Assembly: GCF_043641665.1 (NCBI RefSeq)
Contig: NC_092193.1
Coordinates: 5,732,001-5,796,000 of the forward strand
Direction of reading: 5' to 3'
From: Enoplosus armatus
Taxonomy: Eukaryota; Chordata; Actinopteri; Centrarchiformes; Enoplosidae
DNA length: 64,000 nucleotides
Shown: in pieces, positions 1 through 64,000 of the stretch
Numbering within the stretch: position 1 is the first letter of the stretch
How the letters are laid out: every line of letters begins with the position of its first letter
The notes under the pieces: generated by a model
Database searches by the model: none
The model's input: only the letters and a program-made list of their open reading frames with translations
What the model was told of the DNA's origin: nothing
Program-made: the position numbers and the translations under genes

Positions 1-1347
1 AGGGAAAGACAAACACACACAGATTCATAAACGTGCACACTCACAGAAATAAAAAAAAACAAAGAGGAGATGGCTGATAGGCATCAGGACATGCACAGAC
101 AAAACATCTCTACATGACTCCAGTGATCCAATCTGATCACTTGAGTCATGTATCTCTAGATGTTTTATACCCTGCAGACATATTTGCTGCCACTATTGAT
201 CAATCTAATTTTAGCTGAACAAGAGCAACGTATCCATAAAAACCAGTCTAGGTTTTCCTCTGTTTGGGCAGCAATGTTGTAGTCAGCTGAAAGTACGAGT
301 GCAAACCTGTGTCTCCTTCACAAAGGCACCTGACGTCTGCTAGCTCTAGCCTATACAAACCTCCACCTTCTTACGGGGGGCTTCAGAAATGAAAAAAGTG
401 GCTAAGTGCACCATTTTATTGTCAAAACCATCAGTCCCACTTCCGGGTCTTGACAGGAAATGGCTTTGTGAGAATTTGCCCTCAGCAGACTGTCATTCCT
501 TCCTGCAAACACGGACGAAGTAAGGGACAACCTGGTGAAGTGAGAAATGATTGTGGCCCATGCTGGAAACACCTTCATGACTTTACTTCGTGCTGGCGGT
601 GTCAGAGGTTTTGCTTGCCGGTGGAGCCAGCAGCCTGTGTTCTCAGCAGGGCACAGCGACCCGGTTTTACTTAAAAGGCTACTGCCATCAAAGGGAGAAA
701 AAGAAAATGTCAGCGCTCGGGTAACGGCGAGAGTCAGGAGTCGCGCAGTTCAAATGGAAACAGAGGAGAGGCGAGGCTGGCCGGGCCCCCTGCTCTGATT
801 TAGCCGTTTTCAAATGTACATGCTGCCATGATTGAAGCTGGAAAAAAAGGGTTCAGACGTGCATGATCAAGGGCCAAATGCCTTATTTCATCCAAAGGTG
901 GATGTTAAGAGGGAGAGGGACAGTCTGTCATATGAAAGCAGACGTAAGTGACAAGGCACGGAGCATGGGCGCAGTTTCTTGCTTTGCCTTGTCTGGAATG
1001 GATTTAAATAAACTGGTCAGGTATAAAACAAGCTCCCCAAGGCACATAACGTGCTTTTTTTCCCCCGTCTTTATCTTACATGAGGAAGAGGGGGTTAGAC
1101 TGTGGACGGTGAGAGAGAGACGAGGAAATGTGAGCTTGTGATTACCTTAATTAAGCAGCAAAGTACCACAGTCTGGTCGGTGATCAGTGACACGACAAAG
1201 TCAGGGGAATATAATCAGTTACAAGACAAACTCCCAGGACAAAATAAATGGGAGTTGGACGTGTGCAGAAAGACGTATATTTAGAAATAAAGAACAAGCA
1301 GTGCGGCCTCGAGTTATTAGTGTTCTGTGATGTGACAGAGGACTGAC
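1..1347. other. zzz3 intron sequence at the left edge
   Basis: This stretch lies 3' of the last zzz3 exon seen, past its GTCAGT donor. I looked for the ZZ-domain exons (expected NLPEYKELLQFKKLKK and Cys-pair motifs) on the minus strand and saw none. Several short open frames exist on the plus strand without recognisable content or splice context. Nothing else is supported. Confidence 0.5.
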
Positions 1348-3207
1348 CGAGTCATCAGCAGAGGGGTCCTGCACGCTGCTGTAATAAGCCGAGCGCTCAT
1401 CGTCTTCATCCATGAAGACTGGAGGCTCATAGGAGGTCAGGAAAGTAGACGGCCGGTACAGGTGCTTGTTAAGGTGGTGCTGCCTCTTACTGGATGCCTG
1501 AGGAACAAAACAGGTACAGTTATAAGAGCAGGCAGTTTTAAACAGGTCCCCTTAAACATCCACAGTCATTTCTTAGAAGTCAATATTAAAATTATAGCAC
1601 TTTTGCACATGCTTAAAAGTAGGGCTGGGCAATACTTTCCAATATCAATATACCTTGATGTGGCAAAAGTATGCAAAATTAGATAAGAAATAATGACACT
1701 GATGCTCAACACAATGAACAGATTTTGTTAAATGGATACTGAAGTGCTTGCAATCATTTTTTTTTGCCAAATGATGACACAATATAAGCTGATATTACCA
1801 GCTGATTTTTATCATCACAGCTACGTCGGTATCAGCTTATGTTGGCTGACAGATAACGAGATATTGCAGTTAAGATATGTTTGTTCACCAGAGTGCAGTT
1901 TATTTTTCAAATGTACGTGTTCGCTCTGAGAACATTTCACAATCCCCCACAATCAAAACACACCAGGGAACTAATTGCCCACTCCTTACTTACAGACACT
2001 TAACATTCAAGAAGAAAATAATTTGTTTAATTGACATTAGTTAACTCAGTTCGGGGTTTGGTAAATAGGTAAATTACCTTTTTAGTGTACATGCACAGGT
2101 TGGGTGTTCTTCCAGGCACAGGGATACCAGCTTTTGTCAGTTTGATGAAGTACTTTTGAACCCTACTGGCAACCTGGAATGTTTTAACAGAAAAATGGCT
2201 GCGTTAATGATTTCCAACTGAGGAACAGCTGCTTGAAGTAATTGAGGTCACGCAAATGTGTGATCCAGGTACTTGCAGGGGGTGCAGTTAACACACAAGT
2301 ATGTCTTTGCCTTTTTGCAAACTGCCACACTCAATTTAACAGTTTCCTTCCATAGCAAAGACACACAGCTATATCAATGTCAGGACATGCTAGTAAAAAC
2401 AAACGTGGACAGTGGTGCAACCGGTTCAAAGACAACTGAAAATATGTTGTTTAGCTGGCGACATACACTTTTAGCCAAGTCAGGTTGTCATCAAGTTTGT
2501 GGCTTCTTTGAGGTGAATTCTTTCTCAAGTCATAGCAAATTCTGTAATTTGTTCTTATGTTTTTATAATTATGTACAAATAAACCAAATATTCTGAACTA
2601 TGTCATAAGTGTGGATAAAACAAACATGCATTTTTTTCAGTTAATCCCGACTCTCTTTGTCACCTGTTTTGCTGTTCGATTGCCGAGCTCATCAGCAATC
2701 TTCTGCCATCTTCTGGACTCGACTTCCTCGGGAGGAAACTTAACAAGAAGCTGCTCCAGTTTTTTCTACCAAAATAGACAAAACAGCCGGTGAAAACAAG
2801 TAGGGATACATTTGTTTTTACTGCGTAAATGATAATACGCAGCACTGGTACATTTCTATTTAATGTATCTAATATGCTTTTTTCACAAACCAGATATGCA
2901 CCATTCAAAAACAGGTGGGTAAATGTAGAGATTGTAATTCATCATTTCACAAAATATGTTAGATATTTAATAATACATTTAGAATATTTTTCTAAAAAGT
3001 GAGAAATGTGTTAATAAATCAATCAATCAATCACCAAATAACCAAAACATGTTTCAATACTAGTGTCATCAAGCGTTTCTTCACACACTCATTCTGATAA
3101 AATACAGTGCAACATCTTACACACTTGCCACCTACCTGTTCCTCCACAGTCCACAGCTGGTTAAATGTGTCAGACTTGTTTGGGTGACAAATCCTCCCCC
3201 TGATCAT
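1348..3207 (-). CDS. zzz3: zzz3 exons 6-9: Myb/SANT domain and following region
   Basis: Exon 6 (3136-3207) encodes [20 protein letters not shown] and VEEQ. Exon 7 (2664-2765) encodes [20 protein letters not shown] and [14 protein letters not shown]. Exon 8 (2078-2173) encodes [20 protein letters not shown] and [12 protein letters not shown]. Together they form a three-helix Myb/SANT DNA- or histone-binding fold with the spaced Trp residues W(T), W(Q) and the final Tyr-Phe core. Exon 9 (1348-1497) encodes a linker containing [20 protein letters not shown] and MDEDDERS, like human. All four exons start and end in phase 0, which is useful for confirming the model. Confidence 0.93.
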
Positions 3208-6200
3208 CTGTCAAAGAAAACACGAGCGACAGCCATGTTAAAAGACTGAGACGATACAAAAATAATGGGCACTCCACCATTTGAAGAGATCTGTGCATAT
3301 GATCTGCCTGGCACACTGAATCCATCAGTTTGACGGACAAAAGATGTGACTCGAGATTTGTCACTGGGAAGACGCAGAAAAACAGCAACTCTTTTGACTG
3401 ACAAACAAAATCCTGTTAGACTTCAGAGGGTAATCCGGGAGAAAGCAAATGTGCTTTCACAATATAAACAGAGAGAGCAACAGGAATAATCAAGGACTTG
3501 TTTGCTTAGTGCTAAATACATGGCGCTGTCTAACAGGCCTCAGTGGTATCAAGGTATTACGGTATACCAGGGTATTTAGATTTTCAATACCGTCAAAAAT
3601 ACACTCCTCTACTGATACAGAGATGTTGTAGTGATGTGATGTATTGTAGTGCACAGCAAGTGCCACCAGAGGTTAGTCTCTACTGGTGGAACAGGCAGCT
3701 GAGCTGAGAAAGTTGGCGACTGTGAGTGGTGGGGATAACATTACTACGGAGCCTCGGAGCCAGGCCCTGCGGAGACCCTGCCTGTCCGCCTAGCTCAGAG
3801 CGGCTCCGGAGGAGAAGTGACCACGAGAGGAGCAGCAGCAGGCCGGGCAGGAAGCGCTGCGACCGTATACCCTGGTGAAATGTCAGGAGGGTATGAAAAA
3901 ATACATATTGCCCAAGCCTACTGTCTAATGCCAACAATCAATTAAAACTGAAACCTTACTGCCAATACAATGTGGGAAAAAGACCCACATACATAACAGA
4001 GAGGCAGGCTCCTCATGTTTCCATAGATACCATCTTTTGTGCTCACATGCGCTGCATGCTTAACTCTGCCGAGGAGTAAGAATGGGGGAGATGAGGTTGG
4101 AGGAGGCCAGGCAGTGTGTGTGATGATAACGTGATGATTTGTAGGCCAACCTGCAGGAGGTCGGTGACTCACCAGCTACAGTTAGGAACGGATGTAGCTA
4201 CATCTGCACTAAAGATATATAGCGGAGTGTGTGTGTTGTGCAGATTATTTTAGTAAAGAGGCAGAGTCATACCTGCGCTTGCCTGCCGTTCTCCAGAGCG
4301 TCACTAGTGGGCAGAGGGGAGTACATGGTGGAGGATTCGCCTTCCTTCTTGGGCTCCACGGGACTTTTTGGTCGGGCTGGCAAACCTGAAAGGAGGAAAT
4401 GATCAGAATTAGTCATTTTAAATGGCAAAAAAAATCTGTGTTTATTTTGATGAGAATATTTACACCAAGATAAAAGGCAAATAAAAAGTATACATGCCTT
4501 GGTCAAAGATCAGCTTTAGCCGCCTGGTTTTGCGTTTCTTGTCGCAGAACTCTCTCTCAAAGTCACCGAGGCCTGAGGTGTACTGCTCCCACGCAATGTC
4601 AGGGAGCTGGACGACTCGCTGAGGACACGGCAAGCCCAAATTCACCTGAGGGTCACAAGAATCGGGCGTCGAAATCCATTAACAAATAACCTCATAACTT
4701 CTCTAACCCATAACGCAAAAAAGGTTAGATATATCACAACATGAGAAACCAACAGACGCTGCAAGACAAACTTTTGGGCAATTTTCTACTTTTGTTGGGT
4801 ATTCTTATATGATAACTTTGTAATTCGTCCTTTTATAATCCTGCCTTCAGTCTAGTCATTGCTTAACATAATTCAAGTTGGCACATATTACTGTCATTTT
4901 TTGAGATTTTTTTCAAATAGCTCCCTCAACAGGGGCTTTTTAGTGATTCATGTGTATAGATTCAAGAGATGGATGGTCAAACGTGTGCTGTGGAGGGCCT
5001 CCATCTTCATAAGGAGCTTTACTAAAACTTTCACCACATGATATGATCACACTCTCATTTTCTTTTTCTTGTATACGCAGTATCAGTCTCTGTGCAAACA
5101 CATTCACATATGCTTATGATAAAAAATGTTATTGTTAAGCAGGTTCTTGCCTTAAGACCTGCATCAGGTACATTCACCTGACTGCACTAATTCATTAATT
5201 AATTTACCTTGATATTTTACTGAGTAAGTAGTCAAAAATATCTCAAGTAGAAAAGGTGGACAATGTGCAAATCCTGGCCCAGTTGTGAACAGGTGCAGCA
5301 CAAAAAATAGTGATATAGTAGAAAAGGAGTCCTGGTCTGCACATTGAATTTTACAAGCTCCCAAATATTTATTCAAGCAATGTTTCAACCAGCAAGGTAC
5401 TCCTCAGGCAAAAACCAAGAACAAGATCTTTCGCGCCACGTCTCAGAGAGAGGTTGATTAAAAGTAAATTAACTTTACTAAAACATGCACGTTGTCTTTG
5501 CACATTTTATACAACTCATTTGCATAAGTTGTTTGTTGTACACATAAAAAAACATTCTCAGTGGCCCCTTATATAACATCAATCTTTACCGAGCTCATAA
5601 TGTTCTCAGAAATGTATAAATTCAATTACACGTTTTTATTGAGGTCATAGTTAATGATGGTGTTGTACAACATTATATTGAGGTGATTGTAATTGTTTGT
5701 CCTTTCCCATTTACATTAATTTAGTTAGACTGTACGGGTGTACCTAATAAAGTGGACACAGAGTTAAGAAACAAGGACACTGTCTGTTACCCGTTTCTGC
5801 AGCTGCTCCACAAAGCTGATGGGATCAGTGAGTGCCTCTCTCTGTTGACGCGCCAGCGTCTCCAGGTCCAGGATGGCCTGCGTGCGCTGGGCCTCAAGAA
5901 CTCCGATGGTCTGCAGCAGCCTCTGATAACTTACACGGAGGGAAGCGAGGTTAGACAAATGTGGAAGGAAGGGACTGCTTACATTATTTAACCTGACACT
6001 TACAATGCTGCAATGCATCAAACTTTTAGACCCCAGACCATGCATAATTCAACCATGATGCTGAGAGCCTAAATACTTGCACAAGACATGAGCCATTCCC
6101 CAATCCTTACCACCTATTTTGCAAATAATGTGTTTACAGGTGTTTGTGTGTGCTAGAGGTCTTGGCAGTGGCTGGAAATTATGCATCTAAAACCAGCTGC

Positions 6201-9200
6201 TTTGGCAATTACCTAAAACCATTAGTTTCTTTTCTAGTGTAGCCCATCAAGAACTGCAGCTGGTGAATAAAAATTCAAATGGTAAGAGAAAATACACTTC
6301 ACCCTCTAAAACAGGGTTTTGATCTGTAACTGTGCACTCTGTGATTTTACAGCAATATAAAAACCTTTGCATGACAAACACTTGGGCTTTTGTAGTGCTT
6401 GAGGAGCCTTCCATGCTGACCTTTCCACTCACACCCTCTGGGGCAACAGGAGAACTGCAAACTGAGCTGTCAGTGACTAAGTGTGGTACTGACTCAGAGG
6501 CCTTACAGTGTGAGCAGAGCTGCAGGAATCGACAGGATTGTGACAGCATCCTACATGGCTACAACCTACTGCAGGTGCTCAGTGAAGCAGAGTGGATCAA
6601 TCTCCCCTAACAGGACATGAATGAAAATCAATGCACATGACACAATTTATTCAACGGCTGCCGGTGGTTTGAAAATCCTACAAGCAAAACGTTCAAACGC
6701 GTCAACTATGTTTAACCTCGAATCCCTTCATTAGTTACAGACACCGTCCTTTTACACTACGCAAAGCTCTGGTGACCTTGTACAGCATTGCTCTGCTTCA
6801 AGGCAAACTGTAAATCTGTCTCTGCAGCAGTGGTACCAAAACATACTCCTGCTTGCTTTCTGTACTACAGAGTGACTCTGATTCAAATGTAAGGTCTCTG
6901 CAAAAGAAAGCATGCTGATTTCCTCAGATAAACAGATGATCTGTGCATTAATCTGTTTGAGGGAAATGAGCAGGACTTGGCTGTGCTTCTCAGCACTCTG
7001 GACTCCCTCCAGGTGTCCAGGGACAAGCCTGGTGTTCCATTGCCACCTACTGGGCCCAAGGTCCACTGACAAACACTGGTGCCAAATGAAAAGCCGGCCA
7101 GGGCAATAGTGTTGCTATGTTAATGACTGATAATCAAGGACAGCCTTCTGGTAGGTAGAGGGAACTGTAAAACTAGACAGAGCTGAAAGATGCAAATACA
7201 AGATGTTCTGTGTATACATCATTAGTCATGTCAATTCTCCATATTGAGCAACTGTAAAATGCCTAGTCATGCTTCCCTAAAAATGACTCCTCACTGTATT
7301 GATCTGAGCCTTCACAAATTCTCCTTACTCAGCAGAAACCTAAAACTTGGCATGTCACAGACCTTGATCGAATTACGTTGAAATACGAGAGCAGTGAAAT
7401 CTTATTCTATAGTCAATCTCCAAATTTGAAACGATCACCAATACTGGTGTCAAAGACAAAGGGACCTCAGCTGATGATGTCTCCAAGCCCCCACAGCCCT
7501 CTGCCCCTCCTCCTATGATGATGCATCATGAATCAGCTGCCCTGCCACAGTGCAGTTAGCAGTGCCCGACTGAGCGCAGCATGGGACCTGTCCACAGACA
7601 TCAACATCCCATCTCGCATGACAACTGTCAACAACACAAGGAATAAAGCCTGACACTGAAAAATCATTTCCCCCTGAAAAAGAAAAAAAACAACACACCA
7701 TATCCTCATCTTACTGAGAAAACAGAGGCAATCAGAGGAGTAATTTTAACATCCAATCCCTGGACAATTGGCAGCTAATTCACACAATCACAGCACCAGA
7801 TTGAAGGTGGAAATTAAATGCTGAAACATGTAAAACCTGAACAATAAGACAGGAGCTACAGTTGGATGCTCACTGATTTTCCCATAACAAATGAAAGACT
7901 CCAAAAATAAATGTGATAATTAAACATTCTGTCTATGCGTTGGTGGTGTAAAAACCCAGTTACACTTGTATGCCAATTCCATGTTTTCTTTCATTTGTTT
8001 TTGGAAGTAAGGGATGAGTGCCTGCTAACCAAAAAGGCTAACAATGATTTCCCCCCCCCCCCTTACATTTACATATAAAATAGACAAATATAAGTCAAGT
8101 CATAAGTCAACGTAGCCACCATGACGACACCCATTGGTTTGTGGACTACCGTTTTGCAGCCTCAAGTTTGGCATTTTGGCCGTCGCCATTTTGGTATTTA
8201 AATGAAACAATCTAAAAGGTTTAGAGGAGAAAAATAACTCATGAACATATTCAACCTGTGAGGAGGGGGTCACACCAGAGCCAAAAAGGTTGAGAACTAC
8301 TGAAGTAGCTTAAATAATCAGGACACAAGCATAGTTTTGGATACAATAAGACTGATTCTCCTACGTATTTCACACTAAGCACTTTCAAAACATCATAATA
8401 TTCTTGGCACATATAAATCCTCCTCAACTCAAATGCATCTGTGGTTCATTCAAAACCAAAGACCATAAGTAACGCAATGATCACAGCATACAGTGAACAA
8501 CATGTGTGAGAGCTACATCAACAAAAGATGAGGAGAGCGCAGAATCCCCGGGGAGCTTCCACATACTCTTTGTTGTGTTTAAGAGCCAGGTGGTCCGACT
8601 CAAAGTAATACACGTCTGGCTCCTCCTCTTCCTCCTCCTCCTCTGCAGCGTGGCTCTGTGTCAGCTCCTTGCTTCTCTCGGCCTCTTTGCCCTCCACAGG
8701 CCCACCATCCTCACCACCTGCCCTGTCCCCAGTTTCCACAGAGACCAGCTCCTCACAGGAGGGGCCAACAGAGTCTGAGGGAGCAGGTTCCTCCACCATA
8801 GGACAATCCTCCTCCAGCCCAACCACCACCTCCCCCTCTTCCCTCAAGGGACCATTGTCTCTGGGAGGAGAGCTGAGCTTGGAGGAGGAGGCCTTGCCAC
8901 CGGTGGCAGCCCTCCTGGGTGAAGTCCGCAGGGTGTATCTGTGTTCGTAGAGCTCTGTGAAAGAGGGGGGCGTGCTGGATATTGAGGGGTTGCACCCTGG
9001 CTCTGTGGGGGAGGGGGTTGTTGCTAGTGGGGGTGTAGTTTCTCCTGAGTTGCTGTTGTTGTTGTTGATTGGACTACTGTTTATGTTGATGGTCGTGGAG
9101 GAGGTGGAGGCAGCAGCTTCCTGCACTGGTGTTAGCGGCCGGCCGTTGGTGTCATTCTCACTCTCCATCACCTGCTCCTCGTGGGCCAGACACAACGAGT

Positions 9201-10383
9201 CGCCCACCACGTCAACCTCCACCTCCTCCACCTCCTGCTCCTTGGCCACTATCAACTCAGGGACAGGATCCTCTGGAACAGCCTCAATTGTCTGCGCAGA
9301 TGAGGCTGGCGATTCCCCTGAGCCAGAGACCTCCACCTGCACAGGGACAGAGTTTCTACAAGGCACAGCAGGGTCAGGGGATGAGGGAGCCCCCGTCTGA
9401 CTACCGTTGAGCAGAGACGGGCAGTTGGTGGCAGAGGTGGGATTTGCACTAGGCTCTTCAGTCAGTGTGCTAGGTTCCTCTGCTTTATTCTCTTTGAGTC
9501 CATTCGAGGCCTTGTGAGCATTTGGGGGCTGAGCTGCCCCCTCACACTCCACATGGCCATCCTCTGCCTTCCCACCTGTCAGCTCACAATCCTCTTTACT
9601 GAGGACAGGTGAGGCAGGAGCTGTGTTAGCAGAGTTTTGGCTGGGAAGTTCTTCACAACTGTTGTCCTTGTTAGGCTCTGGGACAGAGACTGGACTTTCA
9701 GGTTTCAAAGGCTCAGGGTCCTCCTCGTGTCCCTGAGACTCTCCAGAGCGGGAGCACCGCTTGGCCCTTTTGATTTGAGGACAGGCATCCCGCGCCCCCT
9801 TCACTCTATCACAGTTCTCAGGACTAATGTCTTTTTCTAAACAGGACACGCCCCGCTTCCTGGAGCTGGTCCATTGCTCCGCCTCAGCTGGAGAAGCATT
9901 TGGGTCAGTTACCTTTCCTTGCAATGAGGCCTGCTGCTGGCCATCCTGCTGTGTGTCCTGCTTCGCGTCCTGCTTTGACTCCTGCTTGGAGTCCTGCTTT
10001 GACTCCTGCTTAACGTCTTGCTTTGACTCCTGCTTAACGTCTTGCTTTGACTCCTGCTTAACGTCTTGTTTGGTGTCATGCTTCGACTCCTGCTTGCCGT
10101 CCTGCTTCGACTCCTGCTTACCCTCTTGCTTCGACTCCTGCTTGCCCTCCTGCTTGCCGTCTTGCTTCGACTCCTGCTTGCCGTCCTGCTTCGACTCCTG
10201 CTTGCCGTCCTGCTTCGACTCCTGCTTCTTCTTGGGCGAGCGGGCCCTAGTTGGCGGAGACACGGAGGTCTCCTCCGGCTGGGCGATGCTGCGGTTCCTG
10301 AGGGTTCGACCACAAAAGTTCTCATCCAATCCATTGAGCCCCACTGACGACCTTGTGACACGCGAGGAACGGGACGCGGCCAT
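1348..10383 (-). CDS. zzz3: zzz3, ZZ-type zinc finger and SANT protein (partial, 3' end outside)
   Basis: ZZZ3 is a chromatin subunit of the ATAC histone acetyltransferase complex; in the known protein a C-terminal ZZ finger reads the histone H3 tail. The N-terminus read here ([19 protein letters not shown]) is nearly the human sequence as I remember it. Eight coding exons are visible: 8567-10383, 5791-5929, 4498-4645, 4273-4385, 3136-3207, 2664-2765, 2078-2173 and 1348-1497, giving 879 codons in one unbroken phase. The order is a disordered acidic N-terminal half, a coiled region ([15 protein letters not shown]), a conserved block ([18 protein letters not shown]), then a Myb/SANT domain. The last exon seen ends after DPSADDS at a GTCAGT donor. 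The ZZ domain (about 75 residues in human) must lie left of base 1, because I found no matching exon in 1-1347. The human protein is about 903 aa; the fish one is longer owing to an N-terminal repeat. Confidence 0.95.
3534..3920. mobile_element. Non-autonomous hAT-like MITE, 387 bp
   Basis: The element is bounded by a perfect 8-bp target duplication, CTGTCTAA, at 3526-3533 and 3921-3928. Its left end starts CAGGCCTCAGTGG and its right end, reverse complemented, starts TAGGCTTGGGCAATA, an imperfect short terminal inverted repeat (5 of 7). Both halves also carry a GTATACC/CCGTATACC motif in inverted arrangement. An 8-bp duplication and a CAG-like terminus are typical of hAT transposons. It has no transposase ORF. 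It sits in the zzz3 intron between exons 5 and 6. Confidence 0.8.
4273..5929 (-). CDS. zzz3: zzz3 exons 3-5: coiled and conserved middle region
   Basis: Exon 3 (5791-5929) encodes a predicted helix, [17 protein letters not shown] through EQLQKR. Exon 4 (4498-4645) encodes [20 protein letters not shown] and the basic stretch [14 protein letters not shown]. Exon 5 (4273-4385) encodes [18 protein letters not shown] and ends NGRQAQ. Junction phases are 2, 0, 1, 0, all consistent. The exon 4 donor reads CAAG|GCATGT, a GC donor. The only nearby GT (five bases further on) breaks the frame, so the intron 4386-4497 is interpreted as GC-AG. Confidence 0.92.
5600..5762. repeat. Interspersed repeat ending GGTGTACCTAATAAAGTGG
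   Basis: The right end, GGTGTACCTAATAAAGTGG (5736-5755 region), is the inverted counterpart of the start of a second block near 60590 (CCAGTTTATTAGGTACGCCC). I recognise this terminus as a widespread vertebrate DNA-transposon-like repeat. It ends just downstream of zzz3 exon 3. Internal sequence is AT-rich with no ORF. Confidence 0.5.
5930..8566 (-). other. zzz3: zzz3 intron 2 (2.6 kb)
   Basis: The intron separates the large N-terminal exon from the coiled-region exon. It contains the repeat block at 8101-8303. Open frames of 92-106 codons exist on both strands near 6250-7070, but they have no family resemblance and no splice sites that join zzz3 in phase. Confidence 0.6.
8101..8303. repeat. 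Interspersed teleost repeat fragment
   Basis: Two repeat-like blocks lie here. The first (8101-8215) reads TAGCCACCATGACGACACCC through GGCCGTCGCCATTTTGG, which I recognise as a common fish repeat. The second (8268-8303) is GGGGGTCACACCAGAGCCAA followed by AAAGGTTGAGAACTAC, sharing its end with the MITE at 13528-13844. A 12-C run precedes them at 8051-8062. There is no coding content. Confidence 0.55.
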
Positions 10384-10448
10384 ACTACGGCGTGTGCCTA
10401 CAGTCTCCTCATCCTGGTGCTCTCTCCCCTGCAGCAGAATGTGGGCAC
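8567..10448 (-). CDS. zzz3: zzz3 exon 2: start codon and disordered N-terminal half
   Basis: This large exon has its acceptor (TTTTGCAG) just above 10448 and a GTATGT donor below 8567. The start codon at 10383-10381 is chosen because MAASRS matches the human N-terminus. The 65 nt before it are 5' UTR and contain a 4-codon upstream ORF (ATG AGG AGA CTG TAG). The exon encodes about 605 residues. It begins with a conserved 38-residue block, then a KQES/KQDG tandem repeat (residues about 53-147). A long Ser/Pro/Glu-rich region follows, including an Asn run, then the conserved [14 protein letters not shown] motif, an eight-Glu run, and the conserved [17 protein letters not shown] at the end. The following codon is split across the intron (GA|T), giving KHNKDYQRLL as in human. 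Composition suggests it is mostly disordered. Confidence 0.93.
9943..10227 (-). repeat. zzz3: In-frame 24-nt minisatellite in zzz3 (KQES/KQDG)
   Basis: About twelve copies of a 24-nt unit encode the octapeptide QESKQDGK with small variants (QDVK, QDSK, QDAK, QEGK, HDTK). The tetrapeptide KQ(E/D)x is the basic period. It replaces a short linker in human ZZZ3. Because unit length is a multiple of three and stops are absent, the repeat is also open in several other frames on both strands, creating long but spurious Cys-rich and Ser/Arg-rich ORFs. Confidence 0.95.
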
Positions 10449-12618
10449 CTGCAAAACACACACAGATATATGCACTGTATTAAGCCAAAATAATCACTGA
10501 AAACTGCAAACCTTTACAGCTCAGTGGTTACACCAAAGCACTACCTTTGCACCAGCTATAGGTTTGATTGGTTTCAACAGCCAGCCAAGCTAAAAATGAA
10601 ATCAACAGTACCTTGGGGTGTTTCAAACAAAAGCATTCAACAAAAGACCTGTGTTAAATATCGCTCGGGTCATTTCTCAGATCACACCAGAGGGGTATTG
10701 ATTTCTCCTGTCATTGTAGCTAAGCAACACCTTCTGTCCACAGGCAAAACTATGTCTTATCCCAGGTCTGTACAAATTACAGCCCTTCCACCTACATTTT
10801 AAAAAGGTGGAAGATCTTATACTGGCACAAGATAAAACAGAAACAATAAGGTCCAATCTTCCATCTAGCCTAAGAGACCAATCACACAGTCTCTTTCGAC
10901 ACTTCGCAAATGTCACAGCTTTGAGGCTCATCTGTATGTGCTTTGTAACTCAAGAGATAAAGGTGACTACAGCGCAGCAAGCATTTTAAGTAATGGAAAA
11001 GCCCCCAAAGCTGGAAAGCAGATGATTGACAAAAAGGTAGACTACCTACATTAAAACCAAAAATAATAGCAAACAAGCAATCATACAGAATGTGTGTATG
11101 TTTCAGTAAGGGAATATTTATTTCCTTCCTGCAGAGATTACTGCTTGTTCTGTCACACAAAGAATAAATATGGTTTAGTGGTTGACTGACACAGAAGATA
11201 CACTGTAATTCTTACACCCAATTCAGCAGAGATAACACTGCGGACATAGGTGTGTCATCACACACTGTAGGCTATTTATCTCTTTGTAACTGGTGTGTCA
11301 GAGGACTAACGGGCTGCAATCCCTCCACAACTTATCAGAACGTACAAAAATTGAAATGCTCTGACAACAAGAATCCTACACAAGGCTTACAGGCTTAAAG
11401 TGTGGACAACCATAGAGGCTTAGCACATGACGATTCACTTCCTGACACAATTTAAGGGACAACAAAGCCATCCCAAACTCGCTCTGTGTGTCGCCTGAGG
11501 TATCCCGCAGAAGAAGTACATCACTGTGCATCAGAACAGAAATCCTGGCTTACAGTGTCAAAATTAACACAATTCAAATGCTACCAGGCACTAATAGTCA
11601 ATCTTGGATATCTTATTCTATACTAAATAATCAATTTCACAGATAGTCTTCAGACACTAAAAATTCAAATGTAATCTGGGTCAGACAATCTATCATAAAC
11701 ACTATAATTTCACTCAAGACAGCTTTACTTTACATTTATTTCACTCACATCAAGGTTACTATTGAGGCAACAGACCTTGATTAACAGAGCTGGGTTAGTC
11801 ATCAACATATATAAATACATACATATATATAGCCATCTTATTCTGGTTTCTCTCAGTATTTTGATGCTGCACATAGCATAAAGGTCATAGAGTGAAGCGG
11901 TTACAAAGCAATGTATTTAAAAAGAAAAAGGAAAACGGGAAGGTGAGGGAAGACTAAAACCTTGATAGCAAAGTAGCTTTCATTTTACAAATAACACCTC
12001 AAATAATAGAGATTACGTTAACGTTGCTTTGGAAATTCATCGATGTGAAGAACAATAAAGAATACACAAACTAAGTTGCTCCATTTTCCAGACATTAACC
12101 AACAACAAAACAACTCATTTTAGTGGGCAGGTCTGCGACTGTAACCTTAATCATCTATAAATCTTAATCTAGGTATACAGTAATTAGTAATTATTAAACA
12201 TGCAGTTAATGAAAGCAGAGGGAAATTTTAAGGTTACATCGGGAGGATAAAGAAAACGGCCTGCCCTGGTTAGAACACGTGTATTCATCAAAATTCCCAA
12301 TCAACACACACTTACACACAGTCACACAACTGAACTGAAGTATCCTCTAGATGATAGCATCAAGTAATAAATCTAACAACAGACGACAATGAAGACAAGA
12401 CGTGGTAAAGGTCGTATTAAAGTGACATTCTGGGGAAGATGATCTCACTTGGTATTGCAGAAGATGAGACATAGTCATAAAGACATTATTGCATCAATTA
12501 GCATTGCGGACATGGAGCTCATTTACATGAATTCCAAGTACATCAATCCGTCGGCCGACCTCTGTCATAACTGATTTAAAAGCTCTCTGTTGCCTTTCTT
12601 CGGACAATCCCTCCCTCC

Positions 12619-12667
12619 CTGTGTTAGCACAGTGTGGGACACAGTGTGGGACACAGTGCTAACACAG
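12619..12667. repeat. Perfect 12-bp inverted repeat with repeated loop
   Basis: CTGTGTTAGCAC at 12619-12630 is the exact reverse complement of GTGCTAACACAG at 12656-12667. The 25-nt spacer is AGTGTGGGACAC twice plus A. The RNA of either strand could fold into a short hairpin. It is in zzz3 intron 1; no function is known. Confidence 0.75.
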
Positions 12668-13527
12668 CAACATCAAAGCCAGTGGCTTCCGGGGCTACAA
12701 ATACATTTTGATAATATTTCTTCAGGGAGCTAACATAATAGTCACCTGGAATAAGAAATACCACATGCACCTATTACTCACACTCCGCTAAAGACTCCAG
12801 CTGAGGAAGCTAATGTGATTTGTCCATGCATAAAATAAGAGCGAGAAAGAAAGAAACACACAAAGGGGGGAGCAGGGGGAAGGTTATTCAGACTGAGCAC
12901 TTACCCTCAGACACAAATCGACAAAACTAATTAAGCCTCCTCATCTGACCTGCTCTCAAAAACCAGAAAACTAATCACTACTTCAAAATGATTAGGGTTA
13001 CAGTTTAGATGAATAACTATAGGAAAATTTTGCTTACACTTCCTTGTCCCAATAATTAACACATTGCTGGCATAACTGGCAAGGCCTCAATTAATAATTA
13101 ATCAATACACGGCTAATGCTGCCTTCAGGTGCCTGTTGGAAATATCAGAATAAAAGTTTTGCGCCCATGGTACGATACAAAGCAAGTCGTAATTACTTTG
13201 AAAATCTGACTACCCTATCTAAGCTTAGGCTCCAACTAATGTAAAACACGCCTGACAGAGGTGCAATGACTGGAATGTCGTAAAATACAGTGCAAGTGGT
13301 TAGACAGTGTGAGGGATTGCTTGCTTTTTTCCAGTGCACACTGTTACCAAGTAAATACGCAAGAACTTTTTACATCTTTCTGAGAGCAAATAATTAATAA
13401 ACTCCTTAAATGACAGGGGTTTCCTTGGCTGTGGGATGTGTAGTGAATTAGCATCAAACCATAAGTTACAACATAGATTCCCCCAAAGTATACACGCTAC
13501 AAACATTTAAATAGATATACTTTAGGC

Positions 13528-13844
13528 CAGTGGTTCCATGCCTGGAAAAGATTATTCTGAGGGATAAAAAGAGTAAGTATTATTATTGAAATATTTCTGA
13601 TACACACTGCTGAATTTTTCAGACTTTTATTCAATTTTTGTTATTTCTCGTGAAGTACTGGATACTTTTAACTCGTCAGTAACTCAAGTGCTTCAAATTT
13701 AAAAATCTGATACTGCTAAACCAGTCTTTGGTTGAACTGCTTATAACTCATGTCAACGCTAAGGCTATAATGTCTGACGAGGGGTCGCAAGAAGACATTG
13801 CTTTGTTTTATGGGGTCAAAAGCCAAAAAGGTTGAGAACTGCTG
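13528..13844. mobile_element. Putative hAT-like MITE in zzz3 intron 1
   Basis: The left end reads CAGTGGTTCC and the right end reads GGTTGAGAACTGCTG, which are inverted copies of each other with mismatches. Flanking octamers CTTTAGGC (13520-13527) and CTTTACAC (13845-13852) agree at six of eight positions, as for an eroded target duplication. The internal text GGGGTCaaaAGCCAAAAAGG recurs near 8281 and 19970, so this is a repeat family in the window. Confidence 0.55.
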
Positions 13845-15763
13845 CTTTACACCACAGACCAGCATTTGATTTGTGTTCACTCTCTACTGTTGGTGGGTAT
13901 ATGGCAGTGGATAGTGCTCAGTTAGTGATCCAGAGAGAAATGTCATATTTTTGTGGGTATCTTTTGTGTCCTACATAAACAAGTAACCGTGATAACTTCT
14001 ACTGAATAAAACACAAGAGAGATTATACAATCCCTGTCCTTTCAAGGACCATCTCAGCACACCAGGTCCCTCACAGTAAATCCCTCAGGTACTAATTTAC
14101 CATTTTGCTGTAATAAGCTTTGAGCAACTTAATTACAGTCTTAACACAATACACTGCCATGTCTCGCCAATGATCCCGACATGGTAAAGACAGCTAATAA
14201 TAAATAGGAAAATAACAACTTATGCTCACATGCAGCTTGTTAACCATCCATTTAGAAAGTGTCAAAGCCTGTTATTAGTCAGTGCAACTACCTAGACAGG
14301 ACCCATGTGTGATTGTAATTCTCAATCAAACCACTTCCTGTTCTTCACTAAAGCGCGTGTTTGGTGGTGAAGTTATGTTAACACGTGGTAATTACACTAC
14401 TATTATCATGACAGACCTGGACTTGCAGATGGGTCATTTGCCATACTAAGCGAAACATTTGTTTCAATGAGATTTTAAGGCTGTAAACTCCAGCTGTACA
14501 TAAGTAAACACACACACCTCACAAGCTAAGTGTGAAGGCTATTGTTGGCAAACCAGCTAAGCTAACGTCCATAACTGAGTTTGGGATGAGAATTTTGCTT
14601 TATTACAAACAAACAAGCTCTGTGCTGTTTTACCGTCGTGTTGGACTTTTCATCTCTGTTGCTGACCTGTAGTTCAACACTTCCATGGGGCCTACTGGCA
14701 ACAAAAAATCCACGGAGTGGTGTTGGTATACATACCGATGAGAATCGCTCAAATCCCAACATCCCAGCTAATCAGCTGCCGCGAGCTCAATGTCGACAAA
14801 GTTGGAGGAACGAGGAGTCTGATAAACTAGCGGGACTAGACAACGTTGCAGCTGCACGTGCCGCCGGTTAAGTTAACACTAGTTTGTAGCAGGTGAACTC
14901 TAAAGTTCAGGATTAAAACTCCTACCACACGTTTAGGCAAAACAACCCAGTGGGTTCATGGAGCTGGCGAACCAGGTAGACGTTAGCATGGACCAACTTC
15001 CAAGCAAACGTTACTAAACCTAGCTTGCCGTTTAGCGGGCTAACCTTAGCAAACTAACTTACCGTTAGCTCTTGGGCTAAATATAAAACATTAACGCTTG
15101 AGACACCAAGGTGCAGACTGTTGCACCCTTGAAATTCAAATATTATCTTAAACGCTTCCCATGACACCCAACGGACAAGTACACTACAATCTAACAAAGC
15201 CAATTTTCTTTTTTTTTTCTTGTGAACGACTAGTTAGCCAAGTTGGCTAACGTTACCTTCGCTAGTTCTTCTCGGCTAGTTTTGCTGTTAACTGCATCGT
15301 GCAGAAAAGAATCGTGGCGATTTCAGATGTAGCCCCTCTAGTTGCGTTAGCTTACTGACATCGGGTACATGTTAGCTAAACTAGCTTGACAACTGATACG
15401 GACAAGTCAACCAATAATACATATACTGAAGGAGGGAATCGATACTAACATTATGTTTCGCCGAGGTTTACATTTCAACTGCTGCGCACAGACACAAGCA
15501 GCATGCTTAGCAACCAAGCGGTATAACGGCAGTTGGTAACCAGTTAGCAGCTACGGCTAGCCGCGGCAGCCTAATATTAGCTAGCCAAGCTAGCTGATTG
15601 TTCCGCGCATAACTTTGCCGATGTATTTGTGTACTTCCAACAATGCCGGTCATAGACATTTTTGGTGGACTAACGAATTCAGGTTTTGTCATTTGCTGTA
15701 CAACAAGCACCGAACAGGAGGTACACTTCTAAATAGCGTTTGTAGCTCAAGAATTACACATAC

Positions 15764-15835
15764 CTCACTTCCGTAAATTTGCTGCACGTTCGGCCGCAGC
15801 CATGTTTTCAATCCAGTCAACTAGTCGGGGTGTGT
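15764..15835 (-). promoter_or_regulatory. zzz3: zzz3 first (non-coding) exon and promoter, approximate
   Basis: A strong donor (GAG|GTATGT, exon end at 15764) lies 5.3 kb upstream of the zzz3 coding exon, in a locally CpG-richer stretch with an ETS-like ACTTCCG on the plus strand. I read it as the 5' UTR exon. It carries a 12-codon upstream ORF, ATG at 15803-15801, MAAAERAANLRK then TGA immediately before the donor. The transcription start is not defined by the sequence; the upper boundary is a guess. Confidence 0.55.
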
Positions 15836-16109
15836 GAGCCGATTCAACCGCGCTCGTCAAAATGCAACACTATACTGTACATTTTTGCCCCTGCCAAGAG
15901 TGCAATCGGTCACACAATCTCCGGGTCACCTCGCTTAATTGATGAGTATTTAGTGACACTTTGTCATGATGGGCAATACACGGCATAGTTGACTTTTTTT
16001 TTCCTAATTTGTCCCTTGTTTCTCATCTAACAACCACTCTACCTAACAGAAATCAGATAAGGGTGACGAAATTAAGGTGACCACAACGTTCAACATGTTT
16101 TCATCAAGT

Positions 16110-17145
16110 TTTAATAGTGTCAGCCAGCCAAACTCAGGATGGATCTTACTCATGTGACATCCATATGCAAAAACTTACAGTACAGCATTCTGTTTACCCC
16201 CTATCAGCCAACACATTAAGCAACACCATGCCCATACACAAAAATAATGCCTTTAATTAATTAGATTGCTGCTGATGATTACATACTGCAATATGCTTTC
16301 TGTAGCTGTACAATTTAGAGAAGATAGATCCAGATTGTGATTTGCGTGCACATTTTATGAGCAGCTTTGCATTTACATGCAGTTACATGTGATGTTAAAC
16401 TGGGATTGAGTGTTAAAGCATGCATTCTTAACAGACTCTGCCTGCCACATATTTTCTACAAAAAATCTATTAACATCATATTAAATCACTCCCTTCTGTG
16501 ATAAATAACCAAGTGCTGTATCTTGACCAACATACTATCAGTACAGGTACATTCAAATGCAAACCAGATATTTGCGTGATCATGCCAATTTGTTCGTCTA
16601 CAGAACAGTGCAAAACACAAAATTCATTCCTGAGACTACTCAGTAATTAGTCCCTTCATAACCTTATACTTTTCATCACTTTGAGTGTCACATTTTGCTC
16701 TCCTTACCATTCATTGGACAATATTCTCTTACAACAGGAAAAATGTGTGATATATCTACAGCAAGATGTATTGTGATTCATCAATATCAGCAACACATGA
16801 CACATGGACATACAGTATGTGCTCATTTGGTCAAGAAAAAAAAAAAGAAATATGGCATTCAGTGGAAGTTTTTAGCTGCACATAATTTAAATGCTCGGTT
16901 CTGAAAACAACCTGACACATGAATACTACAGTGCTAATAGAAATTTAAGAGCTCTTTATACATATTTGTACAACATGACAAACCTTTTTCCGACATGTTA
17001 ATTCCCTCTGTCAGCTGTCAAAGGCTGTCATGTAGCAGTAAAGATGAGGTCCTTTGCTTGAATGCTTTTGAAATAAAAGTCAAGTGCAAAATAAAAGGCT
17101 TTTCATTTCTTAAATGTTTTCCGTTGTTTTCTGCAGAGTGCTTGA
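16110..17145 (-). terminator. usp33: usp33 3' UTR and candidate poly(A) signal
   Basis: Sequence below the usp33 stop is AT-rich and non-coding. The clearest minus-strand signal is ATTAAA at 16115-16110; there is no AATAAA on the minus strand in this stretch that I can find. If used, usp33 ends only about 0.3 kb from the zzz3 first exon. A plus-strand poly-A run at 16838-16848 is a poly-U tract in the transcript. Confidence 0.4.
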
Positions 17146-18868
17146 TTAAACAGAGCGCGTCTCCACCTCGATCTTCTCCTCCGACTGCGACGGTTCTGCT
17201 TCCTGGTGGCTGATGTTTGGCCGAACCGTCACAAGTGGACCGCCGCCGTAGATTGAGTGGAGGAAGTTCCACGTCTCTTCAGAAATCTGCCCCGAGTCAG
17301 CTCCTGCAGGGTTAGTGCAAACACACACACTTAAATATCACTAATATCTGCATAGCTCAAGATACTACTACAGTCCACAGAGGTTCGGCAAGAGCTTTAT
17401 TTATCTAACCTTATTTAATCAGTTTACATTTTTTCTACTTTACTTATTTTACGCTTCTTAATATACCTGAACAAAGATTCAAAACAACATCTTTCAACGG
17501 CATAAAAGTAGAGCAATACTAATTCAATGACAATAATAACAATAAAAGTTAGTACCTTGTCTGAGTGTTAAATGGCCATTCTTGTTTACTGTAATCTTGG
17601 AATTATCAATGGCTCCCGGCGGATCTTAAAGAGGAAGAAAGACAATTAGGTGTCATCATTATATACAGCAGTAATGTCTGTTTTTCAGAGATATATTCTC
17701 AATCCTAATTGTTTCAAAGAGCAACAATGTTAAAATGTCAAATGTTTTTGTCACACCATGAAAAGCAATTTCTGCTCCCCACTTGCTACAGAGAGAAAAC
17801 AAATATTAGAGGAGCAGAAGTCAGAGAAAAAAAGACATTTGCAGCCGTGCCAGATGTAAGCTGTTATAAATAGATATGACAATACAAAGCAAGGGAAGCA
17901 AAAAAGAAATGAGAACGAGTGCAAGAAACTGAAATATATTTTGACACTTCATTTTGCTGTAGCAGGAGGGAAACTTGACTCGAGGGACTAAAGCAAACTC
18001 TTTGAAGATAAATCAAGAGAAGAAATGGGACTTCACAGTTACACACATGAGCAGCTTTTGGTAACAAGAGAATTGGGATGTCCCATATAAAACAATGTAT
18101 TTGCCTATCCATATAAATGTATAGACCTATCATAGGCCATTTGTTTTTCGAGGAGAAATGTACATCAAAATCACAACAGCTTTTCCATCACCAGTGGGAA
18201 ACATTGACATATCACTACCTTGTATAATATATGTATAAGTAACTCTATATATTCTTTTTATTTATTCTATTCTAATTTTAAATATTAATTTCTATACATG
18301 TTCAGTGAGTGTAGTGAGAAAGGGACTATATCTTTCATTTAATCGTGTTGTAAAATAAATAAATGCAGCATGAACTTTGAACTACAGCCTTTTAATCAGA
18401 CATTTAAACAGGACTGGGGGTGGAAAGGCAAGACTTCTGTCCAATTACCATTGTCTTTTCCTTTGACAAAGCCCTCCCACTCACGAAACCACTGCATGCT
18501 GATGCAGTATATGACCACTGGAGACTCCTCCTCCTGGAACGCCTTGTTCAGCTACAGAGCAGAGGGAAGAGGGAGAGAGGAAATGGGGGAGGAGTGAGCA
18601 GTAGAGATAGGGGATGGGGAGGAGAAATGGGAGAGGAGAAGACGGGGGGGGGGGAGAAAAAAATTAAGTGAGGATGAAAGGATTGAGAGGAGAGGAGATG
18701 GAAAACCTAATCAATTCTCTCTGGTAGTTATTCCAATTAGAAGACAGTCTTAGCACCACACTGCACCAATTTCATCTTTCTTGGAAATGACACAATCCCT
18801 GTTCCCGTTGTTAGCTTACTGAAGCTCTTTCTTTCACACACACTCACACACTCTCTCACACACACACA

Positions 18869-18932
<64 letters not shown>

Positions 18933-21074
18933 CTATATCTCCTTCTGAGCAGCCATTGTGTGAGTGTTCAGACTGAGCAGACAATAACTGCTGCATCTGT
19001 CCCAAAGCATTAATGATAAGGCTTTCATCGGGCTCACACCTCTCATCTCCTGCCGGGCTGAAGAGCACCAACACATGCAGCCTATCAACTGGTTCAATAG
19101 ACAGGAGAATAGGCCTATACACACCCATGAGTACTGGCTGCACAGAGGCTCACTGACACACAATGCATTATCACTCACACCAATTTTTACTGTATCTGGC
19201 TAAAGCTCTATCTTCCTTGCAGCTCATGTAGTCTTGCTGGTGAACATATGGTTGAAAAGGCTTACCCTGACAAACATGTCCAGCTCTGACTTGCGTCGTT
19301 TCTCCAGTTTTTCTATCTCAATCTGGCACGTGTGGCAAACATACAGGTGGTTGACAGCTGGTCCCCCTCCATACCTGCAGGGAGCAGTCCACATTAACAT
19401 TAACAGATGAAATCAACTCTACAAAAGGAAATGATACTGTGAGTGCATTCAGTAACGGGAGATCTGAAAATGTATACAGTCTCACAGTTGGCCTGTCTAC
19501 TGTATGTACCTGCTGTAAAGGTGATCCCACACGTTCTGTGGCAGCATGACTACCAGGTCATCGATGAATGTTGCTTTGTTGGGTGGCACACCTGATGAAA
19601 CACATTGAAACATCCATCAGACATTAACAGTGTAACATTTTAAGGCTAATGGCTGTGCGTAGAGACATCACACATAATGTAGGTTTGTTAAGGATCATTG
19701 TTGGAAACATTGTGACTAGTATGTTGTATGTTGAATAGGCCAAGAAGCTTGCACAAATATGCACAAAAACGCTGAAGTCAGTATTAACCCCCCCCCCCCC
19801 CCAAGTTTGGTCCCAAAATAAATCTGAGGGGTATGTTTTCTTGTGAAACATTTTGGATGGTTTCACCTCTTCGAGTCTTTAAAAATTCTTCCAATGAAAC
19901 AATCCAATAAGAAACAACCACTCACAGCCAAAATCTGTGACTGGGAATCAGAATCCCATTTTAAGGGTTCACAAGCCAAAAAGATTGGGAATCACTACGT
20001 TGGTGAGCGGTAAAATTAGCAAGGGTCAAATTGTCATCTTGACCTGGAATTGCCAAATGAGTATGAAATGAGGAATGGCATCCTCTCCCCAGACCTAACC
20101 TTTACAGTAATCCCACCTGAAACACTAATTTTACAATGTGATTTGTGTTTTGACCCTTTTTGTGTGTCAGGATAAGATAATGAACTGAATAATGAAAGGT
20201 GACGCTTGAAAGCTAAATAGATCTATAATGACAATTATCTGTAGCCATTCAGTGTAGTGGGATCTTTATATTCAAATCATTTAAAATGTATTCTCAAACA
20301 TGCTTAGGAAGGAAAGTGAAAATAAACTGTGACACTTTCAGATTTACTTTGAAAATAAAACAACTGGTCCTGCAACACAATGTACTTAGTTCTTATGTAC
20401 CTGACTAGCCAGTTATTATGTGCTGGTAGCTGCAAAGGAGGAGGAAACAAACTGTAGGTGCTTATTTCCAGAGTGAAGCACTTTCTCTGCTGCCATTATA
20501 TTCTAACAGAATTATCATAAACGTTCATGTTTTTCCTACTTCATTTTCAAATCCATCATTTCCAGCTCTCTGAACAGAGTGCTGAAAAGAAAGGAGCTTG
20601 ATTGGCACAAACCCCTTTCGAATCCTTCCCTCTTCTCTACTAAAATGAGAAAGAAGGATCATCTGCACAAAGGGAAGTAAAACCCCCTTTTGAAGTCTGC
20701 TATGTTGTGAAGGGAATACTCTGCAGTCTTTGTCAAATTCAAACATCCATGGCAAGGATGAAAGCAAAAGCTATGTTAGGAGAGGCTAGAGCAGAATTTT
20801 TTCCGCTAAATTCTTGTGCACAGGGGCAAGAAAAAAGGATTCCTGTTCAGGGACAGTTTGACCTCTGAGTGGTTGCAGCATGACGACGACGCTGTCATAC
20901 GCACCTCCATGCGAACACAGGAAGTCGTCGTTAGAAATGGGCCCCGGCTCTGCAAAGGTCTTGAACTTGTTAAACCACTGGCGGGAGATGTAGAACTGCA
21001 GAAGGCTGGGCTCCATCATGTTGAATAAACCTGACACCCTCCTACGTTCTTTCAGTGCGTCCTCGTTGCTCTTT
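17146..21074 (-). CDS. usp33: usp33 coding exons 18-23: tandem DUSP domains and C-terminus
   Basis: Exons are 20905-21074, 19510-19591, 19266-19374, 18449-18551, 17556-17624 and 17146-17303. DUSP1 contains [20 protein letters not shown] and [21 protein letters not shown]2 contains [20 protein letters not shown] and [24 protein letters not shown] domains are usually substrate-binding or regulatory. The stop TAA is at 17148-17146 after VETRSV. The first DUSP exon ends in CATGGAG|GTGCGT, and the frame continues cleanly at 19591. Confidence 0.93.
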
Positions 21075-24000
21075 CTGTGACAGTAACAGACCACAGATTA
21101 ATCCCGACTGCAACCGAGTAATCAAAAGTAGGATGTAAGTTATGAATATCAAAGCAGCACAGTGAATCTTAAAATGTTGCAGGGATGAATGGGTTCCTGT
21201 TTACAACTATTGAAGTCTTGTGTGTTGGCTTACTTATAGAAGAGCACATAAGCCTCAGCATTCTGGACACAGGATTCAGACACCTCGGTCACACTTTGGT
21301 CATCAAATTCATACCACAGATTGTTCACATCATTCCTGCAGTACGCTATGTAGTGGCCACCTGGGATCAGACAGGGGAAAGCATTAGAGCAGCATTCATA
21401 AACCTAACAAGTACATGTGATTTTATTTGTGCAGGCTAATGAATGCAGGACACTCCTCTTTGTGCCAACTGACGGCAGATGCCTCAGTCTGAGCAGAAAG
21501 AGGAGGGACTCTGCCCACTCACTGCTGGCGGTGCCGTGGTGACAGATGACTGACAGCAGGTCATAGTTGGAGGTCTGGGCGGAGCTGTCTTTAGCCAGAA
21601 AAGGCTGCAGGTCCAGGCCTTCGAGCGGGAAGGAGACGTGGGTGCTTATCTTGGTGGAGAACATCAGTTCGTGTCTGAAGCGCTTCAAGTGGATACAAAG
21701 GATCTGGAGCAGAGGAACGCACAAAGTTTTACTTTAGAAACACGCTGTGTGAAGACATTAGGGAAAAAGATGTTGTTTTTTTCATGATATGAAGTACTTG
21801 AGTTGTCTGCATACCTCTGGCAAACATTGCATTTTACAAAATTTGACTCCGTTTCGTAATCTAAGAAGAAAAGAAGAAGACAGGCAATCATTACAGTCCC
21901 AGACATTTAGTTTTTCTGTTTCTGTTCAAGTGAAACAAATTAGCAGTCCAGTATTCAGCAAAGTCACTCAGAATTAGGCACTCACTTCTTGCATTTTTCA
22001 CAGCTGTACATGTTGTCTCCTAGAAAACAACAAACACAGTTACTGAGACATCAATCTTAATGTTTGTGCTGGTAGAACAAATTTACGCCCACTTGCTTAC
22101 CCTTTAGTTCATCTCTGGCAAAGAAAGCTGCAAGGCAATCTTGTAGCGTAACGACTGGACCCCAGAACCAACTAAGAATAGAAAAAATAGAAGAAGGGTG
22201 GATTTTTAGAACAAAATTTTTAGAGCAAAGTATAGAGTTACTAATGCTCCATGTGAACAATGTAAATAACTACAGTGTGTATATTATTAACATACCTCTT
22301 GATGTATTCCATAACAAATGAAATCCAGCCCTGCGGTGCATAAGCTTCCCCACAGGAGCCGGCTTTAACCAGGGAAGTCTGGTGGGTGGATGAGTGGAGC
22401 TTGGCCAGGTCTTCCTTCCCTGGGATGGGCAACGAGATATCCTGGAAGTTCTCCAGAGTCACAGACACCTGACAGCAACAGGACACACAGACAGTAAGCT
22501 TCATCTTCATTTCAGTCCTTTTTTTAAACATGGTTTTATCAAGAAATGTCAATTTGTAGCAGATATTATTCTCATTACAGCACAAATATCACAATATGTG
22601 ACATGACAGTGGATGTACAACTGCATCAACAGCGTACAGGAACATTAGAGCTAAGCACCAAAGTGGATCTTTCCATAACATTGCATTTTTAGGACCTTGA
22701 AATAACTTATGAAACAATGTCATGTTCTCTAGCGCTCCCGTTACTGTCTGTAGCACCCTCCCCGCAACACTGTTACCTCAATAAAGAACAAAAACAATTG
22801 TAGTCCACACTAACCCGATCACAGGTGAGGCACTGAACTGAGCTGACAATGGTCCCATCGAACACATCTGAGATGACACTGCGGTATTTCTTCTGACGCT
22901 TGTGCTTTGGTGGGGAGAATGTGGTCACTGCTGTGGGAAGAGAGAGAGAGAAATGTGAGAATAGTGCTTTACAGTATGGCAGCAAAGATAGACACAGTAT
23001 GTAACTACCTCACCAAAACCAGATTTTTAAAGCTTTGAATGTAGATATGACTGCCTGTGATTACGCAGAAGTACCTTTCTTGTGTGCAGGGTTTAGGCTG
23101 GGCCAGCCTGAGGCTGCTTTGGGCGGGCTGCTGGACATTTTGGGAATGTGTCCCTCCATCAGGACTGGACTCTGTGGTCTTGTGGTGTTAGACATTTGGA
23201 TGTCTGGAAAGGAATCTGGTTGAGAGCGGGCCAAATATTAGAGAGTTTCAATACCCTACATTTGATGCTGAATATGTAATCAAGTTTGTGGAAAAATAAA
23301 TCATCTCTTCTCTTCTTCTCTATAATTACCTGATGTTCTGCCTTGAACCTTGATGGCCCCCTGGCTGCTGATAATTGGCATGGTTTCAGTGGTGGTGTCA
23401 ACATCTTTGTCCATGTCCACTCCAGTGCTTCCACCCATAACACCATTAACTCCGGAGCGGTAAAAGTCATTAATCATGTTCTTCTCCTTCTGCCACTCCC
23501 TGTTGGCCTGGATCTCATCTTGCTCAGGAATCAGCATCTCAGCCTCGTTGGTGACGTCCATCAGCACGTTCCCGCCCTGTACCTCATTATCAGCACGCTC
23601 GCTGCTGCCGCAGGACTCGCATGACTGGAAGTCATTGTCTGACTGACTGCGGTTGTCCTCCTCAGGGCCGTCGTCCACGGTGATGCCGTTGGACTGGTCG
23701 TAGGGCTCTGGCAGCGGCTCCTTCAGCTCCTCGTGAAGTTGATCCATCAAGCAGCGCAGAAACTCCTGGGAGTCCTGGAGGTAGAGTGGGGATAATCACA
23801 AGACATGTTATTTGAGGCAGCAAATTAGTTCTAGCTGGGAAAATTTTGCAGTTTTTGCAGCTATTTTGGACACAGTTGTCTGTGAAAAAATAGTTAATTT
23901 CCTCTCCCTGAAAAGAACATTGAAATGTAACACAGCACTAATTCTTCCTAAATATAATCGAGCTTGACAGACACAGCAAAGCTTTCCCAAAGCTAATTTT

Positions 24001-27000
24001 TTTTCAAAATTACAAACAACAACCATTTCACCTCCTTGTTTATCCTAATTCTGCATCACACATCCGAAACCAAATGCTCATGAATGTGTAATCAAACTTA
24101 ATGAACCTCAGACATCCAATCTCCCTCTCCAGCCAAATGAACCCTCCTCTCCCAGGACCTGGAATGTTAACTTCATTCATAGCAATGCTAATTCCAAGGC
24201 TGTGCAGCCCAGCATGGCGTGACAAATGAATATTCCTCAGCTAACTCTTCTGAACAAACACTGGCAAGCCAAGAGGAAACAGGCCCTATTATCATTTCAC
24301 CATTCAGGCCTATAAATCCTTTATTTACAGATACAGGACAAAGACAAGACGTGCTCCAGTAAAAGTCGTTTGAAATCCTTTATATCTATAACACGTAAAT
24401 CCTTTCTTTCTGGAATCCTGGAGTCAAATCAAGCGATTTACCTTAAGGTTTAGTGTGTCAGAAGAAGAAGAATCAGAGACTCTGAGTTAGTAATTGCAAG
24501 GCAGAGGATTCACTTTATCTGGCTGAGTTATTTGAGCTGGAGCTAATGTAATTCTGTAAAGGAATGAGCATTGAGGGACATGGAGTGGAAGAGAAAAAGG
24601 AGAGACTGTGTAAGATCTGGGACAACTTTATAGTCTGTGCGTTAGACCCATAATAATCCCAGCTCAGCACAAATTCAATCAAATTCAAGGAAAATCTCGA
24701 AAAGAGAAAAAGTTTAGCGACAGACATTTTTGTATGACATGCTAGGCGTATTACTGTATATCTGTCATTTATCATAAAAAAGCAGAGAAAAATAATGCAT
24801 TATCCTCACACCATTGAACATTTTGAGACACCCACACATCACTACAAACATGATAATATTCCACCTACTGTATAATCAATTCAAACCTTAACCCACGTTT
24901 TGTATTCATATTTATTTGCAAAACACAGAGGTAAGAGCAAGTTCACAACAGCTGATTACTTTTCAACATATAAACGAAACAAGTCACAAAAATATTGTTG
25001 AATATGTCTCCAACTGAGTGTCTCCATGTTTTATTTACATAATGAATGTGCGCACATGTACTTTGCTGCATATTTATTTCACCATCTGCAATGACCCACC
25101 TGCTGAGAATATCCTCTAAACATGGGGTTTATGGCTTTGATCCCCTGGAACAAGTTGGTTGGGACCACGTAGGAGGGTCTGCAATGTGACAAAACACAGC
25201 CTGCTGAACAAGTATTGTAATACACAATATCACAATAACTTATTATAATCTTGTGTGGTGTAGAAATTAAGACAAGCTGCTACAGAAATGCGACTCAGGT
25301 TTGGCTGTGGATGTTGAGTTTAACAGCAAAGCTACAGAACTACTGTGTCGCTCTGGAGTCATATTCTAAACATGGGAAGATAATGAAAGTGACCACTGAA
25401 TTATGAAATCCACTGTGGCTTGTGGGCAAGTTTATATGCTGTTTCAAGTCAAAGAGGAATGATCCAAACAACAACTAAAAAAGTGACAAACGCCTACCTG
25501 TTCTTGTGCCAAAGATCTGACACTAGTTTCTGGTAGCTTTTGCAGAGCGCAGGCTTCTTGTCCGTCCTCACCATGCCGCCACATTCAAGAAAGAACTGTG
25601 TCAAGGGCGGGCTGCAGTGGAAAGAGGGATAAATATATCATATGTGGGCACAAAGCAAGCTTTTACTGAATATCTGCCCCTTGACAGATTGATTACTATA
25701 ACCAAAAAGCTTGCAATGCTGTGGCTAATTCGGAAAAACCCCCACATAATCCTCCATAAATCCAAGAAACAACGATAAAATTCAGAAGTACAAAATAATA
25801 GGAGAAGTTTCAGTTCAGCATTTCTACATGATGCTGTCTTCTGCCTGTGTTTTTGTTTCATTTTGTTTCATTAAAGTCATATTTCACTAATATCACAAAT
25901 TCCCAGAGGTACTGTCTCATGCAAGAAAACTCTGCACGCAGCTGAAAGTTGAAGGACATCGGAAATAGCTGAAAAGAAAAACAGCTGAGGGGATTTCATT
26001 TGACGGATACAGAGTGGACAGGAATTTACAAGAAAGAGACAAACTACAGAATGAATAAGGCATGGAGTGTTCCCTTCCCTTGGCAGGAGAAAAGTCCTTC
26101 GAACTGAATAATGACCCGACAGTAACTGGAAGAAGCAGCGCTCACACAAACAGACATCAAAGGAAAGTTTCAGAAAAAGGTCCCTCCTTCCGCAGCTGCG
26201 TGACTCAGTTCCTCCTATTTTTGGAATGTGATTTAGATTGCAAATTTTGACCCACATCTTTTCCCATTTTGACTTCTATCCAGACTAGGCATCATCAGTT
26301 TAAATTAAATGTACCAGCCCATGGGTAGCTAGTATTAGAAAAGAGGAAGGGGTTTTCTGTGCTTCGCTGTTCCATGAAAAATAAAATAAAAAGTAAGAGG
26401 TACAAAGTAGGTAATAACGCGGCCTCAGGATCTGCAGCGGAACCCTAATTTAAGTGACCACACCAACAATCCAATCATAAAGAATGAATCAGAAGGATTG
26501 GAAATTAAATAAACAACAAAAACAAAACCAGCAGACTGGGAGAGAAACAGTAAAGGGAGACATAAAAAGACATGGTGGTAAAAGAAAAGTTGGGAGGAGG
26601 AGAAGAGACAGAAGAGGTTGGGAAAGAGTTGGTGTTCATTTGTAACACAAGACCCTACAGGGAACTACAAAAGGCCATTTCTTCCATCTCAAATGGTGCA
26701 CTGCAGCAATTTTCACTCAGCCGTCACTCTCCCAAATGAGCATTGCCATAGTCGTTTTTTTCACAGTCAACAAGAACCAGGCAGTGAATAAAACAGCAAA
26801 TGGCTACTGAAATGAAGTAGTGAGTGTGAAGGGCACTGTCAGGGAGGGAGGTGATGTAGGGTAGACAGGTAGATGTGGGGACAGAAGGCAGGTTAACAGA
26901 GGTCTCACCAGTTGGACAGGGCCTGGAGGGCAGCGTTCATGTAGCAGGTGTTGCCTATGTTCTTCAGTCCTGTCAGGCCTGAGGGAGACAGAACACACCG

Positions 27001-30000
27001 GGGAAATTAAAACAAGCCACTCATCAAAAGCCTGTACATTTTGATGGCAGCCAGAAAGCCTCTACATTGTTATAGAGATCCATTCCATTTCTAAGATTGA
27101 CATTTCACACCAGGAGCAGAAAATGTGGCTACCTGGTGTATTTTAAATCAGCCACTGCCAATGGACTCAAATGTTATTTTTATGACTAAAGCAGAGATAC
27201 GTAACCCGACCCCCACGACAATTAACATGAATGGATTTGTCACTCCTATTATTATTCTTTGTCTTACTTCTATTTGGGTATTATTGTGCTATCAGTTTTG
27301 GAGTACAGTTACCACAATGCTTTGAGGGATGAAAGTAATGTTTCCATGGATTCAATGAGTTATGAGCTGTTGGCACCATTAAAAGTATGCCAAATTAACT
27401 ACTAGCAGTTCCTGTTTGCAATGTACCCATGGATGTATTACAATTATGAGTGGATTAATTTGATACTGAAGAAAACTTAAAAACAAGATGATTCTCAGGC
27501 AAGTTCTGCAGTTGTAAGAGCTTTTTTTCTACGATTTCAAAGAAGATTCATAACATTTATTCGCAGTGGACACTGGAGATAATGACAATCCTCAGAAAGT
27601 GAGTCAGTGACTCCGCATATTGTGGCTATCAGGTTAAAGAAGCTAAACTGCCACCATGAGCTCCAACTGTTGACCACGTTGATAAGCAGCCATTCACCTC
27701 ACACAGGATCCTTGCCTCACGTCTCTCCCTCAGCGCCCCATCTGCAACTCTCCTTCAACTCTGGGGAGGTGCGCCTCACTGTTTGAAAACCTCTGATCTT
27801 ATGTGACCAGTCTTACAAAGCTTATTTACTCCACCTCCTGATCATATGATCTGTATTTGTGACAAAAATAACGAAGGCAGTGACTGGTGCCAAAGCCTGA
27901 GCTGCACCACATGAGGTTTAACATAACATATGCTGTTTGGTGGAGCCTGTATGTGTCTCACAGCACTGACTGAAAACATTATTCACATTGGTGGCTCCAG
28001 TGGGACCGAAGCCCTCAACACTGAAGTGTTAGTGCTTGGCTCAACTTACTGAGCTACACAGGAGTGGCCTGTAGTCCTGCTTAGGGACTGTGTGGGGCTT
28101 TCTGTTGCCTGTAGTTTTGGCGGCGTCAGTCTTTGTCGGCGGCTGCATGTGACAAAACTGTTTCATATTCACAGCTGTGTGTAAATCGTTGGCTAGTTTG
28201 TTTTGTTTGTCTTTTGAATGATGTTTTGGATGTTGGCTATAGTTTTCATGGTGTGTTCAAGTTCAACTATTAACAGAAGACTTGAGGTAGAATGAGGCAA
28301 CCCATCAGTTGGTGTTCGTCAGCCCCGGTACTTTGAAGTCTGGTGTGTCAGGGTCTTTAAAAACACTCGTCTGACCCATTTACTGCTCTTATTAATTCAA
28401 ATCATAACCTGTGCTTTGAACTAAACTGAGCTCCTGTGTTTAAGATTTAACCTCAAATCATCCATGCAACGTTCATTTTTTAATTACATTTTTTTTATTA
28501 AGATTTAGCCAGCTCGCTGACTTCAAAAGTACATGATTTTAATTATTAAAACGCTAATCTGGGCAAGAAACATGTGTCAGCATGCAGCAGCACTGTAACT
28601 GTAGATTAGAACATTTTATCTGATATGAACAACTAGCATTGTGTTGACATCATATTTCTGTCAATATAATGAGTCAACAGCATTTTAATAACTTAAAAAC
28701 TTCCTAAAACTAACTAATTATGTGTGTCTTTCATGTGGTTGTGAGCTGACCTCTGGCACGCAGGTCATCCTCCTCCTCTGTCTCCATGTCCAGGTCTTCA
28801 CAGCCTCCATTAGGGGGCACTCTCAGAGAGGTTGGGCTCCCAGGGGCCCTGCTGTTATCCTGGAGAAACACACAAACAGACCTCACCGTAAAACTCTTAT
28901 CTAGTAAATGAATAACCAAAAACAATTTGACTGTCACTCAAGATAGACTGGTGGAAACTGTTATCGTACAACTCTGCCAGTATGACAGGAGAGCACATAG
29001 TTAGGTAAGTAAGCGATTATGCAGTAAACATGCAATGTAAACCTGTCTATTCAGACAACATAGACTTGCAAAAAGAATGCATTAAATCTAAATTCAGGAA
29101 TTTGAATTTCTTCACTTGACAATATTAAGACAATAAAACACGATGCTATAGGTGTGAGGGGGACCTGGCTCTCACCTGCCCAGCACTCTGTGGAGAGGGG
29201 AGGGGTTTGCTGTTGGGGTGGGGAGAGTGGGGACCTAGTTTACGCTCCAGGAAAACCTCCTTGCCGCAGGCGTAGCACCACACCCGAAGCGTGGTCAGGT
29301 TCACTGTGAGGTTGTGCCTCGTCTCCTGCACACAAAGTTGTTCAAGAAAAATAAATAGACGCATCAGACCGTACAAACAAGAAGACAATGTTATTTATCC
29401 AAGAACAGCTGATAAAGCACATGTGCGCTTTCTTATCAACGAGACGCTTCTTAATCACAATCTACCAATCAGCATCTCATTAGACAATCAACAGGTTGCT
29501 TTTGCTCTTATATAACGAATACAGGTGTGCCTGCTGGCGGCTAGGTCTGCCTGATCTACGGTGTACAAATAAACCTATATGATGAATTCTGGCAGCTGCT
29601 CACAGTCCAGCTGAACAAAATGTTTTCAGCCCAAATAAGGTAATATCAGATCCTATCTCTTTCTGTCCAATAAATAACAATCCGTTACTGTGGTCTAGTT
29701 TATATCACTGACAAAATGTCAGTGTTATGTCCTGACCAAAAGTAGTACAAATTACTCTGACTTTTTTTTAACTATTGCAGTTCTCATTTCAGGTGAAATT
29801 GCCATCTCCTATCATGTAAACAAGACATTAAGACTCTAGTCAACAAATATTTCATTGAATAATCTGCTGATTACTGTCAATTAATCCTTTCTTTCAATAA
29901 ATATCCGAAAATTGTGAAAAATGCCCAACTCAATTTCCTATTTTACATTTTCAAATTGCACATTTTGTCCGACCACAAGACATTCAGTTCATCATAAGAA

Positions 30001-33000
30001 GGCACTTGTGCTTGAAAAGTGTCTTTACAATATTCAGTCTACCTAATCAATGTTTTTACTTCACTTCTTAATAACAAGTATATTCCTGAGAAGCTTGCAT
30101 TCAACACTAGCACTCACTTAAACAACATCAACCTCCTCACCCTCCGAAATATGAAAACAAAGCCTTGAATACACTACTCACTACTGTGTCTAAAGTTGTA
30201 TTTTTGAGATTTTGGACACAAGTTCTGAACAAATCAGGTTACAGGTTTAGGTGGGGTTGCAGCAGGGCAAACTTTTGCAGCTGTGGAAACATGGCCGAGT
30301 TCTGCTGACCCACTGATGCTCTGACAAACACCAGCAGCCTGGCAGGTCGACAGGAGACGGAACGTGAGCAGCCGCCGAGCAGCAGACCCTGCATTATTCA
30401 TCAGGGCTGCATTAGCCTTCACACAGCGGGGCAGAGCAGAGCTGGCAGAGGGGGCACACCAGACTGAGCACAGCCATGAAACTCCCAAGCTTAAATAATT
30501 TATGAAGGAAAGTATACCAGTTAGGCCATTAATAACAAGCTGGATTTGTAGGGCTCAGAGGATGTTTTTACCAGCCCACATAATGTTTTGTATTACAATT
30601 AACAGTTTTGTAGCTTTCATAGTGATCATTTGTTATGTTGATTTACTTCTGGTCTGCTAAAATGTTCAACGCAACACCTTAAAAACAACATTGTATTCAA
30701 GCAAAGCAAATCCTCAGTGCTCCTTCCACACACACACTCACACACAGAATAATCCTTGAGAAATGATGCAAAACAGTCAGAGCGTGTCAGCAACTCATAT
30801 TATGCTCACAAATACTATCCAAATATAAACACTGCAAAACATTTGTGATGTTGCAGCACCAGCTTAGATTCACCACCTGCTTCATCTGCAGATGAAGGTT
30901 GAGTCTGGTTTTGTCTGCAAAATAATGTCTGCTCTCTAGCCTTAAGCACACAAGACATCCCTGACCGAAATCAATAAGTAATAAGAAGCGCCAGCGGCCG
31001 CTATTCTTCCCGGGGATTCTGTATGGGGATTTGCACAAATACATGTAAAACCGCTCAAGAACTGATCAACACATCTGGTATTTTAAGGTATACTGGTAGA
31101 CCAAAAGCAACTGTCAGGCTGTGGTAACTTTCCAATCCCTTATCAGCAATATGAGGAAGGACTTGCAAAGTTTACCATTGCTAGAATTGGCTTCAGAAGT
31201 CCTTGTTGGTACATAATGATGTTTGAAATACAATCTACATGTAAATACTAATTATGTGTCCCATTTGGTTACCAAAAGTACACGCAGAAGTGGAGCTAAA
31301 ACTTCTGAAATTAGCTGATCCAGCTGCAACTTCCAACTCAACACTTTGAAACAGTCACTCATGTTTACATTCACATATTAATGCTCGATCTGATCCAACA
31401 ACAGTCTTTCTCATTGCACAGTCAAGAGATTAAAATGTTTCCCTCCCCTCAGGGCCTCCAAAGCACTAATTAAGCATGGCCTTCTTTCTTACAAGTCTTA
31501 AAGATGGCTTCCACTCAACACAAAAGGCGGCTGGCGAGCTGCACAGACAGATGTACTGGATAAGCGGATGGATACAAAAGCCAGTGATGATATCATTTAA
31601 AATAAGTCAGCTAATATTACATTTCTTTACCAGCACACTCTCTATCCAAAATGGGTCTTTCATCTGGGTGGAGAGCTCTAAATTTTGAAGAGGTTTGCAC
31701 TTGAACAGACCCTTTCTGGACAATGGTTTGAGCAGCTATGAGCAAGACACTAACAGGCAGAGCAAATTACATGTTTGCTTTCATATTCCTCTCCTTCTAA
31801 CCCCACTTGGCCCTGACGTGCTGGAGGAAAAGCCTTAGTCAACACTGGGAACACCAGAGGCTGAGTAAAGCTTCAGAGCAGCCAGGAGGGGCAGATACTA
31901 CCATGGAACTGACAGTACCACTGAATCTCCCCCACCTCCCTGAGGAATGGCAATTAATAATGGATGTGGCTGAATGTGGAGGTGTAGGCAGACAGAGCTG
32001 GTTTTGATGGTTTTTAACAATTTGTGCACTTCAAAAGCTAAAAGGTGCACGTGCTGGCTTTTAGATCGTGGAGAGAAAAATGTTAAAAATAAAGCTGTGT
32101 TGGAGCCAGTTTTATTCCGAGTCGTGGCTCCTGGGACTCTGAAGTGGTACTCCTGGTCCTGTCCTGCCATATGTGCCTCCTCTGCTTCTCTACTGACACA
32201 TCCACTCCTCTTTTGGTTACATCTTTTTATTCAACATCACAGTCAAAACTTCCTCAGGGTATCAGTATAAGGTCTGAGGTCTCTCACCTGCGAGTGCACA
32301 GTGCTGTGGTCCGTGTGAGATTCTCCACAGCCCACATATGCACAGCCATTCTGAAGAGGAAAAACAAACAGAGGTTGCAACGTGTTTCAAGTATTTCAAA
32401 CATGTCAAATCAACGTTTTTATTCCCTGGTGTCTTACCTCCAAACATGCCCACAAATTTGGTCCTCCAACTTTACAGTCTTGGCACTGGCCCTAGAAAAA
32501 TATGACGACAGTCAGGTTAGAGTCACGTGTTTTAAAATGAAAATCAACAAGGCAGCGGCCAAGTTCAATAACAGACAGAAAGACTATTATACTATGTCAA
32601 AAATTAGGCTTTATATTCAGACTTGGTAAAATGATACAAAAGGTTCACCGAGTTTAAGACTTTTAAGACCTTTTTAACACCACAGAGAATGCAACTTAAT
32701 ACCTGTTTCACGATCACAGTCGACATAGTATGAAGTATGAAAGTACGATGAAAATAATTGATCAAATTAATGAGACCTGGACCCCAATAAGCGGCATAAA
32801 ATAGATGGATGGATTAACCAATAAAAAAATTATTAATTAATTTAAGAATTAATTAAATTGAGCCGAAGACTGTCACTACTGCTTGCTACTGTAGCCTGCA
32901 CCAGTGACTGTGTTAGCTACAGGTCTGATGGTGCTGACTGAAACTCCACATAAAGGAATTCAACAGCCTCCACAATAATCCCACTTTTAGTTTATAAGTG

Positions 33001-33342
33001 TGTAACATCTCCTGACAGCCAGCAAACAGATAAGAAAACATTTTACAACTAACATTACTGCCCACAGCAGGTAAGAGAAAATATTAAAGCCTTTGAAATT
33101 TTAATTTAAGACTTTTTAAAACCTTCTAAGAGAAAACTGATTTCAAAGCTTTTTAAGTCTTTCCAAGACCTGCAGATATCCTGTTATCAAAAGATTTAAA
33201 TAAGAGTGGTAAGTTATGAATAGGGCAGTGGGCAGGGTCATGATGGAAGGTCACTCACATGGGATTTCTGAATGAGTTCCTCCTTGGTGATCTCCCCCAC
33301 GCAGTCCAGGTGGGGGCAGTCACAGCTGGATGCCGGCGGCAT
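17146..33342 (-). CDS. usp33: usp33, ubiquitin carboxyl-terminal hydrolase 33
   Basis: USP33 removes ubiquitin from substrates (in mammals, the Slit receptor ROBO1, beta-arrestins, CCP110 and others) and acts in the cytosol, the secretory pathway and at centrosomes. I traced 23 phase-consistent coding exons totalling 2,736 nt with stop, about 911 aa, equal to a known human isoform length. Domain order is ZnF-UBP (about 5-100), USP catalytic core (about 153-680, split by a long acidic insert), then two DUSP domains (about 690-775 and 785-885). The catalytic Cys is residue 165 in GNTCY and the His is residue 642 in GHYIAYC; the FDD motif follows at 658-660. It ends [11 protein letters not shown] like human [11 protein letters not shown]. 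The start [13 protein letters not shown] is chosen because it follows a clean 5' UTR acceptor and aligns with human CPHLD. USP20 is the close paralogue; the C-terminus and acidic insert favour USP33. Confidence 0.95.
18556..18706. repeat. Polypurine tract
   Basis: About 150 bp of almost pure G/A on the plus strand, including a G run at 18645-18654, directly follows the usp33 exon at 18449-18551. On the transcribed strand it is a pyrimidine tract upstream of that exon's acceptor, so it may simply extend the polypyrimidine signal. Confidence 0.8.
18836..18930. repeat. (CA)n microsatellite
   Basis: A run of CA dinucleotides with minor interruptions (CT, CCC) covers about 95 bp, with an uninterrupted core at 18872-18929. 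It lies in the usp33 intron between the exons ending VR and starting LNKAF. It is expected to be polymorphic and can adopt Z-DNA. Confidence 0.97.
19857..20005. repeat. MITE fragment related to 13528-13844
   Basis: The block ends AGCCAAAAAGATTGGGAATC at 19973-19992, matching the right end of the element at 13528-13844 and the fragment near 8281. It also contains CAATGAAACAATCCAATAAG. A 15-C homopolymer lies just before it (19788-19802). The left boundary is not clear. It lies in the usp33 intron between the two exons coding for the first DUSP domain. Confidence 0.45.
21234..28859 (-). CDS. usp33: usp33 coding exons 5-17: USP catalytic core
   Basis: Exons are 28751-28859, 26909-26978, 25498-25611, 25100-25178, 23330-23774, 23075-23203, 22815-22930, 22296-22468, 22101-22171, 21986-22019, 21815-21860, 21523-21703 and 21234-21360. 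Exon 6 holds the Cys box ([20 protein letters not shown]). Exon 9 (445 nt) opens with [20 protein letters not shown] and then codes for a fast-evolving acidic, Ser-rich insert. Exons 13-15 hold the finger CxxC motifs (YSCEKCKK) and [19 protein letters not shown]. Exons 16-17 hold the His box (GHYIAYC) and [15 protein letters not shown]. Two exons are very short (34 and 46 nt). The eight residues FVVSCxPS found before WFWGPVV in human isoform 1 and USP20 are not encoded. Confidence 0.92.
23775..25099 (-). other. usp33: usp33 intron between the Cys-box and acidic-insert exons
   Basis: This 1.3 kb intron separates exon 8 (ending RGYSQQ) from exon 9 (starting DSQEFLRC). It is AT-rich with no repeat, RNA gene or alternative exon that I can support. 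Confidence 0.5.
26979..32287 (-). other. usp33: usp33 introns around the ZnF-UBP exons
   Basis: The long gaps are 26979-28750 (1.8 kb) and 29326-32287 (3.0 kb), interrupted by exons 28751-28859 and 29176-29325. They look like ordinary intron sequence. Open frames near 30.2-30.5 kb and 31.8-32.2 kb have no recognisable content. Confidence 0.5.
29176..33342 (-). CDS. usp33: usp33 coding exons 1-4: ZnF-UBP domain
   Basis: Exons are 33259-33342 (start codon 33342-33340), 32438-32491, 32288-32350 and 29176-29325. They encode the zinc-finger UBP fold that binds free ubiquitin tails: [48 protein letters not shown] and [20 protein letters not shown]. The spaced Cys/His ligands (C9, H11, C31, C34, C54, H61, H65, H71, C84/C87 region) are kept, so zinc binding is expected. 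All junctions here are phase 0. Exon 1 extends upstream to the acceptor at 33357 as 5' UTR. Confidence 0.93.
32765..32820. repeat. Short interspersed repeat end (GATGGATGGATT)
   Basis: ACCCCAATAAGCGGCATAAA followed by ATAGATGGATGGATT resembles the common fish repeat end AAGCGGTAGAAAATGGATGG plus ATGG units. Only this tail is recognised; upstream sequence is not clearly repetitive. It lies in the usp33 intron between coding exons 1 and 2. Confidence 0.5.
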
Positions 33343-33357
33343 CTCTCACCTTCAGGT

Positions 33358-36300
33358 CTGAGAGAGACAGAGAGAGATGGAGGACCTTCAGTACACAACT
33401 TGCATTTTAAGTCAGGTTACTACCGGAGTTCCTATTTATAAAACAATGCAGGACTTCTTGTTTTAGAAGAATGTTTATCGACTCCACATCTGCTACTTGA
33501 TAGAGTAATAGGAGAAAAGAACAACACAGAGGACAAGTAAAACAGTCAGGCTACTGTAACCTGAATAACCACAACACAACATTTTTTCCATGCTTGCATG
33601 ACTGACAAATTCCTCTCACTGTCAGACACTGATGCACCAAGCACATCACACCACAGCTGTCAACAACTCATGTGGAGCAAGCGGTGTCTGAATGCCGTCG
33701 TCATAAATGATTTTACTGCTGATGATGCAGAAAAAAGCAGAGACTATTAGATGTATGAACAAGTTAGAACAAATCTTCTGCAAACGCAGCCCAAATGCTA
33801 ATCACCAAAGCTCAACCAGTGAATGTAAAAACATGTCTATCTTCATGTTAACTCCAGTGATTTTATTCCATTTCCCATGACAGCAAGGTATAAAAGGGTG
33901 GCCTGCTGGGAGACATGCTCTGCAAATGTGCACAAACGACGGTCATGCGGCCATGATACTGTATGCAAACACCTTATCCAAGTATCTGATCACTGTCTGC
34001 CATGCGTGCAGGTGCATCATCAACTGAACTTATGATTATAAACAATGTGTTGACAATCATCACTCAGTCAGTAGAGATGAGTGGCAGAAATGTTGAGGAA
34101 TCAAAGGCAGAAAAAAACTAATGTCCTCATTAGCTCTGGCTGGTAGCTCATTTTATGCTTTTATATACAGAAAAAAGGTAAAGCAGAATTTTGCCCCTTT
34201 TGGTCCACAAATACCTGTCTTTGTTCAGAGGAAGCAATTAATATTCTGATAATACATGAAGTGTTATTAGCATACTAACAATGTGTGTCAATGATTTCTA
34301 GTGTAGTTTTTAATTTAGGATGATTATCCCATCAAAAATGACTTCAGACCTTTATGATGAATTCTTACTGTACTTCTATTTTTCAGTATGTATGAAAAGA
34401 GGAAGATCGCCAGCTACCAGACAAGATGTACAAGCCCTGCACAGTGGGATGACAGGAAACCACTGGAGGTTTTTTCTAATATCAGGCTTCTTGAGAAGGC
34501 CACAGCCCCATCTCCTCCACAAATGGAAACAAGGCTCATGCACTGCCTCAGATGGCCCTTAGGGGAGCAGGGGATTCGCTTGTCGGTGATAGAGGACATG
34601 GGTTACGTGGGGTCTGTCTATCAAGAGTCCTGTATTTGAAGAACTGTTGCATCATTAAACAAACAACTGTCTGAGTGTGAGCAGAAATCATGTCTCTTAA
34701 GAGACTAACAAGCACAGTTTGGTTAATGCTTTTAAGACATCCTCTGAGGGGAACAGTTACATCTGTCAAAATAAAGCACCTTTTAAAAATGCAGTGAATG
34801 AATAGGTTAAAATGTAAGGAAAGAAAACTGGAAGTAAGAAATGACAGCATTCACTCTGCTGCATAATGAAAATAGCATACCAGCAAATGTATTCCAGCAG
34901 TCACTGCAGCTGTTAATAGTTCACTCTTTATCTATACTATACTGTAATAACGCTCATTAAAAACAAGATTGATCATAGTGACAAAGCCTCTTTGTCTTTT
35001 TGAGCAACTTTCTCAGGCTTGAAAGGTCTCTTCAGACCTCAGACTTGTAATGTCAATATGTCTGTCACCCACACACACCACATCATTAAATGTGTGACCA
35101 CTTTGCCTGTGGCAAGACTACAAAGCATGTGGATCTTGTTAGAGGTTGCACATTGACTTTCAGGCTTTCAAGGAGTGTTCATGTGTCAATGGCATGACGA
35201 CAGCAGAGCCTAGGCCACAGCTCTCTACTGTGCTGCAAGTGATTCAGCACATTTAAGCCACACCAACATGGGAAAAAAGCACTTGCCCTGAGGGTCACAG
35301 CATACACCAACCGTCTTCAGACCTAAGATGCACAGCTTTGGCTTGCAAATAAACATATAAGACGGCCGACAAGAGCAAATGTATGAGGAAAAGCACACAA
35401 AACATCACACCACCTGATACTGTGTATGTTCATGATTGATCAAGTGATCATTTGGTTGATTCGGGGCAAGGCAATGATATTACTCTGCAGCGCAAAGATG
35501 TGGATGCACACACACCATGTATCCTAACAACAGGTCAAGTGGGAGATCAGCATGTTCGTGTTCAGTCTCACACAAGTCTGTTGCCTGTTTCCTCACCTCA
35601 TCAATGCTCTCTGTGACTCTATTTCAAACTGGTTTACATAATTTAGAGTGAAGTGTAAATAAATCCAAAACAAACTGATAAGAGGTCAACTACAGTTATA
35701 TTTGTGTTACAGGCTCCTATAGTTCCCCTGAACCTGACCTGAAGAGGTGAAATGAACAAACTCACTGTGCTTCAAATAGTAAACACTTACTATCACAGCT
35801 AATAGTTAATAACCAGGAAAATCGAATTAGCCGGGGGTTTCACTGTCAAGCCATCGGCTTTTACGCACGACTGGTGAAGGACAGAATATTCTAACTCTTT
35901 CACCATCACAAAGAAGCCTCACCCTATCACTGTCTTCACAACCATCATAATTACTATCCAGGAGGTTTAATTCTGCACAAAGAAGGAGGTACAGTCAGGG
36001 TGGGGCGTTGACACAAACCAGGCAGTGCACATGAGACCGAGGCTGCCAGATTCTGTGTTATCCTATTTAACCATAACACTAATAATAATAATACTACTAC
36101 GTTAACATTGCAAGGCACAACATTAGTAAACTCAAGTACCCTAACAGCACAGTTTAGCAAGTAGATCATCCAGGGTAGCATTAGCCATCATGTTGAAAAC
36201 GTAACGTTACCTTGCAATATACTGCCCGCTACGACAGAACGATGTTTTTAGCAAACTAGCAACCAACTTATTTCGGTCAGGTTTTCAGCTAATTAGCCAA

Positions 36301-36713
36301 TTTAATCTGTGGTAGACAGCGTACGTTACAGATAAGTGTGGCTTTGGCCTTGTCCACTGCTCAGATTGAGCTGTCAAACCCAGGCGAGGCGTTGACAGCG
36401 TCACAGGCTGACTAGCAACCTTTAGCTGTTAGCATTAGCCTCTTGGTCATCAAATCGATCTATTGCTTTCAAAGCTATCCACAACACTTGTACTAGCGTA
36501 AAAAGCAAGCAGTGTGTAGATTTGGCCACATAAGATAACGCTGGAGTTAGACGGTTTGCTATTGATAACCATCTCTCTGGTCACATGCTAGCTAATGGTA
36601 GCCAGCTAACGCTCCTGTATTACATGATCATCACCGACGATCCCACAGTGACTACACCAGAGTCAGCAGCAGCTAGCTAGCATCCAAAAAATAATGTTAG
36701 CCTCGACCCTTAC
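33358..36713 (-). other. usp33: usp33 intron 1 (3.4 kb)
   Basis: This is non-coding, AT-rich sequence between the 5' UTR exon and the start-codon exon. Open frames of 60-100 codons near 34.3-34.9 kb show no family signature. No repeat or RNA gene was recognised. Confidence 0.5.
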
Positions 36714-36895
36714 CTGCACGAAAAAAAGAGAAGACGTTTCTCTGGTAGATCCAATTGTTTTGATGTGTAAGACACAGATTCAGGCTGTATTTACAGACAT
36801 ATTTCAAAGGACGATTCTTCACATAAACGATAACCGTTCCTGTCTCTCGGCGTGGTTGCTAACGTTACAGCTGTCTCCGCCCCTTTCCGGTTAAA
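36714..36895 (-). promoter_or_regulatory. usp33: usp33 promoter and first non-coding exon
   Basis: A donor CAG|GTAAGG ends a candidate 5' UTR exon at 36714. Upstream (36876-36893) a GC box (GGGGCGGAG on the minus strand) and an ETS-like CCGGAAAG sit together, typical of a TATA-less housekeeping promoter. The exact start site is unknown. The 3.36 kb intron to 33357 follows. Confidence 0.6.
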
Positions 36896-37449
36896 AAAAA
36901 ATATAAACCCTCCCCGTCCTACTGTAAAGTACATTTGATTTTTTACGTTTATGCCCACTTTAAAATAATTATATTTATATAGTATCACAATGAGCCCAAT
37001 ATTAGCAACCATTAATTAGCTTGTGTTACACATTGTTGTTACTGACAGCAATGAAATACTTGCGTGACAAGACATGCTTAGCAGCAATGTATTCAATAAC
37101 AATGTGATTGACCTAATAACTATGAAATAGTTATTAATAGACAAAATGGGTAAATTAGCAAATACAAAGTGGTCACGTGGTGATGAAAATAGTAAGGGCA
37201 ATATACAGTAAACCCATCCCAAGCGCCATCTAGCGTGTAGAATTACCCTCTACATACATTTAACTAAATAATCCCATGACATCCTTTTAACATCAAAATG
37301 TGTTTTGAGGAATAGACATTTTAGGAAAATATTTATTTCTGTTTTGGGATTGATATTATTCCCTTCCTATATTTTTTAGTGATGTGTATTTAAAATGATT
37401 TTGGCTGCTTATTTGTAAGCTGACAGGAGGAAAACACAGAAAGTAAGAC

Positions 37450-37468
37450 GGGGGGGGGGGGGGGGGGG
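37450..37468. repeat. Poly-G run (19 nt)
   Basis: A 19-G homopolymer in the usp33/miga1 intergenic region, followed by loosely repeated AAGTCAAAA/AGATAATAAGTC words to about 37.74 kb. Homopolymer length is error-prone in assemblies. Confidence 0.9.
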
Positions 37469-37740
37469 TGATATCAACTTGGAAATAAGTAATTCTTCTG
37501 TAATAAACAATATTTCTTAAGATGTATGGAAGCCCAAGAAAAGAAATAAATTGATGACAAGAATGATAACAAAAGAAGTCAAAATTCTAAGATAGTAAGT
37601 CATAAACTCAAAAGTAAGATATTCTGAGTAATTTTATAAGATAATAAGTCAAAATGTTGTCGTAACCCATACCAAGTCAAAAGTATGACACAAAAAATAC
37701 TTTAAATTCTAATTATTAGATGAAGAGTCAAAAAGATTAG

Positions 37741-38165
37741 ATATCGCTGCTGACCCCTCCCACCCCGGACACCATCTGTTCGACCCCCTCCCCTCTGGCA
37801 GGAGGCTGCGATCCATCAGGACCAAAACTGTTTCTTCCCCTCTGCAGTCAACCTGACAAACTTAGATTGACCCCCCCCCCGACACAAACACAAGTTACAC
37901 GTTATATTAACGTACATCACCCCTGTCCCCCCTGCGTTACATTAACGCACCCACCCCCTAATGGACACTTATCTGGACACTTTACTTTATTTTGGTCACT
38001 GCACTGTTTGTTATTTATCTTATCTTATTATTATTTTTTTTTTATTCTTATTCTTATTTTACCTTTTATATTCTACATATTTGTTGTCAAAACAATAGCA
38101 CCTTCAGACCACGGCAAATTCCTTGTAATGTATGTTACTTGGCAATAAACAGTTTCTGATTCTGA
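37741..38165 (+). mobile_element. L2-like LINE 3' end (fragment)
   Basis: The left part reads, in one plus-strand frame, DPSHPGHHLFDPLPSGRRLR and SIRTKT, the stereotyped end of fish L2/CR1-type reverse transcriptase ORFs. A 3' UTR follows, ending TTACTTGGCAATAAACAG and TTTCTGATTCTGA, a typical L2-like tail. Only about 425 bp remain, so it is a 5'-truncated dead copy. It lies between the divergent usp33 and miga1 promoters. Confidence 0.75.
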
Positions 38166-38369
38166 GATAATACGTCAAAATGTTGACTTTTGTTAAGAGA
38201 GTCAGTCAAAAGTTTGAGATAATAATTCCGAATTTCAACTTTTTAGCTAAAAAGCCCTCATCGGTACCTACTTTACAGTAAAAACATGACAGGAATATAT
38301 TTGTAATACTTAAATTGGCCAAGAGGGGGCGCAAAAACTCCATTAAGGTGACAGGGACCGTGCTTTTAT

Positions 38370-38500
38370 TTTGAAAGTCACGCTAGATGGGCGCGTGTTG
38401 CCGCTCGAGTCCTTCACTCGGCAGCAGCTGAGGTCAGAGACAACCGGCTGAACTACCGGGAGCAGAGCCCGTGGAGGAAACCTCAAAATGTACCGGTGAT
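38370..38500 (+). promoter_or_regulatory. miga1: Candidate miga1 promoter and first non-coding exon
   Basis: A locally GC- and CpG-richer stretch (GGGCGCGTGTTGCCGCTCGA) lies 1.4 kb upstream of the miga1 coding exon and about 1.5 kb from the divergent usp33 promoter. Possible donors are ACCG|GTGATA at 38493 and GAG|GTCAGA near 38432. Neither is strong, so exon limits are not fixed. Confidence 0.4.
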
Positions 38501-38899
38501 ATAATGTTTACTTTCGGCTTATCACATTCAGTTAGAAAATAACCACCAAATTGACGAGTTTATTTGTTAGACTGTTTAATTCAAGCTGGTTTAACACATT
38601 TAGCTAACACCACTAGCTCTTATTAGCCTTGTTAGATAAGTTAGCCGTTAGCCGCTCAGCCAGGCCAATAACACTTGAGAGCTATCATTTTCTAACCATG
38701 TGCTAATATGATTAACCTGACAGACTGTTTCAGAGCTAGTGTGCTGCTTTTATTCACGTCCGCGTCCCTGAAGACATATTTTAAAACTCTTGAAAGAAAT
38801 TGCTAATTTACTGGAAGGTGTTTTTGGTATTGTGCTACTGAATGAAAGCTATAAGTTTAGATATTTGAGTCTTTGTAAAGTAGTGATAAAAATAATCAG

Positions 38900-38965
38900 T
38901 ATCAAGACAAGGCACGTTTATTTGTATAGCACAGAGGCAATTCACAGTGCTCCACATGCAAATGT
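38900..38965. repeat. Short interspersed repeat fragment
   Basis: CAAGGCACGTTTATTTGTAT followed by AGCACAGAGGCAATTCACAG resembles a common fish repeat (AAGGCAAGTTTATTTGTATAGCAC type). It lies in the miga1 leader intron. Boundaries are approximate. Confidence 0.5.
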
Positions 38966-39823
38966 CTGATCCTTGTACTAATTAATGTCTTAATTTATAA
39001 AGATAACTTCGAAACTAGTTTGAATCTTGATTTTATAGATTGCTAATGGTTTAATGCAGACATTCAGGAAAGGACCAAATTAAATACCCAGATCCCTGCC
39101 TCTTTAGCATTGTTATTGTTTACTTGTCAGTAGCATATCCATATTTTTAGGCACTCTCTGTGTCTGTGCTTCTGCAGATTCTCATGCAAACTATCCTCTC
39201 AAGATGTGGGACATCATTCATGTTTACAAAATGCAAACTTGGAATTTGAAAACATGTGAAGAGACACAAAAACTTTACTTAATGAGCAATGTTAAATGTT
39301 TGAGACAAGAATCAACATTTTCTTTGGGGAAGACTCTGCATCAAATGGGATAATCATCCATGTGATGAGCCACATGAGTCTCTTGTGCAAACTTAATTGG
39401 ATGTTGCATGTTGTCTTGTCAGGTGGATAAACAGCGGCTTAAAAGATGTGGTCCTATAGTGAGCATGCAATGCTATGTTTGCAGAAAGATAAAGCCTGTA
39501 ATTTTCATGTACTCAGACAGCCGCTTTGTTCAGGCATGTATATAATGTAAGGTAAGGTTGGGAGTATACTCATACCTTTGGTTGGTGTCATACATTTGAC
39601 AGTCTCTCAGTTTTTTCCTGATAGTTTTCATGCAAGATAGAACTGAAATTTTATGTAATCAGGAAGTACGATAACAATATATAAGTGGTTGATACTCTAC
39701 TCAGATCAAGCAAGCAATGCCACTTGCACATACTGTATGTCAGAGGCTTTATGTAATAACATCAGGATCTGCCAAGGTTAAATCCTAGCACTCACTCCTG
39801 TCATCTTCCTCAGCTCCAGCAGA

Positions 39824-39875
39824 ATGGTGATGAGGACAAGATAGTTTCCACGTCATGGATAGATCGCCACAATGA
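39824..39875 (+). promoter_or_regulatory. miga1: Two upstream ORFs in the miga1 leader
   Basis: After the acceptor CTTCCTCAG (exon start 39814) the leader holds ATG GTG ATG AGG ACA AGA TAG (39824-39844). A second ATG at 39855 reads MDRSPQ then TGA at 39873-39875. The second stop overlaps the main start codon as ATGA. This arrangement could lower translation or couple it by reinitiation. Confidence 0.6.
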
Positions 39876-42800
39876 CACATGAGACCCTCACAAGCTCCCA
39901 GCTGTCTGTCAAGGCTGCTGCCCTGCGCATGGTCGACCTACCGCTCTCCGTGTACGGCTCTCTGGCACAGGTGAGGGTGTGTTTGAAAGTGGTGGGTGTT
40001 GGTCAACAGCCTTGTTATTGGGAGTTCTTACTGTCTGGGTCACGAGAGGTGAGGCTGTTGATGGTTCTTTCCCTTTTTCTTAACTGTATGTTGCTTCCCT
40101 TATCCCTAGACATTTACAAAGTTGTAGCAGTATTGCAAACATTGGCTGTGTTCCTGTTTCTATTTGATTTGCATAGTCCTAATATTGGCCTAAACAAATA
40201 ATTGGACCAAAATTCGTGGGTGTTGTTCCTCGTAATAGCTTTTTTTGTAATACCTATTAATACTATTTTAAGCAAATATCTGTTGCTTGTACAACTTCAA
40301 AAAACAATACAGAGATAGAGTGCCATAAAACTCTTAGTGTTCTGGTATTTGTTGTAATACTTGATATACCATTTCCCAAAACACAATTATGTTCTGACAT
40401 TTCCAAAAATATGTCACTGATTTATATCAAAATATCCACACTGTCTCCAACATGGCTGATGTCTATTAACTGTTTTACTTTTTTCCTTGAGTGCAATTAA
40501 AAACAAATCAAATGTTTCCAGGAGCATTGAATCCTGTTTTATTTCTCTTGGCTGGAAGTGTTCTAGCTCAGACATTTATGGCAGTTTACTGATAATGTAA
40601 GAAATGTATTAAATTTGACTAGCCCCACCATAATATTATGCTCCAAAATCTCAGACAGTATCTAGACTCATATCATAGTTAGTCATAGTCATTATCCAGT
40701 TAAATGTGAATCGGAGGATTAAACACGAGTTGCATGACTTCACAAATATGTCATTTATTGGACATACCTTTTGGTTATTGGTGAGCTTGCAGTGTTTGGT
40801 TGTTTGGAGAAGGGAAGGTGTAGCTCCTGTAGTCACCTGTTTATTTACATCTTCATGCTGGTAGAACCTGCTCAACAAAACCTTCCAGCGCTACTAGTAA
40901 TCAAAAATTCCAAAGGCTTTCGTTTAACCAGTTTTGTCACATGATGTTTCTTTTTTTTCCCATTTCTTGTACTTTATTAATGTCATTGTGGTCAGAAATG
41001 TATCTGCATGTGGCAGAGTGAGTTGTCTGAAGGTCTGATCTGATTGAATTTGGCATCTCCATTCACAGTGTTCCCTCTAAGCCGGTTAGGAGAGCTGTTG
41101 GCTGCATCTGTTTAGATGTACAGTACTACTACCTGTTTGAGCAGTTCAGCTCTTTAACACAAGGCTTTGTGTGTGCATGAAATGGGCGTAGAGTAAGGAC
41201 AGCCAGAACTCAGTGTCTGGCTCTCCATCACCATGACTACTGACTGCACTGTTACTGTAGGTGTGAATACTGTTGTAAAAGCTTATGAACAGTCACTTCA
41301 GTATCATGCTAGTAATATTTCTTCATGGATATTTTACCAAACTAGGAGCCAACATGTTATAAAAAATCTACTTAAAAAGAGAACAGTGTTGAATGTGATC
41401 TTTTTGAAAGGGGCAAATCAAAATCGAAAATCAAAGTGGGTACTTGTAACTAGAACACAAAGTGCACACATATCATAGGGCCATTTGGAATGAATGGCCC
41501 TACAGTCTTCTGTTTACAACAAAATGTAGAGCTAATGCAATTCATACTTAGCATGTGCACAATTAAAGCACAAATTAAAATGGCTGATTGTAAATATTAA
41601 TATATATAAAGAAGTACTCTTGAACTCCCTTGAATATTTTTTCTTTGTTGGTCTTGTCCTCCTGGATAGTCACCAATATGTTCTCATAGTGACCCTCATG
41701 TTACAGTGTTTACGAGTAGTGTGTGTGGCCCGAGTCACGTAGCAGATCTGACATCGTTATGGATCTGGTAGGAGCATGCAGCAACATGTGGCAGGAACAG
41801 AGGCCTGCAGAGCCTGTATCGCCATTAATCATCCCTGCCCATTTAGCAGCTTTTCAAAAAAGTCAATATTATGGCTGTTGTCATAGCTCCAAAGTCAGTA
41901 TTATGTAATCTCCAGTTGTTGGGAATGTGCAGCAGCGGTGTCTGTGTGGATAATCTCCCTTGCCATTCAGTGTTTCTATCTATAGACGGATGGGGGCTAC
42001 GCACTCTATCTGAAATTTGAGTCTTTAAAATCTAGACGACAGGCTGGTCGCTGATTCTCGGCGCTGCTTGTTATGTCATCAGTACCCACTGTATTTTGAG
42101 TTTCATCAGACAGGAAATGTGTTCTGTCAAGTTTTTTGGTATTTTCTAATTCCCTCGGTGAGGAAAAGGGGATGTGATAATTTAATAACAAGATGTGAAG
42201 CTACAGAGGAACATGAGCCCTGCCCAGACAAACTAAGAAAAGAAACCAATCTGCTGCTCAGGCTTCTTTTGAAGACACACACATTTAACTCTTTCTCCCT
42301 CTACCTGTCCTCCAGGTGAGTGTCAGCGCAGGCACCAAGAAGCTGGTGGCAGCCACTGCCTTCGGTGCCATCTCGCTCCTCTTCCTTGCGCGCCGCTTCC
42401 AGAGGAGGAAGGGCAGAAAGAAGGCTCACTCCCCTCAGTGGGAGCAGGCTGGCTTTGAGTTTTTCTCCCCGGCCTCAGCACGGAACGGTACATCTTCCTT
42501 TTTCCTCTCAACCAGCAGCTCACTGGTCTGTGATCTCTGTTAAGGATATTAGCCCAGTTGCTGGTTTGTGATGTAATCAGACTGCTCCTGTATTACCTTG
42601 AACTGTAAACAGCAGGCTCCAGATAAATGCGTTGCCTCATTTAATCTCAGTTAGGAAGATTTACCACTGATTAGAGTCCCAAAGAGAAATTAACAGAAAT
42701 GCAGGATTAAATGGAGTTAAATGAGCAGTTGGTCAGGGCAATTCAATCTTTTTAACTACCCTGATAATGATAAATAAATTGATGACTTTTTTTGTGTATG

Positions 42801-45391
42801 AATTTGGCTTCTTTTTTTTTTAATCTGAGCTGGAAACAGCTCTCAGCAGCAGGTGAACCAGGTCGTGGTATTACAGTCATCAAATTATCAAACATGGCTT
42901 AATCTACTGTGTAATCCTGCTACATGCTCATGTAGTGTGTTTGCTGTATTCTGATCTTTCCATTTAGCATTATCTCTGAACTATCATCTCTGTCTACCCA
43001 GATAACACCAGTCAAAACATCACTCTCTCCCTCAACTCCAAGAATGGCTGCTCCTCTGGTCTGGTTCTCACTACAGGAGACTACAGGAAGCTGTCTGGGT
43101 CTCTGCTGAGCCTGGCCTCGGTAAGACAAAGGCATAGTTTTAATGGAAAGAGTATTATGTTAGTAGATAGTTTTATCCAAAATATCAAAACATAATGCAA
43201 TAATGAGGGACAATTTTTAAGGAAGGAAAAGTAGAATACAATTTACTTATGCGAATGTGTGCGATCACGCCGACTGATATACTTTCCTCTGTCCAAACCA
43301 CTTTGGAGAAAGGTCTGGCTTGTTTTTCTTTTTTCTGGGCGGAGCTGAGCAAAATAGTGTCGGGGTGTTGTTTTGGTGGAACATGCGCACGTGGGGAGGC
43401 GAGCACCTGCATGAAAATGGTTAAATCTCCACTAAAGAAAAGGCAGCTTAAAATAGTGTGTGATATATGCAATACAACGTTTACTGTTAAAAAAGAAAAA
43501 CATAACTTGTTCATCAGTGTCCTAGAGGGGAAGCCTTCCTATGCTTAAGTTCTGGAGGAGCTTACTGGACCCGTTAAAACCACCAACGATCCAAAACTTG
43601 CCATTGTCAGCATGTAGACTGCTAGCTCGAAGGTTGTTGATGTTGTTTCACGTAGCGACTTTGAAAACAGTAACACGCAGATAGCGGAAGGGGAGGAGAA
43701 TGGCGACTAGACTTATCCCAGCAGCCCACATCTGGTGAGACAGACTGATACACTCGATAGTGAAAAACACAACTGAAATGCTGAGTTGATGGGGTTGACC
43801 TACACTGTGTTTGTGGTGAGGCGCTGCTTGGAAGTTAACCGTGGTCTCCTTCTGGGTCTGTGCAGGTAAAAAGCATGAACTCATCCAGCAGCAGCACCTG
43901 CGCAAATGAATCCACCTGTTGGGACAGAGTGGGGGAAGCTGATCTCTGCAGTGTGGTCAACCTACCTGTCACCACACCTGAAAACCTGTACCTCATGGGT
44001 AAAGCCACACTATGTCACCTCACTGTGTTTGTAATAAGGAGAATGGACCACGTAATAAATGTGTTGAAATAATTGAAGCATTCAGTCCATCATACTCGTT
44101 GAATTTCTTGTAATAATCACTTTTTGGTGAGTTGCTTTGTTTTTGAAATGGAGTTCTTGATTGTTTTGGGAGACTCTTGAGTTTATGTGATGTGTATGTG
44201 CAGGTATGGATTTATTTGAGGAAGCTCTAAGGCGGTGGGAGGAAGCGTTGACATTCAGGAGCAGGCAGAGCGAGGACGACGCCAGCTGTGCGTCCGTCAA
44301 AACTGGAGCCGGAGACGCCATCGCTGAGCAGAGCATGGAGGTGAACACAGAAACACACTCATCATTTGAAGATATGAATTCCTTACATTTAACACTAATT
44401 GCCATGCTTAATTAGGATAGAAGTGAAGGACTTAGCCAGACAATGCTTTTTAGGTTTTAACTTATGTGGAGTTCACATTTCTTTTCTGTCTGTGTATCCT
44501 TTTATATCAGAGGAATGAACTGCCCACAGAGACTCCACGACAGGTCACACATATGAATAACCAGCACTCCCACCGGTGTCACAGAGTTTGGAACAGCTAA
44601 CTCATTAGCTCTCTAACCTGGAAGGGTTTTTGGATTAGTGCGGGTTAAATAGTTAAGCTTGGGCACCCAAACAGACGTCTAGTCTGCTGCTCAGTCTTAT
44701 AGGGTATCCCCTTCTCTCTTGTGCCTCTTTAGAAAGTTTATTAAAAAGTCAGTCACAGGGGATTCTCAAGAAACAACTGAGAGAGTAAGAGATCTTAAGA
44801 GTGAAACAGGAATAAATGCAGTCTCTTTATTTTACTTCTCCCCCAGTCGGCACTTTTCAAAAGGGAGTTGTCAATTTAGTAATGGCATTCAGAATATACG
44901 ATTTAATTTTAACCAGGCCTGTTTTGTAAATCATATTTGATGCAATTATGTAGTAAACTGTGCACTCTTTATGGGTCATTTCTCCTGAATTAGTTTATAA
45001 AGGTAGGTTTTAGGACCTGGCTTTATGAGCCATATTTCCGTATGTCAATTTTAATGTTTTTGTGCGCAGGACGTCATCAGTGCAGAGTTCATCCACAGGC
45101 TGAAGTCTCTGCTGCAGAGGGCTTACAGCCTCCAGGAGGAGTTTGAGGGAGTGTTGTGCATGTCGGAGCCCTCATCCCACAGCAACAGCATGGGTGAGTC
45201 ACTGATACAGTCATTTCCATGATCCACACAGGATATACTACTAAGTCCACCTGTTATGCAACACATTACAATGATTATTCTCCATCACAGATAAAATGGC
45301 AGACGTTTTGGCCAGAGAGGAGCTGGACGACGCCTGTCTGAGAGACAGCATCAGCATCGCCTCCACTGACTCCTTTGTGTCTGCTGCTGAG
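39872..45391 (+). CDS. miga1: miga1 coding exons 1-7: membrane anchor and linker
   Basis: Exons are 39872-39970, 42316-42487, 43002-43120, 43866-43998, 44204-44340, 45070-45193 and 45291-45391. Exon 2 carries the transmembrane helix and a KGRKK basic tail. Exons 3-4 encode a Ser/Asn-rich linker, then TPENLYLMG. Exon 5 encodes FEEALRRWEEALTFRSRQSE. Exon 7 ends STDSFVSAAE; SFVSAAE (residues 289-295) fits the phospho-FFAT pattern used by mitoguardins to bind VAP proteins on the ER, with Ser in place of the acidic residue at position 4. Confidence 0.92.
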
Positions 45392-48300
45392 GTGAGAGAA
45401 GAACTCACCATCATAGCTGTTTTTATTAATTATCTTACTCACTCACTTTTTGTCCGTCTTTATTTTTCCTACAAAGAACATCCTCTCAAACCTTAGTAGT
45501 GTCATAGATAAGAGGCTTCGTAATCCCACAGGTGAGCTCCTGAGTTTCATTAGAAGAGAAACAAGTAAACATCTAAATCTCAAACCGTCTGATGCATCAA
45601 ATCTACGACCAGCTCACAGCAGGAGTTTGATTCAAATAGCTCTTCCTGTGAGTTCACCACCCGGTGTTTACCTGTACGCAGCTTAACTCTTTTACTCATT
45701 AAGTCACTGTGGGGGCTCAGGCTGTGAATCCGGTGCTACTGGTGCACTTGACCCACAAAGTGCAAAAATAAACTGGTTAAGAATGACTGATTTGTTTACT
45801 GAAGCGACCAGATAAATTCCTTGAAATGAAGGGGAAATGTTCAGGTAAAGGCCGCCTACTGAAAGCTAAAGGTGCTGTGTATCTCTACGAGGATTGGGTA
45901 TTAATTATTATGTACATTCACATCATTTGATGTAAATAGTTGTTAAGCTACTAAACTTTCTTGGGCCTGAACCAACAGTTAAGTAAATACTTATTTTTAA
46001 AAAGCTTCAAATGAAGGTATTTATCCCCTCAAACCTGTTGAACATGTACAGACCAGTAAAAGTTAAACAGGTGGAGCTGGTAGCAGTCAAACTGGGTCAC
46101 TCGCACTCTTACAGAGTCACTATAAATAGACCTTCAACATTCTTCAGGAAACAACATACAGCTCGCAATTACTCTGCAGCTGTTTTCACTGTAGCTTCCA
46201 CTCACCACAACAACAACAACAACATGGAGAGGCCTCTGTCTGCTCGCGAGCTGCTTTCTGATACTGTTCAAAACGGCACAATTTGATAACTAATAACGGT
46301 AAAAGCACAGAGGTCAGACATGATTCAAGAAGTAAATCTGTAATCCAGGACAAGGTGAACCTGCATTTATTTTAGATAAAGATTAGACAAGAAACCTCGG
46401 GTTCAGCCTTTGAGACCAAGTTGACCCCAATGTTTAGCACCGTGATTAGAATACAGATGAACTTTACAAATATCTTTTCTTTCTCTTGTCTTAAACATTT
46501 TGTCAGAAGAAAATACAGAAACAGTGAATAAACGATTATTGTGGGAGAAAAGAAACTATCCGGATCCCACTTTTGTTTTTGTTGTTTTGCCTTAATATTA
46601 AGAGTTTTTTGTATCTCTCTTCTTCAGAGGTTTTGGTGTCAGCCCCCAGAACCTGAAAGCTTTTTATTTTTACGTGGGTGTTCAAGAATCATAGGAGGAC
46701 ACCGAAGGACATAATGCACTATGAATAAAGAGCATCACTTTCTTTTTCTAGTGGAAAGATTACACAAACATGAAGCCTTCTTTCTGACAGGAATGGGATT
46801 GAAATCATTATTTAATCCACAATAACCTCTGCTGTCTGTCTCTGTGTCAGCTGACGGAGCACAGAGAGCTGAGGAGTGTCCTCTCTCTGGGTCATCACCC
46901 TTTCTACGAGGAGGCGCTGCAGATGGCCGAGGATGGCAAGATCTCCTGCAGGGTGCTGCGGTAAATACACTAATGACTATAACACACACATGAAATACAG
47001 CGAGCCTACATCCTGGAACTGTGTTGAAAGTTCCTTCATTTTAATCTGGTCTTTTCTTGACTTTCCTGCGTCAGGACTGAGATGCTGGAGTGTCTCGGGG
47101 ACGTAGATTTCCTGGCCAAGTTGCACTGTGTGCGGCAGGCATGTCAGGTACAGTATAACCTTATGAATTAAAAGCCATCATAATGATGTAAACATAGGGA
47201 AACTTGTGTAATAAGTGGATTGAATACACCAGAAAACATTTTAAAAGCTGATTCACTCTTTCAGCCTTCCAGAAGGTTTTCAGCTGTTTGTAATTGGTGT
47301 TTTGTATAAAAACACAATTAGTATTCAGATGGAAATTCAACCAAAAAACAACCAGGAAGGAATAAAGTCACTGGAGTTCATTTAACTCACTAACTGAAAG
47401 CCACTTTGTGTAGAATTTGAATTTCAACGCCCTTCATTTCAAGCGAAAAAAGGATCCATTTGAGTAAAATGTTTGTGTTGTTTCTCCAGCTCATTCTGTG
47501 TGAGAGAACGACCAGGATGTTTCTGGCCGACACGGGAAAGAAAATACTGTCTTCCATTATTGTTAAAGCACAGAAGGTACGACTGAACCTAGTGAGTAAT
47601 AAGATGCATCTTCAATGAGTGCTTCCCCTTCCTGACGGTTAGCATTTGGTTCTCAGAGCCCGAAGAGATTCGAGGAAGAGTTTGAGGAGATGATTTCCTT
47701 CCTGGAGCACACGGAGCACTGGGAAAACACAGAGGTGGAGCTGGCCACACGAGGGGTAAGAGAGCTACCTAACCAAGTTATTAAACTTCACTATAAAATG
47801 TCTGATCGCAAACCTCTCTTCTTTTCTTTTTTTTTACATTATAACGTTTCATACTCATCCTCACCAGGTGAAGCACTTGAACTTCTATGACATAGTGCTG
47901 GACTACATCCTGATGGACTCATTTGAGGACCTGGAGAATCCACCGATCTCCATCCAGAACGTGATCAACAACCGCTGGCTCAACAGCTCCTTCAAGGAGA
48001 CGGTGAGTCAACACATACAATACTTGAACAGAGTTTCTCTCAGCCATCGGTGGATCACTGGCAATAGCTATATTCTTTATAGTGTACTACTTAGATGATT
48101 ATACCACAATAATGTATAGTAAATATTTTACAGAACAATACAAAGACCCCCTAAACAACAGCGCTGATTGTATAAGTGCATATAAATTGTAGATGTTGGT
48201 TTGAAAATGACAAATACAAAAAGCTAAATTGAAGGATAAAATGAACAATACTGTTTATGGGTTTCTTGTATCATTAGTCTGCATGTGTTTCACAGGCGGT

Positions 48301-49415
48301 GGCCTCTAGCTGTTGGTCAGTGATGAAGCAGAAGAGACAGCATATGAAGGTACAACAGCTTCAAACTGTTTCTGATGAACTGGAACAGGACTGCTTTACC
48401 TCCTATAGACACAACACTAATTGCCTTGTGTGATTTATTCACCTACAATAATTAATAGACAACAGACAACAAGTCCTACATTTTATTTATTACACAGACA
48501 ACCAGATAACGGCTATGTTTTGTAGTTCAGGACAGTTCAGTAACCTCTGCTCTGTGTCTCAGGTACCTGACGGATTCATCGCCCATTTCTACGCTGTGTG
48601 TGAACAGATCAGCCCCGTTCTGGCCTGGGGATTCCTGGGACCCAAGAGCTCCCTGCATGACTTCTGCTGCTTCTTCAAGGTCAGAAAGTAACGTGATAAT
48701 GACTCAACTCATGTTTCTACCTCAGCAAGCTTTCCTTTTTCATACCTTTCATTGTAGGACACTGGACACCGATCTTAACTTTTTGTAGATTTTCAGTGGA
48801 AAAAGTAGTCAAATGGATTTAAATTGGATTGGAAAGCAGATTTGCACCATAATTTAATCAAAAAATTGTTTCCAATTCTTTCTCCAAGATGAAACTGTTC
48901 GTCATACAGGAGAAACTACGTACAAAAGAAGTCTGAACTTCAAATAGCATTTTTCATAAATCTGGCTTTGATCTGTTTTCAAATATTCAAAATAATACCA
49001 CCCTGATTTATTCTTTTTCTTTTAAACATGAAAACTAAAGAGATCAAGCTCGCTCAGTATCCTCACCAAGAAAAGATGAATGTGTTCAAGTCTACAGAAA
49101 TACTGAAGAACAGCATCTTGTGTATTTAAAGTGCCTCATTGACGTTTCTGAAGCACCCGTCCTCTGAAAGACTCACAAATGCTTCTCTTGCTTCAGGATC
49201 AGGTGCTGCACTTCCTAAAGGACATTTTCGACCTGGACAAAGTGCGTTACTCTTGTGTGGAGAGTCTAGCGGAGGACATGCTCCACCTGCTGCACCGGCG
49301 CTCTGAATTGTTGCTGGCGTACCTGGGAGCCGACTCCCTGCGGCACGTCAGCGGCTGCAGTCTCCCGCAGGTGCAGCTGGTGCCCAGCGCCCTGCTGGAG
49401 GCACGAGTGCAGTGA
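39872..49415 (+). CDS. miga1: miga1, mitoguardin 1 (FAM73A)
   Basis: Mitoguardins are outer mitochondrial membrane proteins that promote mitochondrial fusion (via PLD6) and bridge lipid exchange at ER-mitochondria contacts. I traced 15 phase-consistent coding exons totalling 1,779 nt, about 592 aa (human about 632). The N-terminus has the conserved AALRMVDLPLSVYGSLAQ and a strong membrane helix, KKLVAATAFGAISLLFLARR (residues 41-60), followed by basic residues. A Ser-rich linker then leads to a helical domain containing TTPENLYLMGMDLFEEALRR and NFYDIVLDYILMDSFEDLEN. It ends ALLEARVQ exactly as in mammals. The start at 39872 is the first ATG giving the family frame; two short upstream ORFs precede it. 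MIGA2 is the alternative paralogue; the C-terminus favours MIGA1. Confidence 0.94.
39971..42315 (+). other. miga1: miga1 intron 1 of the coding region (2.3 kb)
   Basis: AT-rich intron between the start exon and the membrane-anchor exon. I see no repeat end, RNA gene or exon. Short open frames near 41.2-41.5 kb are not supported. Confidence 0.5.
45392..46850 (+). other. miga1: miga1 intron 7 (1.5 kb)
   Basis: Intron between the FFAT-bearing exon and the helical domain. A 91-codon plus-strand open frame at 46011-46286 has no recognisable family and no usable splice phase. Nothing else is supported. Confidence 0.5.
46851..49415 (+). CDS. miga1: miga1 coding exons 8-15: conserved C-terminal helical domain
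   Basis: Exons are 46851-46960, 47075-47147, 47490-47576, 47657-47755, 47868-48002, 48296-48349, 48563-48679 and 49197-49415. They encode the most conserved part of the family, including HPFYEEALQMAEDGKISCRV, ENPPISIQNVINNRWLNSSF, VLAWGFLGPKSSLHDFCCFF and LLAYLGADSLRHVSGC. In MIGA2 the corresponding region forms a hydrophobic lipid-binding cavity. The stop TGA is at 49413-49415. Confidence 0.93.
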
Positions 49416-51163
49416 GGGACGGGAACTCGTCTCCAAACAGACCCCGGGTCATCAAACACTACACTCGTGGAAATCTCAGCATTTATTCTGGGGTGAGTTC
49501 ACACCGACTGTCGGACCAATCACATCTCCCATCATGTTGTGTGCCCTCACCGAGGATCCATATAACTGTATTAGACGTCTGCCTTCACACCTGGTCATTG
49601 CCTCCTCTCCCAGCCCCCCTTTTCACTGTGCCATGGCAGTGCACGTTAGTTATAAAATATCATAGCAATAATATCTGTAATTTAAATTTGCTGTGGGACT
49701 AACAGGTAGGTGTTACGCTGTGTAAATGAAGGTATTTTACTATACAGCTAAATGATGCAGGATTTATTTTTTAGACGTCGTAGTTTTACCTGTATACATC
49801 AATAGATATGTGATCAGCTTCAAACATGCAGTAGTATGAATACCAATGTCGTGTAATCAACTTTACCAGATAGAGATTAGATTAGATGTATTTCCACATC
49901 CGAATGAGCATCAGCAATGCAAAACCATTAAATGTACTTTGTGTTTTGGTTACAAGCACATGTTGCACAGGGAAATCCCTGAACAGAGGGACATGCAATG
50001 TAAGATGTGTTGACTTGATCGGTCATTGTTACTTAAAAGGGAAAGTTTTTTGTTGTTTTTTTTGGCACCAGGACTCAAACTTTCATGCAATATCTAAAAT
50101 GAAGCCTGGCACATGCATCCTACAAGGCCCTTAATCCCTTCGTACCGTCAGCTACAGGAAATAAAAGATTATACATCAGTGTTGCATAATCTTACAGCTG
50201 TTAAACAAGTTGTGCCACTCTGTTCTTCACGTCGGGCAAACACGCAAGAAGCCTTACTATCAATACACATACTCGAGCCTCGTCTTCATCACTGTACGTC
50301 AGTCTGAAAATCACTACAATGCAAACTATTGTCTGCTCTGCTGATCAGTCACTGCCGTGCACAACATGAAAGCTTTGAGCAGCAGAGTTACTGCGCGAAT
50401 AAACAAGTCGAAGAGTTAATTCCACAAAAGCTAGAAACATTTTGGGGACATTGTCAGTTGTCGTCAGCCCTTTTTACAGGATTTCTGTAAACACCCACAT
50501 GCAGATTAGTACTTCTGGAATCTTCCTAAAGTAATTCCAATGTAAGTGATGGGGGATAAAAAGATCTGTGGTGCAAAGTAACGAAGTACATTTACTCAAA
50601 ACTCCACTTAATGTTATTCTGAAACTGTCCATTCTGCATAAATAGTACTTTTTACACTGGTACTGCTATGACCACCGATCACCAGATTAATCAACTATTG
50701 ATTTTTAAAGCAAAACTGGCAACAACCAAATAAGCTCGCTGGTTCCAGATTCTTAAATGTGAATATTTTCTGGTTTTCTTAATGGTCTATAGAGGCATTT
50801 TAACATCACCATGGGCTCCAGTAACTTATGCTGGGCTTTTTGTGCTACTCTATAGATTAAATTATCAAAAAGAAAGTTAGTTAGATGGTTTTGGATCTAC
50901 AGACTAAGGATTTTGTCCCCCAGCTCTTTAAATGGAATCACATTAGAAAGGGACCTTTACACGGCCGGTATCAACAGGAGGAACATAAAGCTTCAATGTT
51001 CTTATGGTCATGAGTATCGTTTCAAGAAAGACTTTAAGATGGATCTTATTTCAGGGAAGAAAGTTTTACATTTGTGAGTTCACATTGTGTATAAATTAAG
51101 TAAATAAAGACGATAAAAATGTGTTGAGTTTTTGTTGTATTCTTCTTGATAATGTAAAATAAA
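49416..51163 (+). terminator. miga1: miga1 3' UTR with two AATAAA signals
   Basis: Non-coding sequence follows the miga1 stop. Poly(A) signals AATAAA are at 51103-51108 and 51158-51163. A fragment at 50575-50615 (AAGTACATTTACTCAAAACT) resembles the fish repeat also seen in inverted form near 62060-62115. The convergent fubp1 poly(A) signal starts 33 bp beyond the second site. Confidence 0.65.
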
Positions 51164-51179
51164 ACTCAAGTAAACAAGT

Positions 51180-54100
51180 CTGTTATTTGTTACAACTTTA
51201 TTAATGAACATGGCAACATTTCAAAAGTCAGAACAGTGGATTCAAAAAACAAACAGTAGATTTGATAATATACACAGCACATGAAACCTTTTTACCTCTA
51301 AGGCATGCTCCTTGTTTTGTCTTCTACACCCCCACGAACTCTGTGTTGAAACACTGAGCATCTCACATGTACATACAGAGTGAACAGCCTCAAAAAACAA
51401 ACAATACGTGACCCCCTTAACTACAGAGAAGTGATGTTAAACTGATTACCCCAAATTTACTGCCAATAAAAAGTGCATATGTAACTGAAAGTACATTAGT
51501 TCCTGTCCTCATCCAACTTTCTAAAGCACATTCCTATTGACTAAAAGTTACTGATGAAAGCATTCAAGCGATAAAAGAAACCAACAGACAACTCTAAATA
51601 CACTATGGCATCATGGTTAAAGGAAACAAACAGTCTATCCGAGCTGGAAAAACATGTATCTGACCAACACTTTGCAATCACAGAATTTAAATTTCATTGC
51701 GTTGCTGTTTTACCTTATTACTGGAGCTCTTGAACGGTCTACGTTCAGCAGTGGGATTGACTCAAAGGATTCCTCCTTTTGGGGACAAACTACGACAGGG
51801 CCTGATTCTATGACCTAAGCTTGCAGCATCCTCCAACACTGTGAGCGAGAAGTGAAGGCAGCAGCATTTCAATAGGAGATTTGCACTGCACTTGAGGGCA
51901 GATTCACACCACGACAGAAATTAAAAATCATGTATTTCACCGTTGTTTTTTTTGTGACCTAGCGGTTGAGCACATTGCTGACTTCTGACAGCAGGTTTGC
52001 ATGGCATGCATTTTAGTACACCGGTGTCAAAGTTGTCTAGAGCATCGATATTACAGTCACTGTCAGACTTACCGGGATGCACAGATAAAGCTATCATCAA
52101 ATATTATGCACATACGACAATGACAACATTTCCTCAGTGAGCCTATGCAACAACTTTTTCTGGGTAAAGTCACTTCATGTAACAAGACATCATGCAGTTC
52201 ATTCATGAAAGCAGATCTTTAAAAAAAGGGCTGTTCATACTTAAGATATCCTGGACATTTCTTTACGACTAAGCATAAATGCATTGAGGCATGTTAAAGA
52301 CACAGGTAAGCATTTCTTTGCATGTATATTGGTCATGTCACTGGACAAAAACACTGGTTTCCTTAGGTTTCGCTTACCTGTGTTATTGCAGCAGAACCTA
52401 AGGTGCAAGGTCTGGGACGACACTGCAAAGATCAGATATATTGCACTGTTTGCCATCAGTGAACAATGCAGTTTGTTTTTCTTTTTTTACTATAAAATTA
52501 ACAGCCTTTCAACAACAGTGCTCATTCAGAAAATGTCACAAATCAATTACTGAACTAGTCAGAAGCTCTTCCACTACTAGCATTCCACATGCTCACATAG
52601 GACATTAAAGTAATAACAGCAGAAACCTAAGCATGCTACACTGGAGTAATGCAGTAAGCAATAAATGGCATTTAACATAACAGTCTCAACTAGACAATGG
52701 CACTTAGCAGGTCAGGAGTTCAGAAACGCAAAAAAAACCACATGGACATCCTTAAAAACAGTTCCTACCAGAAGTGTAACAGAGTGCTGATATTCAAACC
52801 CTCAGTTCAGAAATCCCAACTGGCACTGAAATGCTACCTACACAGAGTCTAACAAGCTACACAAAAGGTATCGACATAAGATTCAAAGTCTGAATGTTGT
52901 GCAGTCAGTGGAATCACACAAGGGGAAGTAAGTCTCAGAAACATGTGGTACAAGAGTCTAAAGTACTATTCCTCTCCTCAGAACATTTCATACTTACCGA
53001 GAGACATGGGGGAAAATGGCATTTGGACAAAAAAAAAAATCACTACATCTTTTGCAGTTTATAAAGCATCAAAAATAGGGTATCTCTCAAAGTCAGTCAC
53101 AATTTTGTACTTACAGTATAGGAGGGCTCAACTGAAGGATGAAGACTGCTTAGCCACCCCCGACCCTACAACATCTATGTTCTCATATTGGATAAACACT
53201 AACAGAATGGGCACAGTAATAATAAAAAAACGATTTTTGCAATGTTTTTATATTAAAAAAACATTTTTAAAAAACAAATTTATACATGAGAGTTAGTTCG
53301 CAATTTGAAATGGGCAAGACACACGTTTCAATGCATTTTTCGATACAGTGGCAATTTACCTGACTGTCCTGGAAAAAGAACAGCACAAAAAGTAAAAAAA
53401 AATGTATATAACACTAAAAATGCAACATTTCCTGCAACCACGTTTTTCTGGAGGAACATGTTAAGAAGGATACTTGCTTACCGCTTTTCTAAACTTGCCT
53501 GTGGAGGAGGAAGTTGTCTATCAAGGCAAAATACAGTGCATACTACCTCAACAATGTCAGCAAACCAAGTAAAATTCAAAAGAGTGCCACAAAGCAACGC
53601 AGTTAATGCATGAGTTACGGGATACGACTTTCTTATGACAAACATCGGTCTACTGCTACAGTCAGAGCAATGTCAGCAAACAGAAGTGTATAAAAAGTGT
53701 CTATCAACAAGGACGTTTGTTGGTCTGAACCACTCGGGATCACTGCACGCACATAATGTATCTAAGAGCCTTATAGACAGTTGGAGAGAGACAGGACAGC
53801 ACAACTTTAAGTCAACCTTTTTGGACAATGAAACCCACACATAGCCTGCATTTTAACCTTTTTTACCCCCTTAAAAAAACAAAACAAAAAAAAAAAAAAA
53901 AAACATACAGAAACTCATCACAACCCTTTTGGTTTAAAACCACCCCAACTTACCAACACAGGAGGTTTCAGTTTGTTTTATTGCAAAAACACAACAGGCA
54001 ATAGCATTTTAAAACTGAGATGATTTACATGGTAATGTCTACAGTTTAATAAACATGAGTTCTAACCACATTTAATGTAGATACAGGGCTGGAATGACCA

Positions 54101-54457
54101 TATGTATAATTACCTCACTAAAAACAAAGCATTTACAAGAAAAAGGAAAACAAAACAAAAAATGAAAGAGGACGTGTTCGCCGGGTAATCTGCCATCTAT
54201 GTGAAACACTTTCAAACCAAGGAAATTTAAGATCTTCATCAAGGCGTCTGCATCCAAACATTTAACAAAGGATTTTGTTTCGACAATGTAGCATTTACTT
54301 TATGTCCACTTCACATTACTGGCCCTGTGCAAAGAAATACATAGAAGATACATTGCATGTTAACAGCAGAAACAGTGGACGCAGCTTCCCAAAATAAAAA
54401 GCTAAAAACCTGTGTAGGGAGGAAGTGGTTTTGGTTAAGTTTGTGAAGCTGCTGCAG
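51180..54457 (-). terminator. fubp1: fubp1 3' UTR with proximal and distal poly(A) signals
   Basis: About 3.3 kb of AT-rich sequence without a credible ORF follows the fubp1 stop. Minus-strand AATAAA signals are at 53982-53977 (proximal) and 51202-51197 (distal). A poly-U tract (A run on the plus strand, 53884-53902) lies below the proximal site. A long 3' UTR is also seen in mammalian FUBP1. The distal end meets the miga1 3' end. Confidence 0.6.
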
Positions 54458-57248
54458 TCACTGGAACCCTGTAAAAGCCTGAGGGAGCAAGGGGGGTTAG
54501 AGCACAAAAGAATTGGGTATTCAGTGGATGTGGCGGGCAGATTCTTATAGGGGGTGTACCTGAGGGGCTTGTGGTGCTGCACCCATCGTCTGAGGGTTGC
54601 CTGTGCCGTAGTAAGCGGCCTGCTGACGGTAGTACTCCGCCCAGGCAGCGCTGTAGTCTGGCTGGCCTCCAGGTTGGGAGGCTGCTGCTGCAGCCGCTGC
54701 TGTGGCCTGAGGGGCCGCTTGACCTGGAGGGTAAAAACAACAGAGAACCCGTTAGTGCATAGGCCCGTCACTTGAGGTTATTAGATGTTTCTTATGTAAA
54801 TGCTTTATCGTTGTTTACTTTAGTGTGGACAATAACCAACAAGTCAAAATAAGTTTTTCATTCAAACTTTACATACATCGCGACATATTCAGCAATAATT
54901 AGAGTTTCAACTGCTTCTAATCTCACAGTAACAGTTAAGTGTTTGTAACATTTATGAGAAGGCGAACGAACCCACCACCACCTTCTCTTGGTGGCAGGTC
55001 AGAAACCTTCTGCCTTTCTGTTGGGCGGCTGAGAGAGCAGGTACTCTACTACAGAGGGCTGCTAGAGGAGCACAGCCGCCCTTAAACATTAAAAAACAGG
55101 GGAACACTTCATACTACTGTACATCAGCCATTTTATGGATGTTATTCTTTGTTAAAGAGGCAACTCTGCCTATAACTAGTGTCTCTACTTAGGGACATTC
55201 CTATTTCTAGCTAGGACAGATTCTGAATCACACAAGTACAATGTTTCTATCACACATCCTTACTTTTAAAACACCAGAATCACATTTAATTCCCAAATCA
55301 CTTTCCTCACATATATTGCAAACTGTGTTGCACTGTTTTGAGGTTTGACTGAAATATTACTACCATTGTTGCAACTCCAGTTTCCTGATCTGATTGTTTC
55401 CATCATGAAAACATAAGGCAGCGCTGTCATAATGGTGCAGTTCAGTGGTTTAACCTTATAAATGTACAAAAAGAACAGTTCAATGTATACGTTACAACTT
55501 CACTTATCTGTAGCTGAGCGATCGAATTTGAAATTAAGGCTTCAGAATGGGAAGTAAAATATTCAGTAAATGAAGTGTGATCCCTGTATGAAGAGTACAA
55601 ACCTTGTTTCTTGTAATACTCCTCCCAGGCTTTCGTGTAGTCCTGAGGTTGTTGACTCTGTTGACCTGCAAAGAGAAGGGAAAAATGTGTCAATGCATCC
55701 AAATGTTGAATGAAATCAAACAACTTCACAACATTGATCCTACATTGCATCATTTAAACTCTACACACATTCAGTAGCAGTAACACATTCATGGCACGTG
55801 GCAAAACTCTGCCATCAGTGTTGATAAAACCCTAAGATAAGTCTACATAATAAGCTTCTCTAAGCTCATAAAAAAGGTGGTTCTGTGTCGACAGCTCAGT
55901 CCTGTAAAGTGTTGCAGTCTAAACAGCACAGGCGTCAAATGTCAAACCAAGTGGAGGCACGCTCCACAGCAGGCCAGCAATACTGAAAAATACCCAGACC
56001 TGAAAAAGAAGCCGATTGAAAGCCCAGTAGCTGTTTAGACTGTCTTGTGTTAATAGGTGTACACTGAAGCTACGTTCGTATACCCATTTTCTTGTAATAT
56101 TCGTCCCAGGCCTTGGAGTAATCTGCCTGTCCACTCTGACCTGCAGCCTGTGGGTCACCTGTTAAAAAAAACGGTACTTGTAATTAGTGAATCATTCTCA
56201 GCCGTTTGTCCTCCACCTGCCTGCGTCGAGCTGTCAGCCTAGGGGGGGGGGGGGGGGGGGGGGCTATCCTGTCCTGGGGTAATATAAAAGTAAAAAAAAG
56301 GGTGCTCTGCAAGAGCAAGGTCATTTAAAAGGTGAAACCAAACCAACTCGTCTCCTGTTAGCGACACCAGGAAGACACGAGCATAGTACACTTCTAAAGT
56401 AAAGCTAGTAAACTACACTGCTCTACGCTTGTCTTATTGGTTTCTGCTCCTTCTAGAAGCACAGACGCTTCTTCTAATTGAGAAACGCTTCAGTTACCTT
56501 GGCCGTTGGTCTGAGTCGTGCCAGGAGCTCCACTTGTCGGGGTCATGGGAGCTTGCGGCTGCTGGCTGTACTGAGCATAGTAGGCTGCCCACGCTGCTGC
56601 GTTGGCATCGGCTGCGGCTTTATCTGGACACAATTCGGCTTTGTTACCAAACAAAGGCCAAAATTAAAAACTGTAAGCTTTTTCAATTTCCATCAAATGT
56701 GAAATGTACCAGCTGATAGTGGGTACTTACTTGGATCAGGTTGTCCCTGTTGCCAGTGTGGGTAGCCATTGCCCCATCCCTGAGGCTGGTATGGTGCAGG
56801 TGGACCACTGATGAGAGAAAATGAACCACCATAAACTTGGGACGCGTTTGTGTTTTGTCTATGATTGTATAAAACTATGGTCTCCATTGTGTTACTCCAA
56901 AGTCTTTGTACGTGTTCAGGTCTCAGATAGTTTAGGGTTAGGGTTATACATCAGCTTCTCAGCGTGGTGCATGAGTTTTCATCACGGACCATACACATTC
57001 TTAACTGCACCCAAATGACTTTGCCGTGTCCATTAATTCTTGTTATCTCAACAAGCTTAAAAATATGTGGTAAAAACAAACGGCCACTATACTTACTGTG
57101 GTCCCGGAGGTCCCTGATTATATGGTCCAGGGTTGTACGGACCCATGGGAGCACCAGGGGGTCCAGGTGGTCCAGGAGGACCATGTGGGCCCGGACCTCC
57201 ATGTGGACCAGGGGGGCCGTGTGGGCCTCCCATTGGAGTGACTGGTCC
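54458..57248 (-). CDS. fubp1: fubp1 exons 14-20: Pro/Gly region and Tyr-rich activation motifs
   Basis: Exons are 57097-57248, 56731-56807, 56498-56623, 56084-56158, 55603-55665, 54560-54723 and 54458-54478. Exon 14 is Gly/Pro/His-rich. Exon 15 encodes [18 protein letters not shown]. Exons 16-19 carry the Tyr-rich motifs [37 protein letters not shown] and [13 protein letters not shown], which in human form the transcription activation domain. The final exon as modelled adds AFTGFQ and a stop. Reading through the exon 19 donor instead gives VHPL and a stop, so the C-terminus is uncertain. Confidence 0.88.
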
Positions 57249-60200
57249 CTGAAAACAATCACATCTCAGTCAGTAAACAAGCTTCCAAGAGATAAATGTC
57301 TCCATGGGGGTTTATAATCAAACTGTAATGTCATACCCCAATTTTCTCCTCCACCAGCTGCCTGGCGTAGTCGATCTGTTGAGGGGAGCCCCGAACTGTG
57401 AACATTTTGATGTTGGGATCAGCGTTGGGTGGAGGATTCCTCTGTAACTCGATCCTGGCTCCAGACTGTTGGCTGATGCCCTTGATTGTCTCACCACCTG
57501 AAGAGTTCAGAAACAAACATTTACCTCTAATGAATTCACCAGGCTCCCTCCTTAAGAGGAGCCTGGAGGACTAAACAGCAGACTGAGTAAACATCTAGTG
57601 GCCCTGGAATACTAAGTTTTGTTTGTCTATGGGTCTTGTTTGTCCATTTACTTGGTTTTGTTTTCAATTTCTCCTTCTATCCACATTGTTTTGTCTAAGT
57701 CTCCTGATGTAATACTTTTTTCTTCATGTAACCACAAAATGAATAATCATCAACTTGGGACATGTTTGTTGTGTCGAGTAATCGTCCGATTGTATAAAAC
57801 CATGGTCTACATTGTGTTACTACAAAACCTTTGAATGTGTTCAGGTCTCAGATAGTTTAGGGTTAGGGTTATACATCAGCTTCTCAGCGTGGTGCATGAG
57901 TTTTCATCACAGACCATACACATTTTGTTTTCAATTTCTCCTTTTAGCAACTTTTTATCCAAGACCTTGTTTGGTTTCCACTTTGTTGAAAGTTTAAGTA
58001 ACATAGCCTTCCAATAAAAAAAGCCCTGCTGCTGAGCGGTCACTTGCCTTTTCCAATGATGAGGCCGGTCTTCATGGTTGGGACAGTGAAGGTAAACTCC
58101 TGCAGGCCACCAGGGGGGCCCATGTTCCAGTTCCCCTGCCCACGACCACGACCTCTGCCACCACCATGTCCTGGAGGCCCGCCAGCCTGGACGCTCCTCA
58201 GCAGGTCAGATATGATTTCTGCTGCGTGCTGAGCCTGATCAGGGGGGCCCATGATCTGTGCTATCCTGTCTGGTGTGCTGCCATCATCTGGAGAGAGAAG
58301 ATAGGACGATTAGAGACTATCGAGACAGTTTGACGTTTGTCTAGTAATCGACTCGATTGTATATAACTATGGTCTCAACCATGTTACTCCAAAGTCTCCG
58401 TAAGTGTTCAGGTCTCAGATAGTTTAGGGTTAGGGTTATACATCAGCTTCTCAGCGTGGTGCATGAGTTTTCATCACAGACCTAAATGCCTCTAAATGAC
58501 TTGGCCAGTTATTTTCATAAATGAGCAACCTTATTCACTCACCTGGTTTAAACTGAATCCTGACGCCGGTGTCATTCTGTATTTTCTTGATCATCTCTCC
58601 ATTTCTGCCAATAACAATTCCTACTGCAAACCGGGGAACGGGAACCTAAATGACGGCAGAAAACAAAACTTAAGTAAAGAAATAGATTCAAACCCTGGTC
58701 TCCAAAATGATAAATTAAACTGCTTATAACAAATACTCACATCCAAGGTATCTCCTCCGCCACCGCCTCCCCCTCCAACTCGTGAACCATACTCGCCCCT
58801 CTGCTCCCTGAAGCCTTGATCTCTGATCAGTTCCATCACCATCTCTTTGGCTTGCTGAAAAGACAGTACATCTCATTACAGTACTACTCCACTGGTCTCC
58901 ATGGAGACAAATAATGTGGCATAAAAAAAAGGACGTGTCTACTGGGGCTTACTTAACAAAAGGGGTGAAAGCAGAGATAGCTCATATATAATCAAACATA
59001 AAAAAAAGGTACATCTTAAGCTATCAGAGACTAACTAATGTTAGAAGTGCAATGGGCACACGGGCGAGGACCCACCTGAACTTTGAAGGGTTCTCCTGAA
59101 ATGCGGAGAGGCTTGTCTGCACCTGTGTTTTGGGGTCCGTCTTGGATCATGACCATCTTCACTCCAGCTCTTTCCTACAGGAAGAACAAGAAACATGCCA
59201 TCAGAGTGTTTGTGCCAAATGAGTTCCCTGCTTAACAGACCATCTGACTGTGGTCCCTATATCACCCTGCTACTCAAAAACTGACTGGACCCTCACCTGA
59301 AGGCTTTTGATGGTTTCTCCTCCCTTCCCAATGACAAGTCCTGCTTTAGAGGCAGGGACCATAATCTCCTGGACAGTCATTCCTGGGCCGTCGTTGTGGT
59401 TGAATGCTGGAGCCGGGCGGCCCTTCTCAACAATCTCTGTTAGTAGCCTCTTTGCCGCCCTGGTGGGAGAAAAATGATCAGTCTGAAATCCTTGACAAGG
59501 ACCCAACAAAAATGAGACACTTTGACACCCACTATAGTAGCAAATATATGGTACACAAGAAGTCATTGTGGGGTTTTTTCTCCCTCACAAAAAGCATCAA
59601 TCATTTTTGTAATTTTCCCAACATGTCTACGGACAACCCCGGCTCCAAAAATATGTACATGCTTTTAATACTAAAGGTTTTCGCCATTAAAACTTACTGG
59701 ATGGACTCTGGTGCTCCTGTTAATGTCACAGATCTATCTGGCATCCCTGCACTGTCTACAACGAAAACACAGAAAGAGCAGTTAATGCAAATGTTACAAC
59801 AAAACAATGTAATTTCTTAGTACTACTGAGATCCACAATATCAGCAAAGAGATCTAAACTTACCAGGTGCAATCTGTATTTTGCATCCAGACTCCTGCTG
59901 CAGACGTGATATTTGTTCACCTCCTCTTCCAATTACTAGGGGGGAGAAGTGTGTCAGCTCCAAATATTCAATATCAACAACACTAAACTGATGTTATTGT
60001 TGTGTTGGAACAAAAACTTACTGAATCCAACCATTCCATCAGGAACCTTGAATTCCTCTGATATTGACCTGAGAATAACAGAACAAATCAATGTGGGCTT
60101 TGCAATAAAAGTGGATAAGTGTGGATGACCAAAATATTTAAATGTAACTCTGGTATCTACCTTGGGGGGCCACCCATTCCTCCCATTGAAAAGGCTGGGG

Positions 60201-61865
60201 GAAAAAAACATTACAATACATTAAGGGGGTTACAATATATACAAAATTAACCCATGCACCATACTTCCAGTTCATGCTAATTTTAGGCCAATTACTTTAG
60301 ATGGGGAATCATCAAAAATGAGGCATATTTAACTACAACTATGTCATCCAAGTCACTTACCGTCATTTGTAGCCACTTTCTTTGTCTCTGGTTGGTCTGT
60401 GACAACATGACATAATAACCAGCATAAGTATTTCTTATTATACCTATCATTGCATTACTAACACAGTTCTTCATTCTGTAAATGGCCTGAAATTTAAATC
60501 ATTAGGGACAGAGGGTGTTGAAAATAATTAACTACAGAAGCCTGCATAGCTACAACACATTGAGAGCTGGAATATTCTCTCAATTGCCAGTTTATTAGGT
60601 ACGCCCAGCGAAACCTAATGCAGTCCTGCAATTAAATTCTACCTCCCTGAAAATTGAATGTTTGATTTTTATTAAACTGCTTAAGAGGAGTGCCTTTACA
60701 GTCATTTTGGATCCAGGGTGTGAGTAATAACCTGGACACTCATAATGAAGCTTAATTGCACGCTTTAAACTTGAGTGTTTTAACAAAGTGAAACTGAAAC
60801 CGACAATGACTCATTCTGCTTAAATTGTATAATGACTCAAAATCCCAATCACCCACTCCCACATTTTTAAAATTAAAATCAAGAGATCAAACATATTTGT
60901 TCCCCAATTATTTTCATCACCAGGTACTGATCTGAAACAGCTGTGAGGACAGAGTGTGAAAATATCATCCAACTCTAAACACATGCAATAACTGTCAAAC
61001 TGCATATGCTAAAACTGAAAACAGCAACAACATGAAAATGAACTGCTCGTATGGTTAGTAGTAATGAATATAATGTTAAAACGTATTGGTGAAAATGCAC
61101 ATTGATATAAAGACACATTTACTGTATATTTAATTTAGTAGCAAATACAATTTAGTAGCTGCTAAAAAACACAGGCAAGCATTAACTATCAAGACTTGCA
61201 TTGAATCGATTTGAGTCACTGACCGATATTCAGGTTAGGCATGGGAAAATACCCACCAGCGTCCTCCAGGGGCCTTTTCTGGCCTCCGTAGCCAAATTCA
61301 TTAGTTGGGGGTGCTGCAACGCCATCACCACCGATTTTCGCCGCGATCTGAAACACAAAACAAACGAAGAAAACATAAACTTAGATGATTTCTATGGTGT
61401 TAGTGTTAGGTGTGTTTAGACGGGCACGCTGGCTGGGGCCTACACTTCTGTCCGGAAGTCCGGCCCAACAAAGGAAAGCTTATACTTGCACTTTAGCTGA
61501 TCGGTTAACGCTAAAAAAAACTTACAAATACTGGGTTCCTCATAACTGATTCCATCTGTGTAATTTATTCAGTTCAATATCCGTATGCAGCATGGATCGC
61601 TCCTTTTTTCGCTTCTGCAGTGTGGCGCACCGTCTACGTTAGCTAGTCATCGTCCACTAGCTTAGCTTCGCCTGCCGTGGTGCCGTGTGTAACAGCACAA
61701 AGCCGCGAAACTCGATGTTTACTACTTACTTCGAAATTATTTTTGGTCAAGCTGATTTAGTAGTCGTCTTACCTGTCGTGCTCGCTGTAGGGCGTCTTTA
61801 AAAGCGTCGTTCATTCCGCCACCGGCGTTAGAGGACGGGGGAGCCACGCTGCTGTAGTCAGCCAT
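54458..61865 (-). CDS. fubp1: fubp1, far upstream element-binding protein 1
   Basis: FUBP1 is a nuclear protein with four KH domains that binds single-stranded DNA (the MYC far upstream element) and pre-mRNA, regulating transcription and splicing. I traced 20 coding exons, 1,989 nt with stop, about 662 aa (human 644). It opens [20 protein letters not shown] like human. GxxG loops of the KH domains are GRGG (103-106), GKGG (188-191), GRNG (282-285) and GKGG (382-385). A Gly/Pro region and a C-terminal set of Tyr-rich (YxxAWxEYY) motifs follow. The start ATG is at 61865-61863. Three introns contain box C/D snoRNA-like genes in the same orientation. Paralogues KHSRP and FUBP3 are less likely given the N-terminus and the [13 protein letters not shown] segment. 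Confidence 0.95.
54972..55081. other. Two adjacent stem-loops in fubp1 intron 18
   Basis: GGGCGGCTG at 55023-55031 is the exact reverse complement of CAGCCGCCC at 55073-55081, enclosing 41 nt. A second small hairpin (CCACCA with TGGTGG) is at about 54972-54995. The block is GC-rich in an AT-rich intron. It could be a structured RNA or splicing control element, or an unannotated exon; the sequence does not decide. Confidence 0.45.
55603..55665 (-). CDS. fubp1: fubp1 exon 18: extra Tyr-motif cassette exon
   Basis: This 63-nt exon encodes a second copy of the motif in exon 17 ([13 protein letters not shown] versus [13 protein letters not shown]). Human FUBP1, as I recall it, has one motif at this place. 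Both exons are phase 1 on both sides and multiples of three (75 and 63 nt), so either can be skipped without a frame change. The donor is weak (CAAG|GTTTGT), which fits alternative use. Confidence 0.8.
56242..56263. repeat. Poly-G run (22 nt) in fubp1 intron 16
   Basis: A homopolymer of 22 G on the plus strand (C in the transcript), 79 nt upstream of the exon 17 acceptor side. It may be polymorphic or a length artefact. Confidence 0.9.
56919..56990 (-). ncRNA. Box C/D snoRNA-like gene, copy 1 (fubp1 intron 14)
   Basis: This 72-nt element lies in the intron 56808-57096, sense to fubp1. The C box GTGATGA is at 56985-56979, D' CTGA at 56962-56959, C' CTGATGT at 56954-56948 and D box CTGA at 56926-56923. 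GGTC at the 5' end pairs with GACC at the 3' end as a terminal stem. The D' guide reads ACTCATGCACCACG and the D guide contains CCCTAACCCTAA. It differs from copies 2 and 3 at one base, in the stem. C' is degenerate, as is usual. Confidence 0.85.
57337..61865 (-). CDS. fubp1: fubp1 exons 1-13: N-terminus and KH1-KH4
   Basis: Exons are 61773-61865, 61257-61347, 60361-60396, 60161-60194, 60022-60068, 59864-59935, 59698-59755, 59297-59459, 59076-59174, 58741-58854, 58543-58645, 58048-58287 and 57337-57497. Exons 3 and 4 are tiny (36 and 34 nt). Exon 1 encodes the amphipathic helix [15 protein letters not shown]1 spans exons 5-8, KH2 exons 8-9, KH3 exons 11-12 and KH4 exons 12-13. Exon 10 has a Gly run (GGGGGGGG) between KH2 and KH3, and exon 12 an RGRGRGQG segment before KH4. 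The exon 12 donor is AAAAG|GCAAGT, a GC splice site; the next exon continues GETIKG in phase. Confidence 0.93.
57844..57915 (-). ncRNA. Box C/D snoRNA-like gene, copy 2 (fubp1 intron 12)
   Basis: This 72-nt element lies in the 550-nt intron 57498-58047, sense to fubp1. C box GTGATGA is at 57910-57904 and D box CTGA at 57851-57848. The terminal stem is GGTCT with AGACC. The whole 72 nt are identical to copy 3. Its host intron begins with the GC donor GCAAGT. By-eye comparison of the 56 nt on its 3' side with copy 1 shows 7 differences, against 1 in the core. Confidence 0.87.
58411..58482 (-). ncRNA. Box C/D snoRNA-like gene, copy 3 (fubp1 intron 11)
   Basis: This 72-nt element lies in the intron 58288-58542, sense to fubp1. 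C box GTGATGA is at 58477-58471 and D box CTGA at 58418-58415. The stem extends to AGGTCT/AGACCT, the longest of the three. It is identical to copy 2 over 72 nt, although the adjoining 56 nt differ from copy 1 at about 8 positions. Confidence 0.87.
60587..60690. repeat. Second copy of the TTTATTAGGTAC repeat
   Basis: The block opens CCAGTTTATTAGGTACGCCC and continues with AAACCTAATGCAGTCCTGCA, the reverse of the family end seen at 5736-5755. It lies in the fubp1 intron between exons 2 and 3. The far boundary is uncertain. Confidence 0.5.
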
Positions 61866-61990
61866 ATCTGCTGCTCTTCTCCTCCTCGGCGCAACAAGAT
61901 GGCGGGTTTCATACACGGGATGTAGACGGGAAAACTCGCGGTCAAATCTTGTCTCGCGATATACAGTTTCGCGATATCTTCCAAACAGTT
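61866..61990 (-). promoter_or_regulatory. fubp1: fubp1 promoter and 5' UTR
   Basis: Just upstream of the fubp1 ATG the plus strand carries AAGATGGCGG (61896-61905), a YY1-type initiator element. TCTCGCGAT (61952-61960) with GTTTCGCGAT nearby resembles the TCTCGCGAGA promoter element. The stretch is CpG-rich against its surroundings. No TATA box is seen. Confidence 0.6.
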
Positions 61991-62014
61991 TTGTCTAATC
62001 TGAGTCTTTCAACT

Positions 62015-62135
62015 GCCAATGTAGTCGAGTAGAAGTAGCATAAAATGAAAATACTGTAGTAAAGTACAAGTACCTCTAAATTGTACTTAAGTACACCACT
62101 CTAGTAAATGTACTTATTTACTTTCCACCACTGAC
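62015..62135. repeat. Fish interspersed repeat (AAAGTACAAGTACCTC)
   Basis: GTAGTAAAGTACAAGTACCTCT through GTACTTATTTACTTTCCACC is a recognisable common teleost repeat end. An inverted, decayed copy is at about 50575-50660 in the miga1 3' UTR. It separates the fubp1 promoter from the SLC25 gene 3' end. Confidence 0.6.
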
Positions 62136-62462
62136 TAATTTCTCATATTATCTGAGATCAATACCCCTTTGTAGCTGGTTCTTCAACAAGAAATAGTTTG
62201 TCATGGCAATTGTTGATTGTTATGCTTTAGTCTACACTTCATAACATTGTTATAGCGTTTTCTGTGTGTTGTAATGAGTATTACAAATTTCCATCGTCCT
62301 ATATTTTTATTTCCAAACTTGGCTGCATATATAAACACGCACAAATATTTGCACACCTGTTAAGATGCATTCAGTTCAAACTCATTACAAAGAAACAAAG
62401 AAACTCATGACACTGTTTAATGTTACATGGAAAAGAAGGTGCCTGCCTGTTATGAAATGCAA

Positions 62463-62468
62463 GTTTAT
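62463..62468 (-). terminator. Poly(A) signal of the SLC25 carrier gene
   Basis: TTTATT on the plus strand gives AATAAA on the minus strand, 289 nt past the carrier stop codon. This implies a short 3' UTR of about 0.3 kb. Confidence 0.6.
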
Positions 62469-62756
62469 TGCACAGTTCACACGTCTTCATTTACACAGCA
62501 GAGTCTCAAGTGGGCAAGTACACTTGGTCACATTGTAAGTTTCAAGTCAACCATGCATCAGCACTCTTGGTCAGCGGTAAACCTTAACTCAAGCTTTAAA
62601 AAAGCTACAGTTGATTAAAGGTTGGATCACAGGAATCACAGTTATTATTGGACACTCAAGTAACATTAGAGTTCACAGTTTTCTACGTTTCTTTGTGTTC
62701 CTGATCAAATCCTATAGAAATGCAGCACACAAAGAAAGCTACTTCTTTGCTACATG

Positions 62757-64000
62757 TCAAGACTCTGTTGAGGAAAACACATTTTCAAATGTTCTAGTCA
62801 AAGTGTAGTTTATCAGAGCACATGGGATAGCCCTGACGAAGCTGGCTCCCATTCCATTATAATATCCTCTAATTCCACGTCTTTCATATATCCCTATGAG
62901 TCCTTGTAATACACCTGAAGCCGGACGTGAATCTGAGCTGAAAGCTGGAAAACGAGACAAATGCAGATGAGTAAAACATCTCAAAGTGTTAAAAATATTC
63001 TCAAATGTGTCACAGAAAAGGTTTACAGGTTTACCTTGTGCTTGCTGCTGAGTCCTGATCACTGCCAGTGGGTAACTGGTCATTTGTCCAGAAGCAAAGG
63101 CCACAAAACTGAAGAAAAACAGTTTGGAGTCACTGTTGTAGGCTGGATCACTCTTTGCCCAGTTCATGATTGACTGCAAATAAGAAGCAAATAGTTAAAG
63201 ACAGTATCTGTGACATGAACATGTATTTGATCTTTGAGCGTTGTTCTGTCTCACCTGGTGAACCGCACACTCCACACCTGCGTAGGGGATCATGCAGAGG
63301 ATGCTCGGCTTGAATCCTCTGTAAAAGGAAGACATCGACTCGTGTCTGTAAATAGATCGAGCGCATGCTACAACACCGTTGTAGGTGCCGGCTTGCTGCA
63401 GGTTCAACCTCACCTTCAGCACCTGTAGAGGAGATAAGAGGAGAGGGATTATTAAAATTAACCTCCACTGATACACTAAACACATTCTACATTTTACACA
63501 TTTTTATGATATTCTTAACAATTAAAATGCGAATGAGGTATTTTTTCATCTTCTTGTGCACATTATAGTCACCCAGCATCTCCTACATACTACATTTAAA
63601 TTAGCAATCTGTAAGAATCTATATTCTAACAATGTTCGTACAGGGACAGGACAGAAATGTTAAAGCACTCAGACCTGCCACTGATCTCTGATACCTCTAA
63701 AGGGTAGAAGACAGCGTGAGCAGCAGCACCGGACACACAACCCAAGCCAAAGCGCTGCTGCACCGTCAGAGTCTCCTGCGTTCTGTTTTGGGTGTACACC
63801 TTCATCTGGACAAAGCAGAGAAGCCCTGAGTGCGCTTGTCAATTAGAAATAGGAAACTGGTGCATCAATAATTCATACTAGAGAGTCTGTCTGTTACTGC
63901 GTGCCTCACCTGGGCGTAGATAAGACACTGTAGCGTTGACTGTGGTGTTCCTTTCAGCACATTGACGGCGTTGCCTTGCCACATCGACCGCAGACCACCT
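62757..64000 (-). CDS. SLC25 mitochondrial carrier, SCaMC-like (partial, 5' end outside)
   Basis: Mitochondrial carriers exchange metabolites across the inner membrane. Five exons are visible: 63910 to beyond 64000, 63695-63805, 63255-63422, 63035-63173 and 62757-62944, all phase-consistent, stop TGA at 62759-62757. They cover the end of repeat 1 and repeats 2 and 3. The signature of repeat 2 is intact (YPLEVLKVRL). In repeat 3 the acidic residue is Ala (YPLAVIRT), as in the ATP-Mg/phosphate carriers (SLC25A23/24/25/41). RGFKPSILCMIPYAGVECAV also resembles that subgroup (PNMLGIIPYAGIDLAVY). The C-terminus (RAIPCALINYTLTRTFENVF) is unlike the mammalian members. EF-hands, if any, would lie to the right. 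Family assignment is firm; the subfamily is tentative. Confidence 0.85.

Follow-up and report, generated by a model that had tools for sequence, protein, structure and literature searches.

Three near-identical box C/D snoRNA-like cores in introns of a fish fubp1 gene, with a predicted guide for 18S Gm1328

Three 72-nt cores with the features of box C/D snoRNAs occupy three of four consecutive fubp1 introns in the 64-kb stretch of Enoplosus armatus DNA analysed here (the window). A ZZZ3 frame of the window shows 100% identity to the Enoplosus armatus sequence over 93%. We consider it very probable, judging from the sequence, that the cores are three intron-encoded genes for box C/D snoRNAs, and that an ordinary rRNA 2′-O-methylation guide has been multiplied within one gene. 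The initial annotation had read the cores as C/D snoRNAs, and this reading is supported by their boxes, the terminal stem, the sense placement in introns, the best Rfam match (a C/D family, at a score below its gathering threshold) and a guide at a conserved methylation site. We infer expression, processing and methylation along the following lines. The RNA would be released from spliced fubp1 introns with an expected mature length of 72–75 nt and with ends close to GGTC/TGATGA (5′) and CTGAGACC (3′), and would be bound at C/D and C′/D′ by the C/D core proteins (15.5K, NOP56/58 and fibrillarin). The guide before D′ would direct 2′-O-methylation of the 18S guanosine that corresponds to human G1328, in helix 34.

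The three cores were confirmed at the positions originally proposed, on the minus strand and sense to fubp1 (Table 1), and all three carry the C, D′, C′ and D boxes and the GGTC/GACC stem ascribed to them. In each copy, a C box (RUGAUGA) and a D box (CUGA) are joined by the terminal stem, internal D′ and C′ boxes are present (C′ in a degenerate form), and the core lies in sense orientation inside an intron of the host gene. The difference of 0–1 bases between cores was also reproduced: copies 2 and 3 are identical, and copy 1 deviates from them only at core position 5 (C in copy 1). The terminal stem of copy 3 can extend to 8 bp; the folding of copies 1 and 2 barely exceeds that of shuffled sequences (z = −1.6 and −2.2), which weighs against our reading. 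A motif scan of both strands of the window found four candidates with C box, D box and stem, of which exactly these three cores also have D′ and C′ boxes, whereas 40 simulated Markov-1 sequences of 64 kb gave means of 1.07 and 0.025, respectively (maximum 1 for the latter). The pattern TGATGA-gap-CATGCACCAC-N-CTGA was found three times in the window versus 0 of 100 shuffles, and BLAST detected no further copy of the core in the window. The core pattern had no match in a viral collection. Nine stretches in genome_contigs (a stated 257 billion bases of prokaryote DNA) matched the box-plus-guide pattern, as against three in the 64-kb window; about seven are expected from base counts, and we read these nine matches, inspected with a motif script only, as chance. 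Protein-route searches for fish relatives, based on the open frame extending into copy 2, yielded no candidate.

Table 1. Positions of the cores, their elements, introns and flanking repeats in the window
Feature	Position	Strand	Description
C box GTGATGA	core 6-12		all three copies
D′ box CTGA	core 29-32		all three copies
C′ box CTGATGT, degenerate	core 37-43		all three copies
D box CTGA	core 65-68		all three copies
Terminal stem GGTC/GACC			all three copies
Copy 1 core, 72 nt	56919..56990	-	RF00300 36.5 bits, E=1.1e-5
Copy 2 core	57844..57915	-	RF00300 37.5 bits, E=5.8e-6
Copy 3 core, identical to copy 2	58411..58482	-	RF00300 37.5 bits, E=5.8e-6
D′ guide region, copy 3	58455..58470	-	core 13-28; sequence common to the other copies
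C′-to-D region, copy 3	58419..58439	-	core 44-64; telomere-repeat-like UAACCCUAACCCUAA at core 45-59
Copy 1 intron, 289 nt	56808-57096		core 106 nt from 5′ and 111 nt from 3′ splice site
Copy 2 intron, 550 nt, GC-AG	57498-58047		core 132 nt from 5′ and 346 nt from 3′ splice site
Copy 3 intron, 255 nt	58288-58542		core 60 nt from 5′ and 123 nt from 3′ splice site
Copy 1 3′ flank, conserved and duplicated together with core	56863..56918	-	counterparts 57788-57843 and 58355-58410
Left 21-nt exact direct repeat, target-site-duplication-like	57656..57676	.	brackets copy-2 segment
Right 21-nt direct repeat	57923..57943	.	meets edge of homology with copy-1 intron (57924)

The host was recognised as fubp1 from one exon that matches the FUBP1 KH structure 1j4w (E = 7.2e-41); Pfam detects KH_1 in the frames of three exons and FUBP_C in that of a further exon. 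Vertebrate C/D snoRNAs usually lie about 70 nt from the 3′ splice site, and the distances found here (111, 346 and 123 nt) exceed this, which counts against our interpretation. Genes of this kind and the target are already known; among the papers listed, our literature search found no report of this locus, of fubp1 as a host or of the triplication. The statement that no snoRNA has been described in FUBP1 likewise met no contradicting report among the papers listed, with subscription papers, supplements and snoRNA databases outside the scope of the search. In the available portion of the main text of a paper on zebrafish snoRNA host genes, neither "fubp" nor "kpnb1" occurs (PMC6954239). We propose fubp1 as a snoRNA host gene.

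What might these RNAs guide? By the D+5 rule, the most likely predicted target is the counterpart of 18S Gm1328. The 18S sequence, the 28S pieces and the list of 38 methylated sites used for the pairing are working versions; the 18S was checked in the neighbourhood of G1328 only, against a fetched 18S fragment (L001) that also contains the target motif. Positions 2–12 of the D′ guide pair with the working 18S sequence over 11 bp (10 Watson-Crick and one G-U), with position 5 opposite G1328 (human numbering). Judged by the working 18S and site list, this element agrees with the antisense elements of C/D snoRNAs in its length (the class calls for some 10 nt at least), in its place before D′ and in setting position 5 opposite a methylated nucleotide, and its pairing would suit a Gm1328 guide. 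Among shuffled D′ guides, none of 1000 matched the observed score at any of the 38 known sites of the working list and 3 of 1000 did so anywhere in the working 18S; in a first control, the score was matched somewhere in that sequence by 1 of 200. The next-best place for the guide, in one of the working 28S pieces, offers 9 bp with one G-U. Against our prediction stands the shortness of the duplex, which comprises only 11 bp and has a mismatch at guide position 1.

The Rfam search of the cores suggested in the initial annotation was run, and its best match was the C/D snoRNA family snoZ221/snoR21b (RF00300), a plant family. The match to RF00300 runs end to end, with E-values of 5.8e-6 to 1.1e-5, and cores and family share the guide UCAUGCACCAC. 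The cores' scores of 36.5–37.5 bits are below the gathering score of 44, a shortfall that tells against our reading, and they are therefore not filed as RF00300 members. The likeness comprises the C box, the D′ guide and its position before D′, and the D′ and D boxes, whereas the fubp1 cores have shorter C-to-guide and D′-to-C′ intervals and a different D-side element. The second-best family, snoR117 (RF01423), is also a C/D snoRNA, but the scores (25.9, 25.9 and 23.4 bits) are below its gathering score of 42 and the guide letters mismatch. RF00133 (SNORD33/SNORD32), which has a gathering score of 44, matched at 20.1 bits, and no family reached its gathering threshold anywhere in the window. 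Other low-scoring matches, including DLEU2_4, RNase_P, rli24 and SNORD102, were set aside as chance.

RPL13A, the host of human U32A/B, is another host of the conserved Gm1328 guide. The fubp1 RNA would be a functional counterpart of human U32, yeast snR40, plant snoR21 and chicken GGgCD25. The site is listed as methylated in human (Gm1328, with U32), yeast (Gm1269 or Gm1271, with snR40) and plants (Gm1272, with snoR21, the same site). According to PMC2653536, chicken GGgCD25 addresses the same 18S guanosine (chicken G1286) through a 12-nt 5′ (D′) guide, and a single protein gene houses two copies of it, each in its own intron; unlike the fubp1 cores, it is 89 nt long and hosted in introns 4 and 7 of KPNB1, and the likeness is one of description, not of sequence. 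U32A/B (SNORD32, of the RF00133 SNORD33/32 family), called double guiders in the same source, also guide 18S Gm1328, but the RF00133 model has the corresponding guide in front of D instead of D′. Yeast snR40, again likened by description, guides 18S Gm1271 in helix 34, but its targets include 25S Um898 as well and, as another that is named, Gm562 (PMC5464676). One conserved rRNA methylation guide may accordingly be lodged in different hosts, KPNB1 in chicken and fubp1 here, and may gain copies inside a host.

The three copies arose through duplication within the host gene, and copy 2 is probably an insertion that left the 21-nt direct repeat; since then, the flanks have diverged and the cores have stayed almost the same. 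The adjoining 56 nt had been described as differing at 7–8 positions between copies, which is correct for copy 1 versus copy 2 (7) and copy 3 (8), but copies 2 and 3 differ at 14. One of 72 columns is variable in the core versus 14 of 56 in the 3′ flank (p = 3.3e-5 in a Fisher test that treats columns as independent). The sameness of the cores might instead reflect recent gene conversion and not selection on each copy, perhaps with a single active gene, an explanation that we regard as doubtful but serious. It would suit the observation that copies 2 and 3 share a run of 79 identical nt, 7 nt of flank included, yet have the most different flanks of any pair (14/56). Conversion tracts need not respect RNA ends, however, and identity here extends 3′ of the core by only 7 nt in every pair; on the 5′ side it stops at the core except in pair 1–2, in which it continues for 9 nt; the flank differences are, moreover, additive (7 + 8 vs 14). 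A single variable core column in one genome is compatible with selection and with homogenisation alike. Three copies with near-fixed cores and drifting flanks should make selection versus conversion testable in related fishes.

Could the element before the D box address a second site? Such a dual guide, directed to 18S U1728 (human numbering; outside the working site list), is unlikely. Positions 1–9 of the D guide pair with AUGGUUUAG (8 Watson-Crick and one G-U), the best place in the working 18S, but 77 of 1000 shuffled D guides score equally well somewhere in that sequence (1 of 1000 when only known sites are counted), so that the D guide has no significant rRNA target in the working 18S. 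The U1728 stretch lies outside the checked part of this sequence, and scans for the 18S 3′ end returned either nothing or four loci (L002–L005) without 18S context. The working 28S pieces, U2 and U6 offered 7 bp at most. We discarded Um1804, which SNORD20 addresses, as the D-guide target: the U that pairs has index 1728 in the working 18S.

That the three copies are non-functional, as pseudogenes or as a repeat derived from a snoRNA, seems to us quite improbable. Vertebrates do have mobile snoRNA copies, and the 21-nt direct repeat around copy 2 resembles that of a retroposed insertion, but the copy-2 segment has no poly(A) tail, and boxes and guide are intact in all three copies while the flanks have changed.

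The D-side element also contains a 15-nt exact complement of the telomere repeat (core 45–59), kept in all three copies, and the telomere-like TTAGGGTTAGGG is found nowhere else in the window. A second, non-ribosomal role, in which this element would bind TERRA, the UUAGGG repeat RNA of telomeres, or imitate the template of telomerase, seems to us very remote: the stretch spans guide positions 6–20, not 1–5, and therefore the D+5 rule places no methyl group there, and the stretch could equally well have arisen in an idle spacer through expansion of a microsatellite-like repeat. Equally far-fetched is a circuit built on the intronic Gm1328 guide, which precedes D′ as it does in RF00300, and the kept telomere-complementary element, in which the host protein (a splicing factor), the guides and the mark could feed back on telomeric RNA or on the splicing of fubp1. 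FUBP1 was reported in 2025 as a binder of 2′-O-methylated RNA (PMC12533644), and that its own introns carry putative guides is for now a coincidence and gives no evidence for a circuit.

All four boxes and the GGTC/GACC closing stem that the initial annotation ascribed to three box C/D snoRNA-like cores, here called copies 1 to 3, were recovered by inspection of the sequence. Scanning the window for motifs on either strand yielded four candidates with a C box, a D box and the stem, and D′ and C′ boxes were also present in three of the four, namely copies 1–3; simulated windows (n = 40) contained on average 1.07 and 0.025 such candidates, respectively. The fourth, without D′/C′, lies at 50176–50292 on the minus strand and is at chance level. 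Folding closed the terminal stem in all three copies (z = -1.6, -2.2 and -3.8), and the combined box-plus-guide pattern matched three times in the window versus none in 100 shuffles.

The annotated location of the cores, in sense orientation within three introns of fubp1, was borne out by the exon matches and the splice junctions, which were read by eye and define the intron limits. One host exon matched the FUBP1 KH structure 1j4w (E = 7.2e-41), and Pfam-type domains were found in the exon frames (KH_1 in three, FUBP_C in one); on these matches, the host gene is identified as fubp1. The short fubp1 intron separating those of copies 1 and 2 contains no copy of the core. The boundary of the copy-2 intron is apparently GC-AG (GCAAGT...CAG), a rare class of splice site. 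The window is from a teleost, the percomorph fish Enoplosus armatus.

Positions of the cores, their host introns and a ZZZ3 frame in the window
Feature	Position	Length	Strand	Remarks
ZZZ3 frame	8518-10479	653 aa		100% identical over 93% of length to Enoplosus armatus protein
fubp1 intron with copy 1	56808-57096	289 nt		core to 3′ splice site 111 nt
Copy 1 core	56919-56990	72 nt	minus	C, D′, C′, D boxes; GGTC/GACC stem
fubp1 intron with copy 2	57498-58047	550 nt	minus	apparently GC-AG; core to 3′ splice site 346 nt
Copy 2 core	57844-57915	72 nt	minus	C, D′, C′, D boxes; GGTC/GACC stem
fubp1 intron with copy 3	58288-58542	255 nt		core to 3′ splice site 123 nt
Copy 3 core	58411-58482	72 nt	minus	C, D′, C′, D boxes; GGTC/GACC stem

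In what we take to be the human 18S rRNA sequence (1869 nt), the G preceding UGCAUGG has index 1328, in agreement with the published Gm1328 numbering. The motif around it also occurs in a eukaryotic 18S fragment of 247 nt at one end of an IMG/VR contig (L001:4059-4305); the contig is probably a chimeric assembly. Positions 2–12 of the D′ guide, the candidate antisense element before the D′ box, pair with this presumed 18S sequence (10 Watson–Crick pairs and one G–U), placing position 5 opposite G1328; among 1000 shuffled guides, none reached the observed score at any of 38 presumed methylation sites and three did so anywhere in the 18S sequence. The predicted D′ target of the fish cores fits the equivalent of 18S Gm1328, a known target. 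PMC3511168 assigns the same site to plant snoR21, human U32 and yeast snR40 (in yeast as Gm1269), Gm1271, Gm1328 and Gm1272 share one table row in PMC8817022, and PMC5464676 locates the Gm1271 of yeast snR40 in helix 34.

No Rfam family reached its gathering score anywhere in the 64 kb. At a permissive threshold, the check proposed initially placed a C/D snoRNA family, RF00300 (snoZ221/snoR21b), at the top for each copy with an end-to-end alignment; copy 1 scored 36.5 bits and copies 2 and 3 each scored 37.5 bits, versus a gathering score of 44 (E = 5.8e-6 to 1.1e-5). What the fish cores and RF00300 have in common is chiefly the guide UCAUGCACCAC before D′. Membership was not assigned at these sub-gathering scores, because the same target and the same boxes could yield such likeness independently. 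The second-ranked family was snoR117 (23.4 to 25.9 bits versus 42); the SNORD33/SNORD32 family scored 20.1 bits versus 44, from a shifted register that places the fish D′ guide on that family's D guide.

How might three copies have arisen? The cores of copies 2 and 3 do not differ at any position; that of copy 1 has one difference, between the stem and the C box. The 0–1 core differences first annotated thus stand, and the 7–8 given for the adjoining 56 nt downstream hold for pairs 1–2 (7) and 1–3 (8) but omit the 14 of pair 2–3. Variable columns number 1 of 72 in the core versus 14 of 56 in the flank (p = 3.3e-5, columns treated as independent); identity extends 7 nt further 3′ of the core in every pair, and 9 nt further 5′ in pair 1–2 only. 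The 3′ flank of copy 1 is common to copies 2 and 3, and 24 nt of upstream flank are alike in copies 1 and 3 (79%, E = 0.03). The flank differences of pairs 1–2 and 1–3 add up almost to those of pair 2–3, which suggests that copies 2 and 3 derive independently from a copy-1-like ancestor. The copy-2 segment is flanked by a 21-nt exact direct repeat (57656–57676 and 57923–57943), the right copy of which abuts the homology edge at 57924, and the segment looks like an insertion with a target-site duplication. No poly(A) tail was seen there, and the 59 nt adjoining the left repeat (57677–57735) did not match the copy-1 intron significantly, the one match being of 11 nt and out of order (E = 0.065). 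Excluding the snoRNA copies and coding repeats near 10 kb, the 21-nt repeat is the sole exact direct repeat of at least 18 nt at 40–600 nt spacing in the window. Within the ZZZ3 frame, at 9995–10150, short exact direct coding repeats lie 48–108 nt apart, with a Lys/Gln-rich translation.

According to PMC2653536, the 5′ element by which chicken GGgCD25 addresses the same 18S site is 12 nt long, this snoRNA is present twice in KPNB1 (introns 4 and 7), and almost all chicken snoRNA paralogues originated by intragenic duplication; the fish copies are consistent with this pattern. The kind of gene, its target and its mode of multiplication are already known; as far as could be checked, fubp1 as host and the triplication are new. 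Among the papers listed on fubp1 together with snoRNAs and introns, or on fubp1 together with SNORD genes and zebrafish, no report of a fubp1-hosted snoRNA was found. FUBP1 is reported as a 2′-O-methyl-binding protein in PMC12533644, the main text of which makes no mention of SNORD; for now, we treat its pairing with predicted guides in fubp1 introns as coincidence.

For the D guide, before the D box, the best 18S pairing was at U1728 (9 bp including one G–U, in a presumed piece of 18S), equalled by 77 of 1000 shuffled guides; pairing with presumed 28S pieces, U2 and U6 was at most 7 bp. Within this guide, the 15 nt of UAACCCUAACCCUAA match the telomeric C strand exactly; they occupy guide positions 6–20 and so would not direct methylation by the D+5 rule, in which position 5 faces the methylated nucleotide. 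In the window, TTAGGGTTAGGG occurs only at 56932, 57857 and 58424 (plus strand), once per core.
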